In this document: positions 1 through 61,617 of the stretch, one piece after another
How the letters are laid out: every line of letters starts with the position of its first letter
Numbering within the stretch: position 1 is the first letter of the stretch
Origin: Acidobacteriaceae bacterium
GTDB taxonomy: Bacteria; Acidobacteriota; Terriglobia; Terriglobales; Acidobacteriaceae
NCBI GenBank assembly: GCA_003165795.1
Contig: PMWW01000169.1
Location: 1 to 61,617 of the forward strand
Reading direction: 5' to 3'
DNA: 61,617 nt
Notes under the pieces: generated by a model
Seen by the model: only the letters and a program-made list of their open reading frames with translations
What the model was told of the DNA's origin: nothing
The model's database searches: none
Program-made: the position numbers and the translations under genes

Positions 1-30
1 AGAAAAAGCCGGAGATAATCTCCGGCTTTA
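1..30 (-). terminator. Rho-independent terminator of the PEP-CTERM gene
   Basis: An 11-bp perfect stem (positions 5-15 with 19-29, loop of 3) is followed on the minus strand by a T-rich run. It lies just downstream of the minus-strand gene ending at 52 and fits an intrinsic terminator for it. Confidence 0.8.
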
Positions 31-51
31 GAAAACTAGACAACTGGTGAG

Positions 52-741
52 TTAGCGTTTCAGCTTGCGGCGAATGCTGCCGAAGGCTCCAACCAATCCA
101 GTTCCGAGCAGTAGCAGAGACGACGGTTCCGGAGTGGTTCCGCCGGTGGTGGTGGTGCTGCTGGCGCCAAGAACGTCGAAGGCACCGATGGTCTGGGTTC
201 CGTTGGAATTCCAGCTATTGCCGCCATTCGTGGAATACAGATCCAATCCCGAGGCACCCTGGTTATTCTCGTTCCACGCCTCCCAAGTAGTGGAGGAGAC
301 GCTCATCGGGCCGAGAACTACGAAGTACTGCTGGCCAGCGGTCAGGCTCAGTCCTGAAATGTTGCTGATGGTGACCAATCCGCAGCACTGCCCGAAGGTT
401 GTGCCGCTGCTCAGATTGCTCCAAGTGGCCAATTGTGTCCCCGGAAGGCCACCATTGTCCGTATAAACCGACGCGTAGAACGAATTGGTACCTGTAACGT
501 AACCGACGCCCAAGTCAATCTGGGAAACACTGCCGGTTAACAATGAAGTGAAAAGGTTGGCGGCGGTAAAGCTGGTGCCAACCGTGCCGGTACCAGAGAT
601 CGTCCAGCCCGTGCAGCAGTTGTACACGTTACCCTGCGGTCCCAGATCGGTGAAGAATGTTTGTTGTGCCATTACCGGCAAACTACCCAAGCAGAGAGCG
701 AGTGCCAACAAGCAGAACGACCATGCAAACTTTTTGCTCAA
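52..741 (-). CDS. PEP-CTERM sorting-domain exported protein
   Basis: A 229-residue secreted protein of unknown role. It has an N-terminal signal peptide (hydrophobic stretch ending VMAQQ), a Ser/Thr/Gly/Asn-rich extracellular body and a C-terminal PEP-CTERM anchor: the TPEPSS motif, a hydrophobic helix and a basic IRRKLKR tail. PEP-CTERM tails are known to direct exosortase-dependent sorting to the envelope in EPS-producing bacteria. The longest reading frame begins at 852, but I prefer the TTG at 741: GAGGAGG lies about 5 nt upstream of it and the signal peptide begins right there, while the upstream 37 codons look like leader. Two CC pairs (YNCCTG, GQCCG) could form disulfides. No exosortase gene is in the window. 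Confidence 0.85.
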   Translation of the reverse strand: MSKKFAWSFCLLALALCLGSLPVMAQQTFFTDLGPQGNVYNCCTGWTISGTGTVGTSFTAANLFTSLLTGSVSQIDLGVGYVTGTNSFYASVYTDNGGLPGTQLATWSNLSSGTTFGQCCGLVTISNISGLSLTAGQQYFVVLGPMSVSSTTWEAWNENNQGASGLDLYSTNGGNSWNSNGTQTIGAFDVLGASSTTTTGGTTPEPSSLLLLGTGLVGAFGSIRRKLKR

Positions 742-1245
742 GGGTTCCTCCTCAATTTCCAATGAAAACGACTCGAGTGTGTTCCTTACGGGCCCGATAC
801 AACGCAAGAAGTGGCACATCTCCGCAAAACCCTTCCTGCTCGTACCATCCATGCTCGTTCACTATCCGAGGTACGGACGGAGACATAAGTTTTACTGCAA
901 TCTTAATTCCCTTTTAACTCATTGATAATACAATAGCTTTCCCACCATGAGGTGCAAGATCTTGCAGTAGAGTACCCAACTCGTTCCCCAGTGACGGCTG
1001 ATAGCAGGCCCCAGGAGCGCCACAAAGGTGGGCCATGATGGGCGACGCGAGCACAGTTTCTGGCCAGAACTGCGAGGCCCGTCCTGCCCGAACAGTCTCT
1101 CTTATGCCGAACGTACCGATGCCTTACCCAGGTTTGTAGCTCGCCGCGCGAGCAGATAAACTTCTCTGAGCAAGGTCCGATTTGGCTAGGTGGAAGTGCC
1201 TGAGGTGCGGTTCGCGTTGCGAACCAGAGAGTCTGATGTGGAGGG
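742..1245. other. Intergenic region between divergent genes
   Basis: About 500 bp without a convincing gene. It should hold the promoters of the minus-strand PEP-CTERM gene and the plus-strand glycoamylase-like gene, but I cannot assign clear -35/-10 pairs. The only distinct structure is a perfect 14-bp palindrome at 953-966. Confidence 0.6.
953..966. promoter_or_regulatory. Perfect 14-bp palindrome, candidate operator
   Basis: TGCAAGATCTTGCA is a perfect inverted repeat with no loop, in the divergent intergenic region. It is the right size for a dimeric repressor site. No T-run follows, so it is unlikely to be a terminator. The role is inferred. Confidence 0.35.
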
Positions 1246-2604
1246 ATGTTGGCTGACCCAAGATGCGAACTAACTCGCCGTGAAATGTTGTCGATCTTGG
1301 CGAAAAGCGCGTTGGCCTATCCCTTCGCGAAAGCCGGACTGTATGGAACGGCGCATGGCCTGCAGGTTCGCCAGTCCCAAGCGGTACCGCCGGAGTGGCG
1401 GCTGACCGACGAGGAGCTTTTGGAGGAGATCGTCAGCCGTGCGTTCTTGTTTTTCTGGAATGAAGCGGGTAAACACACCGGCCTGGTGCGTGACCGCGCC
1501 CTGGCCGACGGCGGCCCCGACACTAGACGAGTGGCAAGCATTGCCGCCACCGGTTTCGGTCTGGCGGCGCTCTGTATCGGGCACAAACGGAGCTATCTTC
1601 CCTCCCGCGAGATCGAGAGTCGGGTCGTCTCCACGCTGAGTTTCCTGCTCAACCACGTCGATCAGGTGAACGGCTTCTTCTATCACTTCATCGACGTCGA
1701 CACCGGGAAACGAGTACGCCAATCCGAAGTTTCGCCGATTGATACCACGATTCTGCTGTGTGGTGTCCTCACCGCACGCAAATACTTTCACGATCCGGTG
1801 ATCTCGCAATTGGCGATGGCGATTTACCGACGTATCAACTGGCGCTGGATGCTGAACGGCGGCCGCACCTTCGCTCTGGGCTGGACGCCGGAGTACAAAT
1901 TCATCGGAGCACGCTGGGACACCTACTGCGAACTCATGATGATGTATCTGCTGGCCATCGGCGCGCCCGCATACAACATCAGCCCGGCGTCATGGAATGC
2001 GTTTTCGCGGCCCACGATGGAGTTCGAAAACTTCACCTACATCAGTGGCGCAGATCCGCTGTTCGTCCACCAGTACTCGCACGCGTGGTTTGACTTTCGC
2101 AACCGGCGCGACCAGTACGCGAATTATTTCTTGAACTCGGCAATCGCAACCGAGGCCCACAGACAATTCTGTTATTCGATACGCTGGCGTTTCCCTGACT
2201 ACGACGAGAACACTTGGGGCATCACCGCCTCCGATTCGCCCCTCGGTTATCAGGACTGGGGTGGTCCTCCAGAGATCGGACATATCGATGGCACGGTTGT
2301 CCCCTGCGCCGCCGGCGGATCGATTCCGTTCCAGCCCAAGGAGACGATCGCGTGCCTAGCCAATCTCTACAACAAGTATGGCCTGGCAGCTTGGAGGCGG
2401 TATGGATTTGTGGACGCCTTCAACCCTCGCACCGGCTGGACCGATGTTGACGTGATCGGCATCGACCAGGGCATCACCATGCTGATGGCGGAAAATTGTC
2501 GCAGTCAGCTTATCTGGGACAGCTTCATGAAAAATCCCGAGGCCCAACGAGCGATGAAGCTGGTGGGCTTCCAGCCGTCGGCGCAAGTAGCGACTGCGAA
2601 GTAG
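1246..2604 (+). CDS. Tat-exported GH144/glycoamylase-like glucanase
   Basis: A 452-residue protein of the PF10091 (Glycoamylase) family, which includes GH144 endo-beta-1,2-glucanases and the GH189 domain of cyclic beta-1,2-glucan synthases. The N-terminus carries a twin-arginine-like signal (LTRREML, residues 9-15). Family-like segments include WDTYCELMMMYLL, HQYSHAWFDFRNRRD and NTWGITASDSPLGYQDWGGP. A periplasmic or secreted alpha/alpha-barrel hydrolase acting on beta-glucan is likely; the exact substrate is inferred. GGAGGG abuts the ATG, so the TTG one codon later (1249) may be the true start. The gene stands alone. A glucan-synthase-like gene at 28.3-32.7 kb shares this domain family. Confidence 0.8.
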   Translation: MLADPRCELTRREMLSILAKSALAYPFAKAGLYGTAHGLQVRQSQAVPPEWRLTDEELLEEIVSRAFLFFWNEAGKHTGLVRDRALADGGPDTRRVASIAATGFGLAALCIGHKRSYLPSREIESRVVSTLSFLLNHVDQVNGFFYHFIDVDTGKRVRQSEVSPIDTTILLCGVLTARKYFHDPVISQLAMAIYRRINWRWMLNGGRTFALGWTPEYKFIGARWDTYCELMMMYLLAIGAPAYNISPASWNAFSRPTMEFENFTYISGADPLFVHQYSHAWFDFRNRRDQYANYFLNSAIATEAHRQFCYSIRWRFPDYDENTWGITASDSPLGYQDWGGPPEIGHIDGTVVPCAAGGSIPFQPKETIACLANLYNKYGLAAWRRYGFVDAFNPRTGWTDVDVIGIDQGITMLMAENCRSQLIWDSFMKNPEAQRAMKLVGFQPSAQVATAK

Positions 2605-2620
2605 GATTGAAAAACAACTG

Positions 2621-2664
2621 CACCGGCGGAAGCTCCTGATTTGATCAGGAGTTCCCGCCGGCGC
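2621..2664. terminator. Bidirectional terminator hairpin
   Basis: A long near-perfect hairpin whose core is CTCCTGAT-TTG-ATCAGGAG, extended outward by GGCGG/CCGCC arms, lies between two convergent genes. A TTTTT run follows it on the minus strand. It probably ends both transcripts. Confidence 0.8.
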
Positions 2665-2685
2665 ATTCTTGAAACCCGATTCCCG

Positions 2686-5463
2686 CTAGTTGGTTGGACC
2701 TGAGCTGTAGACGTTCAGTGCCGGATTATTGCCGGCCGGCAACAGAACTACCTTGTCGGGCGATACTACGTACATGACGCCGTACTGATTCGCGCCTTGC
2801 ATCACCACGCTCCGGCCCGTAGTAGAACCAACGTTGTTGTAAGTGAGGGTCAAATTATTGGGGCCTTCCGGTCCCTGCGGTCCGCTGACGAATTGCGTGA
2901 CACTCATGCTACCGATTCCGTTGGCGAACAGCGACGTGACGGAGTTTGTAACCGCCGCGACCACCGGCCAGACTGAGCCCCCGGCGTAATTGCCGCTGAT
3001 CGAAGCGCTGGAGTACGGCGAACCCGACTGGGGTTCCAGTGTCCCTGAGGTAACTTCAGCGTCCGTCCCCACGACGTAGGCGCTATTTGACCCGTAAAGG
3101 TAAAGCACGGGAAGCGTGGTACCGAATTGCGCACTGAAACCGCTTAGCGTTACCCTGCCCGTCTTTTGGCCTGAGCTGTCGATGGCGTACGTGCCCGGGG
3201 AAGACTGCTGCAGGCTAAGGGTCCCACCATCGTTCTGGTCAGAGGTGAATGTAGCATTGCCTTTGCCGTCTCCGGTGAACAGTCCAGCGGTGACGTTGGC
3301 CAGGGGAGTGCCGCCGTTCGGGTTAACCGCATTGAGTTCGATAACACTGGCGCCCTGCAAAGACGCCAAGCCCCATCCAGTTGCCGACGCATTCTGGCGG
3401 AATGCCGACCACAACGTCAGGTTGGCAGGCTTCGAAATTGGGTCGGCGGAGATCAGCACCATCTCATTTTGGTTGACGATGTAGTAGGCATAGGTAAAGA
3501 CATTGCCGGCATCGCCATTGAAGGTAAGGTCGACGAAGGCGCCGCGGCCGGTATTTTGGTCGATGATGCTGTCAAAGGTACCCAATATCGTAATTGAGCT
3601 GGCGGTGCCGGCGTCGTTTACGTCTCCTGGGCAGCCGCTGGGCAAGCCCCAGGTACTACAGTCGAGGGTCGCACCCAGGGTCGCACTCTTGATCTCGAAG
3701 GCGCCAGCGCCGGCATAGCGATCAGCCTGCGGGTCAGTGCCGGAGAGATGTACCGCGAAACTTCCCGGGCTGAGGACGAACTGCTGGCTGTCTTGCACCT
3801 TGATCACTCCCGAGCCATACGCCTGCGGGTCGGAGGGATCGCTCTGGATCAGCCGTCCACAGGTCGAATACTGTCCACTTGCGAGGCAGGCATTGCCGGA
3901 CACCACAATTGCGAACTTGTAGGTACCCTGGCTCGTGACCAGCGTCATCGATCCCTGTCCGCTGGGAGTCAGCGAGTATACCGAGCCCGTGGTGAGGGTC
4001 TGGGGAACGACGTTGCCTTGGCCGTCAATGGCCTCGCCGGAACCGTCATTCAGGTCAAGCGCGCCTTGAGTAAGGTTGCCGCTACCGTCCGCCGTGAAGG
4101 CCCCGGCCATCAGCACCGGGGTTCCGTTCTGATAACCGTTGAGGGTGAAAGCGTAGTTGCCCTTCAAGCTGGCATCAGTAATTGCCGGGCTGATGGTGAT
4201 GTTAAGCGGCCCGGCCGACAACCCCTTTTGCGGCGGCGACTCCGAATCCTGTACCTCCGGGACGAAGGCAGATATGCCGCTGGCGGTGGGCGTTCCCGAA
4301 ATCACGCCGGTGCTGGCACTCAGGGACAAGCCGGCCGGCAACGTGCCGGTGGCAATGCTCCATGATAAGGGGGGGATTCCGCCGGTCGCCTGCAAAGGAG
4401 CACTGTAGGGAAGACCGACCGTTCCCGACGGTAACGATGTGGTGGTGATCTTAAGCAGTGGCCCCTGCACGTCGATGGTCAACGCGGCTGTCGCGGTCGC
4501 AGGCGGAGTTTCACCGTCGGCCACCTGCAAAGTGAACGAACTAACCCCAACTACCGTCGGTGTGCCGGTGATTGAGCAGGTTGCAGTTTTCGCGTTCACG
4601 CAGGTGCTATTGGCCACCGACAATCCAGCCGGCAAGCTGCCGGAAACGACACTCCAGGTGTAATTCGCCTGGCCGCCGACCGCGGTAACCGGCTCGCTGT
4701 AGGGGGTGTTGATGGTGGCATTGGGCAGAGACGTCGTCTGAATTTCCATGACGGTCAGGGTGAATGCCGCACTCCCAGAAGAGGGGGTGGTTTCGGAGTC
4801 GGTGGCTCGGACGGTGAAGGTGGAAGGCGGACCAGCCGTGGTGGGCGTTCCAGAGATCACTCCGGTGCTGGCATTCAGGGTCAATCCCGCAGGCAAGCTG
4901 CCCGTGCCACTCTGGGTCAATCCCGCGGAGGGGGTGCCAGCGCCATTGTCGCAAGCTCCGGTGGTCTCCACCACGCACCAGGTGTAAGGCGCCTTTCCGC
5001 CGCTGGCCGACAGAGTGGCGCTGTAGGCCACACCCACCGCGCCGGACGGCAACGTCGAGCTGCCGGGACTGCAGGAAACGCAATTGATGACAATCGCGCC
5101 TTCGATGGAAATGGTGACATTACCGCTGGCGCTGAGGGAGTTGGAGTCTGTCACCTTGGCGGTGAAAGAGTAGGTCCCGAAGGTTGTGGGAGTGCCGCTG
5201 ATCGCTCCCTCCGAAGCGGTTAGGGTCAACCCCGGCGGTAAGCTCCCCGAACTAATGGTCCAGGTGTAGGGGGCGGTTCCACCGGACGCAGTCAAGAAAC
5301 CACTGTACTGTACATTGACCGCGCCTGGCGTGAGTTGCGACGAAGTGATCGTGGGCGCAGAGGGCGGAGCCGGGGGTTTAGAGCCGCCGCCGCCACAAGC
5401 TGCCAAAAACACGCATAAGATTGTTGCTGCACCCGATAACGCAAGAATCTTCAACAACCTCAT
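2686..5463 (-). CDS. Surface lipoprotein with tandem putative-Ig (He_PIG) domains
   Basis: A 925-residue exported lipoprotein. The signal peptide ends at a lipobox with the acylated cysteine followed by a Gly run (AACGGGG). About residues 35-430 hold four Ig-like repeats of roughly 90 residues, each with a conserved [TS]G[ST]LP[PA]GL[TS] motif and an ISGTPT motif, typical of the He_PIG family. The C-terminal half is a separate module containing LKGNYAFTLNGYQ and GDGKGNATFTS type segments, which recur in acidobacterial proteins of unknown function. Such repeats usually mediate adhesion or carbohydrate contact; function here is unknown. The start at 5463 is chosen because AAGGAG lies 5 nt upstream and the lipoprotein signal starts there; the longer frame from 5502 lacks both. 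Confidence 0.85.
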   Translation of the reverse strand: MRLLKILALSGAATILCVFLAACGGGGSKPPAPPSAPTITSSQLTPGAVNVQYSGFLTASGGTAPYTWTISSGSLPPGLTLTASEGAISGTPTTFGTYSFTAKVTDSNSLSASGNVTISIEGAIVINCVSCSPGSSTLPSGAVGVAYSATLSASGGKAPYTWCVVETTGACDNGAGTPSAGLTQSGTGSLPAGLTLNASTGVISGTPTTAGPPSTFTVRATDSETTPSSGSAAFTLTVMEIQTTSLPNATINTPYSEPVTAVGGQANYTWSVVSGSLPAGLSVANSTCVNAKTATCSITGTPTVVGVSSFTLQVADGETPPATATAALTIDVQGPLLKITTTSLPSGTVGLPYSAPLQATGGIPPLSWSIATGTLPAGLSLSASTGVISGTPTASGISAFVPEVQDSESPPQKGLSAGPLNITISPAITDASLKGNYAFTLNGYQNGTPVLMAGAFTADGSGNLTQGALDLNDGSGEAIDGQGNVVPQTLTTGSVYSLTPSGQGSMTLVTSQGTYKFAIVVSGNACLASGQYSTCGRLIQSDPSDPQAYGSGVIKVQDSQQFVLSPGSFAVHLSGTDPQADRYAGAGAFEIKSATLGATLDCSTWGLPSGCPGDVNDAGTASSITILGTFDSIIDQNTGRGAFVDLTFNGDAGNVFTYAYYIVNQNEMVLISADPISKPANLTLWSAFRQNASATGWGLASLQGASVIELNAVNPNGGTPLANVTAGLFTGDGKGNATFTSDQNDGGTLSLQQSSPGTYAIDSSGQKTGRVTLSGFSAQFGTTLPVLYLYGSNSAYVVGTDAEVTSGTLEPQSGSPYSSASISGNYAGGSVWPVVAAVTNSVTSLFANGIGSMSVTQFVSGPQGPEGPNNLTLTYNNVGSTTGRSVVMQGANQYGVMYVVSPDKVVLLPAGNNPALNVYSSGPTN

Positions 5464-5677
5464 CGTATCTCCTTGTGAAGGTAAAGCTGCGTGCTCTGGC
5501 AAACGCGAACGGTAGAATCGCTAACGTCTCTGCAGCGAACTTCAGACCTGCTGGAACGCACACCGGCTGGGCCGTTGCGCGTGGCCTTTCGCAAAATCAG
5601 AGTTGACGAATATGGTAACTCCGAACGCAGCCGCGTGCGAGAGGAATTTGCTGGGAGGCTTGGAGCAGAGTGTCGCC

Positions 5678-8371
5678 TTAAGCGTTTGCCGGATCGATCT
5701 TTTCAGCATCGACGCCCAATTGTTCGAAGCTTTTCACCGCCCGCTGGGCGTCAAACTTGCCATCGCGCGCCAGCCGCGACAAGGCGGCGACGGCGATCGA
5801 TTCCGCGTTGACCTCGAAATGACTTCGCAGATGCTGGCGATTGTCGCTGCGTCCAAAGCCGTCGGTGCCCAGCGTCACCAGCCGGCCAAGCAGCCACGGA
5901 GACAACTGGTCGGGTACTGCTTTCATGAAGTCGGTGGCGGCAATGATGGGGCCGTCGGAACCGTCGAGCGCGGCGAGGATGTAAGGCCGTTTCTCCGCAT
6001 CGGCGGGATGCAGCCGGTTCCAACGCTCGATGGCCAGCGCGTCGCGGCGCAGTTCGTTGTAGCTGGTGATGCTCCAGACGTCGGCTGGCACACCATACTT
6101 CTCCGCCAGGATTTGTTGCGCGCGCAAGGCTTCGTTCAAGATAGTTCCGCTGCCGAAGAGCTGGACTATAGCGTTGCCTTCGGCGGCAGGCCGCAACTTA
6201 TACAAGCCGCGCAGAATTCCTTCTTCCGTGCCCTGCGGGATTTCCGGCATCGCATAGTCTTCGTTATAGAGCGTGATGTAGTAAAAGCGGTCTTCACCCT
6301 CCTGATGCATGCGGCGCATTCCGTCCTGCACGATGACGGCGATCTCGTACACGTAGGCAGGATCGTAGCTATGGCAAGTCGGCACCGTGCTGGAGAGCAC
6401 CAAGCTGTGGCCGTCCTGATGCTGAAGGCCCTCCCCGGCAAGCGTGGTCCGCCCCGCGGTGCCGCCCATGAGGAAACCTTTGCCCCGAGCGTCGGCGAAA
6501 GCCCAGATCATGTCGCCGATGCGTTGAAATCCAAACATCGAGTAATAGGTGAAAAACGGGACCATCGGCACCTTGTAATTGGCGTATGCTGTGCCTGCCG
6601 CAGTGAACGATGCCATCGATCCGGCTTCGGTGATGCCTTCTTCCAGGATCTGCCCATTCTTCTCCTCGCGATAATAGAGCAGCATGTCCTGATCGTGTGG
6701 CTTGTAAAGCTGCCCCTGGCTGGCATAGATCCCCACTTGCCGAATGATGGATTCCATGCCGAAAGTGCGGCCTTCGTCGGGAATGATGGGAACAATCTGT
6801 TTGCCGATCTTGGGATGCTTGAGCAATTGCCGCAACATGCTGACGAATCCCATGGTGGTGGACACGGCCCGGCCCTTTGAGCCAGCCAGCGATTCGGCAA
6901 AGTGCTCGAGCGGCGGCGCTTCGAAGTTTGGAGGCGGAACCTCTCGCGTGGGCATGTAGCCGCCGAGTTCTTTCCGGCGCTGCTGCAGGTAGACGATCTC
7001 GGGACTATCGTCGGCCGGGCGATAAAGCCAGCCCTCGCGGGCTGCGTTTTCGGGAATCGGAATGGCAAAGCGCGAACGAAACGCCGTGAGTGCCAGATCG
7101 GCGAGCTTCTTCTCCTGGTGGGTGGCATTGCGCGCCTCGGCCGAGCCCAGACCATAGCCCTTCACCGTGTGCGCCAGAATCACCGTCGGTCCGCCGCGAT
7201 ATTCGACGGCCCGCTTGTAAGCGTTGTAAACCTTCTGCGGATCGTGTCCACCACGACTGAGGCGATGCAGCTCGTCGTCGCTCATGTCAGACACCAGTTG
7301 CAGCAGTTCGGGATACTTGCCAAAGAACTCGCGACGGATATATTCGCCGCCCTTCGCCTTGTAGCTCTGATATTCGCCGTCAACTGCCTCTTCCATCCGC
7401 TTCAGCAGAATGCCGGTCTTATCGCGAGCAAACAGCTTGTCCCAATCGGAGCCCCAGACGACTTTGATCACGTTCCAGCCGGCCCCGCGGAAGGCCGCTT
7501 CGAGTTCGTTGATGATCTTCGCATTGCCGCGCACCGGACCATCGAGTCGCTGCAGGTTGCAGTTCACTACGAAAATCAGGTTGTCCAGCTTTTCCCGCGA
7601 AGCCAGCGTCAGCGACCCCATCGACTCGGGCTCGTCGGTTTCGCCGTCTCCCACGAAGGCCCAAACTTTGCGCTCGGTTGGCGCGATGATGCCGCGGTTC
7701 TCCAGATAGCGCATGAAACGTGCCTGATAGATCGCATTGAGCGGACCGATGCCCATCGACACCGTGGGGAATCGCCAGAAGTCAGGCAGCAGCCAAGGAT
7801 GCGGATACGACGGCAATCCCGGCGCGCCGCGCAATTCGTGGCGGAAGTTCTTTACTTGCTCTTCGCTGAGACGTCCTTCCAGAAACGCCCGAGCGTAAAC
7901 TCCCGGCGAAGAATGGCCCTGAAAGTAAATGAAATCGCCCGGCTGATCGCCATAACGCGCGTGGAAGAAGTGATTGAAGCCCACCTCGAGCAGAGTCGCC
8001 AACGAGGAGTAGGTGGAGATGTGACCGCCGATGCCAGGATCTTTCTTGTTCTGCCGATGCACCATGGCCATGGCGTTCCAACGGATCAAACTCTTGATGC
8101 GCCGCTCCAGCAGACGATCGCCAGGATACGGCACCTCTTCCTCGACCGGGACCGTATTGACGTAGGGAGTATTGAGCTGGACAGGGACTTCAATTCCGGA
8201 CTCCCGCGCGTGCTTAATCAGCGAATCAAGCAGCGCACATCCGCGATGAGGGCCAGCGCCTTCCACGACCTGGTCGAATGCCTCAAGCCATTCGTTGACT
8301 TCCTCTTCGGAATCAACTTCGCGGTTCAAAGGAAACTCGAGAATGCGATTGTTAATTTCGTAAGTGGCCAC
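5678..8371 (-). CDS. aceE: Pyruvate dehydrogenase E1 component, homodimeric type
   Basis: An 897-residue thiamine-diphosphate enzyme that decarboxylates pyruvate and acetylates the lipoyl group of E2, linking glycolysis to the TCA cycle in the cytoplasm. Length and sequence fit the AceE family (E. coli AceE 887 aa). The ThDP motif is GDGETDEPES followed by NLIFVVNCNLQRLDGPVRGN; a GRTLAGEGLQHQDGHS segment is also typical. The start is the GTG at 8371 with GAGGTAACG directly upstream; the frame extends to 8437 without a better site. No aceF or lpd gene is adjacent. A possible small ORF (8374-8532) ends inside the ribosome binding site and could couple translation. Confidence 0.95.
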   Translation of the reverse strand: MATYEINNRILEFPLNREVDSEEEVNEWLEAFDQVVEGAGPHRGCALLDSLIKHARESGIEVPVQLNTPYVNTVPVEEEVPYPGDRLLERRIKSLIRWNAMAMVHRQNKKDPGIGGHISTYSSLATLLEVGFNHFFHARYGDQPGDFIYFQGHSSPGVYARAFLEGRLSEEQVKNFRHELRGAPGLPSYPHPWLLPDFWRFPTVSMGIGPLNAIYQARFMRYLENRGIIAPTERKVWAFVGDGETDEPESMGSLTLASREKLDNLIFVVNCNLQRLDGPVRGNAKIINELEAAFRGAGWNVIKVVWGSDWDKLFARDKTGILLKRMEEAVDGEYQSYKAKGGEYIRREFFGKYPELLQLVSDMSDDELHRLSRGGHDPQKVYNAYKRAVEYRGGPTVILAHTVKGYGLGSAEARNATHQEKKLADLALTAFRSRFAIPIPENAAREGWLYRPADDSPEIVYLQQRRKELGGYMPTREVPPPNFEAPPLEHFAESLAGSKGRAVSTTMGFVSMLRQLLKHPKIGKQIVPIIPDEGRTFGMESIIRQVGIYASQGQLYKPHDQDMLLYYREEKNGQILEEGITEAGSMASFTAAGTAYANYKVPMVPFFTYYSMFGFQRIGDMIWAFADARGKGFLMGGTAGRTTLAGEGLQHQDGHSLVLSSTVPTCHSYDPAYVYEIAVIVQDGMRRMHQEGEDRFYYITLYNEDYAMPEIPQGTEEGILRGLYKLRPAAEGNAIVQLFGSGTILNEALRAQQILAEKYGVPADVWSITSYNELRRDALAIERWNRLHPADAEKRPYILAALDGSDGPIIAATDFMKAVPDQLSPWLLGRLVTLGTDGFGRSDNRQHLRSHFEVNAESIAVAALSRLARDGKFDAQRAVKSFEQLGVDAEKIDPANA

Positions 8372-8373
8372 CG

Positions 8374-8532
8374 TTACCTCAACAATCCAAGAAATAGCTG
8401 ATGAAGCAAACCCGGCTCCGTACGCGCAACCTCGCACAGAGCAAAGTTCGCCTCGGGATCATTCAGCTCCCAATATTTGTTGATAGTACAGATGCGCACG
8501 AAAACGAATCGCTTCTTTCCGGCTGCAGGCAC
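8374..8532 (-). CDS. Possible 52-aa leader ORF before aceE
   Basis: A short reading frame from a GTG at 8532 (or the GTG at 8499, giving 41 residues) to a TAA at 8374-8376. The product contains RFVFVRICTINKYWELND and EPGLLHQLFLGLLR, a plausible protein composition. Its stop codon sits inside the GAGGTAACGGTG that forms the aceE ribosome binding site and start, an arrangement typical of translational coupling. No clear Shine-Dalgarno precedes either GTG, and no family is recognised. It could equally be a chance frame in the aceE leader. Confidence 0.35.
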   Translation of the reverse strand: MPAAGKKRFVFVRICTINKYWELNDPEANFALCEVARTEPGLLHQLFLGLLR

Positions 8533-8724
8533 CGCACTTTAGGCAATGATTCGGACTCCAGCGTGGCGACTTTCACGCCCATGAAAAACGCACAGCTTTC
8601 GCTGCGCGCGTTGTCACGATTAGAGTTCGAGGGGCCGTAGGCAGTCGTGCATACCGCCCGGCATTCGGGACCGGCACCGGCCAGAGTTACGGCGGTCTAC
8701 AGCACCAGGCTCAAGAATCCAGCG

Positions 8725-8997
8725 TCAATACGCCTGGTTCATCCTCTGCCATACCGCCATTCCCGCGATAACGATGATCAGCAGCACCGAGGCCGCCCCC
8801 AGAATACGGAGCCATGGCGCCACCCGTTTCATTCGGACCTGAAGCGCCTCTTGTTCCTCGCGAAGGTTCTTGCTGGAATCGTCCAGGAACAATTGATCGT
8901 CTTCGTGCATAGTCAAGGTGCTGCGGTAAATCAGCAGGAGAATCAGCACAAACGTCAGTACACCCCAAACGATCAGCAACATCTTCAGCGTCGACAT
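8725..8997 (-). CDS. Small two-helix membrane protein
   Basis: A 90-residue protein with two predicted transmembrane helices: residues about 5-25 (LLIVWGVLTFVLILLLIY) and 65-84 (ILGAASVLLIIVIAGMAVW). Between them is a charged stretch rich in Glu, Asp and Lys that may form a short coiled coil. GAGGTGG lies a few nt upstream of the ATG. No family recognised. It lies between aceE and the IscA-like gene with no obvious operon partner. Confidence 0.75.
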   Translation of the reverse strand: MSTLKMLLIVWGVLTFVLILLLIYRSTLTMHEDDQLFLDDSSKNLREEQEALQVRMKRVAPWLRILGAASVLLIIVIAGMAVWQRMNQAY

Positions 8998-9081
8998 TAG
9001 CCACCTCGGCTGTAGCGAACCGGTCCCGCGGCTGATGGGGCTTTACCATTCCCCACCCGGCTAGGGGCCTCACGGCAAACC

Positions 9082-9087
9082 ATTATA
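9082..9087 (-). promoter_or_regulatory. Candidate -10 element for the 90-aa gene
   Basis: TATAAT on the minus strand about 85 nt upstream of the start at 8997. No good -35 is visible 17 bp further upstream, so this is a weak call. Confidence 0.3.
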
Positions 9088-9280
9088 GACTCGCTCGCTG
9101 CGGCCAGGAGAAGAATATTTACGACTTAGCTGATGCCCAAACCGGCCGCCCGGTCGCTGCCAGATTCGTCGGAACTGCCGTCCGTCCCACGATGGTGCGA
9201 CTCAAGGCATCCGGGATGCATCCAACAGGAAGGCATTTTTGCGCCGGCTTACAATGCCGAGCGCAAGCCAGATAGCAGTT

Positions 9281-9289
9281 TGCTATAAT
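9281..9289 (+). promoter_or_regulatory. Extended -10 promoter of the IscA/ErpA gene
   Basis: TGCTATAAT is an exact extended -10 motif (TGn-TATAAT) 28 nt before the start codon. The expected start of transcription is near 9296. AGGAG follows at 9306-9310, well placed for the ATG at 9317. No -35 is needed for such promoters and none is seen. Confidence 0.65.
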
Positions 9290-9316
9290 CCCGGCAGGTA
9301 CATTTAGGAGACAGGC

Positions 9317-9694
9317 ATGGCAACGACGACTACCACACCGACTACCGTCACACCAACTATCGACAGCAAGCCCCTCAGTCTCAGCGGTACGGCAATTGCC
9401 AAGGTGAAAGAGATCATGGCGCAACAAAACCCGGTTCCGGCGGGACTGCGCGTGGGCGTGGTTGGCGGAGGATGCTCCGGGTTCTCCTACTCCATGTCGT
9501 TCGAAAACGGCGCCGGCATGATGGATAAAACCTTCGAGTTCGACGGGCTGAAAGTCTACGTCGACGCGACCTCATTGATGTACCTGAAGGGCGTCAACGT
9601 CGACTACATCGAGACCTTGGAGGGCGCCGGCTTCAAGTTCGACAACCCCAACGTCAAGAGCACTTGCGGCTGCGGATCTTCGTTCAGCGTGTAG
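9317..9694 (+). CDS. erpA: HesB/IscA/ErpA-family iron-sulfur carrier
   Basis: A 125-residue A-type carrier that receives Fe-S clusters and passes them to apoproteins in the cytoplasm. The three conserved ligand cysteines are present: Cys53 in GGGCSGF and Cys117/Cys119 in STCGCGSSF. The first about 18 residues are a Thr/Pro-rich extension not found in the core family. AGGAG is 6 nt upstream of the ATG and an extended -10 promoter precedes it. It is a monocistronic gene with a terminator-like hairpin after it, away from any isc or suf operon. IscA and ErpA cannot be separated from sequence alone; erpA is my best label. Confidence 0.85.
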   Translation: MATTTTTPTTVTPTIDSKPLSLSGTAIAKVKEIMAQQNPVPAGLRVGVVGGGCSGFSYSMSFENGAGMMDKTFEFDGLKVYVDATSLMYLKGVNVDYIETLEGAGFKFDNPNVKSTCGCGSSFSV

Positions 9695-9718
9695 GCAGAA
9701 ACAGACTTCGAGGTTACG

Positions 9719-9753
9719 GCCCCGTCAGGAAACGGCGGGGCGTTGCCTTTTTC
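9719..9753 (+). terminator. Terminator after the IscA/ErpA gene
   Basis: An 8-bp GC-rich stem (9719-9726 with 9734-9741, one G-U pair, loop of 7) followed by GTTGCCTTTTTC. It fits an intrinsic terminator for the plus-strand gene. Confidence 0.6.
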
Positions 9754-9961
9754 GGCCACTGTTCGCCTGCAGCCGAATCCGTTTCTGCCGCGGCGCCAAC
9801 TCCTCGCACTCATCTGCGCAACCATTCCGCGCGACCGGGGTTTCATACGGGGGAGCGCCCACCGCGCCGGGCGCTGTCTATACCTTGCTGCACACACGCT
9901 ATACAATGTTATTTTCCTGCTTGCCTTGGTGAAGGCTCGGCAATCCACGTCGGGAGTGCGG

Positions 9962-11218
9962 ATGAAGTTTTTGCGTGAGACAGGTTTCTTGGCGTTAGCG
10001 ACTTTCATACTATTAGCGGAGCTGGGTTGCGGAGATCAGTATCGCCCGGTCGCCAACCCCATTGTTAGCGGCGGCGGACAGCCGGCCAGCACCCACTACG
10101 CGTACGTCGTCAACTACAACGCCAACGGCGCCGGCAGCACGACCCAGATTGACGTTGCCGGCGATACCAACGTGGCCGTCAATTCCATGGGAGTGGGCTC
10201 CATCGCGGAAGCGTTCCCGCCATCTTCCGACGCTCTTTTCGTCGCCAACAGCGGTAACGACACGGTCAGCGAATATCTGCCGATCCTGGCTGGGGCCGTT
10301 ACCACGATTGCCTTGCTGCCGGGATCGCATCCCGTATTTGTAAGCTCCGCGCAGAATAGTTATATGTACGTCATCAACTCGGGCACCAATTCAGCATGTC
10401 CGAATACCGGTTCGATCAGCACCATCCCGATCGCGACCCTGAGTGTGACGAACACGGTCTGCGTTGGCGTAAATCCCACCTCCATGGTCCAAGTCCCGAC
10501 CAGCGGCATCATCTATGTGCTGAACCAGGGAGACGGCAGCATCTCGGTTTACAACCCCAACAGTGGGGGAGTGTCGGCCACCATCACCGCCGCCAACGGA
10601 CTAGGCGCTAATCCGGTTTCCCTGGCCGCGTCAACCGATGGCAACTGGGTGTTTGTCGTTACCCAAGGCAAAACCGGCAGCGCGGGCGCGCTCGACGTTA
10701 TTTCCGCAGGTTCGGGGTCGGTTGGAGCATCGGTGCCTCTCGGAGTACAGCCCACGTTCTCGACTATCGACCCGCACCTCAATCGCCTCTATGTGACCAA
10801 TACCGGAGACAACACGGTCAGCGTCTTCGACGCTACTAACGTGCGTCTCTCCAAGTCGCCGGCCATACCGACGCTGGCAACGGTGAGTGTGGGGACCGGC
10901 CCGATTGGCGTCACGGCACTGCAGGATGGGACCAATTTCTACGTAGCCAACGCCGGCTCAAACGATGTGACCGTGGTGAGTGCCAGCAGTTACACCGTGC
11001 TCAGCACCGTAGCTTTGGCCGCGGGCGCCGATCCGGTGTGGATTGCCTCCGATCCCACGGCGAGCAGGGTATACGTCGCCAATCAGGGCACTACCAACAC
11101 TACGATCATCCAGACTTCTAACAACACCATCACCCTCAGCATAGCGGCCCCTCCGCAAGTCTCGGGTTGCACCAGTTCCTGCGCGCTGCAGCAACCGGTC
11201 ATGATTATTACGCAATAA
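9962..11218 (+). CDS. YncE-like beta-propeller lipoprotein
   Basis: A 418-residue exported protein. The start at 9962 begins a lipoprotein signal (MKFLRETGF ... LAELGCGDQ, Cys near residue 22); the open frame reaches back to 9743, but that part lacks signal features. The body is a seven-bladed-type beta propeller: repeated blade strands such as LFVANSGNDTVSEY, IYVLNQGDGSISVY, LYVTNTGDNTVSVF, FYVANAGSNDVTVV and VYVANQGTTNT. YncE-type propellers are surface or periplasmic and their ligands are mostly unknown. Possible disulfides near the C-terminus (VSGCTSSCAL). It is convergent with uvrB. Confidence 0.85.
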   Translation: MKFLRETGFLALATFILLAELGCGDQYRPVANPIVSGGGQPASTHYAYVVNYNANGAGSTTQIDVAGDTNVAVNSMGVGSIAEAFPPSSDALFVANSGNDTVSEYLPILAGAVTTIALLPGSHPVFVSSAQNSYMYVINSGTNSACPNTGSISTIPIATLSVTNTVCVGVNPTSMVQVPTSGIIYVLNQGDGSISVYNPNSGGVSATITAANGLGANPVSLAASTDGNWVFVVTQGKTGSAGALDVISAGSGSVGASVPLGVQPTFSTIDPHLNRLYVTNTGDNTVSVFDATNVRLSKSPAIPTLATVSVGTGPIGVTALQDGTNFYVANAGSNDVTVVSASSYTVLSTVALAAGADPVWIASDPTASRVYVANQGTTNTTIIQTSNNTITLSIAAPPQVSGCTSSCALQQPVMIITQ

Positions 11219-11267
11219 TCAATTCGTAATCTCTGTCCCGCGGACTCATATAATCCTGCGAGTGCGG

Positions 11268-11290
11268 GTAGAGCGGCGCTTCAGCGCCGC
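11268..11290. repeat. Single GTAGAGC-type REP palindrome
   Basis: GTAGAGC leads into the perfect hairpin GCGGCGCT-TC-AGCGCCGC (11273-11290). The same motif forms the ends of the larger elements at 32750-32882 and 59855-59985. It lies between convergent genes (YncE-like and uvrB), so it may also act as a terminator, although no T-run follows. Confidence 0.7.
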
Positions 11291-11333
11291 GTCCGCCGAT
11301 GAGAAATGAATCGCTGGAGCCAATAGCTACGAC

Positions 11334-13322
<1,989 letters not shown>

Positions 13323-13329
13323 GGCAGTT

Positions 13330-13497
13330 TTACTCAATTCGAAGGCTGCGAAATCGGTCCTGCGCCTCACGGAAACGAATTTCGTCGAGTGGGTATCTCT
13401 TCATTATACGACCATCTCCATGGGGACTCAGCTGCGCAGCAAGGCCAATAGCGAACCCAAGCAGCAGGCTGGTGAGCAAAAAGCACTTCTTGACCAT
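13330..13497 (-). CDS. Possible 55-aa exported small protein before uvrB
   Basis: Begins [15 protein letters not shown], a convincing signal-peptide start with cleavage likely near GLAAQ, followed by about 35 charged residues. It ends 7 nt before uvrB. A TATAAT (minus strand, 13505-13510) lies only 7 nt before the ATG, so the message would be nearly leaderless. No family is recognised. The uvrB -10 candidate lies within it, so it may be a chance frame. Confidence 0.4.
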
Positions 13498-13616
13498 GCG
13501 AGAAATTATATGTAACCGGCTGGGACCGCGCACCCGGCAGAGTTGCATCTGGCCACTCCGTTTCGCGGCTTTGTCAAACGCGATTGCTGATTTATCCTGT
13601 CAGGTCTGGCTACATA

Positions 13617-13648
13617 CGACGTGTAATTACTGCGACGTGTAATTACTG
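13617..13648 (+). repeat. Two perfect tandem copies of a 16-bp unit
   Basis: CGACGTGTAATTACTG occurs twice in direct tandem, 40 nt before the start of the saccharopine dehydrogenase-like gene. It could be a duplicated regulator site or a slippage product. Confidence 0.7.
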
Positions 13649-13688
13649 CGTTCGTCTCTTCGACGAATTCACATTTTGGAAGGTCATC

Positions 13689-14882
13689 TTGAGAATTCTG
13701 GTGATTGGAGCAGGCATGATGGGTTGTGCCGCGGCATTCGACATGGCCCGAACCGAACGAGTTGAGGCAGTCACGCTGGCTGATAGCGACGAGCAACGGT
13801 TGAGCGAAGCCGTCGAGCGAATCAGGCGGCTCGCCGGCACGGACAAAGTCACTGCGGTCAAGCTGGACGCGGCTGACACCCAGGCAGCGCGCAAGATCAT
13901 GTGCGGTCATGACGGCGTGCTTTCGGCAGTACCGTATTTCTTCAATCTGGGATTAGCCAAAGCTGCGATTGCCGCCGGATGCCACTTTGCCGACCTGGGG
14001 GGCAACAATACGGTGGTGACGCAGGAGTTTGCGCTAGAGCACGAAGCCGAGGACGCGGGCCTGGCGATTGCGCCGGATTGCGGCCTGTCGCCGGGCATGG
14101 CGTCGATCCTGGGCGGCGAGTTGCTGCGGCGCATCGGCGGTAAGGCCGATGCGCTGAAAATCTTTGTCGGCGGCCTTCCCCAAACCCCTCGTCCTCCTTT
14201 TAATTATCAGCTGGTTTTTTCGGTGGAAGGACTGATCAACGAGTACAGCGAACCGGCCAAAATCCTGCGGGATGGCAAAATGATCACCATCGAACCACTG
14301 ACCGAGGTGGAGGCATTCGCGATGGAAGGCTTTCCTCAGTTGGAGGCATTCCATACATCCGGTGGCACCTCGACGCTGCCGGAAAGTTTCCAGGGGCACG
14401 TGGGGGAGTGCTTCGAAAAGACGCTACGCTATCCGGGACACGTCCGCATGTTGCGCGCACTGTACGATCTTGGACTGTTTTCCAGCAGGAAGCGCTTGGT
14501 GAGCGGGACCGAGATCGCGCCTCGGCAAATTATTTCGCGGTTGTTCGAAGAAAAGTTTGCGAGTGACGAGCCCGAGGTGACGCTGCTTCGCGTCGAGGCC
14601 CATCACGATGATGTGGTTGCATCGTTCAGCATGATTGACTACACCGACCCAGTGACGGGTCTGACCTCGATGATGCGGACCACGGCCTGGCCGGCTTCGA
14701 TTGTTCTGCAGATGTTGATTAGTGGCGAAATCACGAAACGCGGCGGGGTCCACCAGGAGACCGACGTGCCGGCCCAGCTCTTCCTCAATGAAATGGGACG
14801 GCGCGAGGTGGTCATCCATTATAGGATCGAGTCCGCGGAGGAGTTCCTCCAGACATTGGCCGCTACGGCAGAGGAGAACTAA
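13689..14882 (+). CDS. Saccharopine dehydrogenase / lysine 6-dehydrogenase-like protein
   Basis: A 397-residue NAD(P)-dependent oxidoreductase of the saccharopine dehydrogenase superfamily. The N-terminal Rossmann motif is VIGAGMMG; a GGNN turn and the segment DCGLSPGMASILGGEL resemble L-lysine 6-dehydrogenases and related family members. The substrate is not certain: lysine, saccharopine or another amino acid. The TTG at 13689 is chosen because GGAAGG lies just upstream and the Rossmann strand starts immediately; the frame runs back to 13584 through the 16-bp tandem repeat, which argues against the longer version. The DoxX gene starts directly after the stop codon, so the two form an operon. 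Confidence 0.8.
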   Translation: MRILVIGAGMMGCAAAFDMARTERVEAVTLADSDEQRLSEAVERIRRLAGTDKVTAVKLDAADTQAARKIMCGHDGVLSAVPYFFNLGLAKAAIAAGCHFADLGGNNTVVTQEFALEHEAEDAGLAIAPDCGLSPGMASILGGELLRRIGGKADALKIFVGGLPQTPRPPFNYQLVFSVEGLINEYSEPAKILRDGKMITIEPLTEVEAFAMEGFPQLEAFHTSGGTSTLPESFQGHVGECFEKTLRYPGHVRMLRALYDLGLFSSRKRLVSGTEIAPRQIISRLFEEKFASDEPEVTLLRVEAHHDDVVASFSMIDYTDPVTGLTSMMRTTAWPASIVLQMLISGEITKRGGVHQETDVPAQLFLNEMGRREVVIHYRIESAEEFLQTLAATAEEN

Positions 14883-15290
14883 TTGAACTTTCTAGACCGG
14901 CTGCAGCCGCTGGGGCTGCTGGCTTTGCGAGTGGTATTGGGAGCCATCATGATTGCGCACGGCTTCCCCAAGGCGTTCGGCGGAATGCACACTCATGTCG
15001 AGCTGGTGCGAAGCCTCGGCATGCCGGGATGGCTGGCTTATCTTTCCATCGCCGCCGAACTGGGAGGGGGCATTCTGTTGGTGGCCGGATTTCTGACGCG
15101 GCTCATGGCATTTTTCGTTCTGATCGACATGCTGGTCGCGATCTTCGGCGAGCACTTCAAGAACGGCTTCCTGGGTCAGGGGAACTATCAGTTTCCGCTG
15201 GCGCTGGCGGCGATGGCATTTGCGCTGATCTTCTTCGGCGGCGGACCAATCGCGATTGATTGGCTGTGGGGGAGCAAGGGGCGGAGGTAA
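14883..15290 (+). CDS. DoxX family membrane protein
   Basis: A 135-residue inner-membrane protein with four predicted helices, of the DoxX family (PF07681). Typical features are the N-terminal RVVLGAIMIAHGFPKAFGG segment and the later LIDMLVAIFGEHFKNGF. DoxX proteins are linked to quinone-related or redox-stress functions, but the exact role is unclear. The start is a TTG immediately after the TAA of the previous gene; GAGGAG lies just upstream, inside the end of that gene. The two genes are therefore tightly coupled. Confidence 0.85.
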   Translation: MNFLDRLQPLGLLALRVVLGAIMIAHGFPKAFGGMHTHVELVRSLGMPGWLAYLSIAAELGGGILLVAGFLTRLMAFFVLIDMLVAIFGEHFKNGFLGQGNYQFPLALAAMAFALIFFGGGPIAIDWLWGSKGRR

Positions 15291-15342
15291 AGATAGGTCG
15301 GTTGCCACTCTTTAGGTCCGAGACGCTTACTCCCGCTGCGGG

Positions 15343-15375
15343 AAATTCTGTCGTCCCTACCGGAGTCTGTGTCAT
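15343..15375 (-). repeat. GTAGGGACGACA-type intergenic repeat
   Basis: On the minus strand it reads CTCCGGTAGGGACGACAGA. Related copies lie at 51904-51990 and 61499-61590. It sits between convergent genes. Confidence 0.55.
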
Positions 15376-15389
15376 AGCCGTGTCGGCAA

Positions 15390-15480
15390 GCCGCAGATCC
15401 TTCGAGTGCGCGCCTTTCCGACCCGCGAACAACATCGGGTCGGAAAGGCCGGCGGGCGCTCCGCTCAGAATGACAATAGA
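15390..15480. repeat. GCAGATC...ATGACA-type repeat split by a hairpin
   Basis: The family motif (minus strand TGTCATTCTGAGCGGAGCG ... GGATCTGCGG) is interrupted here by a 13-bp perfect inverted repeat, GCCTTTCCGACCC (15412-15424) and its complement (15437-15449), with a 12-nt loop. Other family copies are at 23918-23970, 26389-26425 and 46448-46487. Confidence 0.65.
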
Positions 15481-15548
15481 ACAAGGTTTCTCCGACGGTA
15501 ATTTCACCATCTTGTTGGAGCTGAAAGCTTCTTGGCTCTGAAAGCGTC

Positions 15549-17744
15549 TCAATAGTTCGACAGCTGCAGCATCCCCTGATACAGATCTTCTGCCTGCGGC
15601 AGGATCTCATCCTCGAGGATCGGCTGATAGGCGACGAAGGTGTCCTTGGCGGCGACGCGCTTGACCGGCGCATCCAGTTGGTCGAACAGCTCGTCGGCGA
15701 TGCGGGCGGCGATCTCAGCGCCGTAGCCCCAGCTCAACATGTCCTCATGCGCGACCAGCACCCGACTGGTCTTGGTCACGGAGGTTGCGATCGCTTCCCA
15801 GTCATAAGGGTTGAGCGTTCGGAGATCGATCAGTTCCACGCTCACACTGTTTTCGCGCTCCAGACGCTGCGCCGCTTGCAGGGCGCGGGGAACGGTGGCT
15901 CCGTAGGTCACGACCGTAAGATCATGACCCGGCCGCACGATCTTGGCTCTGCCGAACGGCACCATGTAATCCGGGCCGGGATAAGGCGCGCGGCCGAAAG
16001 TTTCGCGATAGAGCCGCTTGTGTTCCAGGAACAGCACCGGATCGTCGCAACGAATGGCGGTGCGCAGCAAGCCGTTGGCGTCTAGCGCGTTCGACGGAAA
16101 GACCACCATCATGCCCGGGGTGTGGGTGAAGATGCTCTCGCCGCATTGTGAATGGTAAATCGATCCGCCGGTGAGATACCCGCCGATGGCGACGCGGACT
16201 ACGGCCGGCGATGAGAAGGAGTTGTTGGAGCGCCAGCGCATCAGCGGCAGCTCGTTGCGAAGCTGCTGCATGGCAGGCCAGATGTAGTCGAAGAACTGAA
16301 TTTCGACAACCGGCTTGAGCCCGCGCGTGGCCATGCCAACGGCGCGGCCTACAATGTTGGCCTCAGCCAGCGGCGAGTTGAAAACCCGGTCGGAACCAAA
16401 TTCTACCTGCAGGCCGGCGGTCAACTTGAAGACGCCGCCTTTACCCTTGACCTGCTTGTCCTTGAGATATTCCTCGCGGCTGCAATCGGCAACGTCCTCG
16501 CCAAATATTAGAATGCGGGGATCGCGCTTCATCTCGTCCTTGAGACAGACGTTGATGAGATCGGCCATTGTCTTCTCGGGACTCGACGCGCCCTTATCTG
16601 ACGGCGTGGGATGCACAGCCTCCGTCTGGAATGCCGACGATGTGGGATCGAGATCAGGCGAGTACACGAACAGTTTGTACGAGTCAGGTTCGGGCAAGGC
16701 AGCCGCAACCGCGCGGTCGCTGGCGTCCTGGACCTCGGTTTCGACATCCTTCTCGAGCTCGTCGATGCCCTTCTCGTCGAGGATGCCTTCGCGCACCAGG
16801 AACAATTGGAAGCGGGTGATGGGATCGCGCTCGACCTCCTTCTGCCGCTCGGATTCGGGCCGATAGAGCTTCTCGTCGTCGGAGAGCGAGTGCGAATAGG
16901 GCCGGATTACATGACCATGCACGAATGCCGGACCGTTGCCGGCGCGAATGTAGTCGACAGCGGTCTTGAGCGCGCCATAGCTGACCAGGGGATCAGTGCC
17001 GTCGAATTCGGCAAAGTGGAAATTCGGAAAACCGCTGACCAGCTTGCTGATGTTTCCGCCAGCCGTGCCGACTTCGACGGGAACGGAGATGGCGTACTCG
17101 TTGTCTTCGACCACGAACAGCACAGGGAGCTTCAGGTTGGCAGCGGAGTTGAGCGCCTCCCAGAACTCGCCTTCACTAGTGGTGCCGTCGCCGCAGGAAA
17201 CGAACACGACTTCGTCGCCGTGAAAGATCACGTCCTTGAATTGGCGGTAGTCGCCGGTCGCCTTCTCCGCCGCTTCCGGATGCCGGGCGAAGTAGCGGCC
17301 AGCTTCGGCGCAGCCCACGGCCTGCAGGAACTGCGTTCCCGTAGGCGACGACTGGGTCACGATGTTCAGCCGCTTATGTCCCCAATGGGAAGGCATCTGG
17401 CGGCCGCCGGAGTTGGGATCGTCGGCGGCGCCCACCGCTTCCAACAGTTGCTCGTAGGGCGTCATGCCGACGGTGAGGCAGAGCGCGCGGTCGCGATAAT
17501 ACGGATAGAACCAGTCGTAGCCCGGCCGCAGCACCAGTCCGGCAGCCACCAGCAGCGCCTCATGGCCGGCGCCGGAAATCTGGAAGAAAATTTTCTGCTG
17601 CCGCTTGAGCAGGATCTCGCGGTCGTCGAGCTTGCGCGACAGATACATCCACCGGTAGATGTCGATCAGTTGCCGGCGAGTGAGCCCTTGGTATCTTTCA
17701 GTTTCCGCGACCGCAGTGTTGGGCTGTGCTTCGGTGGTTGCCAT
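15549..17744 (-). CDS. Fused E1 alpha/beta subunit of a 2-oxo acid dehydrogenase
   Basis: A 731-residue fusion of the alpha and beta chains of heterotetrameric E1, probably of the branched-chain 2-oxo acid type. The N-terminal half (about 1-370) carries the ThDP motif [15 protein letters not shown] and the [12 protein letters not shown] region. The C-terminal half (from about residue 395, [13 protein letters not shown]) is transketolase-like with [20 protein letters not shown] and the transketolase C domain. It decarboxylates branched-chain 2-oxo acids (or pyruvate) and passes the acyl group to E2. Fused E1 chains of this type occur in Acidobacteriota and Bacteroidota. GAGGTAACGG precedes the ATG. 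No E2 or E3 gene is adjacent; substrate choice is inferred. Confidence 0.9.
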
Positions 17745-17905
17745 CCGTTACCTCAGGGGTGAAATACGGAGCCAGAGTGTGGCTCAAGACTTATCTCTAT
17801 TGTAAATGTTGAACAGCTGTTCCCTGCCCTGTCAGACATGATTTCGCGCCTCTTCGCTATCCGGCTGCACTGGCTTCCCAAGTCGAATGGCTATACTGGA
17901 AAGAG

Positions 17906-18604
17906 ATGATACGCACTTCCCGAGCCATTCCGCTAAAGAAAATCCAGTTGGTGATATTTGATCTGGATGGGACGCTGATCGATTCAGAACGCGACCTGGC
18001 CGCCTCGGTGAACGCCATGTTGCTGAACTACGGCCGCAAGGAGCTGCCCCTGGAGGTGATCGGGACCTACATTGGCGATGGCGCACCTATGCTCATCCGG
18101 CGCGCGCTGGGCGATCCCGCGGATGGTGAGTTTATGCAGGAGGCGCTCAACTACTTCCTGGGTCACTATCGCGAACACAAACTCGACAACACGCGGGCCT
18201 ACGACGGAATCAAGGAAGCGCTGCAGCAGATTGCAGGAGCGGACGGTGCGGGGCGCAGGCTCGCAGTGCTGACCAACAAGCCAGTAAGGGTTTCGCGCGA
18301 CATCGTTTCCGGCCTAGGATTGGCTGACTACTTTTTCCAGGTCTATGGCGGCAACAGTTTCGAAACTAAGAAACCCGATCCGTTGGGAGCTAACGCGCTG
18401 ATGCGCGAAGCCGGTGCTGGGCCGGGGGAAACGGTGATGGTGGGAGATTCGCAGGTCGATATCCTGACGGCGCGGAATGCCGGACTGTGGAGCGTCGGCG
18501 TGACTTATGGATTCGCGCCCCAGACGCTGGAGCAGGTAGTTCCCGACGTGCTGGTGGATACGCCGGCGGAGTTGGGGCAAGTGCTGGCCACAGATGGCGC
18601 GTAG
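17906..18604 (+). CDS. gph: HAD-family phosphoglycolate phosphatase-like enzyme
   Basis: A 232-residue haloacid-dehalogenase phosphatase. Motif I is DLDGTLID with the nucleophile Asp19 and acid/base Asp21; motif II is LTNKPV; the motif III Lys lies in FETKKPDP; motif IV is VGDSQVDILTARNAG. The helical cap between motifs I and II (about residues 28-95) fits the Gph subgroup, which removes phosphate from 2-phosphoglycolate made during DNA repair or oxygenase side reactions. Substrate range within this group is broad, so the symbol is tentative. GGAAAGAG precedes the ATG. The next gene starts 29 nt after the stop on the same strand and may be co-transcribed. Confidence 0.8.
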   Translation: MIRTSRAIPLKKIQLVIFDLDGTLIDSERDLAASVNAMLLNYGRKELPLEVIGTYIGDGAPMLIRRALGDPADGEFMQEALNYFLGHYREHKLDNTRAYDGIKEALQQIAGADGAGRRLAVLTNKPVRVSRDIVSGLGLADYFFQVYGGNSFETKKPDPLGANALMREAGAGPGETVMVGDSQVDILTARNAGLWSVGVTYGFAPQTLEQVVPDVLVDTPAELGQVLATDGA

Positions 18605-18633
18605 GGGATTGCCCAGACTGCTATGCTTGAACC

Positions 18634-19608
18634 ATGCCGCAAGACCGCAGCGCACATTCGCCCTTCCGTGACGGCTTCGCCGCAGTGTGGCACGAGAAGG
18701 TGCTGCTGCCGGCGGAATTGTCGTGGCGATGGTGCTTCGGATTTTCAGCACTGGGCTTGGGCATCGCATCGATTGCACTTTTTTTTGACAGTCTCAAACT
18801 TACGCGCGCCGATGAGTTCCTGGTCCACACCTGGCAGCCACAACCTCTAGACAGTGCGCTGCGCCACATCTTGCGCGGAAGTCTTAGCCGGTTCCTGGTG
18901 GAGCAGGCGGTACTCATTCTTGGAGTCATGCTGCTCTGGTCCTTGGCTGCGACCGCGGGACGCGCCGCGACGCTTCGCCGCTTGGTCGCGATGTTCAGCA
19001 TGGACGAAGAAACGCAGCCCATGGATTGGAACTTCGCTTCCATCTTCGTCTTGCAACTGCTGCGCGTCATGTGGTCGCTGATCGCGCTGGCGGTGGCCCT
19101 GGGTTGCTTGCTGTACGGTTTGGTTATGGTGCGTAACGATCATGCCCTGCGCGCGGCGCTTGCGCTATCGTTTGGCATTGGATTGGCGAGTTTCTTTGGC
19201 ATCGTGCTGAACTGGTATTTCGGCGTTGCTCCGCTGTTTTGCGTTCGCAATGGCGCCGGCGCGATGGAGGCTCTGGATCAGGCAGCCGGGTTCTCCGCTC
19301 GTCATGCGGGCAGATTGTCGCGGTTGGGGCTGGGATTTCTTACGCTGCGAGTGGTGTGGGCAGCAACCATGTGCTTTATGTTCCTCGCGCCATTGAACCT
19401 GGTGGCCAGCATAGGACCGCGCTGGGCTCTTTGTCTGATGGGAATTGTGGCGCTGATTTATTTCGCAGGTGCCGATGTCTTGTGCTTAGCGCGACTGGCA
19501 GGGTACGCGTCGCTCGCCGTGGAGGACGATGCACGACCAATCGCAGAGGCAGTGCCGCCGGAGATTATTCAACCGACAGATTTTGTGCCGCTGGTGGGAT
19601 TGGCGTAG
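18634..19608 (+). CDS. Polytopic membrane protein of unknown function
   Basis: A 324-residue protein with about six predicted transmembrane helices, for example FGFSALGLGIASIALFF, LVEQAVLILGVMLLW, SLIALAVALGCLLYGLVMV and FGIGLASFFGIVLNWYFGV. The C-terminal 30 residues are soluble and acidic. I do not recognise a family with confidence; the layout resembles generic acidobacterial integral membrane proteins. It follows gph by 29 nt and likely shares its transcript. Confidence 0.75.
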   Translation: MPQDRSAHSPFRDGFAAVWHEKVLLPAELSWRWCFGFSALGLGIASIALFFDSLKLTRADEFLVHTWQPQPLDSALRHILRGSLSRFLVEQAVLILGVMLLWSLAATAGRAATLRRLVAMFSMDEETQPMDWNFASIFVLQLLRVMWSLIALAVALGCLLYGLVMVRNDHALRAALALSFGIGLASFFGIVLNWYFGVAPLFCVRNGAGAMEALDQAAGFSARHAGRLSRLGLGFLTLRVVWAATMCFMFLAPLNLVASIGPRWALCLMGIVALIYFAGADVLCLARLAGYASLAVEDDARPIAEAVPPEIIQPTDFVPLVGLA

Positions 19609-19699
19609 GGGACCATGGACAAAGCGAAACGAACCACGCGATCGTGATTTGCGGGGAAAACAGGTCTCTCGGACTGCTGAAAACCCGGAAAAGCAGATT

Positions 19700-19780
19700 C
19701 CTCACCGGCTGAAGCCGGTTCGTGATGACAAGAACAAAGGACTTGCTACGGCGTAGCTAAAGCTACGCCCCTTCAAAACT
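19700..19780. repeat. Intergenic repeat with GGCGTAGCT palindrome
   Basis: Contains CCGGCTGAAGCCGG, GTGATGACAA and then the 9-bp hairpin GGCGTAGCT-AA-AGCTACGCC (19750-19769) followed by CCTTCAAAA. The downstream part matches 25090-25145 almost word for word outside the hairpin bases. It lies between convergent genes. Confidence 0.75.
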
Positions 19781-19827
19781 CTCCGAATCCGACCTTTTCC
19801 GCAGCCTGTTTAATCGTCGTCAGATTT

Positions 19828-21882
19828 TCAGTTCGCCATCTCGAAGCGCTCTTCTTCTTTCTTCAGATTGGCGATGGCCAGTAGTTCGACGGCCTTCTGG
19901 GCGATGTGCTCGGCGCTGACCTCGAACTCCTTAATCAGTTCCCAAGGCGCGCCGGAGTCGCCGAAGCGGTCCTTGACGCCAATGGCGCCGGTGATGACAG
20001 GCACGCCGTAAAGTTCAGGGCTCGCGGTCAGAATGCCGCTCACGCGCCATGCCAGCGCGCCGATTTGGTGCTCTTCAGCGGTGACGATCACACCAGTCTC
20101 TTTAGCGGCACGCAGAATGGCGGCCTGGTCGATCGGCTTCATGGTGTGAATATTGACGACGCGTGTCTGGTAACCGAATTCTTTTTCCAGGATCCACGCC
20201 GCGCGCATGGCTTCCGGCACCATCGGGCCGCAGGCGATAATGCTGAGATCTTCGCGCTCGTCTTCGTAGCCAGACGCGAGCACGGTTTCGAACGCGTCGA
20301 TCATGTCATCTGCTTCGCGGCGGAGGCGGCTCACGTTGGCTTGGCCAAAGACAAATGGCGTGTCCTCGCGAGTGACGATGGGAGTTGCTTCGCGGGCGAA
20401 GCGGATGTACTTAGGTCCGACGTGCTCCATGAGCAAGTAGTCGGTGGCCTTGCGAGTCTCAATCGCATCGCAGGGGACGACCACGGACATATTGGGCAGT
20501 CCGCACATGGCGAACAAATCTTCGAGCGCCTGATGGGTCGCGCCGTCGGGGCCGACAGAGACTCCGCCGTGCGCGCCTGCGATCAGCACGTTGAAGTTGC
20601 CATAGCAGACGGACACGCGAATCTGATCGAGGTTGCGCGCGGCGGCGAAGGTTCCATACGTCCCGAAGACGGGCAGCTTGCCTTCGCGCGCCAGGCCAAC
20701 AGCAGCCGCGGTTGCCGACTGTTCGGCGATGCCCATGCTGATCCAGCGATCGTTGCGCTCGGGCTTGCCGGAATAGAAATCGCTGATGGTGATTGACCCG
20801 GAGATGTCGAGTCCCAGGCAAACCACGCGCTCGTCGTCGCCGTTGTTCTTCAACGAAAGACCGAAGCCCTTGCGCGTGGGTTCCATCATCACCTTCATCG
20901 AGCCGGCGGCGTTCCACCAGTAGTCGCGGGAGAAGCGCGGCATTTTCGCCGCAAGCGTGACTTCGACCTCCGCCTGATAATCTTTCGCTTTCTTAAGCAG
21001 AGCGTCGTAGGCGATCACATCTTTCAGACCGAGTTCGTCGAGCGCTTTCACCAACTCGTCGTAATTGGGCGCCTTGCCGTGCCACCCGGCAACGTTCTCC
21101 ATGAAGCTGACGCCCTTGCCCTTAACGGTGTTGGCGATGATCAGCGTGGGCTTGCCGAGAACGGGAACATTCTTCGCCTTTTGCAGAGCCTCCACCACCT
21201 GCGGAATATCGTGGCCATCGATCTCGATGACTTCCCAACCGAAGCTGCGATAGCGCTCGTCGAGCGGCTCGACGTTCATCACGTCCTTGACCCAGCCATC
21301 GATCTGCAGGCGGTTGCGATCGATGATGCCGACCAGGTTGTCGAGCTTGTAGTGCGAGGCCTCCATCGCCGCTTCCCAGATGTTGCCTTCCTGCTGTTCG
21401 CCATCGCCCATGATGCAGAACACGGTGTGCTGTTCGTCATCGAGTTTACCGGCCAGCGCCATGCCGACGGCGATGCTGAGACCCTGTCCGAGCGAACCGC
21501 TGGACACCTCGACGCCCGGCAGTTTCAGCCGATGAGGATGTCCCTGGAACGGCGAGTAGAGTTTGCGCAGAGTGACCATGTCTTCGATAGGAAAATATCC
21601 CGCAAAGGCCAAGCCGAGATAGAGTGCCGGCGCTTTGTGCCCACCCGACCAGATGATTCGGTCACGCTGCTTCCATTCGGGATTATTGGGATCGTGATTG
21701 GCGACCTTGAGGTAGAGAGCGGCGACGATCTCCATCATAGAGAGCGTCCCGCCGGAATGGCCGGAGCCGGCGGCGCAGAGAGCTACCAGGTCGTAGCCGC
21801 GCATCAGGCGGGCGGCCTGCTCAAGTTCATCGAGCGAAAAGTCGCGGACAACAGCTTTGGAGAAAGCGTTACGAAGAGGCAT
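19828..21882 (-). CDS. tkt: Transketolase
   Basis: A 684-residue single-chain ThDP enzyme that moves two-carbon units between sugar phosphates in the non-oxidative pentose phosphate pathway. The N-terminal pyrophosphate-binding domain shows GHSGGTLSMMEI and the ThDP motif GDGEQQEGNIWEAAM; the middle pyrimidine-binding domain starts near residue 325 and includes GIAEQSATAAAVGLA; the C-terminal domain ends with the regulatory-like region. The order HDPNNPEWKQRDR and GGHKAPALY is typical of this lineage. AAAGGA precedes the ATG. It is divergent from the FAD oxidoreductase gene. Confidence 0.92.
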   Translation of the reverse strand: MPLRNAFSKAVVRDFSLDELEQAARLMRGYDLVALCAAGSGHSGGTLSMMEIVAALYLKVANHDPNNPEWKQRDRIIWSGGHKAPALYLGLAFAGYFPIEDMVTLRKLYSPFQGHPHRLKLPGVEVSSGSLGQGLSIAVGMALAGKLDDEQHTVFCIMGDGEQQEGNIWEAAMEASHYKLDNLVGIIDRNRLQIDGWVKDVMNVEPLDERYRSFGWEVIEIDGHDIPQVVEALQKAKNVPVLGKPTLIIANTVKGKGVSFMENVAGWHGKAPNYDELVKALDELGLKDVIAYDALLKKAKDYQAEVEVTLAAKMPRFSRDYWWNAAGSMKVMMEPTRKGFGLSLKNNGDDERVVCLGLDISGSITISDFYSGKPERNDRWISMGIAEQSATAAAVGLAREGKLPVFGTYGTFAAARNLDQIRVSVCYGNFNVLIAGAHGGVSVGPDGATHQALEDLFAMCGLPNMSVVVPCDAIETRKATDYLLMEHVGPKYIRFAREATPIVTREDTPFVFGQANVSRLRREADDMIDAFETVLASGYEDEREDLSIIACGPMVPEAMRAAWILEKEFGYQTRVVNIHTMKPIDQAAILRAAKETGVIVTAEEHQIGALAWRVSGILTASPELYGVPVITGAIGVKDRFGDSGAPWELIKEFEVSAEHIAQKAVELLAIANLKKEEERFEMAN

Positions 21883-22095
21883 GACGAATCCTTTGCGCGG
21901 GTGAACGCAAGTGCTCCTGGACTGGCAAACCCGCGATGAAACCCCGAGAGGTTAGGCTAGGCGGTCAAAGAACATGGGTCTGTGAGGCGAATCACGCGAA
22001 GTTGTGACGGTGCCAGGTAGGCCGATAGCAGTTGGCGAGGGTCCTGCGGCGGGCCACGCCGCAGAATACAATGTTGGCGGGCCGAGGGCCAAGGA

Positions 22096-23256
22096 ATGCA
22101 AACGGCTGACGTGGTAATTATCGGCGGTGGAATTGTGGGTTCGAGTATCGCATGGCATCTGAGCGAAGCCGGATGCCGTAACGTGCTCATGGTCGAGCGC
22201 GAATCGCATCAGGGCAAAGGTTCCACCGGCAAGAGCATGGGAGGGGTGCGCGCGCAATTTGCTACCGCGCCGAATATCCAGATGTCGCTGTATTCGATCC
22301 CGTTCTACGCGGCGTTTGAAGAACGGCTGGGACATCCTTCGGGATATCGCGATCAGGGCTATCTGTTCGTCGCCACCAAACCATCGCATTTGGAGTATCT
22401 GCAGACGAACCAGGCACTGCAAGAAAAACTTGGACTGAAGCAAGTTCGCATGTTGGCGCGCACAGAAATTGTCGCGATGGTGCCGCAGTTGCGGGCCGAC
22501 GACGTGCTGGGCGGCAGCTTCTGCCCCACCGACGGCTTCGTCGATCCTTACAGCGTGATGGTCGGATTCACAACTCGCGCCTGCGAACAAGGAGCGGCGC
22601 TGTGGCGATCGACTGAGGTCACGGCCATCCACCATAACGGAACAAATGTCACCGGGGTGCAGACTACTCGCGGTCCAGTAAGCACGCCCGTGGTGGTGAA
22701 CGCCGCCGGAGCGTGGGCGGCCGAAGCCGCAGCGCTCGCAGGAGTCGATCTCCCGGTGAAACCGATGCGGCGGATGCTGGTCCCGACCGAGCCGTTCGAC
22801 CTCGTCTCGCATGAAGTGCCGATGGTGATCGACATGGCCAACGGCTTTCACTTCCGGCCGGAGAGCCTGGGATTTCTGTTGGCGTGGAACGATCCCGAGG
22901 AGACGCCGGGTTACAAGATGAACTTCGATCCGGGGTTCATCGAGAAGGTGCTGGTGCGGGCTGCCGATCGCGTGCCGTGCTTTGAGAACCTAGCAGTGAA
23001 TCCCAAGCGCGCGTGGGCGGGACTGTACGAGATGTCGCCCGATCATCATGCCATCATCGGGCCGGTGCAGGAGCTGACAGGTTTTTTCTGCGCTAACGGA
23101 TTCAGCGGACATGGCGTGATGCATTCGCCGGCGACAGGAAAGATGGTGGCCGATTTGATCGTTCACGGCAAGACTGCGGTTGTGGATCGTGTCGAAATGC
23201 TGAGTCCGGCGCGTTTCGCAAAAGGGGAACTTTTGCACGAAACTGCGATCTTATGA
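22096..23256 (+). CDS. FAD-dependent oxidoreductase, DAO / sarcosine oxidase beta-like
   Basis: A 386-residue flavoprotein of the D-amino-acid oxidase superfamily. The N-terminal dinucleotide-binding motif is VIIGGGIVGSSIAWHL (residues 7-22), followed by the family ERE and STGKSMGGVR region; the C-terminus has WAGLYEMSPDHHAIIGP and GFSGHGVMHSPATGK, as in sarcosine/dimethylglycine oxidase beta-type enzymes and FOXRED1 proteins. Oxidation of a secondary or N-methylated amino acid is likely but the substrate cannot be read from sequence. AAGGA lies directly before the ATG, a tight spacing. It is divergent from transketolase. Confidence 0.85.
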   Translation: MQTADVVIIGGGIVGSSIAWHLSEAGCRNVLMVERESHQGKGSTGKSMGGVRAQFATAPNIQMSLYSIPFYAAFEERLGHPSGYRDQGYLFVATKPSHLEYLQTNQALQEKLGLKQVRMLARTEIVAMVPQLRADDVLGGSFCPTDGFVDPYSVMVGFTTRACEQGAALWRSTEVTAIHHNGTNVTGVQTTRGPVSTPVVVNAAGAWAAEAAALAGVDLPVKPMRRMLVPTEPFDLVSHEVPMVIDMANGFHFRPESLGFLLAWNDPEETPGYKMNFDPGFIEKVLVRAADRVPCFENLAVNPKRAWAGLYEMSPDHHAIIGPVQELTGFFCANGFSGHGVMHSPATGKMVADLIVHGKTAVVDRVEMLSPARFAKGELLHETAIL

Positions 23257-23394
23257 GCGCGTTTCTCTTCAGGTGTGGAACGGAATAAGGTAAACTCTCT
23301 AACAGTCGTCATTGGCCCCCGCAAACTTGGAAATCATGTTTCTTGACCAAACCCTGAAGCACGCGGCGCATTTCTGCCGGGAACGGCGGCTGCC

Positions 23395-23838
23395 GTGAGC
23401 TTGCGCCGATCCACGAAGACATGGGGACATCTGGCGCGGCGCTTGCTGAAGTTCCACATGGTGGGCGCGGTTGGCATTGGTGTCCAACTCTGCTTCCTGT
23501 TTCTGTTCAAGACTGTGCTGCACTGGAACTATCTGCCGGCAACCGGACTGGCGGTGGAGTTCGCGGTGGTACACAACTTTCTTTGGCACGAACATTACAC
23601 CTGGGCGGACCGCCGGGAGAGCAGTTCGGGATTGCTGCGGCGGCTGGTACGTTTCAATCTTTCCACCGGACTGATCTCGATTGTCGGAAACCTGCTGCTG
23701 ATGCGGCTGCTGGTGGGATCGCTGCATCTGCAATACATGATGGCCAATCTGCTGACGATCGGGGCTTGCTCGCTGGCTAACTTCTGGGCCACTGATCGAG
23801 TGGTTTTCCAGCCAGAATTGAGCCCTAAAGAATGGTAG
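23395..23838 (+). CDS. GtrA family membrane protein
   Basis: A 147-residue protein of the GtrA family (PF04138) with four predicted helices. Typical segments are FHMVGAVGIGVQLCFLFLF, the NFLWHEHYTW motif in the first loop, RFNLSTGLISIVGNLLLMRLL and the terminal ANFWATDRVVF. GtrA-like proteins are proposed to flip polyprenyl-linked sugars across the inner membrane for glycan decoration. The start is a GTG at 23395. No glycosyltransferase lies next to it. Confidence 0.85.
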   Translation: MSLRRSTKTWGHLARRLLKFHMVGAVGIGVQLCFLFLFKTVLHWNYLPATGLAVEFAVVHNFLWHEHYTWADRRESSSGLLRRLVRFNLSTGLISIVGNLLLMRLLVGSLHLQYMMANLLTIGACSLANFWATDRVVFQPELSPKEW

Positions 23839-23917
23839 TTTGCCCCACCGGTGCGTTTCATTAGCATGTCGTCGCATTCGCGCAAACTAAGAATCTGTAG
23901 TGAATCACGAAATCGGT

Positions 23918-23970
23918 GAACCGCAGACCCCTCCGCTCGTACTGAAGTCCTCGGTCGGGATGACAATTTG
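23918..23970. repeat. GCAGATC...ATGACA-type repeat, diverged copy
   Basis: GAACCGCAGACCCCTCCGC ... GGTCGGGATGACAA, a diverged copy of the family at 26389-26425 (which reads AACCGCAGATCCCTCGGC ... CTCGGGATGACAG). It lies in the 146-bp gap before the aldo/keto reductase gene. Confidence 0.5.
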
Positions 23971-23984
23971 TTGAAGAACACATC

Positions 23985-24959
23985 ATGAGCATTCCTAAGA
24001 TCAAGCTGAAGCACACGGACCTGGAAGTTTCGCGCTTTTGTTTTGGCACCATGACGTTTGGTAAGCCGCTGGACCAGGCGGGCTCGACGCAGTTGGTGAA
24101 CCGCTGCATAGAAGCGGGCATTAATTTTTTCGACACGGCGAACATTTATCAGTTCGGCGTGGCCGAGACCATGCTGGGCAATGCGATGAAGAGCAAGCGT
24201 GATCATCTGGTCATCGCCAGCAAAGTATTTTTCAAGATGGGCGAAGACGCCGATCAGCAGGGGCTTTCGCGCAAGGCCATTGTGCGAGCCGTCGAAGAAA
24301 GCCTGCGGCGGCTGGGCACCGACTATCTCGACATCTACTACATGCACGCGCCCGATCACTCCGTTCCCCTCGGGGAATCGCTGGAAGCGATGGAGACCCT
24401 GGTGAAGCAGGGCAAGGTGCGCTATCTGGCATCGTCGAATTACGCCAGTTGGCAAGTCGTGCAAATGTTGGGGATCGCTAAAGACCGAGGGTGGCACGCC
24501 CCGTACATTTCGCAACCCATGTACAACCTGGTGGCGCGCGGCATCGAGCAGGAATATCTGCCGATGTGCAAAGCGTTCGGCATCTCGACCGTGGTATATA
24601 ACCCGCTGGCGGGCGGGCTGCTGACCGGCAAACACAAGCAGGCGAACGTCACGCCGGGCACGCGCTTCGACAACAACAAGCTCTACCAGGACCGTTACTG
24701 GCACGAGCAGTATTTCCAGGCCGTCGAGCAGCTTCGCAAGATAGCGCAGTCGGCGGGACGGTCGCTGGTCAGCCTGGCTTTGAACTGGCTACTACATCAC
24801 AGCGCGAGCGATTGCGTGATTCTGGGCGCGTCGCGCATGGAGCAGCTCGACGAAAACCTGGCGACGGCGGACGATGGACCTCTGTCCGATGACGTGTTGA
24901 AGGCCTGCGATGAAGTGTGGAAAAGACTGCGCGGACCGTTGCCGGTTTATAACCGGTGA
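23985..24959 (+). CDS. Aldo/keto reductase
   Basis: A 324-residue NADPH-dependent oxidoreductase with a TIM-barrel fold. The catalytic tetrad is visible as Asp50 (FFDTANIY), Tyr55, Lys80 (IASKVFF) and His121 (YYMHAPDH). The C-terminal cofactor-binding segment (LNWLLHHSASDCVILGASRMEQLDENL) is present. The sequence fits the broad AKR group that includes YajO/Tas-like and Kv-beta-like proteins; physiological substrate is unknown. The Shine-Dalgarno before the ATG at 23985 is weak. The gene stands alone between repeats. Confidence 0.88.
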   Translation: MSIPKIKLKHTDLEVSRFCFGTMTFGKPLDQAGSTQLVNRCIEAGINFFDTANIYQFGVAETMLGNAMKSKRDHLVIASKVFFKMGEDADQQGLSRKAIVRAVEESLRRLGTDYLDIYYMHAPDHSVPLGESLEAMETLVKQGKVRYLASSNYASWQVVQMLGIAKDRGWHAPYISQPMYNLVARGIEQEYLPMCKAFGISTVVYNPLAGGLLTGKHKQANVTPGTRFDNNKLYQDRYWHEQYFQAVEQLRKIAQSAGRSLVSLALNWLLHHSASDCVILGASRMEQLDENLATADDGPLSDDVLKACDEVWKRLRGPLPVYNR

Positions 24960-24999
24960 CATAGTAACCTGCTGGTGCCGCCGGCTGAAGAGCCTGCAA

Positions 25000-25145
25000 G
25001 AAAGATCCACAGCAGCCCCCCGCGGCGGCTGAATTTCACCCCGACGAGCACAAAGGCGGCGCTTGTCGGGGACCCCGGTTCGCCGCCTCGTGATGACAAA
25101 ATAAAAACTGGCAACGGCGTACCTGAAGGTACGCCCCTTCAAAAG
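25000..25145. repeat. Composite intergenic repeat with GGCGTACCT palindrome
   Basis: Holds an inverted repeat CCCCGAC (25039-25045) / GTCGGGG (25065-25071), then CGTGATGACAA and the 9-bp hairpin GGCGTACCT-GA-AGGTACGCC (25116-25135) followed by CCTTCAAAA. It parallels 19700-19780. It separates two convergent genes and may double as a terminator. Confidence 0.75.
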
Positions 25146-25169
25146 CGCCACGCTAGCAGGCATACCTGG

Positions 25170-26339
25170 TCAGACGGCTTGTCCGGCGCAGAATCCCGAG
25201 GCCCAGGCCCACTGGAAGTTGAAGCCTCCGAGCTGGCCGGTCACGTCCACGACTTCACCGATGAAGTACAGTCCGGGAACTTTGCGGCACTCCATAGTCT
25301 TGGCAGAGAGCTCATCCGTATCGACGCCTCCTGCCGTGACCTCAGCTTTCTCGTAGCCCTCAGTTCCGCTGGGCAGCACTTCCCAGCGATGAAGCCGGCT
25401 CTCCATCTCGTCAAGAGCGGCGTTGGCCCAGCCGGTCGGGGGATGTAGTTCGAGCCAGCGCTCGGCCAGCCGGATGGGCAACGCCTCATGCAGCGCTGAT
25501 TTCGCTGCGGCGAGGTCACGGCGCGCGTTGCCGTGACGCAAGCTCGCCGTGATTTGTCGTTCCGGAGCCAGGTCGATGGCTATCGGCTGGCGACCATTCC
25601 AGTACGACGAGATTTGCAGGATCGCCGGCCCGCTCAGCCCGCGATGGGTGATCAGCATCTTCTCGCGAAATTGCCGGCGGCCGGTCGTGGCGATGATTTC
25701 GGTCGAAACGCCAGCCAAGTCGCAATACGCCCGTCGATCTTCAGCATTGAACGTGAGCGGCACCAGCGCCGGACGGCACTCGCGAATCTTGATCCCGAAC
25801 TGCTGCGCCAGTTCGTAGCCAAAAGACGTGGCGCCAATCTTGGGGATCGACAACCCGCCGGTCGCGACCACGAGAGCGGGAGCATGGAATTCAGCGGTGT
25901 CGGTGCGCACGACGAATCCCGAATCGTGCTGCACTTCCTGTGCCCGCGTCTTCACCCGGACCTGAACGCCAGCCGCCGCGCATTCGAGTTCCAGCATGGT
26001 GACAATGTCCTGCGCCGAACGATCGCAGAACAGTTGCCCCAGCTTCTTCTCGTGATACGCGATGCCGTGCTTCGCGATCAGCGCAATAAAGTCGACGGGA
26101 GTGTATCGCGCTAACGACGACTTGCAGAAGTGCGGATTGGCGGAAAGAAAGTTTTCCGGCCGGCAATGCAGGTTGGTGAAGTTGCAGCGTCCGCCGCCGG
26201 AGATCAGGATTTTCTTGCCGATGCGGTCGGCATGTTCGAGCACAACGACGCGACGGCCGCGCTTGCCGGCCTCGATGGCACACATCAGGCCGGCAGCGCC
26301 GCCTCCCAGGACGACCACGTCGAATGGGTGTGAAAGCAC
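25170..26339 (-). CDS. HI0933/BaiN-family FAD-binding oxidoreductase
   Basis: A 389-residue flavoprotein of the HI0933 family (often annotated aminoacetone oxidase or NAD(P)/FAD-dependent oxidoreductase). The FAD motif is VVLGGGAAGLMCAIEAG near residue 9; GKKILISGGGRCNFTN (about residues 41-56) is the family hallmark; a second conserved stretch is VATGGLSIPKIGATSFGY; the C-terminal GFNFQWAWASG closes the FAD site. Related gut enzymes (BaiN) reduce enone bonds in bile acids, but the role in most bacteria is unknown. The ATG at 26339 fits the start of the Rossmann fold. Confidence 0.88.
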   Translation of the reverse strand: MLSHPFDVVVLGGGAAGLMCAIEAGKRGRRVVVLEHADRIGKKILISGGGRCNFTNLHCRPENFLSANPHFCKSSLARYTPVDFIALIAKHGIAYHEKKLGQLFCDRSAQDIVTMLELECAAAGVQVRVKTRAQEVQHDSGFVVRTDTAEFHAPALVVATGGLSIPKIGATSFGYELAQQFGIKIRECRPALVPLTFNAEDRRAYCDLAGVSTEIIATTGRRQFREKMLITHRGLSGPAILQISSYWNGRQPIAIDLAPERQITASLRHGNARRDLAAAKSALHEALPIRLAERWLELHPPTGWANAALDEMESRLHRWEVLPSGTEGYEKAEVTAGGVDTDELSAKTMECRKVPGLYFIGEVVDVTGQLGGFNFQWAWASGFCAGQAV

Positions 26340-26388
26340 GTCAAGAGTTTCGCGATTCGAGGCGAGAGTTGCAAGTGCAAGTGCGAGG

Positions 26389-26425
26389 AACCGCAGATCC
26401 CTCGGCTTCGCTCGGGATGACAGAA
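26389..26425. repeat. GCAGATC...ATGACA-type repeat
   Basis: AACCGCAGATCCCTCGGC followed by TTCGCTCGGGATGACAGAAT. On the minus strand it reads TGTCATCCCGAGCGAAGCC ... GGATCTGCGGTT. It lies between two minus-strand genes. Confidence 0.65.
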
Positions 26426-26439
26426 TATGGATTTTTGCC

Positions 26440-27633
26440 CTAAGTGCTGGTACAAACCGGCGTGGAAGGCTGAGCGGCCGTCGTTGGCGAGCTGGCGGTC
26501 AGCGAGATCAGCAGCAGCGTGGCATCGTCGGTGAAGTTGCCGGCCGCGTGCCGACGAACGTTGTCGATGATGTTGGCGTAATGCTGCTGCAAACTCTGGT
26601 CCGCCGCGCCGTCGAGTAGCGCCGCCAGCCGGTCCGGACCAAACTCCTCGCCGGAATCGTTGGCAGCTTCGGTGACGCCATCGGTGTAGAGCAAGAGGCA
26701 GTCGCCAGTCGCCAAAATCAGGCGCTCGGAGCGAAAGCCTTCGTCGAGCATGAAGCCCAGCACGGGACGCGTAGGGGCGAGCAACTCCACGGTTCCGTTG
26801 CTGTGCCGCATGATCGGCGGACAATGGCCGGCGTTCACGAAATGCAGAACCCGAGTCCGCAGATCGAGCACGCCGTAGAAGATGGTGACGTAATGGCCTT
26901 CTCCCAACTGATTTCGCAGGGTGCTCTCGACCTGGGCGAGAATGATCTCAGGACTGTTGCTGGACGACGACAGGGTGCTGACCGAGGCATATAACATGGC
27001 CGCGATCAGCGCGCCAGGCGTGCCCTTGCCGGAAACATCGGCGATGCAGAAGTGCAGCATGTCCGGCGCCAGTTGCCATACACCGAAGTAGTCGCCGCCC
27101 ACCACTCCTGCGGGAATGCTGTCGCCAAAGAGTTCGACTCCCGACGCGACCAAGTGGCGCTGGGGCACGATGCGCGTCTGCAACTGCTGCGCGTCGTTGC
27201 GCTCATATTCGGAGACGCGTTGCGACGAGCGGATCTCTTGCACGCGCCGGGTCAACGACCGCACCTTCTCCAGCAGGGCATCGTTGCGCCAAGGCTTCTC
27301 GATGAAATCAGACGCGCCGTGCTTCATAGCACTCACGGCCAAATCAACATTGCCCCACGCGGTAAGCGCGATGATGGGCACCGTGCCGTCCAGTTCGCGC
27401 AGGCGCTGAATCAGTTCCAGGCCTTCGAGTCCCGAGGTGCTGTCGCGCTGATAGTTCATGTCGACCATGGCCAGGTCGGGCGCGTTTTGTCGGGCCGCCG
27501 CCAGCGCCTCGTTGGGAGAAGCGCACAGCGTGACCGAATAGTCATGGCCGCGCAACAGCATGGCCAGGGCTTCGCGCACATGTTCCTGATCTTCGGCGAT
27601 AAGGATGGTCGATTCGTCGGGCGTGGCAGCCAT
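26440..27633 (-). CDS. Response regulator with PP2C (RsbU/SpoIIE-type) phosphatase output
   Basis: A 397-residue two-domain signalling protein. The receiver domain (about 8-125) has acidic residues Glu14-Asp15, phosphoacceptor Asp58 (MVDMNY), Thr91 and Lys113. A short coiled linker (RRVQEIRSSQRVSEYERND) leads to a PP2C-type serine phosphatase (about 160-380) with metal-site motifs GGDYF, IADVSGKG and a terminal DDATLLL. Such proteins dephosphorylate anti-sigma-factor antagonists in partner-switching pathways. No anti-sigma or antagonist gene lies nearby, so the target is unknown. GGAG lies 6 nt before the ATG. Confidence 0.9.
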   Translation of the reverse strand: MAATPDESTILIAEDQEHVREALAMLLRGHDYSVTLCASPNEALAAARQNAPDLAMVDMNYQRDSTSGLEGLELIQRLRELDGTVPIIALTAWGNVDLAVSAMKHGASDFIEKPWRNDALLEKVRSLTRRVQEIRSSQRVSEYERNDAQQLQTRIVPQRHLVASGVELFGDSIPAGVVGGDYFGVWQLAPDMLHFCIADVSGKGTPGALIAAMLYASVSTLSSSSNSPEIILAQVESTLRNQLGEGHYVTIFYGVLDLRTRVLHFVNAGHCPPIMRHSNGTVELLAPTRPVLGFMLDEGFRSERLILATGDCLLLYTDGVTEAANDSGEEFGPDRLAALLDGAADQSLQQHYANIIDNVRRHAAGNFTDDATLLLISLTASSPTTAAQPSTPVCTST

Positions 27634-28031
27634 TATGATCTCCGCAGATGACAGTGCAGATGGATTGCCAACAGCAATGGGTTAAAGATTCAGTGGGATA
27701 CGACGTGTGGACAATTGATCTCGCCCGGAAATAGAAGCGGCTGTCCGAATATGGACAAGGAGCATGACGCAAAAGCAAAAGAGCCGGACAGGCGATTCGC
27801 CTTGTTCGGCTCTTATTGGGATGGGTTTCGGTAAGTAAATTCCAGACTCTGCGGCTCGGTTTCTTTCCACAACTGACCGCGGGCTGACGCCCACGGCTAA
27901 AACAAATTCCGCCCGCCGCGCGGGCTGGAACGCTCCAAACTCTTACTTCCCACATTCTGGTGGATCCTTAACTGCGTATGATCCTCACTTCGTTCAGATG
28001 GGCCGGGCTTAATTGCCCAATAACTTGACCT
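27634..28031. other. Gene-free region between two minus-strand genes
   Basis: About 400 bp. It contains the terminator of the upstream glucan-synthase-like operon (27771-27812) and, at about 27880-27935, a stretch with GCGGGCTGACGCCCACGGC and CCGCCCGCCGCGCGGGC that looks like another intergenic palindrome. No gene is supported. Confidence 0.6.
27771..27812 (-). terminator. Terminator of the glucan-synthase-like operon
   Basis: A 15-bp imperfect stem (27781-27812) starting GAGCCG and ending CGGCTC. On the minus strand it is followed by TTTTGCTTTT. It sits about 220 nt after the 77-aa gene. Confidence 0.75.
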
Positions 28032-28265
28032 TCACTTTATATTGTACCGTCGTCGAAAGGTCCACCAGAGCAAAATCGTTACCCCAACAGCTATCGCGGA
28101 ATACAAAAACCACACATGAAATGAATGCTGAAGTTGCAAGTAGTCGTCTCTTCGCGTGAGCGGTCCAGCGTTTAACATGCCGGACAACCAGTGCGCAGCG
28201 CCACCAAGAGCGACTGCCGACACCACAACAGCGAGACAGATTGAAAACTTGAGCGCGGCTTTCAT
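28032..28265 (-). CDS. Small membrane protein coupled to the glucan synthase-like gene
   Basis: A 77-residue protein with two predicted helices: residues 5-26 (LKFSICLAVVVSAVALGGAAHW) broken into two parts by Ala/Gly, and about 51-68 (FLYSAIAVGVTILLWWTF), with a basic end (RRRYNIK). Its ATG overlaps the stop of the preceding gene as ATGA, which points to translational coupling. No family is recognised. Given the coupling it may be a subunit or stabiliser of the glucan synthase-like protein; this is inference. Confidence 0.75.
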   Translation of the reverse strand: MKAALKFSICLAVVVSAVALGGAAHWLSGMLNAGPLTRRDDYLQLQHSFHVWFLYSAIAVGVTILLWWTFRRRYNIK

Positions 28266-31200
28266 CGATTCGCGGACTTAGCCCGGCGTTTCTTCTTTGG
28301 CGCGGCTGCTACGTGGGCCACGGGGCGTTCCTGTAACAGGAGCTCTGTCGCCTGGACGCGGGGATCGCGTCGGAACCATTGCTGTACCACTCCGGACTTG
28401 AGGAAATTGGCGATGGCCAGCAGGCTCATGCCCTGGTGATGGACCATCCAGGAACGAACCAAGGCGTAACGCTGACGGCGTGAGGGACGCACGTCGGGGG
28501 TGAAATCGGCGGCTTCGTAGTAACCGAACTTGCCGAACCACCCTCGCTTGTTCATCCAACGCAGGTTGCGGATGGCGGCGGCGGGATTGATGCCCAGGGC
28601 CAGCATGGTCGCATAGGGAGCGACCACCAGACGGTCTTCGTCCTGCTGCAGGGCAAGCTGCGGAACTCCGAAGGCGCGATAGTTGTAAGTTCCCTGCTCA
28701 TCGGTCTTGGCGTAGGCGCATTCGGAAATGCCCCACGGGACATGTTTCTTCGCGGCGTATTCCTGTTGGGCCAGCACCGAGGCTTCCTTGCTGCGCTCCA
28801 ACAAAGTGTCGGGATAGGAACGCATCCAGAGAGACGGCATCAGGTACTCGAACATGGTGCCGGTCCACGAGATCAGCACCGGGCGGCCATATGCCACAAC
28901 GTGGGAGCGGCTCAGCAGAAACCAGCTCTCTTGGGGGATCTCGGCTTTGGCAATCGCAATGAAGTTGGCGATGCGGGCCTCCGAAGCCAGCAGGTCATAA
29001 CACGCAGCGTGGACCTTGCCGGCTTCCGCGTCGTAGCCGATCGACAATATCTTGCGGCGACGGTCGAGTAGGAAAGCGAAGTCCATGTCGCAGACCAGGC
29101 GTTCGCAGTGGACGGCGATACTGCGTAGTTGCTCAACCAAGCGCAGAGAGTTGAGGCGCGCCGTCGGGAGTTGGAGCAACAGCTGCTCTCGCAACTCCAA
29201 CGGTTCCACCCCGAGCGTGACGGCCACCTCCAACTGGCGGCGCAGTTGCTCGATGCATTCGGGCAAGCGCGCCAGTGGAATCGCATCGCAATCCAGCGGC
29301 GCGAGCGCGGGATCGTGACGCAGCGGCTCGAATTCAGGAAGCAGCCACGGCATGTAATCGCTAACGTTTTGCCGAACCTGCTCCACCAGGGCGCACGTCT
29401 GGGCGACGAACCAACTCGCGTCATCGGAGGACCCTTTAGTTGGCGGGAGTTCGACGGGCGACAGTAGGCGGTCAAGCCAATGAGTTTCCGTTTGCGCTTC
29501 TAACGAGCGGACGCTTCGTTTAGGGATGATTTTCAACTCGGCGAGAGCGCAGAGATGATCGGCGTAGCCTTCGAGCAGTGCCGGTTTGAGCAGTGGCTGT
29601 TGCAGCAACATCCGGCAGCCACCCTGCAGCGAAACGAGCGAAGCCGCCAGATTGCCGCTATCGACAGTGGAAATGAAACGCGGGAGATCCGGCTCAAGCG
29701 TGCGCGTGCCGTACCAGTTGTACAGGTGGCCGCGTTCCTTGGGTAGGCGTGCGACCGTGTCCATGGTGCGAACTGTCTGCTCGACAAATTGAGGCACGGT
29801 CAAGTAGCCGAACTCGCAGGCGACCTGGCGCGCGTTCAAGAGGAAGCCGAGGTTGGTGGGCGAGATGCGGGCCGCGATTTTCGCCGGCTCTTCCTGCACG
29901 TTATCGGGGACCAGCCAGTTATGTTCGTGGGTGCTGAACGTGGCGAAGTAGCGCCAGATGTGCAGGGCAGCGCGTCGCAGGAAGCGACGGTCGGTGGCGC
30001 TGACTTTCTGGTGCAGAGGACGCGGCGGACGATTTAGCCAGAACGAGACCGGCTGGCTGCACGCCCACAGAAACAGGATGGGTAGGGCGATGGGAAGAGC
30101 ATGACGGTGCGAAACGTAAACCACTGCGCCCACCATGAGCGCGACCCCAGGAGTCCAGTTCAACAGGGCATCAACAAATCTGTGTTTGCCCGAATCGACT
30201 TCGGCCTCAGCCGCAGTTTCCCATTCCAGTAGCCGTTGCCCGGAGACCATGCGCCGATAGAACGTGCGAAAGACGGCATCCGCCGAGATCAGCGTCTGAT
30301 GGGCCAGAAACGTGAGCGTAAGAAAAACGTTCACCATGGTGGCGCCCAGTCCGGCAGCCGCATCGCGAATAGGGCCGAGCCGTCCTGCCAGCAGCGCCCG
30401 CACCACCGAAAACGCAAATTGGAACCACGGCGGCACGAAGAGAATCGCGATGGTGACCAGCGTCCAGTAAAGCGGGCTGCCGGGCAGAACCGTCCATCCC
30501 AAGATGAACAACAGACAGATTCCCGGCTCGACCAGGCTGCGGCGCAGGTTGTCGAGAATCTTCCACCGCGACAGGAACGAAATGGGATTGGGGACGCGAC
30601 GTCCGGCTTCGTCGGGCACACGCCCCGCCAGCCAGCTCACGATCTGCCAATCGCCCCGGACCCAGCGATGCTTGCGCCGGTTGTACGCGCTGTAATGCGA
30701 AGGGTAGTCGTCGATGACCTCGACGTCGCTGACCAGTCCGGCGCGCGCGTACGCTCCTTCGATGAGGTCGTGACTGAGCAGCGCATTGCGCGGGAAGCGA
30801 TGCTCCAGCACGCGGCCCAGGGTTTCGACTTCGTAGATGCCTTTGCCGGTAAAGATGCCTTCGCCCTTGAGGTCCTGGTACACGTCGGAGGTAGCGCGAG
30901 TGTAGATGTCGAACCCGGTTTGGCCGGAGTAAATGTTGGCCAGCCGCGACAGCGACGCGCTTTGCACGCTGATGCCGACGCGAGGTTGCAGAATGCCGTA
31001 GCCGGCAATGACGATGTTCTCGCGCGGATCGACGATGGCCTGGTTGAGCGGATGAGTCATCGCCCCGACTAGCCGGTGCGCGGTGCCGCGCGGCAGTTCG
31101 GTGTCCGCATCCAGCGTGAGGACGAAGCGCACTCGGGGAAGCAAGCTCAGATCACCGACCTTCACCGGAAAGCTATCGTAGTCACCCTTGACGAGCCGAT

Positions 31201-32734
31201 TGAAGTCGAGCAGCTTGCCGCGCTTGCGCTCCCATCCCATCCAGACGCCTTCACGCGGATTAAAGATGCGATGGCGGTGAAAAAACGCGAAGCTGCCAAG
31301 ACCGTCGGCGGCATATTTCTGGTTGAGAGCGTCGATTAATTCTTCGCAGAGGTCAACCAGAGGATCGTCTTCGTTGGGAGTTTCGGCGGAGTCGGGCAAA
31401 TCGGTCAGCAACGCAAAATGCAGATTGCGGCTCATGTTGCCCAAGTAGCGGACTTCCAACTCCTCGACCAAACGCCGGACTTGTTTTTCATGAAGCAACA
31501 GCGTGGGGACGGCAACCATGGTGAGGCAGTCGTCGGGAATCCCTGCGGAGAAGTCGAGCTTGGGCAGGATGCGCGGCGGCAGCAGCGCGGTAGTGAGATA
31601 GTTCATCACCTCGACGGCGCTCTGGCTGCACGGCAGCAGCAGAAGGATGATGGCGGCGATGCGGCCCAGGAATGAGTTGAAGTTGTTGTACACCGGCGTC
31701 ATGATCGCGATCACGATCAGCAGGGTGAAGGTTTCGATGCCGCCCAGGTAGAACTCGTCGGGATGACGGCGCAGGAAAGCCTGCAGCCGTTCGCCGATGG
31801 GAAGCCGGACGCCGGCGCGGGCGCGCAACTCGTCGGCGCCTTCGGCAATAAGGTAGTAGCCGACATGAGACCGTCGCCAGACCAGGCGGCGATCGGATTC
31901 CTGGTCCTTCGTCGCTCGTCGGCCCAGATCGACTGCGAGCTGGGCAATCTCCAACTCCGTGCAATCGGAGTGGGCCGCGAAATGTGCGACCGTCTGGCGA
32001 TAGAGTTCGCGGCTCTGAAAATCCATGCGCGCATAAGCGCCGGCGGGATCGGCGGCGAGTACTCGCTCGAATACGATCAGCGGCTCCAGCAAATCTTTCC
32101 ACGGCGCTTCCGACAACTCGCGCAGACTGCCGATCAAGTCGCTCACCCGTTGCGGCTGGTTCGGCGCCGCCAGCACTTTTTCGGCGCGCGCGGTGAATTC
32201 TTCCAGAGCTAGTAATTTCAGGCACGGTATCAGGAGCGAGAGCTCGCTCATGTTGAGGCCGGTCACGGTCTGGAACGTTTCCATGTAGGTAGTGAAAGCG
32301 TGGTCCGAATAGCGATACCCGGTTGCGCCGAGCAAGTCGGCGGCGATGGCCAACACTCGCGGCAGAACGACGTCCGCCGGAGTGCGCACATGAGGGACGC
32401 GACGCAACGCGGAGGCGGACTCGCGAACCGCGCTCTGCGCCACTCGCACCAGCCGCACGTTGTCGTGCAGCCACCGCAAATCTTCGGGAAGCTTCTCGTC
32501 GGGATCGGTGGGGACATCAAGTTGGGCAAGCAGGGGATTGAGCCGGCGATTCAGAGCGGTCAGCCGCTGGGCAAAATGAGCGGACTGCTTGGTCGCGGGA
32601 AGCCACACCAGCTTCTGCGCCCAAGCTTGCGCGGACTGGGCGAGGTCACGGTCGTTGGCCGGCGCTTCGACCGTGTCCGGCTCGGTGCGGTCGGTGGTAT
32701 CGACTAACACGTCCCTGTGATTGGTGCCTGTCAT
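28262..32734 (-). CDS. NdvB-like cyclic glucan synthase, lacking the GH94 half
   Basis: A 1490-residue inner-membrane protein matching the first half of cyclic beta-1,2-glucan synthases (NdvB/Cgs, usually about 2,800 aa). Order: a soluble N-terminal region (about 1-385); membrane helices (IETFTLLIVIAIM and following); a GT84 glycosyltransferase with DADTELPRGTAHRL, HDLIEGAYARAGL and an RRKHRWVRGDWQ motif; more helices; then a glycoamylase/GH189-type domain with WTGTMFEYLMPSLWMRSYP, WGISECAYAKTD and VHHQGMSLLAIANFL. The protein stops just after this domain with a Lys/Arg-rich tail; the C-terminal GH94 phosphorylase that trims chain length in classic enzymes is absent, and no continuation is seen downstream. 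The start at 32734 follows a repeat element; frame upstream of it only reads the repeat. Confidence 0.85.
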   Translation of the reverse strand: MTGTNHRDVLVDTTDRTEPDTVEAPANDRDLAQSAQAWAQKLVWLPATKQSAHFAQRLTALNRRLNPLLAQLDVPTDPDEKLPEDLRWLHDNVRLVRVAQSAVRESASALRRVPHVRTPADVVLPRVLAIAADLLGATGYRYSDHAFTTYMETFQTVTGLNMSELSLLIPCLKLLALEEFTARAEKVLAAPNQPQRVSDLIGSLRELSEAPWKDLLEPLIVFERVLAADPAGAYARMDFQSRELYRQTVAHFAAHSDCTELEIAQLAVDLGRRATKDQESDRRLVWRRSHVGYYLIAEGADELRARAGVRLPIGERLQAFLRRHPDEFYLGGIETFTLLIVIAIMTPVYNNFNSFLGRIAAIILLLLPCSQSAVEVMNYLTTALLPPRILPKLDFSAGIPDDCLTMVAVPTLLLHEKQVRRLVEELEVRYLGNMSRNLHFALLTDLPDSAETPNEDDPLVDLCEELIDALNQKYAADGLGSFAFFHRHRIFNPREGVWMGWERKRGKLLDFNRLVKGDYDSFPVKVGDLSLLPRVRFVLTLDADTELPRGTAHRLVGAMTHPLNQAIVDPRENIVIAGYGILQPRVGISVQSASLSRLANIYSGQTGFDIYTRATSDVYQDLKGEGIFTGKGIYEVETLGRVLEHRFPRNALLSHDLIEGAYARAGLVSDVEVIDDYPSHYSAYNRRKHRWVRGDWQIVSWLAGRVPDEAGRRVPNPISFLSRWKILDNLRRSLVEPGICLLFILGWTVLPGSPLYWTLVTIAILFVPPWFQFAFSVVRALLAGRLGPIRDAAAGLGATMVNVFLTLTFLAHQTLISADAVFRTFYRRMVSGQRLLEWETAAEAEVDSGKHRFVDALLNWTPGVALMVGAVVYVSHRHALPIALPILFLWACSQPVSFWLNRPPRPLHQKVSATDRRFLRRAALHIWRYFATFSTHEHNWLVPDNVQEEPAKIAARISPTNLGFLLNARQVACEFGYLTVPQFVEQTVRTMDTVARLPKERGHLYNWYGTRTLEPDLPRFISTVDSGNLAASLVSLQGGCRMLLQQPLLKPALLEGYADHLCALAELKIIPKRSVRSLEAQTETHWLDRLLSPVELPPTKGSSDDASWFVAQTCALVEQVRQNVSDYMPWLLPEFEPLRHDPALAPLDCDAIPLARLPECIEQLRRQLEVAVTLGVEPLELREQLLLQLPTARLNSLRLVEQLRSIAVHCERLVCDMDFAFLLDRRRKILSIGYDAEAGKVHAACYDLLASEARIANFIAIAKAEIPQESWFLLSRSHVVAYGRPVLISWTGTMFEYLMPSLWMRSYPDTLLERSKEASVLAQQEYAAKKHVPWGISECAYAKTDEQGTYNYRAFGVPQLALQQDEDRLVVAPYATMLALGINPAAAIRNLRWMNKRGWFGKFGYYEAADFTPDVRPSRRQRYALVRSWMVHHQGMSLLAIANFLKSGVVQQWFRRDPRVQATELLLQERPVAHVAAAPKKKRRAKSANR

Positions 32735-32749
32735 GCGTGATACCGACCG

Positions 32750-32882
32750 GGTAGAGCGGGCCTTCAGGCCCGGGTCTACTGTTTCCTGATTATTTCTGGC
32801 GATTGATCCACGCCATACGCCGTGGATCAATCGCAAAAGTGATTATCATCCGCCGCACGCGGCGCTAAAGCGCCGCTCTACC
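32750..32882. repeat. 133-bp three-hairpin element with GGTAGAGC ends
   Basis: Terminal 8-bp perfect inverted repeats GGTAGAGC (32750-32757) and GCTCTACC (32875-32882). Inside are three hairpins: CGGGCC-TTCA-GGCCCG (32757-32772); a central 14-bp perfect stem (32799-32812 with 32821-32834); and GCGGCGCT-AA-AGCGCCGC (32859-32876). It ends 15 nt before the glucan-synthase-like start codon. A second element of the same plan is at 59855-59985. Confidence 0.85.
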
Positions 32883-32902
32883 AGTTCTTAGGAAAACCGT
32901 GT

Positions 32903-34726
32903 CTAGCGATAACTCGCAGCTTGCAACTCGAACATTCCGGCGTACTGGCCGCCCAGTGCCATCAAGCGCTCGTGGGTGCCGTCCTCCACAATTTGCCCCT
33001 CGGACAGCACCACAATGCGATCTGCCATGCGCACTGTCGAGAAGCGATGCGAGATGAACAGCGCCATCTTGCCGCCGGTCAGCTCAGCAAAGCGCTCGAA
33101 CACCTCATACTCGCTGCGGGCGTCGAGGGCCGCCGTCGGCTCGTCGAGAATCAGCAGTTGCGCGTCGCGCAGGTACGCTCGCGCCAGCGCCAGCTTCTGC
33201 CATTCCCCGCCCGACAAATCGACTCCGGTTTCAAAGCGCCGCCCCAGCATCTGGTCGTACCCTCCCGGCAACTTCGCCACGACCTCGTCAGCCAGGCTTT
33301 TGTGGGACGCGGCGACAATCTCTCCCATGTTATCTATTTCTTCGATGCGTCCAACGGCTACATTTTCTCGGGCCGTCATTTCATAACGCATAAAATCCTG
33401 GAAGATCACTCCAATCTCACGATAGAGATCTTCCAGGCTGTACTCGCGCAGATCGATGCCATCGAGCAGGATCTGTCCCTCGGTGGGATCGTAGAGCCGG
33501 GTAATCAGTTTGACGACGGTGGTTTTGCCTTGCCCGTTCTCGCCGATCAATGCTACCCGTTCGCCGGGGTGCAACGTGAAGTCCAAGTTGTTCAGAATTC
33601 GCCGCTCGCTGCCGGGATAAGCGAACGAGACGTTGCGGAATTCGAATCCGCGCTGGATGGGCCGCGGCGCCGGGAGCGCATTTGGCTTGGAGCGGATGGT
33701 GGGCTGCATCTCGAAAAACGCCAGCAGGTCGGTCAGGAACAGTGCCTGATCGGCAACCCCGGAAAGCGTGGAGAAGATTTGCTGGATATTGGCGCTGGCT
33801 TGCAGAATCGCCCCCGCCAAGAAATACAGCGAGCCAATGCTGAGCGCGCCCATCACCGTCCGCCAGATGACGTAAACGTAAGCCGAGTAATAGCCCAGCG
33901 AGCCGATGATCGACAGAAAGCCGCCCGCGATCAGCTTGCGTTTGGAAAGCGCAACGTTCTCTTCGTAAACCTCGTCGGACAGCCGGGTGAAGCGATCGGT
34001 GAGAAATTTGCTGAGTCCGAAGAGCTTTAGTTCCTTGGCCGCTTCCTTGCTGCCGCCGAGAACGCGCAAGTAGTCAAGCTGGCGGCGCACCGGCGTCTGG
34101 CGGAAATTCTTGGCATAGCCGAGGAAGGCGAAATGGCTCTCGCCCACGAACGCCGGCAGCACGCCTGCGATCAACAGCAGCAGCAGCCACGGCGAAAAAT
34201 AAACGATGGAGACCGAGAGCGTAATGGTGGTGATGACTTGCTGTACTAGCCGGCCCAGCATCTGGATCATGGCCAGGCGATCAGTGGCCTGCACCCGGGC
34301 ACGCTCCAGGCGATCGTAGAAGACTGGATCTTCGTAGGCGATGAGGTCGAGTTCGGCCGCGTGCCTCATGACCTGGATGCTGACGTAGCGCATGTATTTG
34401 TCAGCCAGCAGTGAATCCAGATAGTCAATGATGCGGGTGAGGATGTTGCCCAGTACGGCAATAGCGAATTCGGCGGCCACCAGCCACCACAGACGATGCG
34501 GGATCGGCTGGTGCTTGGAGAGGATGGCTACGATGGCATCGATGATCAGCTTGCTGACGTAAAGCAGGGCGACCGGCTGCAACGCGGCCAGCAGGCGAAA
34601 AGCAAAGCCGAGCGCGACCACGACCGGGCCGGAATCCCAAACGAATTTGAGCACAGGCGGGAGATTGCGCATCGCTGACATGCGCTCCTGCCACGCACTG
34701 GTAAAACTTTTCTGCCCCTGCGTCAT
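32903..34726 (-). CDS. ABC exporter, fused permease and ATPase
   Basis: A 607-residue half-transporter. The N-terminal part (about 1-340) is a six-helix ABC membrane domain. The ATPase part has Walker A GENGQGKTT (near residue 400), signature LSGGEWQKLALARA, Walker B LLILDEPTAALD and the switch His in FISHRFSTVRMADR. It would act as a homodimer and export lipids, peptides or drugs; the substrate cannot be told. A minus-strand TATAAT at 34780-34785 is a possible -10. It is upstream of the glucan-synthase-like gene on the same strand, separated by 168 nt that hold the repeat element; a role in glucan or glycan export is possible but not shown. Confidence 0.9.
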   Translation of the reverse strand: MTQGQKSFTSAWQERMSAMRNLPPVLKFVWDSGPVVVALGFAFRLLAALQPVALLYVSKLIIDAIVAILSKHQPIPHRLWWLVAAEFAIAVLGNILTRIIDYLDSLLADKYMRYVSIQVMRHAAELDLIAYEDPVFYDRLERARVQATDRLAMIQMLGRLVQQVITTITLSVSIVYFSPWLLLLLIAGVLPAFVGESHFAFLGYAKNFRQTPVRRQLDYLRVLGGSKEAAKELKLFGLSKFLTDRFTRLSDEVYEENVALSKRKLIAGGFLSIIGSLGYYSAYVYVIWRTVMGALSIGSLYFLAGAILQASANIQQIFSTLSGVADQALFLTDLLAFFEMQPTIRSKPNALPAPRPIQRGFEFRNVSFAYPGSERRILNNLDFTLHPGERVALIGENGQGKTTVVKLITRLYDPTEGQILLDGIDLREYSLEDLYREIGVIFQDFMRYEMTARENVAVGRIEEIDNMGEIVAASHKSLADEVVAKLPGGYDQMLGRRFETGVDLSGGEWQKLALARAYLRDAQLLILDEPTAALDARSEYEVFERFAELTGGKMALFISHRFSTVRMADRIVVLSEGQIVEDGTHERLMALGGQYAGMFELQAASYR

Positions 34727-35005
34727 TGGCCGCTACGATCCGGTCCAGACTCTGCCGCTCGGTCGGTGGTTGCTATTCAATTATAAGGATTGCGCTTAAA
34801 GCCGAGGGCGACTCTCTGAGAGATGCCGGAAAAGCCATAGCAGTTTCATCGGTCACCCAGCATGGTATCAGGGTCGTCGTCCCACGGAAGTTGCAGGCCC
34901 TTCCGGATAGGTTTCACAGGAAGCATGGTCAGGTTGGACTTGGCCGTTAAGATCACAGCTTTGGGAACAACCATGGTTTACACTGTTTCGCGCGGAGGTC
35001 CGGCG

Positions 35006-35521
35006 ATGCGTCGGTTCGTTTCTTACTTCGTCATCCTTGTTACACTCTTCCTTGCCCCCCTGACGTTTGCCCAGGGCACAACTTCAAGCGCGACCGCAAC
35101 CTGCAATTTCGACGACGAGAAACAGCTCGCGGTAGAGTATCAACGCGTTGTCCTCAACCCGAAGAAGCCTGTCCCCGGGCAAGTCCCGTTCGGCAAAGTT
35201 TGGGCGCCGGGCGGCAAGCCCCTGACCTTGTTCACCAACACGCCCATCCAGGTGGGCGCAAGAAACCTGCCGATCGGCGCCTACACCATGTTCGTCATAC
35301 CGGCGGCGAAGCAATGGACCCTGATCGTCTCCAAGAGCACCGATATGAGCGGCGCCTACGACGAGCAGCAGGACCTGGTGCGAGTGCCGATGGAGTCGGG
35401 CGAGCTACCAAGTCCTGAGCTGGAGTTCAGCGTTGCCTTCGAGCACGTTACTCCAGGCCAGTGCAACATTCGCCTCGACCTGGACAAGACCGGCCATTTC
35501 GTCACTTTTCAGAAGAGGTAG
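35006..35521 (+). CDS. DUF2911 exported protein
   Basis: A 171-residue secreted protein of the DUF2911 family (PF11138). A signal peptide covers residues 1-20 (FVSYFVILVTLFLAPLTFAQ). The domain then shows VEYQRVVLNPKKPV, FGKVWAPGGKPLTLFTNTPI, LPIGAYTMFVIPAAKQWTLIV and a C-terminal beta strand set. Such proteins are common in Acidobacteriota and Bacteroidota and their function is unknown. GGAGG lies 8 nt before the ATG at 35006, and the signal starts there; the open frame extends back to 34862 without features. Confidence 0.88.
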   Translation: MRRFVSYFVILVTLFLAPLTFAQGTTSSATATCNFDDEKQLAVEYQRVVLNPKKPVPGQVPFGKVWAPGGKPLTLFTNTPIQVGARNLPIGAYTMFVIPAAKQWTLIVSKSTDMSGAYDEQQDLVRVPMESGELPSPELEFSVAFEHVTPGQCNIRLDLDKTGHFVTFQKR

Positions 35522-35614
35522 GGTTGCGATTGGCGGAACGCAAGCTAATGAAACAGACAGTACGGCAGTGCGGGAGGAACTCAACGAGCAACTCTCAAAT
35601 TCGATCGTCTACTC

Positions 35615-36067
35615 TTAGAGAAGAAGGTGCCGGTTGTGCCTTTTGCACACATCGGCAAAGTCAGCAGGATTGAAAGTAATCAAAGCATCTATGCGCACAT
35701 TCACATCGGACAGCGCTCTTCGGATCACTCGATCCACCAAACTTAAGTTGCGGGCATGAACGCTTGGCTTATTCAACTCGTCGAAACACTCGTCTATGAG
35801 GCCGTCCCTGAACGGCATGTCCGACAGCATTATGAGGCGCCCTAGCCGCAAGAAGCGCTTCCAGTCATTTTGCATCAGGTTCATCGCCGGCCTGTTCTTC
35901 ACGAACCTCGTGGATACCGTTTCATACAATATTGGCCACGGAATAACTAAGCGACTCCGTCCCGACTGAAAGTATTCGGAAAAACAGCGCTGCGCCTGCT
36001 CATGGTATTGATCAGATTCAACGTAAAGACCCAGAAGGAAACCTGTATCAACACAGATGTCATTCAT
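35615..36067 (-). CDS. PIN-domain (VapC-like) ribonuclease
   Basis: A 150-residue PIN-domain protein, likely a metal-dependent RNase acting as a toxin. The expected acidic residues are Asp7 (VDTGFLLGLY), Glu49 (ILYETVST), Asp112 (SLVDRVI) and a fourth site in ITFNPADF (Asp136). It overlaps the upstream 98-aa gene by 8 nt, so the two are translated as a unit; GAAAGGG precedes its ATG. By eye, GC is lower than in neighbouring genes, hinting at transfer. The partner is not a usual VapB-type DNA-binding antitoxin. Confidence 0.85.
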   Translation of the reverse strand: MNDICVDTGFLLGLYVESDQYHEQAQRCFSEYFQSGRSRLVIPWPILYETVSTRFVKNRPAMNLMQNDWKRFLRLGRLIMLSDMPFRDGLIDECFDELNKPSVHARNLSLVDRVIRRALSDVNVRIDALITFNPADFADVCKRHNRHLLL

Positions 36068-36356
36068 CCCTTTCTTCTCCGCTGTCCAACACCTGTGCGT
36101 AGCCGGTCCACGGAGCAGGCTTTCGTCTGCCGTAGATGAATTTACCGCCTTGCTTCATCGTAATGATGTAGATTCTAGGGTTCTTATCAGGATCGACGAT
36201 CTGTGAAAGCTCTTTTGCCAGTTGCTCCCGGGTCTTCTCCGATAGGAATGTTGCCACGCTATCACCACACTCTCGCGCGTTGTACTTGTCAAACCACGCG
36301 TAAAGCTGATCATAGTTCCCTCGTAGCCCGAGGTCATACGAAATCCAATACCGCAT
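36060..36356 (-). CDS. Small Cas2/VapD-fold-like protein, partner of the PIN gene
   Basis: A 98-residue protein that I do not recognise by family. It begins MRYWISYDLGLRGNYDQLY, and the predicted order strand (2-9), helix (14-26), strand (29-38), helix (41-54), strand (60-67), strand (71-77) matches the ferredoxin-like fold of Cas2 and VapD. Asp8 in YDL stands where Cas2/VapD place their conserved Asp. The start at 36356 has AGGAGG at ideal spacing; the frame extends to 36395 without one. The PIN gene overlaps its end by 8 nt. As first gene of a toxin pair it sits where an antitoxin is normally coded. Confidence 0.7.
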   Translation of the reverse strand: MRYWISYDLGLRGNYDQLYAWFDKYNARECGDSVATFLSEKTREQLAKELSQIVDPDKNPRIYIITMKQGGKFIYGRRKPAPWTGYAQVLDSGEERDE

Positions 36357-36480
36357 TGAACCTCCTGTTTGCTTAGTCTCCCACCGAGCAACCAACTACG
36401 TAAAGCGCTAATCCTCCGCGGACAACGAAATAATAGTTATCGCAGGAACGCACGGACGTACTGCCAGGAATCAGCCGCGG

Positions 36481-39400
36481 TCAGTCGGCGAAGACCGGCA
36501 CGTCTTGCTGCTTCGCGCTCTGGGTGCGCCACGGCAGATGCTCCAGCACCCAATCCTTGAAGGCATCCATGTAGAGATAAACCACGGGCGTGGTGTAGAG
36601 GGTCAACATCTGGCTGACGATGAGTCCGCCGACGATGGCGATGCCGAGCGGGCGCCGAATTTCTGAGCCGACGCCGCGCCCCAGCGCCAGCGGCAGTGCG
36701 CCCAGCATGGCGGCCGCGGTGGTCATCATGATGGGACGGAAACGAACCAGGGCGGCTTCGTAAATCGATTCTTCCGCGGATTTTCCCGTGCGCTCCACCT
36801 CCAGCGCAAAGTCGATCATCATGATGGCATTCTTCTTCACAATGCCGATCAGAAGAATAATGCCAATTAAACCAATCACGTCGAGCTGCAGGTGGAACAG
36901 CAGCAGCGCCAGCAAAGCGCCGGTGCCGGCCGAGGGCAGCGTGGAAAGAATCGTGATGGGATGAATATAGCTTTCGTACAAAATCCCCAGCACAATATAC
37001 ACGGCAACCAGCGCCGCCAGAATCAGGATCGGCTCCGACGAAAGCGAGTCCTGGAATGCCGCCGCCGTGCCTTGGAAGCTGCCGTGGATGGTGGCCGGCA
37101 TGCGCATTTCCATCTCGGTCTGGCTGATGATGCGCGTGGCCGTTCCCAGATCGCCGCCGGGGGCGAGATTGAAGGAGAGCGTGACCGCCGGGAATTGTCC
37201 CTGATGGTTGACGGCGAGCGCAGTATTGGCAGGCGCAAAGTGGGCGAAGGCTGACAACGGAACCTGCGCTCCCGTGCTGGTGATCACGTACACGCTCTTC
37301 AATGCATCGGGAGTCATCTGATACTTGGGATCGACCTCCATCACCACGTGATACTGGTTCAGGGTCTGATAGATGGTCGAGATTTGCTCCTGCCCGAAAG
37401 CATCGTAGAGAACGGCATCGATTTGCGCGGCGGTGATTCCCAGCCGGGATGCAGTGTCGCGATCGATGACGACATTGGCTTCCAGCCCGTGCACCTGCTG
37501 ATCGCTATTGACGTCCTTCAGTTGCGGAAACGTTCGCAGCTTCTGTAGCAACTGGGGCGCCCACTCGTAAAGTTCGTCCAGATTTTCGCCCGACAACGTG
37601 TACTGATACTGCGCATTGGCCATGCGGCCGCCGATCTGCAAATCCTGCACCGCCTGGAAATACAGCGTCGCTCCGGGCACGTGAGAAATCTTGGGACGCA
37701 GACGGGCGATCACCTGGTCGGCGGTGACCTTGCGCTCCGCCAGCGGCTTCAGGGTCACATACATCCGTCCCTGGTTCTGCGCCGTATTGCCGCCGACAAA
37801 AGCCAGCACGTCCTGGACCGCCGGATCTTTCCTCACGATGCGGATGAATTCGTTGGTCTTGGCGTTCATCGCCGGGAACGATACATCCTGGTCGCCCATG
37901 ATCGTTCCGGAAAGACGCCCGGTATCTTGCTGGGGAAAGAACCCTTTGGGCACGATGATGTACAAAGCCACGTTCACGAAAACCATGATGATGGCCAAGG
38001 CAAAGATCAGGCGCCGATGACGCAGCACCCATCCCAGCGATCCTTTGTATCCGCGGCTCAGCCAATAGAACCCGCGTTCACTGGTGCGATACAACGCGCC
38101 ATGACTGCCGGGATCGTGGGCCTTCAGGAAGCGCGCGCACAACATGGGAGTGGTGGTGAGCGAGACCACCATCGAGACCGCGATGGCCGCGCTTAAGGTC
38201 ACGGCGAATTCGTGGAAGAGCCGTCCAATCAGGCCCCCCATCAGCAAAATCGGAATGAAGACGGCCATCAACGAAGTGCTCATAGAGACCACGGTGAAGC
38301 CGATTTCGCGGGCTCCCAAGAGCGCGGCCGGATACGGCTTCATACCCTCTTCGATGTGGCGCATCACGTTTTCCAGTACCACGATGGCATCGTCCACCAC
38401 AAAACCGGTGGAGATGGTGAGCGCCATCAGCGACAGGTTGTCCAGCGAATAGCTGAACAGGTACATGATGCCGAAGGTGCCCACAATGGCCAGCGGCACA
38501 GCCACGCTGGGGATCAGAGTGGCGCGCACCTCCCGCAGAAAAATGAAAACTACCAGCACCACCAGGACAACCGAGATGAGCAAGGTGCGCTGGACATCGG
38601 CCACCGAAGCGCGCACCGTCGTGGTCCGATCCAGACCGACCACCATGTCGATGGCCTGCGGCAGCGAAGCCTTGAGGAACGGCAGGGCCGCGATGACCCG
38701 GTCCACGGTGGCGATAATGTTGGCGCCCGGTTGCCGGAACACCACCACCAGAACGCTGGGCTTGCCGTCGAAGCTGCCCATGTTATTGATGTTGGAGTAA
38801 GAATCCTGCACGTCGGCAACGTCGCTCAGGCGCACCGGATTGCCATTTTTATAGGCAACAATTATTGGACGATAGTCTTTCGCTTTCTTGAGCTGGTCAT
38901 TGGCCGTTACCATCCAACTCTTGCCGCCATCCTGTAGCGATCCCTTGGCCTGGTTCGCATTCTCGGCGGCCACGGCCGTGCGCACCGTCTCTAGTCCGAG
39001 ACCCATGTTGTTCAAGGCGGATGGATTGGCTTCAATGCGGACCGCGGGCTGGGAAGAACCGCCGACAAAGACCTGGCCGACGCCTTCGATCTGGGCCAGC
39101 TTCTGTCCCATGATCGAATCGGCAGCGTCATACATCTGGTCCTGGGTCAGGGCATTGGAGGTGAGGGCCAGGATCAGGATGGGCGCGTCGGCGGGATTGA
39201 CCTTACGGTAAATAGGGTTGGACGGCAGATTCGGCGGCAGATAGTTGCGGGCCGCATTAATGGCCGCTTGCACGTCACGCGCGGCCGCATCGATGTTGCG
39301 GTCCAGGTCGAACTGCATGGTGATGCCGGTGGAACCAAGCTGGCTCACCGACGTCATCTGGTTGATGCCGGCAATGCGGCCGAACTGCCGCTCCAGCGGA

Positions 39401-39594
39401 GTGGCCACGGCAGAAGCCATGGTCTCCGGACTGGCGCCCGGCAGCGAAGCCGACACGCCGATCACCGGGAAATCCACCTGCGGCAACGGGGAAACCGGCA
39501 ACTGCGTGTAAGCCAATGCCCCGGCCAGAAGCAGGGCGATGGTCAGCAGCGTGGTGGCTACCGGCCTCTCGATCGCGGGTGCGGAGACGTTCAT
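36481..39594 (-). CDS. mdtC: RND efflux permease, MdtC/MuxC-type
   Basis: A 1037-residue inner-membrane proton/drug antiporter of the HAE1 RND family, twelve helices with two large periplasmic porter loops. Family motifs include PVATTLLTIALLLAGALAY at the N-terminus, GLDRTTTVRASVADVQRTL, the TM4 region [19 protein letters not shown] with the proton-relay Asp pair, and [13 protein letters not shown] near the end. It is the last gene of a three-gene operon, 2 nt after mdtB. MdtB and MdtC form a mixed trimer in known systems. Confidence 0.92.
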   Translation of the reverse strand: MNVSAPAIERPVATTLLTIALLLAGALAYTQLPVSPLPQVDFPVIGVSASLPGASPETMASAVATPLERQFGRIAGINQMTSVSQLGSTGITMQFDLDRNIDAAARDVQAAINAARNYLPPNLPSNPIYRKVNPADAPILILALTSNALTQDQMYDAADSIMGQKLAQIEGVGQVFVGGSSQPAVRIEANPSALNNMGLGLETVRTAVAAENANQAKGSLQDGGKSWMVTANDQLKKAKDYRPIIVAYKNGNPVRLSDVADVQDSYSNINNMGSFDGKPSVLVVVFRQPGANIIATVDRVIAALPFLKASLPQAIDMVVGLDRTTTVRASVADVQRTLLISVVLVVLVVFIFLREVRATLIPSVAVPLAIVGTFGIMYLFSYSLDNLSLMALTISTGFVVDDAIVVLENVMRHIEEGMKPYPAALLGAREIGFTVVSMSTSLMAVFIPILLMGGLIGRLFHEFAVTLSAAIAVSMVVSLTTTPMLCARFLKAHDPGSHGALYRTSERGFYWLSRGYKGSLGWVLRHRRLIFALAIIMVFVNVALYIIVPKGFFPQQDTGRLSGTIMGDQDVSFPAMNAKTNEFIRIVRKDPAVQDVLAFVGGNTAQNQGRMYVTLKPLAERKVTADQVIARLRPKISHVPGATLYFQAVQDLQIGGRMANAQYQYTLSGENLDELYEWAPQLLQKLRTFPQLKDVNSDQQVHGLEANVVIDRDTASRLGITAAQIDAVLYDAFGQEQISTIYQTLNQYHVVMEVDPKYQMTPDALKSVYVITSTGAQVPLSAFAHFAPANTALAVNHQGQFPAVTLSFNLAPGGDLGTATRIISQTEMEMRMPATIHGSFQGTAAAFQDSLSSEPILILAALVAVYIVLGILYESYIHPITILSTLPSAGTGALLALLLFHLQLDVIGLIGIILLIGIVKKNAIMMIDFALEVERTGKSAEESIYEAALVRFRPIMMTTAAAMLGALPLALGRGVGSEIRRPLGIAIVGGLIVSQMLTLYTTPVVYLYMDAFKDWVLEHLPWRTQSAKQQDVPVFAD

Positions 39595-39596
39595 GC

Positions 39597-42500
39597 CTAA
39601 TCCCCTACCGCCTCCGCGGGCTTGGGCGCATGCAGATGGCGCAGCGCCGCCGCCAGCCGGTCAAACCACAGATACACCACCGGGGTCGTGTACAAAGTCA
39701 GCAGCTGGCTGAACAGCAGGCCGCCGATGATGGTTATGCCGAGAGGACGCCGCAACTCGGAACCGGTTCCCGATCCGAGGGCCAGTGGCACGGCTCCGAA
39801 CAACGCCGCAAAGGTCGTCATCATGATGGGGCGGAAGCGCAGCAAGCAGGCTTCATAGATCGCGTCCAGCGGCGTCTTGCCCTCTTTGCGCTCTGCCTCC
39901 AGCGCGAAGTCAATCATCATGATGGCGTTCTTCTTCACGATGCCGATCAGCAAAATGATGCCGATCAACGCCATCACGCTGAGGTCCATGTGGAAGAGCG
40001 TGAGCGCGAGAATGGCTCCCACCCCGGCCGACGGCAACGTCGACAAAATCGTAATCGGGTGGATGTAGCTCTCGTACAGCACGCCGAGCACGATGTACAC
40101 GGTAACGATGGCCGCCAGAATCAACCAGCCTTCATTGGCCAGCGAAGCTTGAAAAGCCCGGGCCGTTCCTTGGAAGGTTGCCTGGATACTGGGGGGCAGC
40201 CCGATGTCGGAGCTGGCCTTCTGAATCGCTTTCACCGCTTCGCCCAAGGACGCGGTACCGCCCAGGTTGAAGGAGATGGTCACCGACGGGAACTGCCCCT
40301 GATGGTTGATGGTCAGCGGGCCGGTGCTGGTTTCGAAATGCGCGATGGCGCTGAGCGGCACTTGGCCGGCGTTTGCGCTTAAAACGTTGGCGCTGATGCC
40401 ATTGGCGCTGGGGGCATTAGCGGCGGTGGCGGCGGGGCTTTGTGCGCTTCCGCTCGGCACATAGATGCTCTTCAGCGAATCGGGATCGGCACGGAAGGTC
40501 GGGTCAACTTCCAGCACCACGTGGTACTGATTCAGCTGGGTAAACATAATCGACACCAGCCGCTGACCGAAGGCGTCATAGAGCGTGTTGTCGATGGCGC
40601 TGGCGGTAACTCCCAGGCGGGATGCGGTATCGCGATCGATGACGAGATTGGCCTGCGCCGCCTGGTTCTGCTGGTCCGTGGCCACGTCGCGCAGCTCCGG
40701 CAAAGTCTTCAGTTTTGCCACCATCTTCGCGGTCCAACTCGCCAATTCCTTGGGATCGGCGTCTTCCAGGCTGAATTGATACTGGGTGCGGCTGACGCGG
40801 TCTTCCACCGTCAGGTCCTGCACCGGCTGCATGTAAAGCGTGATGCCCTCGACCCCGGCGATTTCTCCTTGCAGGCGTTTCATGATGGCGGTCACATCGT
40901 CGTTGCGGTCGTCGCGCGACTTCAGGTTGATCTGGATGCGCCCGCTGTTGGGCGTGGTATTGGTCCCGTCGACGCCGATGAACGATGACAGGCTCTCCAC
41001 ATCCTTGTCCTTCAAGATCGCCGCTGCCAGTGCCTGTTGCCGTTCCGCCATGGCGGCGAACGAAATGCTCTCGGGCGCATCCGATATGCCCAGAATTACG
41101 CCGGTATCTTGCACCGGGAAGAAGCCTTTGGGAACGACGATGTAGAGGTAGATGGTCGCCACCAGCGTGCCAATCGTCACCAGCAAAGTCACGGTCTGAT
41201 GATTGAGAACGAACTTCACGGTCCGTCCGTAGAACGCGATCGTATTGTTGAAGGCCCGTTCTGACCAGTCATAGAGCTTGCCGCGCTTGGATTGGTCTCT
41301 ATGCCGCAACAGCAGCGAGCACATCATCGGCGTCAGGGTCAGCGAAATAATCGCCGACAGCAGGATGGTCACGCTCAGGGTCACGGCGAATTCGCGGAAC
41401 AACCGTCCTACAATGTCGCCCATGAAGAGCAGCGGAATCAGCACGGCAATCAGCGACACCGTCAACGACACGATGGTGAAACCGATCTGGCCGGAGCCCA
41501 GCAGCGCGGCCTCCAGCGGGTTGTGGCCTTCCTCGATGTAACGATCGATGTTCTCGATCATCACGATGGCGTCGTCCACCACGAAGCCGGTCGAGATGGT
41601 CAACGCCATCAACGAAAGATTGTCGAGCGAGTAGTTCAGCAGATACATCACGCCAAACGTACCCACGATAGAAAGCGGCACGGCGATGCTGGGGATGACC
41701 GTCGCCGACAGCGTGCGCAGGAACAGGAAGATGACCATCACCACCAACGCGACGGTAAGCATCATTTCGAACTGCACATCCTTGACGCTGGCGCGGATGG
41801 TATTGGTGCGGTCGGTCAGCACCGTGACTTTCACTGAGGCAGGCAGGTTCGCCTGCAGCTGCTTCAGCCGTAGCTTGATGCTGTCCACCACCTTGATGAT
41901 GTTGGCCCCGGGCTGGCGCTGGATATTGAGAATCACCGCCGGTGTGGTATTCATCCACGCCGCCTGATTGACGTTCTCCGCGCCAATCGCCACCGTCGCG
42001 ACATCGGAGAGCCGCACCGGATTGCCGTTCTTGTAGGCGACGATGGTGTCGGCGTAGCCCTGGGTGGTCAGCAATTGATCGTCGGCGCCAATGGTGAAGG
42101 CTTGCCGATTATCTTGCAGCTGGCCTTTGGCCTGATCAACGTTGACCTGGCCGATCACCGTCCGCAACTGCTCCAGGCTCATACCGTACGAAGCCAGCGC
42201 CACGGGATTCGCCATGATGCGCACCGCCGGCTTTTGCCCGCCGCTGATACTCACCAGCCCTACGCCGGGCAACTGCGAAATCTTCTGCGCGAAGGTCGTG
42301 TCCGCCAGGTCCTCAACCTGCGGCAGCGGCATACTGTCCGACGTCATCGCCAAAGTCAGAATCGGAGCGTCGGCGGGGTTCACCTTGCTGTAGATCGGCG
42401 GTGTCGGCAGATCGGCGGGAAGATAGGTCTGCGCGGAATTGATCGCAGCCTGTACCTCCTGCTCGGCCACGTCAATGTTCTCTTCCAGGTCGAACTGCAA

Positions 42501-42776
42501 GGTGATGACCGAAGCGCCGAACGAGCTGCTCGATGTCATCTGGCCCAGGCCGGGAAGCTCGCCAAACTGACGTTCCAACGGCGCGGTGATCGACGATGCC
42601 GTCACGTCGGGGCTGGCGCCCGGATAGAAGGTCACGATCTGGATCGTCGGATAATCGACCTGCGGCAAAGCCGAGATAGGCAACTGCTGGTAGGCCACGA
42701 TGCCCACCAGCAACAGGCCCACCATCAACAACGAGGTCGCGATGGGCCGCAGAATGAACGGCCGCGAAATACTCAT
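39597..42776 (-). CDS. mdtB: RND efflux permease, MdtB/MuxB-type
   Basis: A 1059-residue RND permease paralogous to the next gene. It shares the [19 protein letters not shown] proton-relay segment and [19 protein letters not shown] near the end. It carries an additional Ala/Asn/Ser-rich stretch of about 30 residues ([18 protein letters not shown], coded near 40370-40450) just before [10 protein letters not shown]; mdtC has no such insert. Its ATG overlaps the mdtA stop as ATGA. With MdtA and MdtC it should export drugs or bile-salt-like compounds through an outer-membrane channel encoded elsewhere. Confidence 0.92.
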
Positions 42777-43960
42777 GGTTGTCCGCCGATGGTATCGCTG
42801 GACTGTTGCCTTTGCCGGGCGGGAGATTGCGGCGCCACTCGGCTGCCGGCCTGCAGCTTCTCCTGCCCATCGGTCACAACCCGCTCGCCGCCTTGCAAGC
42901 CGGACTTGATGACCACCGTACTGCCTTGGGTCAAAGTGAGCTGGACCGGCCGCATTTGCACAGTGTTGTTAGCGTCAACTAAGTAGGCGAACGAGCCGTC
43001 AGGACCGCGCTGAATCGCACTCGCCGGCGCCGTGATCGCATCCTTCAAAGTTTGCAGCAGCAGGTGGCAGTTGACAAACTGGTTCGGCCACAAGGCATTG
43101 TCGGCATTGTCGAAAATCGCCTTCAACTTGGCCGTTCCCGTGGTCTGGTCAATCTGATTATCGATGGTGAGCAGCTTGCCCGTGGCCAGCTTCGTCTGAT
43201 CGTCGCGGCTGTAGGCATCGACTTCCAGCGTGCCTTGCTTCATGTGCTGCGCTACTTCCTGCAACTGATCTTCGGGAAGCGTAAACACGATGGCGATAGG
43301 ATGCAGTTGGGTAATCACCAGCATGGCCGTCCCGCTGGCCGCGGTAACGTAGTTGCCAGGGTCGACCTGCCGCAAACCGACGCGGCCATTGACCGGAGAA
43401 GTGATGTGACAGTACACCAGATTCAACTTGGCATTGTCGATAGCAACTTTGTCGCCGGCGATGGTACCTTCGTAGGTCCCAAAAGAAGCTTCCAGCGTAT
43501 CCAGGTCCTGCTTGGCAATCACGCCCTGTTCGTAGAGCACCTTATTGCGCTCGTACTGGGCTTTGGCGTTGGTTAACTGGGCCTCGTCTTTTTGCAGGTT
43601 GGCTTGAGCTTGCTGTAACGCCACTTCATAGGGGCGCGGGTCGATCAGGATGAGCAGAGCGCCGGCCTTGACGTCCTGGCCCTCCTGAAAATTCACTTGC
43701 ATGATCTGACCATCAATGCGGGTCTTCAATGAAACCGTATTAAATGCCTCTACCGAACCTAGTCCTGTCAGATAAACGTTGTAATCGCCCTGTTTTACCG
43801 TAGCCACTCCCACCGGAATTGCCGGTGGCGGAGCGCTGGCCTTCGCGTTCTTTGCCGGTTGCGAACCGCAGTCGGCCAGCATCGCGCAAATCGCCAGCAT
43901 CACCCCCAGCCCCCCAAGCAGGCTTGTCTTGCGCGAGTACAGCAGTGCCCCTGTCTTCAC
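42773..43960 (-). CDS. mdtA: RND periplasmic adaptor, MdtA-type
   Basis: A 395-residue membrane-fusion protein linking the RND pump to the outer-membrane channel. A lipoprotein signal ends at CGSQ (LADCGS). The barrel-sandwich and hairpin regions follow: [20 protein letters not shown], a coiled helical hairpin (about 100-160) and [18 protein letters not shown]. The C-terminus is Gln/Arg-rich. The start is a GTG with AGGAGG 5 nt upstream. First gene of the mdtABC-type operon; divergent from the two-component genes. Confidence 0.92.
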
Positions 43961-44058
43961 GAACTCCTCCTCGCCGGCAATAACGACGGCGGTAGCGTAA
44001 AAGTGTTGCCGCCACTCGTCCCGCGTCGCGTAACTGCAACTTGGCGCACCGGTTGCAG

Positions 44059-44091
44059 TAGTATTACATCCATACTATTAAATCACTATTA
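44059..44091. promoter_or_regulatory. Candidate response-regulator operator between mdtA and the TCS genes
   Basis: ACTATTA occurs at 44074-44080 and 44085-44091, 11 bp apart, with a near copy AGTATTA at 44060-44066. Direct repeats one helical turn apart are typical of OmpR/PhoB-family sites. TAGTAT/ATACTA (44059-44064, 44072-44077) also forms an inverted repeat. It lies in the AT-rich centre of the divergent promoter region. Confidence 0.45.
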
Positions 44092-44209
44092 GACTGAATG
44101 TAAGCGGCCACAGCAGTTAAGACTGGGTGAAGGAAGGTTAAGAAGTGTGAAGAGTAACAACACATCTCGAAACAATTCTTCACCGCCGGCGCGCCCCGGA
44201 AAAGGCAAA

Positions 44210-44938
44210 ATGAATGCGGTGAATCGTCTGCTCATTGTCGACGACGACCGCGGCCTGGTCACTCTGCTCAAACGCTTCCTCGAAGGCGAAGGCTTTCGCG
44301 TCGACGCCGCTTACGACCATGCTTCGGGACTGACGGCTGCGCTTTCCGGCGAGCACGAACTTATTATCCTCGATGTGATGCTGCCCGGGGGCACCGGGTT
44401 CGAGTTATTAAAGGCACTGCGCCAGCAATCGTCGGTTCCCGTTCTTTTGCTCACCGCTCGCGGCGAAGCGGTCGATCGCATCCTCGGTCTCGAGATCGGC
44501 GCCGACGATTACCTGGCCAAGCCTTTCGATCCGCGTGAGCTGGTGGCCAGAGTTCGCGCCATCTTTCGCCGCACCCGCGAAGCGGCTCCGGCCGCGGCTC
44601 GCAATGAGCACGATGAAGTGCTCGACGTCGGCGACATCAGCATGTCGCTCGCCACCCGCACCGTTACCTGCAGCAATCTTCCCGTGGACCTCACCTCAGT
44701 GGAATTCAATGTCCTGGAGCTGCTGCTGCGCAACGCCGGCAGCGTGGTCACGCGCGAACAGATTGCCGAAGTCGCGCTCGGTCGTCCGCTCAACACCTTC
44801 GATCGCAGCGTCGACGTTCACGTCAGCCGCTTGCGCAAGAAGTTGGGAGCCTGTCCGGGTACCGACGAATTGATTCGCCCGATTCGTGGCATCGGATACT
44901 TTCTCGCCGCCGAAGCTCCCGAGAAGAGCCGGGTATGA
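44210..44938 (+). CDS. OmpR/CpxR-family response regulator
   Basis: A 242-residue DNA-binding regulator. The receiver (about 6-120) has Asp11-13, phosphoacceptor Asp55 (ILDVMLPGGTG), the LLLTARGEAVDRILGLEIGADDYLAKPF-type block in short pieces (LLTARG, GADDYLAKPF); the winged helix domain (about 140-235) includes LTSVEFNVLELLL and DVHVSRLRKKLG. The start at 44210 has GGAAAAGG upstream and places the receiver at the N-terminus; a GTG at 44147 in frame would add 21 residues. It overlaps the kinase gene by ATGA. Its position opposite mdtABC parallels BaeR and CpxR control of efflux. Confidence 0.9.
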   Translation: MNAVNRLLIVDDDRGLVTLLKRFLEGEGFRVDAAYDHASGLTAALSGEHELIILDVMLPGGTGFELLKALRQQSSVPVLLLTARGEAVDRILGLEIGADDYLAKPFDPRELVARVRAIFRRTREAAPAAARNEHDEVLDVGDISMSLATRTVTCSNLPVDLTSVEFNVLELLLRNAGSVVTREQIAEVALGRPLNTFDRSVDVHVSRLRKKLGACPGTDELIRPIRGIGYFLAAEAPEKSRV

Positions 44939-46332
44939 GCCGCCGCCTGTTCTGGAAAATTTTTCTTCCCTTCTGGGCAGCGCAGGCCATATTGCTAGGC
45001 GCACTGTATTTGCGCGTCCACTATCGCATCTCAGCCGAGCATCCTTGGTGGATCCAGCCTGAGCGCCGTGAAATGCCGGTGCTGGCCGATCTCGCGGCCC
45101 GACGATACGAAGGGCAGGGCCAGCCCGGGCTGACGCAATTGCTCGACAGTCTTTCGCTGGCGAATCGCTCGCGCTTCTGGCTGCTGGACCCGGGCGGAAG
45201 CGAGCTTTCCGGACGTCCACTTCCCGATCGCATCCTGCGCGGCGCGGCGTCCGCCGAACGGAAGGAAGGTCTGTACCACTCTTATGAGGCCAATGTCTTG
45301 GCAGCGCGGGCTACCACCGGGCGCGGGCAATATTTGTTGGTCGCCGAGCTCACGCCGCCGCCTTTGTCGGAGCGCATTCCCGGCGACCTCCTCTGGACCT
45401 TAAAGCTCGGTACTTTTTTCTCGGCCATCATTTGCCTGCTGATCGCGCATTATCTGACTAAGCCCATCGAGCGTCTGCGCGATGCCACCCACGAACTTGC
45501 TCGCGGCAATCTCGACATCCGCGCCGGCAAGAACCTGGGCAACCGTAGCGACGAGATTGCCGACCTGGTGCGCGATTTCGACACCATGGCCGGCGAACTG
45601 CGCAATCAGATCCAGAGCGAACGCAATTTGCTAAGCGGCGTCTCGCACGAATTGCGCTCGCCCATCGCGCGCATCCGGCTGGCGTTGACGTTGGCCCGCA
45701 CCGCCGACGACGACGAGCGTGCCGAAATGCTCGACCGCATCGAGCAAGACAGCATCCAGCTCGATTCCATGTTGGAGCGCATTCTGATCGTTGCCCGGCT
45801 GGAGAGCGGACAACAGAAGCCGAAGTTCGAACCGCTCTCGCTTAACGAAGTGATGGACGACGTCTTGCACGATGCCCACTTCGAAGCCGCCGCCACCGGC
45901 GCCACCATTGCCTATCAGGACAGCGGCGACATTAGGCTGAACGGGGACGATGGCCTTTTGCGCAGCGCGGTCGAAAACGTCGTCCGCAACGCGATTTTTT
46001 ATTCTGGCCAGGAAGGCAAGATCGAAGTCCGCGCCGGCAAGGTCGGCGACACGGCCGTCGTGTCGGTTCGCGACAACGGGCCCGGCGTTCCTGAAAATGC
46101 TCTCCCGCTGCTCTTCAAGCCTTTCTATCGCGTCGACGATTCTCGCGGGACCACTACCGGCGGCATGGGCTTAGGATTGGCCATCGTTCGCAACGCCGTG
46201 GCTGTCCATGGCGGCACGGTGTCGGCAAAGAACGTGGTGCCCCACGGGCTCGAAGTCGAGTTGCGATTGCCCATCACGCCCATCTCCCTAACCAAGCGCA
46301 ATTCCTCTGAGGTGCGCCTGAGTCAGGTGTGA
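44935..46332 (+). CDS. Sensor histidine kinase of the mdt-linked system
   Basis: A 465-residue inner-membrane kinase. Helix one at about 7-26, a periplasmic sensor region (27-155), helix two at about 156-174, then HAMP (TKPIERLRDATHELARGNLDIR), the H box with His238 (LSGVSHELRSPIARI), N box ENVVRNAIFYS, G1 DNGPGVP and G2 GMGLGLAI. The plan resembles CpxA. It shares an operon with the response regulator and likely senses envelope stress or a pump substrate; the signal is unknown. Confidence 0.92.
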   Translation: MSRRLFWKIFLPFWAAQAILLGALYLRVHYRISAEHPWWIQPERREMPVLADLAARRYEGQGQPGLTQLLDSLSLANRSRFWLLDPGGSELSGRPLPDRILRGAASAERKEGLYHSYEANVLAARATTGRGQYLLVAELTPPPLSERIPGDLLWTLKLGTFFSAIICLLIAHYLTKPIERLRDATHELARGNLDIRAGKNLGNRSDEIADLVRDFDTMAGELRNQIQSERNLLSGVSHELRSPIARIRLALTLARTADDDERAEMLDRIEQDSIQLDSMLERILIVARLESGQQKPKFEPLSLNEVMDDVLHDAHFEAAATGATIAYQDSGDIRLNGDDGLLRSAVENVVRNAIFYSGQEGKIEVRAGKVGDTAVVSVRDNGPGVPENALPLLFKPFYRVDDSRGTTTGGMGLGLAIVRNAVAVHGGTVSAKNVVPHGLEVELRLPITPISLTKRNSSEVRLSQV

Positions 46333-46338
46333 AGGACC

Positions 46339-46366
46339 GCTGTTCGCTGTTCGCTTTTCGCCCTTG
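46339..46366. repeat. Seven-nt periodic array (GCTGTTC type)
   Basis: GCTGTTC, GCTGTTC, GCTTTTC, GCCCTTG in direct sequence, starting 7 nt after the kinase stop. One of several heptamer arrays in 46-61.5 kb. Confidence 0.6.
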
Positions 46367-46375
46367 TTTCTGGTT

Positions 46376-46432
46376 CGAAGGGGCGCACCTTTGGAACCTG
46401 CCCTGGGCCTGCCCGTAAGGGTGCGCCGAAGC
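46376..46432. repeat. Degenerate GGCGCACC/GGTGCGCC palindrome
   Basis: GGGCGCACCTTT near 46381 pairs with AAGGGTGCGCC near 46418. It resembles the palindromes at 19750 and 25116 in plan but is longer-looped. Confidence 0.45.
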
Positions 46433-46447
46433 GCGTTCCACATTCTG

Positions 46448-46487
46448 ATTTGTCATCCCGAGCGGAGCCGAGGGATCTGCGGTTCGC
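46448..46487. repeat. GCAGATC...ATGACA-type repeat
   Basis: TTTGTCATCCCGAGCGGAGC followed by CGAGGGATCTGCGGTTCGC. Same family as 26389-26425, in the opposite orientation. Confidence 0.65.
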
Positions 46488-46509
46488 TGTGAGAGAAAAT
46501 TGTGATTGC

Positions 46510-47175
46510 CTACGGTGTCGGTCGCACTGTCACTTGTGCCGCACGGCAGTCGCGCAAACCTGGGCCGCACTGACGATACTGCAGGTCCTTGGTCAGGCAA
46601 ACCTCCACTGCGACGAATTCCGCGTTGCTGCACGAAACGCGAAACGCACTGCGCGGTGCGTGATTGGCCTCGGCAAACTTCTGCTCGATGTCCGCCGGAC
46701 TCACGCTAATCGGCTGCGCCGGCGCGCGATACTCCGACGGGATTTGTACTTGGCGAAACGCCTTCTCGACGTCGCCAAAATAAGTCTGCGTATCCAGGCC
46801 GCTGCAAGTTCCGTGCGTCGCCCACTCATGCTGAATCAATCCGCTAGCGGGCATGATCGGCAACATGTGCTGCACCGTCGCCTGCGCGACAGGCTGCGCC
46901 GGGGCGCAGTACTGCGGATAAGAACCGTCGTTGTTCTCCGGCCACAGTCCGTGCACCACCAATCCAAAGTGCCGCTGGACATCGCACTCGCTGGATGAGG
47001 CGTTGCCGCCGTGCGTGGCGCAAAACTCCGGCGCCCAGGAGAGCGTGAGCAGGTAATAGTCGAAGCTGCCCGGAGTGTCGTCCGCGGAATTAGACCGACG
47101 CTTGGCGCACGCGCTCCCCGGCAGCAGAGAAACTACGATTACCAACAATGCAGAAAATATCTTCCGGCAGAACAT
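46510..47175 (-). CDS. Ribonuclease T2 family protein
   Basis: A 221-residue exported RNase that cleaves RNA through 2',3'-cyclic phosphates. A signal peptide covers about 1-24 (IFSALLVIVVSLLPGSACA). The two catalytic blocks are intact: CAS I HFGLVVHGLWPEN with His75, and CAS II HEWATHGTC with His116, Glu117 and His121. Several cysteines fit the family disulfides. The start at 47175 begins the signal peptide; the open frame to 47238 would overlap the ZIP gene. The Shine-Dalgarno is weak (TAGGCG). It follows the ZIP gene by 31 nt on the same strand. Confidence 0.88.
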   Translation of the reverse strand: MFCRKIFSALLVIVVSLLPGSACAKRRSNSADDTPGSFDYYLLTLSWAPEFCATHGGNASSSECDVQRHFGLVVHGLWPENNDGSYPQYCAPAQPVAQATVQHMLPIMPASGLIQHEWATHGTCSGLDTQTYFGDVEKAFRQVQIPSEYRAPAQPISVSPADIEQKFAEANHAPRSAFRVSCSNAEFVAVEVCLTKDLQYRQCGPGLRDCRAAQVTVRPTP

Positions 47176-47206
47176 GTCGCCTATGGTATCGCAGCCCGCA
47201 CTTCCG

Positions 47207-47938
47207 TCAGTGCATGTGCACCAGCAGGTCGAGCACAAACATTGAGGCCACGCCGATAAAGACCACCAGCGCCATCTTCACTCCCGGCTCGCGATTCACT
47301 TCGGGGATCAGGTCCGACGCCGCGACATAAATCGTCACCCCAGCGGCCACTGGCAAGCCATAGCTCACCGCGTGTTTGCCGATCACCATGGTGAGCACAC
47401 CGGCCATCGTCGACAGCGCCAACAACACGGAAGCAAACCACGACCGGGTTTTGCTCAGGCCGCTGGCCAGCATCACCGAAGTTATCGTAAAGCCCTCAGG
47501 TATTTTGTGGAGGAAGATGGCGAGGAAAATGATCCAGCCCAGCCAGTGCGAAATGAGAAAGCCGGCGGTGATGGCGATGCCGTCGAAGAAGGTGTGAATC
47601 ATCAATCCGAAGAGAATCGACATGCGCCGGTGCGAATGCAGATACTCGTCGGAGTGCGTTTCCTCGCCGTAATGAAAATGCGGCGTGATGGTGTGCTCGA
47701 AGAAGTGCACCAGCAGGTATCCGCCCAGCAATAGCAGCGCACCCTTGCGACCCGATAGAGCCAGGCTCTCCGGGACCATCTCCACCAGCGCGGTCGCCAG
47801 CATGAAGCCCGCGCCCAGCGCGACGAAATAACGCAGGTAATTGCGCTCCCAGTGCCTCTGCACAATCACCGCGCCGCCAAAGACGTTGGCCGCCGACGCG
47901 GTCAGGCCAAGCACAATGCTGAGCAGGATGGGGTTCAT
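47207..47938 (-). CDS. ZIP family metal transporter
   Basis: A 243-residue membrane protein of the ZIP family, which imports zinc or other divalent metals. Eight helices are predicted. The variable loop is His-rich (HFFEHTITPHFHYGEETHSDEYLHSHRR), and the metal-site helices have HTFFDGIAI and HKIPEGFTI. It is likely co-transcribed with the downstream RNase T2 gene, whose start is 31 nt after its stop. The upstream region carries heptamer arrays. Confidence 0.88.
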   Translation of the reverse strand: MNPILLSIVLGLTASAANVFGGAVIVQRHWERNYLRYFVALGAGFMLATALVEMVPESLALSGRKGALLLLGGYLLVHFFEHTITPHFHYGEETHSDEYLHSHRRMSILFGLMIHTFFDGIAITAGFLISHWLGWIIFLAIFLHKIPEGFTITSVMLASGLSKTRSWFASVLLALSTMAGVLTMVIGKHAVSYGLPVAAGVTIYVAASDLIPEVNREPGVKMALVVFIGVASMFVLDLLVHMH

Positions 47939-47952
47939 GGAAGAGCAGTTGT

Positions 47953-48015
47953 CAGTGGCCGGTTGCCAGTGGTCAGCGAGAGCAGTTTCGAGTTTCGAGT
48001 TTCAAGTTTCAAGTT
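47953..48015. repeat. Seven-nt periodic array (CAGTGGY then AGTTTCR)
   Basis: CAGTGGC, CGGTTGC, CAGTGGT, CAGCGAG, then AGTTTCG twice and AGTTTCA twice. The phase stays at seven throughout. An inverted-orientation partner lies at 48104-48138. Confidence 0.75.
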
Positions 48016-48103
48016 GGGCGACACCATCGGGATCATCGAATTCATGAACGTAACACGAGGGGACACAGCAGTAGTACGGCCCACTGCTCCTTAGTGCGAG
48101 TCT

Positions 48104-48138
48104 ACTCGAAACATGAAACTCGAAACTAACCCCTAGCC
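48104..48138. repeat. Seven-nt periodic array (ACTCGAA type), inverted partner
   Basis: ACTCGAA, ACATGAA, ACTCGAA, ACTAACC, CCTAGCC. ACTCGAA is the complement of TTCGAGT, the unit of 47984-48011, so the two arrays face each other. It runs into the end of ychF. Confidence 0.7.
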
Positions 48139-49215
48139 ACTATGCCTGATATGCATCACATCACCGTCTTTCACGATGTACTCCTTGCCTTCCAGTCGCA
48201 ACGTGCCGCGATTGCGCGCTTCAGCCTCGGAGCCGGCGTCCAGCAACTGGTCCCAGTGGATGGTTTCGGCGCGAATGAAGTGATGTTCCAGATCGGTGTG
48301 GATCGCTCCTGCCGCATTGACGGCTTTCGATCCGCGCTCCACGGTCCAGGCGCGGCACTCATCTTCGCCCACGGTGAAGAATGAAATCAGCCCCAACAAC
48401 TCGTACGATTTGCGGATAAGTCGCACCAGGCCGCTCTCGGTCAGCCCATAGCTGGAGAGAAATTCCGCGGCGTCTTCGTCATTCATCTCCGCCAGCTCCG
48501 CTTCAACCTTGGCACAAACCGCGAGTGCCGCGGTGTTGGGCCGCGACGAAACTCCGCCAATACCGTACTTCGCCACCGCTTCCTCCTGGTCCTTGCCCAG
48601 CGTCGCACTTTCGCCGATGTTCAGCACGTAGAGCATCGGTTTCTCGCTGAGAAACATGAAGCCGCGAATGCGCTTCTTGTCTTCCGGCGTCATCTCCATC
48701 TCGCGCAGTGGACGCTCGGTCTCCAGGTGGATCTTGGCGCGTTTTAATAGTTCGAACTCGCGCTCACTCTCCGCCAACTTCATCTTCTTCAGGTCCTTCT
48801 CCACGCGCTCCAGCCGTTTCTCCACTTGTCCCAGATCGTTGACGAGTAGGTCGAAGTCGATGTTCTTGATGTCGCGCAACGGATCAATGGCTCCGACGTG
48901 AGCAATGGAGTCGTCTTCGAAGGCGCGGACCACGTGCGCCAGCGCATCCACGTTGCGCAGGTTGGCAGCGAATGCAGTCTCGTTCAGCGCTTCTTTGCTC
49001 AGCGCAGCCACATCGGCATATTCCACGCTGGCATGGACCAGCTTCTTCGGGTTGCAGAGCGCGGCCAGACGGTCCAGCCGGTCATCTGGAACTTTGGTGA
49101 CGCCGAGATGCGCCTCGCGCGGATTGCCGCTGCGCTGCGCCACCTGTTGCTTGGTCAACATCACGAACAACGAGGTCTTGCCTACCTGTGGCAGGCCTAT
49201 GATTCCGGTTTTCAT
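48133..49215 (-). CDS. ychF: YchF/OLA1-type ATPase, redox-linked
   Basis: A 360-residue Obg-like P-loop protein that binds ATP and the ribosome or nucleic acid. G1 reads GLPQVGKTS (canonical GLPNVGKST); the G4 position is NIGE, and the NxxE form is what gives YchF its ATP preference. A coiled-coil insert (about 125-160) and a C-terminal TGS domain (GLISFFTVGEDECRAWTV ... GDVMHIRHSG) complete the family. A heptamer array lies directly upstream, starting 5 nt before the start codon, and no good Shine-Dalgarno is seen there. Confidence 0.93.
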   Translation of the reverse strand: MKTGIIGLPQVGKTSLFVMLTKQQVAQRSGNPREAHLGVTKVPDDRLDRLAALCNPKKLVHASVEYADVAALSKEALNETAFAANLRNVDALAHVVRAFEDDSIAHVGAIDPLRDIKNIDFDLLVNDLGQVEKRLERVEKDLKKMKLAESEREFELLKRAKIHLETERPLREMEMTPEDKKRIRGFMFLSEKPMLYVLNIGESATLGKDQEEAVAKYGIGGVSSRPNTAALAVCAKVEAELAEMNDEDAAEFLSSYGLTESGLVRLIRKSYELLGLISFFTVGEDECRAWTVERGSKAVNAAGAIHTDLEHHFIRAETIHWDQLLDAGSEAEARNRGTLRLEGKEYIVKDGDVMHIRHSG

Positions 49216-49220
49216 GACTT

Positions 49221-49255
49221 AGCTTTCAGCCGTCAGCCATCAGCTCTCAGCTTGA
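49221..49255. repeat. Seven-nt periodic array (AGCNNTC type)
   Basis: AGCTTTC, AGCCGTC, AGCCATC, AGCTCTC, AGCTTGA. It begins 5 nt upstream of the ychF start codon and occupies its leader. Its inverted partner is at 49380-49408. Confidence 0.75.
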
Positions 49256-49379
49256 GCTTTGGCGAAGGCTGCTCCTTTGGATGATGGCGCAATCACGCCG
49301 AGGTTGAAACGAAAGAATGACCGTATAGCGAATATGTAAAGTGCCGGCGCCCAAGGCGAATGCACATCGTACCGATCTT

Positions 49380-49408
49380 AGCTGATGGCTGATGGCCGAG
49401 AGCTGACT
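49380..49408. repeat. Seven-nt periodic array (GANNGCT type), inverted partner
   Basis: In the phase GATGGCT, GATGGCC, GAGAGCT, GACTGCT it is the complement of AGCNNTC at 49221-49255. Together they bracket about 125 bp. It lies just after the end of the DUF4149 gene. Confidence 0.75.
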
Positions 49409-49414
49409 GCTTCT

Positions 49415-49897
49415 TTATGATAATCGTCTCGCGGTAACAAACAGCAATGCCAAGCCCAGGACCAGCACTGTTCCCTCAATTCGCGTGGACCACACGTGCA
49501 GGCGATTGAATTCGACCCGGCGCGCATCGTCGTGTGGCACCTCATCGATAAGTCCCATTTGCTGCTTCAGCGCCTGCATTTTCGACGCGATGGCAAACAT
49601 GCCGATAAGCGTCAGAACGATCATCAGGTAGACCAGCAGGTTGCGCGCAGCGAAAGGCTCGGCCGCTCCGTTAACGACGCGCGAATCAATCATTGAAGTG
49701 GCGGCGAAGATCACTCCACAGGAAATCGCCATCCAGTGCAGAATGCCGAGACTGCGGCTGACCACGTTGCCCGCCAACTGGCGCGTGGGAAGAACGCTTG
49801 GGTTGAACACCGTGGGTGCGAGGACGAAGGCGAAAAAAATCAGGCCGCCAATCCAGATGACCAGCGATAACAGCATAAGGAATCGAACGAAGGACAT
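49415..49897 (-). CDS. DUF4149-like membrane protein
   Basis: A 160-residue protein with four predicted helices, resembling DUF4149 (PF13664, TMEM205-like). Segments include LLSLVIWIGGLIFFAFVLAP at the N-terminus, with the conserved PTVF turn, ILHWMAISCGVIFAATSM and a C-terminal RIEGTVLVLGLALLFV helix. Function unknown. The start at 49897 has GAGGTC 5 nt upstream; the frame from 49921 adds eight residues without a site. Confidence 0.75.
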   Translation of the reverse strand: MSFVRFLMLLSLVIWIGGLIFFAFVLAPTVFNPSVLPTRQLAGNVVSRSLGILHWMAISCGVIFAATSMIDSRVVNGAAEPFAARNLLVYLMIVLTLIGMFAIASKMQALKQQMGLIDEVPHDDARRVEFNRLHVWSTRIEGTVLVLGLALLFVTARRLS

Positions 49898-50083
49898 AAT
49901 GACCTCAAGGGAAGCATACAATTGTAAATGGCGCTATTCACGGAAGGCGCGGTCACGGTTGGTGACGGTTTGCCCCGAGGAGCAGAGGGCTCTCGATTTC
50001 GCCGATTGCTGGGGCATCCCTGCTTATCTGTTCTCCATCCGACATGGAGTGTGAGCAATTGGGACCATGGAGGGTGCCAGAAT

Positions 50084-50527
50084 ATGAAGCAGAAAATATT
50101 GGTTTTGACAGGTACGATTTTGCTGTGCGGCGCTTGGGCGGTCGCACAGTCAGGGGCCGGACATGCCGGAGGCAGCACCGGGACGACTGGCGGCCAAAGC
50201 ACGATGGGAACCCAGAGCCAGACGCCGGGCACGAGGCCGCAGACCACGACTCCCGGATCCGCCATGCCGGGCGCTTCGGCAAATCCTAACGGTACAAATA
50301 CGCCAGGCGCAACTCAGCCCGGGACAATGCCAAGTGTGGCCCCCCACACGCCGACTACCGCACCTAGGACGCCCAATGCTGCGCCGACCGTCCCGAGTGC
50401 CGCGCCCAACACGCCCACTGCCGCGCCCAACACGCCCACCGGATCGCCAACCACCGGAACAACTCCGCCTCCCAACGCGGAAACTTCTCCTCAAGGCAGT
50501 TCAACGGCAACTCCGCCGCAACTGTAG
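50084..50527 (+). CDS. Secreted Pro/Thr/Ala-rich low-complexity protein
   Basis: A 147-residue exported protein. A signal peptide covers about 1-22 (MKQKILVLTGTILLCGAWAVAQ). The mature part is almost all Pro, Thr, Ala, Gly, Ser and Asn and includes imperfect repeats such as APNTPTAAPNTPTGSP. No fold or family. Such linker-like proteins are common in envelopes and evolve quickly. GGAGGG lies about 11 nt before the ATG. The coding repeats are not in the 7-nt array class. Confidence 0.7.
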   Translation: MKQKILVLTGTILLCGAWAVAQSGAGHAGGSTGTTGGQSTMGTQSQTPGTRPQTTTPGSAMPGASANPNGTNTPGATQPGTMPSVAPHTPTTAPRTPNAAPTVPSAAPNTPTAAPNTPTGSPTTGTTPPPNAETSPQGSSTATPPQL

Positions 50528-50890
50528 ACCAGGGGCTAGCAACGGCACGAGGGGGTCTACACGGCTCTCTCGTTGTGTCTCAGAGAACTTTGGTTTATTC
50601 GGGTCGAGGCGACTCTTTATGCCTTCCCCGAGCAGTGCCGTTCGCTGCGCCGCTTTTCGCCTCCCGTCTTTGGTGCCTCGCGTTTTACAGTTCGTCTCTC
50701 GCTTCGCCGGGACGCTCGTGCTAGCCGCGCACCCGCCGCAAAGCAGCGATACCAGTTGTGACACCTTCTCTTCTAGCTATGCGCTACCGACTAAGAGCTA
50801 AGAGTGGAATAGCGAACGAATAGCGGCCTGCGGCCTCTCACTGACATTACCGGCGCATGCGTGATAGCTTATCCCTTCCGAAAGGGCGCC
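50528..50890. other. Gene-free region, possible 7-nt array near its end
   Basis: About 360 bp. From 50774 to 50836 the sequence again shows a loose 7-nt period (GCGCTAC, CGACTAA, GAGCTAA, ATAGCGA, GCGGCCT, GCGGCCT). No gene is supported; the open frames here have no homologous features. Confidence 0.5.
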
Positions 50891-51742
50891 ATGTTCACTG
50901 ACGATCTCCTCAAGGGCAAACGCATTCTCATCACCGGAGGCGGCACGGGTATTGGCCGCGCCATGGCCGAGCGCTTTCTGCAACTCGGCGCCATCGTCTT
51001 CATCTGCGGCCGACGCGCCGAAGTCGTGCAAAAAACTGCGCAAGAACTTTCCGCCTCCACCGGTGGAACCATTGAAGGCTTCCCCTGCGATGTGCGCTAT
51101 CCCGAAGATGTCGAGCCGCTCATCGAGCAACTCTGGGCGAAGGGCCCGCTCGACGTGCTGGTCAACAATGCCGCCGGCAATTTCCTGGCCCGCACCGAAG
51201 AGCTGTCGCCCCACGCATTCGACGCCGTCATCAGCATCGTGCTCAAAGGGACTATCAATATGACCCTGGCCTGTGGTCGCCGCTGGCTCGCCACCAAGCG
51301 CCCAGGCGTGGTGCTGAACATCGCAACCACCTACGCCGATACCGGCTCGGCCTTCGTCGTTCCTAGCGCCGTGGCCAAGGCCGGAGTGGTTGCCCTGATG
51401 CGCAGCCTGGCGGTGGAGTGGGGCGGCCGCGGTATTCGCTTCGTGGCCATCGCTCCCGGCGCCATCCGTACCGAAGGAGCTTTTTCCCGCTTGCTGCCCA
51501 CGCCCGAACTGGAAAAGGCACTCCTCGATCACAATCCCCTGCACCGCTTCGGTACGCTGGAGGAGATTGCCAACCTGGGCGCGTTCCTCATCAGCGATCA
51601 GGCCGGCTACATCAACGGCGAAATGGTGTACATGGACGGCGGCGAGATGCTGGCCGGCTCCAGCAGTTTCAGCATGATCGGTCGCCGCCTGCCCGACTCA
51701 GCCTGGCAGATGATGAACCCCAAGAGAACCAAGACCGAATAG
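50891..51742 (+). CDS. Short-chain dehydrogenase, 2,4-dienoyl-CoA reductase-like
   Basis: A 283-residue Rossmann SDR. The cofactor motif is TGGGTGIGRAMA, with LVNNAAGNF and then TYADTGSAFVVPSAVAKAG. The usual catalytic Tyr of YxxxK is Ser here (SAVAK), as in peroxisomal/mitochondrial-type 2,4-dienoyl-CoA reductases, and PGAIRTEGAFSRL follows as in that group. It would reduce dienoyl-CoA in fatty-acid oxidation. AAAGGG precedes the ATG at 50891; the frame to 50861 has no better start. It lies 3 kb from the box cluster but is not obviously part of it. Confidence 0.82.
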   Translation: MFTDDLLKGKRILITGGGTGIGRAMAERFLQLGAIVFICGRRAEVVQKTAQELSASTGGTIEGFPCDVRYPEDVEPLIEQLWAKGPLDVLVNNAAGNFLARTEELSPHAFDAVISIVLKGTINMTLACGRRWLATKRPGVVLNIATTYADTGSAFVVPSAVAKAGVVALMRSLAVEWGGRGIRFVAIAPGAIRTEGAFSRLLPTPELEKALLDHNPLHRFGTLEEIANLGAFLISDQAGYINGEMVYMDGGEMLAGSSSFSMIGRRLPDSAWQMMNPKRTKTE

Positions 51743-52082
51743 ATACCGTGCGTGAAATCTGGGTGCGAGAACTCAGTCTAGGGTTCGACCGTGGGGTAAC
51801 TTCAGCCGAAACTCAATCCTTGAGAGTCGATGATAGGTACCAGATCTGGAATTTGCCAGTGAACTGCACCAGCCGAAAATCCAGGCCGTAGGCGGCCCAG
51901 TTTGGCCCAGCATGGAGCCGCAGGTGGAGTGCTGGGTAAGCTGGGAACGGAGTCGAGTCCCGTAGGGACGTCATAGGTTCTTTCTGCCGGCTGTTCAGTT
52001 TTCCCTCTCTCAGCCGATATGATTTGCAGGGCCTCGATCACCGGTACGCGAGTTGATTCTTGTCCGGCCTGTTTAGGTTTTC
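51743..52082. other. Gene-free region with an intergenic repeat
   Basis: Holds the repeat at 51904-51990 and the promoter region of phosphofructokinase. Nothing else is supported. Confidence 0.6.
51904..51990 (+). repeat. GTCCCGTAGGGACG-type intergenic repeat
   Basis: GGCCCAGC ... GCTGGGT ... GAGTCCCGTAGGGACG followed by CATAG. The same sequence plan is at 61499-61590 and, in part, on the minus strand at 15343-15375. Confidence 0.7.
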
Positions 52083-53357
52083 ATGAGCGAAAAGGTTCAA
52101 ATCTCCCATCACGGCCCTTGCGCAGTCCGCTCGCCTTTGCGGCTGGATGCGTTCGGCTCCATCGAGAGCACCTTCATTCTCGATGAGATGCATTATCACG
52201 ACCCCCTCGGCCTGGGGGACGCAGTGCAATTCTTCGAGCGGGCAGGCCCGCGCGAGCAGCTCTTCTTCGAACCTGCCCAGACCAAGGTTGCCATTGTCAC
52301 TTGTGGCGGCCTGTGTCCCGGCCTCAACAACGTCCTGCGTTCGGTTTATCTTCAGCTGCATTACCACTATGGCGTTCCCGCAGTTCTGGGAATCCGCTAT
52401 GGCTATGCCGGATTTTCGCCCGACGCCACCAGTGCGCCGCTGTGGCTGAACGCCGAGATCGTCAACAGCATTCATCAATTCGGTGGCACTCTGCTGGGCA
52501 CCTCGCGCGGCCCGGTAAGCGCCGACATCATCGTCGACTTCCTCCAGCAACGCGGCATCAACATTCTCTTCACCGTCGGCGGCGACGGTACCCAGCGCGG
52601 GGCCCACGCCATCGTCGAAGAAATTCAGCGTCGCAAGCTCCCGATCTCCGTCGTCGGAATTCCTAAGACCATCGACGACGATGTGCAGTACGTCAACCGC
52701 TCCTTTGGCTACTACACGGCAATCGAGAAGGCCAAGGAAGTGATCGACTCCGCGCACGTCGAGGCGCGTTGCGTCCACAACGGCCTGAGCATCGTCAAGG
52801 TCATGGGGCGCGACTCCGGCTTTATCGCCGCCGGCGCAACCATCGCCAGCCAGGAAGTGAATTTCACCCTGGTGCCGGAAGTGCCGTTCAAGCTGGAAGG
52901 CGAGCGCGGCCTATTGGCTGTCCTCCATCGCCGGCTCTTGGAGCGGCATCACGCGGTCATCGTCGTCGCCGAAGGAGCGGGCCAGTCCTTGCTGCCGCCG
53001 TCGCAAGAGCGCGATGCCTCCGGCAACTTGCTCCATCGCGATATCGGCCTCTTCCTCCACCACAAAATTCGCGATCACTTTGCCTCCCAGCGCTTTCCCA
53101 TCGTTATCCGCTATCTCGATCCCAGCTACTACATTCGCAGCGTGCCTGCCTCCACCGTCGATTCCGTGCTTTGCGATTCGTTCGCCCGGCACGCCGTTCA
53201 TGCCGCCATGGCCGGCAAGACCGACATCATTATCGGCCTACAGCACGGAGTCTTCATCCACGTGCCTATCCCCATGGCGACCACCGACCGCAAGCGCCTT
53301 TCCAGCGAGGAGTGGGCTTCGGTCGTGACTGCTACCGGCCAGCCCGACCTGGCGTAG
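52083..53357 (+). CDS. pfkA: 6-phosphofructokinase, ATP-type of the plant-like group
   Basis: A 424-residue glycolytic enzyme that phosphorylates fructose 6-phosphate. VTCGGLCPGLNNV, GTSRGPVS, GGDGTQRGA and IPKTIDDDV are PFK blocks. Gly in GGDG indicates ATP rather than pyrophosphate use, whereas Lys in PKTIDDD is seen in the longer plant/trypanosome and PPi-type proteins; the long N-terminal part (about 70 residues before the first block) also fits that group. Phosphate donor is thus probable, not certain. RBS before the ATG is weak (TTAGG). Confidence 0.88.
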   Translation: MSEKVQISHHGPCAVRSPLRLDAFGSIESTFILDEMHYHDPLGLGDAVQFFERAGPREQLFFEPAQTKVAIVTCGGLCPGLNNVLRSVYLQLHYHYGVPAVLGIRYGYAGFSPDATSAPLWLNAEIVNSIHQFGGTLLGTSRGPVSADIIVDFLQQRGINILFTVGGDGTQRGAHAIVEEIQRRKLPISVVGIPKTIDDDVQYVNRSFGYYTAIEKAKEVIDSAHVEARCVHNGLSIVKVMGRDSGFIAAGATIASQEVNFTLVPEVPFKLEGERGLLAVLHRRLLERHHAVIVVAEGAGQSLLPPSQERDASGNLLHRDIGLFLHHKIRDHFASQRFPIVIRYLDPSYYIRSVPASTVDSVLCDSFARHAVHAAMAGKTDIIIGLQHGVFIHVPIPMATTDRKRLSSEEWASVVTATGQPDLA

Positions 53358-53624
53358 CAGCCTGCCGGGAGAATGCGTTACAACACAGGTTGATTCTGCT
53401 GACGTCTTAATCTGGATGGGACGAACTTCAGAGCCGGCCCTGACGTTGCCGAAGGGTGCTCCGTACTGGCCCTTACTCTTGACATCAAGGAGCCGGCTCT
53501 AGCCTGCGAGGGGTCTGCCTCTTCAGCAGCCGGTAAAATCGGGGAGGGATCTGTTGCTGCGAGTTTTGCCGGCAAACTATTCGGTCGGCCAGGGATCTAT
53601 AGGCCAAGGTGAAACTGCCCTAAG
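53358..53624. other. Gene-free region between convergent genes
   Basis: About 270 bp with an inverted AGAGCCGGC/GCCGGCTCT pair (near 53430 and 53491). It may form the shared terminator. No gene is supported. Confidence 0.45.
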
Positions 53625-54074
53625 CTATCCCACTTCCGAATCCACCGGAACATTCGACGTCACCAGATACCGCTTCGCCTTCTCCTGCAGCGCCGCCGTC
53701 ATCGGCACGCTCTTGCCCGACTCCAAACTGGCCTGCACGGCCACGCTGTCGCACGTTGCCACCATCTTGCCGGTCTCGTCGTCGTACATCTGATGGATGA
53801 AGCGGAAATACTTTTCGCCGACCGTCAGGAATCCGCTCTTGATCTCCACCAGCTCTCCGCCCCGCAGCTCTTCCAGAAACTGATAGTTCTGGCGCACGAT
53901 CGCCACCCGCAGGTCCTTCTGCTTCATCGACGCCGGTGTCACGCCGATGGCGTGCAGCAGAAACCAGGTTGCCTGATCGAAACGCGAAACGTACATGCGC
54001 GAATTCATGTGGCTGGCAAAATCGTACTCCGAAGCCAGCACCGCGCCCTTGAATGTGTGCACCCATTCAGCCAT
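53625..54074 (-). CDS. Acyl-CoA thioesterase, hotdog fold
   Basis: A 149-residue hotdog-fold protein of the 4HBT/FcbC class. ASEYDFASHMNSRMYVSRFDQATW holds the family catalytic Asp/hydrophobic helix region in short pieces (DFASHMN, FDQATW). It should hydrolyse acyl-CoA, releasing CoA. It is the last of the minus-strand genes running from the flavodoxin, 46 nt after the hydrolase. In the box context it could recover CoA from dead-end aromatic or ring-opened thioesters; this is inferred. GAAAGGG precedes the ATG. Confidence 0.78.
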   Translation of the reverse strand: MAEWVHTFKGAVLASEYDFASHMNSRMYVSRFDQATWFLLHAIGVTPASMKQKDLRVAIVRQNYQFLEELRGGELVEIKSGFLTVGEKYFRFIHQMYDDETGKMVATCDSVAVQASLESGKSVPMTAALQEKAKRYLVTSNVPVDSEVG

Positions 54075-54096
54075 GATTGCCCTTTCCAAAAAAGAC

Positions 54097-54159
54097 CGCG
54101 GTTCGCGGTTCGCTCTGCGCTAAACCCTGGCCCTTATCCCCTGACCCCTAACCCCTGCC
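54097..54159. repeat. Seven-nt periodic array (CCCTRRC type) inside a gene end
   Basis: GGTTCGC twice, then CCCTGGC, CCTTATC, CCCTGAC, CCCTAAC, CCCTGCC. On the minus strand it supplies the last codons of the alpha/beta hydrolase. Its units are the complement of GGGGYTA at 61425-61473. Confidence 0.7.
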
Positions 54160-54938
54160 TTATCCACTCCCGCGACGAACTCTACCATGCGCTCCAGCGT
54201 CTTCTCCGCCTGATCGCGATGCGCAGAGTGCCTACAGTCCGGCAGCATCACAATCTCGGTTCCCGGCACGGCTGCCTGGATCGCTTTCACCTGGGCGACG
54301 GTTCCATACTCATCGTCCTCTCCCTGAATGCAGACGATCGGGCATCGAATCGCCGGCAGATACCCCTCGATATTCCAGGCGCGAAAATCAGGATCGAGCC
54401 AGATGTCGTTCCATCCCCAGAATGTCGCATCCACGTTTGCGTGATAATGTCCCTGTCGGCTCGCCAGATCGGTGGTCTCATACGCCGTCTTTGCCTGTTC
54501 GATGCTGGCTATGGTCAGGTCCTCCACAAACACGTGCGGCGCTTCCAGAATCAACCCCCGCACCGCGCCGGGATACTTCCCCGCAAAGATGATCGAGATC
54601 GACGCGCCATCGCTGTGTCCCAGCAAGATCGGCTTGCGAATCCCCAGCTTGTCCAGCAGTTCCGGCAGCACCACTTCGCCTTCGTGGTGCATGAACCCGA
54701 CCGGACGGCTCTCCATCAACTTGTGGGAGCCGCCATGTCCGTAACGCGAATAGACCAGCACGCCACAGCTGGTTTGCGATGCCAGTCGCTGAGGAAAATC
54801 TTTCCACAGCGCAATCGAGCCCAGCCCTTCATGCAGCATGACGATCGTGGCCCGGCCCGGCTGCTCCGGCTCAATCCACAGCGTCTCCAGCCGCTTGCCA
54901 TCGATCCTGACTTCGCCGCATTCTTGGCGCGTGCTCAC
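54120..54938 (-). CDS. Alpha/beta hydrolase of the box operon
   Basis: A 272-residue alpha/beta-fold hydrolase. The nucleophile elbow is GHSDGAS, the oxyanion region HEGLGSIALWKDF, and the terminal His is in DCRHSAHRD, giving a Ser-Asp-His triad. It begins at a GTG 1 nt after the boxD stop, so it is coupled to that gene. Box clusters often contain such a hydrolase, possibly acting on a lactone or CoA thioester side product; the substrate is unknown. The last about 12 residues (AGVRGQGIRARV) read through a heptamer repeat array and are probably not part of the fold. Confidence 0.8.
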   Translation of the reverse strand: MSTRQECGEVRIDGKRLETLWIEPEQPGRATIVMLHEGLGSIALWKDFPQRLASQTSCGVLVYSRYGHGGSHKLMESRPVGFMHHEGEVVLPELLDKLGIRKPILLGHSDGASISIIFAGKYPGAVRGLILEAPHVFVEDLTIASIEQAKTAYETTDLASRQGHYHANVDATFWGWNDIWLDPDFRAWNIEGYLPAIRCPIVCIQGEDDEYGTVAQVKAIQAAVPGTEIVMLPDCRHSAHRDQAEKTLERMVEFVAGVDKAGVRGQGIRARV

Positions 54939-54939
54939 G

Positions 54940-56547
54940 CTATTCCGCCGCCGGGTCGCAGGACTGCTCCGCCAGCGAAGCCAGCGTTGCTGCCGATCCT
55001 TGCATGGCAACCCGCTGATGATAGAACCAGAGCCCATGCAGACCACCTAATTCTTCGCCGCCGCCCGCGCGTCCCGGCCCGCCGTGCATTAACGACGGCA
55101 GCACAATTCCGTGTCCCGTGTGGCTGTCTCCAATGGATGGATCGACCAGCAGCAGCCGGCCGTGCGTCGTTCCCAGCGCGACTCCGGCTTCGGCCAAAAA
55201 AGCGGTGTCGTTGCTGAACACCGACGCTGCCAGAGATCCTCCTCCGCGTCGCGCCAGCTCAAACGCGTTCTCCTTGTCGCGATACGGAACTACCGTCGCA
55301 ACCGGGCCAAACACCTCCAGCTCATTCACGATCGCCGCGTCCGAACCGCTGCGCGCTTTCAGCAGTGTCGGCGGAACGAACGCACCCTTCTCTAGATTCG
55401 CGTCCATAGGTGAAAAGTCTTCTGGCCAGTAGGCAAATTCCGCTTGCGCCTTCAGCTTGCGAATCCCTTCTTCCACTGTCTTACGTTGTGTCATATTGAC
55501 CAGTGGCCCCATGTTTACCAGGGGATTCGCCGGGTCGCCCACCACGACCGCGCGCAATAGCGCCGCGATCGCTTCCCCTACTGCCGCGGCCCGCTCGGCG
55601 GGAACCAGCACCCGCCGGATGGCCGTGCACTTCTGCCCCGCTTTGATCGTCATCTCGCGCACCACTTCGCGCACGAAGAATCCGAACGCCACCGAATCCG
55701 GCGCCACGTCCGGTCCGAGCAGCGCGGCATTCAGACTATCGGCCTCAATGTTCACCCGCACATTCTGCTGCCGAATCCCTTTGTGCTGACGAATGCTTTC
55801 GCCGGTATCGGCCGAGCCGGTGAACGCAACCACATCGCCCAGTTGCAGATGATCGAGCAGATCGTTGGGCGAGCCGCAAAGAATCGAGAGCGCTCCCGGC
55901 GGAAGAATGCCAGCCTCGATCACCGCGCTCACCATCTCCTGCGCCAGCCACGCGGTTGAGGTCGCGGGCTTGGCAAGCACAGGAACGCCCGCCAACAGGC
56001 TTACCGCGGCTTTCTCCCACAGGCCCCACGCCGGAAAATTGAACGCATTGATGTGGACCGCGACTCCATCCAGCGGCACTCCCACGTGCAGCCCCTGGAA
56101 ATTCGCGTCGCGCGCCAGCCGCATCGGCGCTCCGTCACGCAGAAGGCGCGCATTGCCTAGTTTCGCAGCGATCTTGGCGAAGTACTTCAGCGTGCCAATC
56201 GAACCATCAACGTCGATGGAGGCATCTGCCTTGGTGTTCCCGGAGTTCTTGCGGGCAATCTCGAACCACTCGTCGCGCCCGCTCGCCAGCACATCGGCAA
56301 TCTTGCCCAACAGCTCGGCACGCTGGCCAAAGGTTAGCTGGCGCAGCTCCGCGCCTCCCACATTGCGGGAGTACTCCAGAGCCGACTTCAAGTCCAATCC
56401 TCTCGAACTTGCCCGCGCCAGCGCATCCCCCGTTGTGGGATTCACCAGCGCTGCGCCGCCTTCTGCGCCCACCTGCCATTTGCCGCCCAGGTAGCTTTGC
56501 AGCACCTTGGTGTCCGATGCCATTAGATTTTTCACTGTAGTCGCCAT
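54940..56547 (-). CDS. boxD: 3,4-dehydroadipyl-CoA semialdehyde dehydrogenase
   Basis: A 535-residue aldehyde dehydrogenase most like BoxD and the ALDH half of PaaZ. It oxidises the ring-cleavage product of the box pathway to 3,4-dehydroadipyl-CoA. Typical blocks: NFPAWGLWEKAA, FTGSADTGESIR, the Glu in NIEADSLNAALL, the catalytic Cys in GQKCTAIRRVLV and the C-terminal SIGDSHTGHGIVLPSLMHGGP. It follows the flavodoxin by 3 nt and is followed by the hydrolase after 1 nt. Confidence 0.9.
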   Translation of the reverse strand: MATTVKNLMASDTKVLQSYLGGKWQVGAEGGAALVNPTTGDALARASSRGLDLKSALEYSRNVGGAELRQLTFGQRAELLGKIADVLASGRDEWFEIARKNSGNTKADASIDVDGSIGTLKYFAKIAAKLGNARLLRDGAPMRLARDANFQGLHVGVPLDGVAVHINAFNFPAWGLWEKAAVSLLAGVPVLAKPATSTAWLAQEMVSAVIEAGILPPGALSILCGSPNDLLDHLQLGDVVAFTGSADTGESIRQHKGIRQQNVRVNIEADSLNAALLGPDVAPDSVAFGFFVREVVREMTIKAGQKCTAIRRVLVPAERAAAVGEAIAALLRAVVVGDPANPLVNMGPLVNMTQRKTVEEGIRKLKAQAEFAYWPEDFSPMDANLEKGAFVPPTLLKARSGSDAAIVNELEVFGPVATVVPYRDKENAFELARRGGGSLAASVFSNDTAFLAEAGVALGTTHGRLLLVDPSIGDSHTGHGIVLPSLMHGGPGRAGGGEELGGLHGLWFYHQRVAMQGSAATLASLAEQSCDPAAE

Positions 56548-56550
56548 GAT

Positions 56551-57024
56551 TTACGCCGTCTCCGATGAAGGCGCCAAATGCGCAACCCAGGGCACGACCC
56601 ATTGCGCCGCCAACTCTTCGGGCAAAGTACCCGAACTGGCGTCGTGCATCAGGATCTCGCCCGCCCGCTTGGCGCCAAGTTCCGCGAGCATCTTGTCGAA
56701 ACGTATGCCACCCTGGCAATACGTGTCTTTGTAAGTACGGTCGCCGAGCGCGATCACCCCATAGGTGACGCTGCTCAGATTCGGTTTCTCGGTTTCTAAA
56801 CTGTTGACCAGCGCCTGGGCGTTGTCGGGCACATCGCCAGCCCCGTAGGTCGAGATGCAAATGAGGAACGTGCCGCCGCCGTGAAAAGCTCTGGCGTCAA
56901 GATTGTCCATCACCTGGATGGTCGCCTGGTGTCCCGCCGTCTCCAGCGCCTGTTGTACTTCCTGCGCCACCATTTCAGCGGTTCCAGTCATGGTCCCCAC
57001 CAGGATGCTAATGCCAACGCCCAT
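56551..57024 (-). CDS. Flavodoxin (MioC-like), first gene of the boxD operon
   Basis: A 157-residue FMN-binding flavodoxin. The phosphate loop TMTGTAEMVAQ (VGTMTGTAE), STYGAGDVPDN and VIALGDRTYKDTYCQGG contact FMN. A short one-electron carrier of this type commonly reduces a cytochrome or oxygenase. The start at 57024 has GGGGA upstream. It opens the operon with boxD and is divergent from boxR. It may deliver electrons to the BoxB epoxidase, whose usual reductase BoxA is not in the window; this is inferred from position. Confidence 0.85.
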   Translation of the reverse strand: MGVGISILVGTMTGTAEMVAQEVQQALETAGHQATIQVMDNLDARAFHGGGTFLICISTYGAGDVPDNAQALVNSLETEKPNLSSVTYGVIALGDRTYKDTYCQGGIRFDKMLAELGAKRAGEILMHDASSGTLPEELAAQWVVPWVAHLAPSSETA

Positions 57025-57080
57025 GCTTTCGTCCCCACGCGGAAGCTGTTTTGCGCACGATTCTCTCCTCACCTGGCACT

Positions 57081-57108
57081 ATTATACGTGTGGTTCCGGA
57101 AGTATAAT
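57081..57108. promoter_or_regulatory. Back-to-back -10 elements of the flavodoxin/boxD operon and boxR
   Basis: ATTATAC (57081-57087) and GTATAAT (57102-57108) form an inverted repeat 14 nt apart. Each contains a TATAAT: on the minus strand about 57 nt before the flavodoxin ATG, on the plus strand 9 nt before the boxR GTG. A TGCA (57108-57111) touches the plus -10. No -35 is clear on either side. Confidence 0.6.
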
Positions 57109-57117
57109 GCATCCACT

Positions 57118-58089
57118 GTGGCCAGAAAGCGCGACATTGTGCATCTGGAGGGCAACGAGCAGGCCGAGAGTCCGGTCGACTCCGCCTCTTTGCCCGCCGG
57201 CCACGAGACAACGGACGAATCCCACTATCTTAAGCTGCTCGGCGAGCGAGTGCGCGAAACTCGCGCTCGCCGCGGCATGACCCGCAAGATCCTCGCCCGC
57301 GACTCCGAAATTTCGGAACGATACCTGGCACAGCTCGAAACCGGACAAGGCAACATCTCGATCCTATTACTGCGCCAGATCGCCGGCGCGCTCGACATTC
57401 CCGTCGAAGCCTTAGTGCTCGAAGGCCCCGAACCTCCCGTCGACTTAGTGCACATCACGGAATTCTTGCGCCGTCTCCCTGCGGCCGAATTAGTCGAAGC
57501 TCGCCGCCTGCTGGTGCAGCATTTCGGCAGAGTCGATCTCGAGGCTCGGCGTGGACGCATCGCAATGATCGGCTTGCGCGGCGCCGGCAAATCCACGCTG
57601 GGGGCCATGCTGGCGCATCGCCTCGAAGTTCCTTTCATCGAACTCGACCGCTTGATCGAGCAGGAAAGCGGCGTCGGCCTTAGCGCTATCTTCGATCTCT
57701 ATGGCCAAGGCGGATTCCGCCGGCTCGAACGTCGCTGTCTCGACCAGGTCATCGAACGGCACCCGCGCTTCGTGCTGGCGACGGGCGGCAGCCTGGTCTC
57801 CGAGCCGGCGACCTTCGAGCGCCTGCTCACCATGTGCTTCACCGTCTGGCTGCGAGCTACTCCGGAAGAGCATATGCAGCGCGTCATCGCCCAGGGCGAC
57901 ATGCGCCCCATGGCCGACAATCGCGAATCCATGTCCGACCTGAAACGCATCCTCGAAGTCCGCGGGCCGCTCTATCGCAAAGCCGACACGGCCATTAACA
58001 CCAGCAATCATGCGGTGAAGGAGTGCCTGCAGAGTCTGATTCGGGCGGTTCAAGAAAGCCAGGTGACGCTTGCCAGAAATGCACAATAA
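57118..58089 (+). CDS. boxR: BoxR-type regulator: XRE helix-turn-helix plus shikimate-kinase-like domain
   Basis: A 323-residue transcription regulator of the BoxR/BzdR family. The N-terminal helix-turn-helix lies at about 38-100 (LKLLGERVRETRARRGMTR, then ISERYLAQLETGQGN), and the C-terminal part (about 145-320) is shikimate-kinase-like with Walker A GLRGAGKST (152-160). In known members benzoyl-CoA binds this domain and relieves repression of box or bzd genes. The GTG at 57118 is preferred: it is 9 nt after a TATAAT, suggesting a leaderless message, and it puts the HTH at the N-terminus. The longer frame from 56881 overlaps the flavodoxin gene. Confidence 0.9.
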   Translation: MARKRDIVHLEGNEQAESPVDSASLPAGHETTDESHYLKLLGERVRETRARRGMTRKILARDSEISERYLAQLETGQGNISILLLRQIAGALDIPVEALVLEGPEPPVDLVHITEFLRRLPAAELVEARRLLVQHFGRVDLEARRGRIAMIGLRGAGKSTLGAMLAHRLEVPFIELDRLIEQESGVGLSAIFDLYGQGGFRRLERRCLDQVIERHPRFVLATGGSLVSEPATFERLLTMCFTVWLRATPEEHMQRVIAQGDMRPMADNRESMSDLKRILEVRGPLYRKADTAINTSNHAVKECLQSLIRAVQESQVTLARNAQ

Positions 58090-58124
58090 TGCGCCACCAT
58101 ATCTTCAGCAAAATGCACTATAAT
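58080..58124 (+). promoter_or_regulatory. boxC promoter with BoxR-like TGCA motifs
   Basis: TGCA-N6-TGCG (58080-58093) overlaps the end of boxR, and a further TGCA (58114-58117) lies directly before TATAAT (58119-58124). Known BzdR/BoxR operators are built on TGCA repeats in such positions. No strong -35 is seen. Confidence 0.5.
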
Positions 58125-58187
58125 TCATCTATCACTGTGGGGATTTGACCGCCTGACCATCGCTGTTCTGAGGAGAGTTCAACCTGC

Positions 58188-59855
58188 ATGTCTAACCTGA
58201 ACCAAGCGGAGCTCGTCACTTTTGACGTGGCTTCTGGAGAGTATCGCCATTGGCGGCTGACCATCGACGGCCGCATCGCGACCCTGGCCATGAACGTCGA
58301 TGAAGACGGTGGCTTGAAGCCCGGCTACAAGCTCAAGCTGAATTCTTATGACCTCGGCGTCGACATCGAACTGCACAATGTCCTGCAGAGCATTCGATTC
58401 GAGCATCCCGAGGTGGCTTGCGTCGTCTTGACCAGTGCTCGCGAGCGCATGTTCTGTGCTGGCGCCAATATTTACATGCTGGGCACTTCTACTCATGCGT
58501 GGAAGGTGAACTTCTGCAAGTTCACCAACGAGACCCGCAACGGCATGGAAGATTCCAGCCGTTACGACGGACTGAAGTTTCTTGCCGCACTTAACGGAAC
58601 CACTGCCGGCGGCGGCTATGAACTGGCTCTGGCCTGCGACGAGATCCTGCTGATCGACGATCGTTCCAGCGCGGTTAGCCTTCCGGAAGTTCCGCTGCTG
58701 GGCGTTCTGCCCGGCACCGGCGGCCTCACTCGCGTGGTCGATAAACGCAAAGTACGTCGCGACCTTGCCGACCTGTTCTGCACCAACCCCGACGGCGTGA
58801 AGGGCGAGCGTGCCAAAGAGTGGGGGCTGGTGGACGACATCGCAATTCCCGCGAAATTCCAGGATTCGGCTCGCGCCCGCGCGCAGGCGTTGGTGAACGA
58901 CTCCATCCGTCCCGCAGCTGCGAAAGGCATCAAGCTGAATCCGCTCGATCGCAAGATTGACGACCACGGTTATCACTATAAGCGCGTCGATGTGGTGTTC
59001 GATCGCAGCGCCCGCACAGTGACGCTGACGGTTCGTGCCCCCGAAGGCGATCAGCCGAAGACGGTCGACGCAATTCACGCTGCCGGCGATCAGTGGTGGC
59101 CGCTGGCCATGGCTCGCGAACTCGACGATGCCATCCTGATGCTGCGTGTCAATGAGGCGGAGCTTGGGTTGCTGCTGCTAAAGACGGGGGGCGACGCGCA
59201 AGCTGTTCTCGCCACCGACGCGGTGATGCTCGAGCACCGCAATGACTGGCTGGTGCGCGAGACAATCGGCATGTTGCGGCGGACCTTGGCTCGTCTCGAT
59301 GTCTCGTCGCGCAGCATGTACGCCATCCTTGAGCAGGGCTCCTGCTTTGCCGGAATTTTGTTCGAGCTGGCGCTGGCCGCCGACCGCAGCTACATGCTGG
59401 CGTTACCGGAAGAAGAGGCTGACTCGCCGAAAATCGCGGTCGATGATTTCAACTTCGGCCTTCTACCTGCCGTCAATGGACGCGGCCGTCTGGAAACGCG
59501 TTTCAGCGGTGACGCTAAACACATGGGCGCTGCCGTGGAAGCCAAGGGCAAGCTACTGGGAGCGGAAGAAGGTCTGCAGGCCGGTTTAGTGACCGTCTCC
59601 CCCGACGATCTCGACTGGGAAGACGAGGTGCGCATCGCCATCGAAGAGCGGGCCAGCCTCTCGCCCGATGCGCTCACCGGCCTGGAAGCCAGCCTGCGTT
59701 TCCCCGGTCCCGAAACTGTGGAGACCAAGGTATTCGGCCGACTTTCCGCATGGCAAAACTGGGTCTTCATTCGTCCGAATTCCACCGGCGAGCATGGCGC
59801 GCTCAAACTTTTCGGCACCGGAACGAAAGCGCGCTTCAGTTGGGAGAGAGTGTAG
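58188..59855 (+). CDS. boxC: 2,3-epoxybenzoyl-CoA dihydrolase
   Basis: A 555-residue crotonase-superfamily enzyme that opens the ring of 2,3-epoxybenzoyl-CoA with two waters, releasing formate. BoxC proteins are longer than simple enoyl-CoA hydratases, and this length fits. Crotonase blocks are in the N-terminal half: CAGANIYMLG (oxyanion loop), NGTTAGGGYELALACDE and PEVPLLGVLPGTGG. A second, diverged crotonase-like half follows. The stop TAG (59853-59855) is the first base(s) of a 131-bp repeat element. GAGGAG precedes the ATG. Confidence 0.93.
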   Translation: MSNLNQAELVTFDVASGEYRHWRLTIDGRIATLAMNVDEDGGLKPGYKLKLNSYDLGVDIELHNVLQSIRFEHPEVACVVLTSARERMFCAGANIYMLGTSTHAWKVNFCKFTNETRNGMEDSSRYDGLKFLAALNGTTAGGGYELALACDEILLIDDRSSAVSLPEVPLLGVLPGTGGLTRVVDKRKVRRDLADLFCTNPDGVKGERAKEWGLVDDIAIPAKFQDSARARAQALVNDSIRPAAAKGIKLNPLDRKIDDHGYHYKRVDVVFDRSARTVTLTVRAPEGDQPKTVDAIHAAGDQWWPLAMARELDDAILMLRVNEAELGLLLLKTGGDAQAVLATDAVMLEHRNDWLVRETIGMLRRTLARLDVSSRSMYAILEQGSCFAGILFELALAADRSYMLALPEEEADSPKIAVDDFNFGLLPAVNGRGRLETRFSGDAKHMGAAVEAKGKLLGAEEGLQAGLVTVSPDDLDWEDEVRIAIEERASLSPDALTGLEASLRFPGPETVETKVFGRLSAWQNWVFIRPNSTGEHGALKLFGTGTKARFSWERV

Positions 59856-59985
59856 GTAGAGCTGACCTTCAGGCCAGCGTGAAACGTGCGCTTCGAAAAC
59901 CTTTTTCATCGACAATTGCTTGCAGTTGTCGATGAAATTGCAAAATACATGTTCGCTGGACGCGACGCTAAGGCGCCGCTCTACC
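59855..59985. repeat. 131-bp three-hairpin element with GGTAGAGC ends
   Basis: Terminal perfect inverted repeats GGTAGAGC (59855-59862) and GCTCTACC (59978-59985). Inside: an imperfect CTGACC-TTCA-GGCCAG hairpin, a central 12-bp perfect stem (59904-59915 with 59926-59937), and GCGACGC-TAAG-GCGCCGC. The plan matches 32750-32882, but the central stem has an unrelated sequence. It fills the boxC-boxB gap and ends 17 nt before boxB. Confidence 0.85.
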
Positions 59986-60002
59986 GTGACTGGAGCTTCG
60001 CA

Positions 60003-61427
60003 ATGTCAATTAATTATCAAGACCGTATTCCTAACAACGTCGATCTCGGCTCCAACCGCACCCTACAGCGCGCGCTGGAGCACTGGCAGCCCGAGTTCCT
60101 CAACTGGTGGCAGGAACTGGGTCCGCGCGACTTTCAGGTTGCCGACGTTTACCTGCGCACGGCTACTTCGGTGGATGCCAAAGGCTGGGCGACCTACGGC
60201 TACGTGCGCATGCCCGATTATCGCTGGGGCATCTTTCTCGCCGGTCGCGATCCCGAGCGCCGCATCGGTTTTGGCGACAGCTACGGACAGGAAGTGTGGC
60301 AGCAGATTCCCGGCGAGTATCGCGCCACGCTGCGCCGCTTGATCGTCACCCAGGGCGACACCGAGCCCGCCTCGGTCGAGCAGCAGCGCATGTTGGGACA
60401 CATCGCTCCCTCGCTTTATGACATGCGCAATTTGTTTCAGGTGAATGTCGAAGAAGGCCGTCATCTGTGGGCAATGGTCTATCTGTTGCACGCCTACTTC
60501 GGCCGCGACGGCCGCGAGGAAGCGGAGGAGTTGCTGGAGCGCCACTCCGGCGACGCCGACAAGCCACGCATTCTCGGCACCTTCAACGAGCCCATTCGCG
60601 ACTGGCTCAGCTTCTTCATGTTCACCTACTTCACCGATCGCGATGGCAAGTTTCAACTGAAATCGCTGGCCGAGTCGAGCTTCGATCCGCTCGCCCGCAC
60701 GTGTTCTTTCATGTTGACCGAGGAAGCGCATCACATGTTCGTCGGCGACACCGGTATCAATCGCGTGGTCCGCCGCACGCTGGAAGTGATGAAGGAATTG
60801 GGCACGGAAGATCCCGCGGCCGTCCGTAACGCAGGTGCGATCGATTTGCCGACAGTTCAGAAGTATCTGAACTTCTGGTTCAGCTCGTCACTCGATCTGT
60901 TCGGCTCGGAGACATCTTCCAACGCTGCATCCTATTTCGCCAATGGTCTGAAGGGCCGTCCCGATGAATCGCGCTACGAAGACCACATCGCCACCGATCA
61001 GGCTTACGTCCTGGAAGTTCCCGATGGCAATGGCGGATTCAAGACCGAAGAGATTCCGATGCGCAATGCGATGAACGACGTCACCCGCGGCTCCTACGTT
61101 AAAGACTGCGACATGGGCGTCACGCGCTGGAATCGCGTGATCGAAAAGGCGGGATATTCCTTCCGGCTGTCGTTACCTTCGACGCGCTTCCGTCGCAACA
61201 TCGGAAGTTGGGCTGGCGTGCCGACCGACCCCACGGGAAAGCCGATCACGCAGGACGAGTTCAACGCGCAAATCGGCAACTGGCTGCCGAGCGACAGCGA
61301 TCGGGCCTACATCATGAGCTTGATGCATGGCGTCCACGAGCAAGGCAAGATGGCGGCCTGGATCGCGCCTCCCGACCGCGGCATCAACAACAACCCGGTG
61401 GATTACGAATACGTGAAGATGCATTAG
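60003..61427 (+). CDS. boxB: Benzoyl-CoA 2,3-epoxidase, subunit B
   Basis: A 474-residue di-iron oxygenase that forms 2,3-epoxybenzoyl-CoA from benzoyl-CoA with O2. Length and sequence fit BoxB. The iron-ligand pairs are seen as ExxH motifs: VNVEEGRH (about 151-154) and TEEAHH (240-244). A long segment RPDESRYEDHIATDQAYV follows in short pieces. The start at 60003 has GGAG upstream; the frame from 59886 only reads the repeat element. The stop codon TAG is the first part of a heptamer array. boxA, its usual reductase, is not present up to the window end. Confidence 0.93.
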   Translation: MSINYQDRIPNNVDLGSNRTLQRALEHWQPEFLNWWQELGPRDFQVADVYLRTATSVDAKGWATYGYVRMPDYRWGIFLAGRDPERRIGFGDSYGQEVWQQIPGEYRATLRRLIVTQGDTEPASVEQQRMLGHIAPSLYDMRNLFQVNVEEGRHLWAMVYLLHAYFGRDGREEAEELLERHSGDADKPRILGTFNEPIRDWLSFFMFTYFTDRDGKFQLKSLAESSFDPLARTCSFMLTEEAHHMFVGDTGINRVVRRTLEVMKELGTEDPAAVRNAGAIDLPTVQKYLNFWFSSSLDLFGSETSSNAASYFANGLKGRPDESRYEDHIATDQAYVLEVPDGNGGFKTEEIPMRNAMNDVTRGSYVKDCDMGVTRWNRVIEKAGYSFRLSLPSTRFRRNIGSWAGVPTDPTGKPITQDEFNAQIGNWLPSDSDRAYIMSLMHGVHEQGKMAAWIAPPDRGINNNPVDYEYVKMH

Positions 61428-61473
61428 GGCAGGGGCTGGAGGTTAGCGGCTAGGGGTTAGTGGCCAGGGGCTA
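61425..61473. repeat. Seven-nt periodic array (GGGGYTA type) at the boxB end
   Basis: GGGGCTG, GAGGTTA, GCGGCTA, GGGGTTA, GTGGCCA, GGGGCTA in phase, beginning at the boxB stop codon. Its units are the complement of those at 54097-54159, so the two arrays face each other across the box genes. Confidence 0.75.
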
Positions 61474-61498
61474 GATGCAGCCAGGGGCGAACAATCAT

Positions 61499-61590
61499 GG
61501 CCCAGCGCGTGACCGCTGGGTCTGGTTGACAGGCTAATTGGAGTCCCGTGGGGACGACACAGATTTTCTGACCGACGGCTGAGGCCGGAA
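61499..61590 (+). repeat. GTCCCGTAGGGACG-type intergenic repeat
   Basis: GGCCCAGC ... GCTGGGT ... GGAGTCCCGTGGGGACGACA followed by CAG. It matches the plan of 51904-51990. It lies in the last gene-free stretch of the window. Confidence 0.7.
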
Positions 61591-61617
61591 GCAAATTGCT
61601 AAGGAGACTCTGATTAA

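Follow-up and report, generated by a model that had tools for sequence, protein, structure and literature searches.

Predicted BoxR-type operators at the box promoters of an Acidobacteriaceae genome and their co-occurrence with BoxR in Acidobacteriota

Analysis of the window, which is a whole contig of 61,617 bases from a genome of 4.95 Mb, indicated that the TGCA-containing motifs at the box promoters are very probably operators of BoxR, the regulator encoded between them. The clusters of these sites would shut three transcription units: boxC-boxB, boxR, and flavodoxin-boxD. A preliminary description of this DNA had proposed BoxR-type operators lying on the promoters, and the proposal is borne out, as far as sequence comparison can tell, by the top ranks of the sites in a matrix scan, by their recurrence in relatives, and by a presence that tracks BoxR in 61 of 61 boxC loci.

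The box locus and its regulator

The boxR gene (57118–58089, plus strand) encodes a protein that scored 403.8 bits with the family model NF006015 (curated cut-off, 204). An N-terminal XRE-type helix-turn-helix (HTH) domain (HTH_3, residues 45–98) is followed by a shikimate-kinase-like domain (SKI, residues 154–311), which is the architecture of BoxR and BzdR. The protein was 57% identical to an Aromatoleum homolog over 281 residues comprising both domains, including the HTH. Its nearest named relative was “MAG: Acidobacteriaceae bacterium isolate bog_382,” with 81% identity; no BoxR was found in viral contigs. On the plus strand, boxR precedes boxC (58188–59855; 881 bits with TIGR03222, cut-off 712) and boxB (59886–61427; 774 bits with TIGR03225, cut-off 499). 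The divergent operon on the minus strand is headed by a gene for a short, MioC-like flavodoxin (56551–57024; PF00258, 1.3e-27; 120.9 bits with the MioC model, below the cut-off of 158), which is followed by a gene for a boxD-type semialdehyde dehydrogenase (54940–56547; 736 bits with NF008868, cut-off 444) and by genes for an alpha/beta hydrolase and a thioesterase. Such a neighborhood, with boxC and boxB downstream of the regulator and a boxD-type gene in the divergent operon, is also that expected of a BoxR/BzdR family member.

The most likely start codon of boxR is GTG at 57118, because G751, a member of the same genus, has ATG in the same alignment column. The start codon is located 9 nt past a TATAAT hexamer, and the same spacing was seen in the aligned members of the genus; therefore, the leader of the mRNA would be very short or absent. 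BoxA scoring over the TIGR03224 cut-off was found neither in the nine genomes of the genus, eight of which had weak matches only, nor in 30 other boxC-bearing Acidobacteriota. The flavodoxin encoded divergently from boxR is a candidate electron donor for BoxB in this genus.

Candidate operators in the window

The motifs lie where the preliminary description had placed them. The TGCA at 57108–57111 touches the boxR hexamer TATAAT (57103–57108), with T57108 in common. At the boxC promoter, TGCA (58080–58083) is separated by six bases from TGCG (58090–58093), and a further TGCA (58114–58117) is located just 5' of TATAAT (58119–58124). The 28-bp inverted repeat of ATTATAC (57081–57087) and GTATAAT (57102–57108) is exact; a repeat of this kind with up to three mismatches occurred once in the window (0.41 expected; at least one in 36 of 100 shuffles), and the real copy has none. 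As a tetranucleotide, TGCA is depleted in the window, with 214 copies against a mean of 305 in 100 shuffles. Lone copies therefore mean little, and TGCA by itself, which had been taken for a BoxR signal, is not diagnostic. The hexamer TATAAT is enriched (10 copies against a mean of 4.1), and none of 100 shuffles got to 10.

The informative unit, beyond the TGCA noted earlier, was the 16-bp palindrome ATGCACTATAGTGCAT, the BoxR/BzdR consensus published for Betaproteobacteria, where the sites are described as nearly always multiple and mainly three to five helical turns apart (Suvorova and Gelfand, 2019, PMC6449761). The TGCA at 58114 was found to have a second, imperfect half, and the resulting sequence (ATGCACTATAATTCAT, 58113–58128) agrees with the published consensus in 14 of 16 positions. 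Over the whole genome, position 58113 was the sole place with one mismatch to ATGCACTATARTGCAT, and 58079 was among several with three; the scan of both strands with this pattern gave 14 matches, compared with 6 for the reversed control pattern.

A matrix was developed on the basis of other phyla. From the best 80 of 534 boxR loci, nine whose record titles named them as acidobacterial were excluded and L036, with the bare title “bacterium,” was retained; the 65 sites with at least 13 of the 16 consensus letters, taken from these 71 loci outside Acidobacteria, were used in both orientations. A site with at least 12 of 16 letters was present in 78 of the 80 boxR loci that were the best of the 534 (200 shuffled palindromes: mean 9.4, maximum 52), and such a site lay within −300 to +60 of boxR in 64 of the 71 non-acidobacterial loci (shuffled palindromes: mean 0.9, maximum 49). 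The TATAAT core does not distinguish the window from other phyla, as 27 of the 65 matrix sites hold it. The six best of 61,602 window positions were 58113 (25.4 bits), 58079 (18.0 bits), 57097 (12.2 bits), 952 (7.8 bits), 57074 (7.6 bits), and 57129 (6.2 bits). Five of them fall in or just beside 57081–58124, and three contain TATAAT.

Among 8 million simulated positions, none reached the score of 58113 and seven reached that of 58079. Chance would give about 0.7 positions per window that score as high as 57097; the per-position probabilities of 57074 and 57129 were 6.6e-5 and 1.3e-4, which imply about 4 and 8 chance matches per window. It could be argued that all the motifs are due to chance, as both the tetranucleotide TGCA and the −10 hexamer TATAAT are common; the window shows no enrichment of TGCA, and 3 of 100 shuffles had as many consensus matches as the window (three) or more. 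We consider this highly improbable: the two boxC sites took the first and second ranks with a matrix from other phyla, at scores almost never reached in the simulation, the boxC site is conserved in relatives, and the co-occurrence with BoxR described below contradicts a chance origin.

BoxR control of boxC is a well-supported prediction. The main predicted operator of boxC (58113–58128, plus strand) has as its core the TATAAT at 58119–58124, the putative −10 of this gene, on the plus strand. A second predicted operator (ATGCACAATAATGCGC, 58079–58094, plus strand) agrees with the consensus palindrome in 12 of 16 positions, overlaps the 3' end of boxR, and lies 34 bp upstream of the main site, which is within the range of three to five helical turns. 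The main site reads ATGCACTATAATGCAT in all five other boxR-bearing members of the genus whose boxC was found. Two perfect TGCA halves are present in neither boxC site of this genome and in the main site of five members of the genus, and a weaker second site (3.1–12.3 bits) is located at 33–34 bp in those five boxR-bearing members. In the family, 17 boxC loci were found and the partial one (L129/G767) was dropped; a site with at least 12 of 16 letters was located upstream of boxC in 16 of 16 loci, in one of them (G321) through the core alone.

No −35 element was recognised for the three TATAAT hexamers, and a simple promoter scan used none of them. The only site returned by a generic promoter scan (58063–58090, with a −10 AATAAT at 58085–58090 inside the 58079 operator) was set aside, one match being compared with a shuffle mean of 0.8. 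In genus g30 (L123, L125–L128), the region upstream of boxC, read by eye, has TTGACA (TTGACC in L125), the operator, and a TANNNT hexamer 18 nt later; therefore, the operator would fill the spacer between −35 and −10 there.

Three further candidates were located in the spacer between the flavodoxin gene and boxR. The first, CGGAAGTATAATGCAT (57097–57112, plus strand; rank 3, 12.2–12.3 bits), lies over the putative −10 of boxR (TATAAT, 57103–57108, plus strand). The second, TGGCACTATTATACGT (57074–57089, plus strand; rank 5, 7.6–7.8 bits), has the half-site GCAC at 57076–57079 and lies over the putative −10 of the flavodoxin/boxD operon (TATAAT, 57081–57086, minus strand). The third, GCGCGACATTGTGCAT (57129–57144, plus strand; rank 6, 6.2 bits), is a weak candidate in the first codons of boxR. 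Each has at best one good half (12.3, 7.8, and 6.2 bits); the three weak sites carry weight because they cluster, overlie the −10 hexamers, and are conserved. The boxR gene was present in seven of nine genomes of the genus, and the ATTATAC/GTATAAT repeat, including both hexamers, was invariant in those seven; the TGCA at 57108 was intact in five of them. The 57097 candidate scored at least 9.0 bits in 6/7 members and <3 bits in G749. The 57074 candidate scored 7.8–11.7 bits in 5/7 members, 3.3 bits in G749, and <3 bits in G751. The 57129 candidate scored 6.2–12.4 bits in 6/7 members and was constantly located 32 bp after the 57097 site, a conservation that is ambiguous because the sequence is coding. 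The spacing of 32 bp fits the rule of three to five turns; the spacing of about 23 bp between the 57074 and 57097 sites (23–24 bp in the five of seven members where both score), about two turns, does not.

The preliminary description had placed two promoters back to back in these 28 bp and supposed that a single bound BoxR could silence both operons. The exact repeat agrees with the first idea; boxC, however, would be transcribed from a third promoter, at a distance of 1 kb, that has two sites to itself, and the minus-strand promoter would drive the flavodoxin gene first and only then the boxD-type gene. A single BoxR is unlikely, because each −10 in the spacer has a site of its own and a third site lies in the first codons of boxR, and BzdR is described as placing one dimer on each TGCA palindrome, with four on its promoter (PMC6678401). 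Conservation in relatives, on which the proposal had been made to depend, was found for the boxC site in all five of the other boxR-bearing genus members mentioned above; the spacer sites were conserved less well, and in G749 they were poor despite the presence of BoxR and a perfect boxC site.

This weakness leaves room for another explanation, in which only the boxC sites are real operators, ATTATAC-N14-GTATAAT represents two back-to-back −10 hexamers of a divergent, possibly bidirectional promoter, and neither boxR nor the flavodoxin operon is regulated by BoxR. The missing half in each spacer site, the scores of no more than 3.3 bits in G749, and a repeat that is invariant where the neighboring TGCA is not would all be in accordance with it. 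Nevertheless, we regard it as rather unlikely. The three spacer matches start within 56 bp of each other, and all three sites are kept in four of the six other genus members, with at least two in five of six. Genus g24 has a better site in the same spacer (13.6 and 17.4 bits; two of two loci scored), and in other phyla boxR usually has sites immediately in front of it, as noted above. BoxR autoregulation thus appears probable, although less well supported than the control of boxC.

Distribution of the operator and of BoxR in the phylum

In a sample of 396 genomes from the phylum, boxC was present in 66 at E 1e-100, and the upstream regions of 61 boxC genes (−1500 to +60, or as far as the contig reached) were scored by the best site per locus. 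The five genomes left out (G602, G680, G746, G661, and G639) had a boxC match that was partial, split, or at a contig end. Only 61 bases of the region were available in G414 and 1026 bases in G521, and the result was unchanged without both. Genomes were labeled as BoxR-bearing when the family model scored over its curated cut-off: 60 genomes were searched and 26 passed, four of them only with neighbors in frame, which together with the window's own gave 27. These labels were revised once the scores had been seen, though by an independent curated cut-off. The earlier labels (E ≤1e-50 to the BoxR of the window) had recognized six BoxR-bearing genomes and provided a weak test (p 0.0099), with 19 of 55 “BoxR-less” genomes at 15 bits or more; the family-model search added 21 BoxR-bearing genomes, and the separation was then perfect.

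With the revised labels, all 27 boxC loci of BoxR-bearing genomes scored at least 10.1 bits and all 34 of BoxR-less genomes at most 6.5 bits (61 loci, with kinship ignored). The AUC was 1.0; about 1000 column-permuted matrices gave a mean of 0.57, and three of them reached at least 0.95 (highest, 0.993). BoxR was present in 24 genera and absent from 14, none being mixed, and 11 of the 34 BoxR-less genomes belonged to one genus, g142. The G+C content of the 250 bases upstream of boxC was 0.64 in BoxR-less and 0.58 in BoxR-bearing genomes. In G260, which has sites of 14.8 and 12.0 bits, boxR was not matched at E 1e-50; the contig of this genome stops 2.5 kb beyond boxC. The operator was missing from all 34 boxC loci, those of g142 among them, whose genomes gave no family-model score above the cut-off.

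The presence of the sites thus tracked BoxR, which also bears on whether another regulator of aromatic pathways could act on them, such as MbdR (ATAC-N10-GTAT) or an activator of the BenR/XylS type (TGCA-N6-GGNTA). The ATAC and GTAT arms do occur in the spacer, and TGCA half-sites are shared with BenR, as far as the sites of these regulators are described. The arms are, however, 14 bases apart instead of the 10 of MbdR, and no GGNTA follows at N6 after the TGCA at 57108, 57140, 58080, or 58114. Control by either of these regulators is therefore hardly credible, and BoxR remains the preferred regulator of these sites.

Site pairs upstream of boxC (both sites scoring at least 4 bits and more than 12 bp apart) were spaced by 30–34 bp in 12 and by 43–44 bp in 10 of the 24 BoxR-bearing genomes with at least two sites. 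No pair was found at 35–42 bp, two genomes had only 55 or 92 bp, and a single site was present in 3 of the 27 BoxR-bearing genomes. Spacings of 30–34 and 43–44 bp fit three or four helical turns, so the dimers would lie on one face of the DNA.

Two lineages without BoxR were compared with their relatives. No BoxR was found in G321, a 93% complete genome of the window's genus, where the best match had E 0.005 and matches to boxR did not go beyond weak HTH ones. Its boxC promoter reads ATTAACTATAATTGAT and retains TATAAT, with a score of 8.5 bits compared with 25–29 bits in the six boxR-bearing members of the genus that were read. The flavodoxin gene and boxC of G321 are divergent across about 90 bp (L141, 5815–5907) and share this short spacer, an arrangement suggestive of boxR loss with fusion of the two promoters. 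G427 (99% complete) has no BoxR, and five others of its family in the sample have it. G427 reads TGACGTATAATCCC and is devoid of the upstream boxC site; in place of TGACGTATAATCCC, four of the five BoxR-bearing family members have TGCAGTATAATGCC or TGCAGTATAATTCC, and G451 has CGAAGTATAATGCA. Thus, in both G321 and G427, TATAAT was kept and TGCA was gone, as would be expected if the polymerase depends on TATAAT and the repressor on TGCA.

Proposed regulation and its significance

According to the proposed mechanism, each operator would be a 16-bp palindrome of the ATGCAYTATARTGCAT type, the center of which doubles as the −10 hexamer of its promoter; therefore, a BoxR dimer and RNA polymerase could not occupy it together. 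The pair of sites at 58079 and 58113, 34 bp or about three helical turns apart, would shut boxC-boxB. The cluster of 57074 and 57097, perhaps with 57129, would shut the back-to-back promoters of boxR and the flavodoxin-boxD operon, and we infer that neighboring dimers, one per −10, rather than one BoxR would be bound at the divergent spacer. Benzoyl-CoA is the inducer that releases BzdR and BoxR in Azoarcus (PMC6678401, PMC4424350); by analogy, it may release BoxR here when benzoate is present.

Regulator, motif, and regulatory logic have all been described in Betaproteobacteria. As described there (PMC6449761), the BoxR operators are likewise 16-bp TGCA-N6-TGCA palindromes three to five turns apart, with boxR beside boxC and boxB and a divergent operon with boxD; the present system differs in its host, which belongs to Acidobacteriota, in the flavodoxin gene at the head of the divergent operon, and in that boxA was not found. 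BzdR, which also combines an XRE-type HTH with a shikimate-kinase-like domain (PMC6449761), is similarly a repressor of a benzoyl-CoA pathway, with operators over the −10 and the start and with several dimers on the PN promoter of Azoarcus (PMC6678401). However, insofar as that promoter is described in the same source, neither its OR1–OR3 layout nor TGCA-N15-TGCA was recognised here, and the genes concerned are the aerobic box genes, unlike the anaerobic bzd genes of Azoarcus. The pseudo-symmetrical sequence with its predicted divergent transcripts resembles the bidirectional promoters described in E. coli (PMC12825309), except that here each −10 is covered by a candidate repressor site.

A broader reading can be put forward only tentatively. 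In it, the operator and the core promoter would be one element, with the −10 as the center of the palindrome, so that loss of BoxR would leave a working constitutive promoter in which TATAAT is kept and TGCA eroded (G321 and G427), with the flavodoxin and boxC promoters fused in G321. It would further include a box pathway without BoxA and a BoxR-controlled flavodoxin as the candidate electron carrier of BoxB in this genus.

No report of BoxR operators in Acidobacteriota was found in the literature searched. The results would extend to this phylum a regulator-operator pair that was worked out in Betaproteobacteria. The pattern of gain and loss suggests that the sequence of a genome alone could show whether its aerobic benzoate degradation is under BoxR or under some other control. 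It also constitutes a natural experiment that separates the letters going with the repressor (TGCA) from those staying without it (TATAAT).
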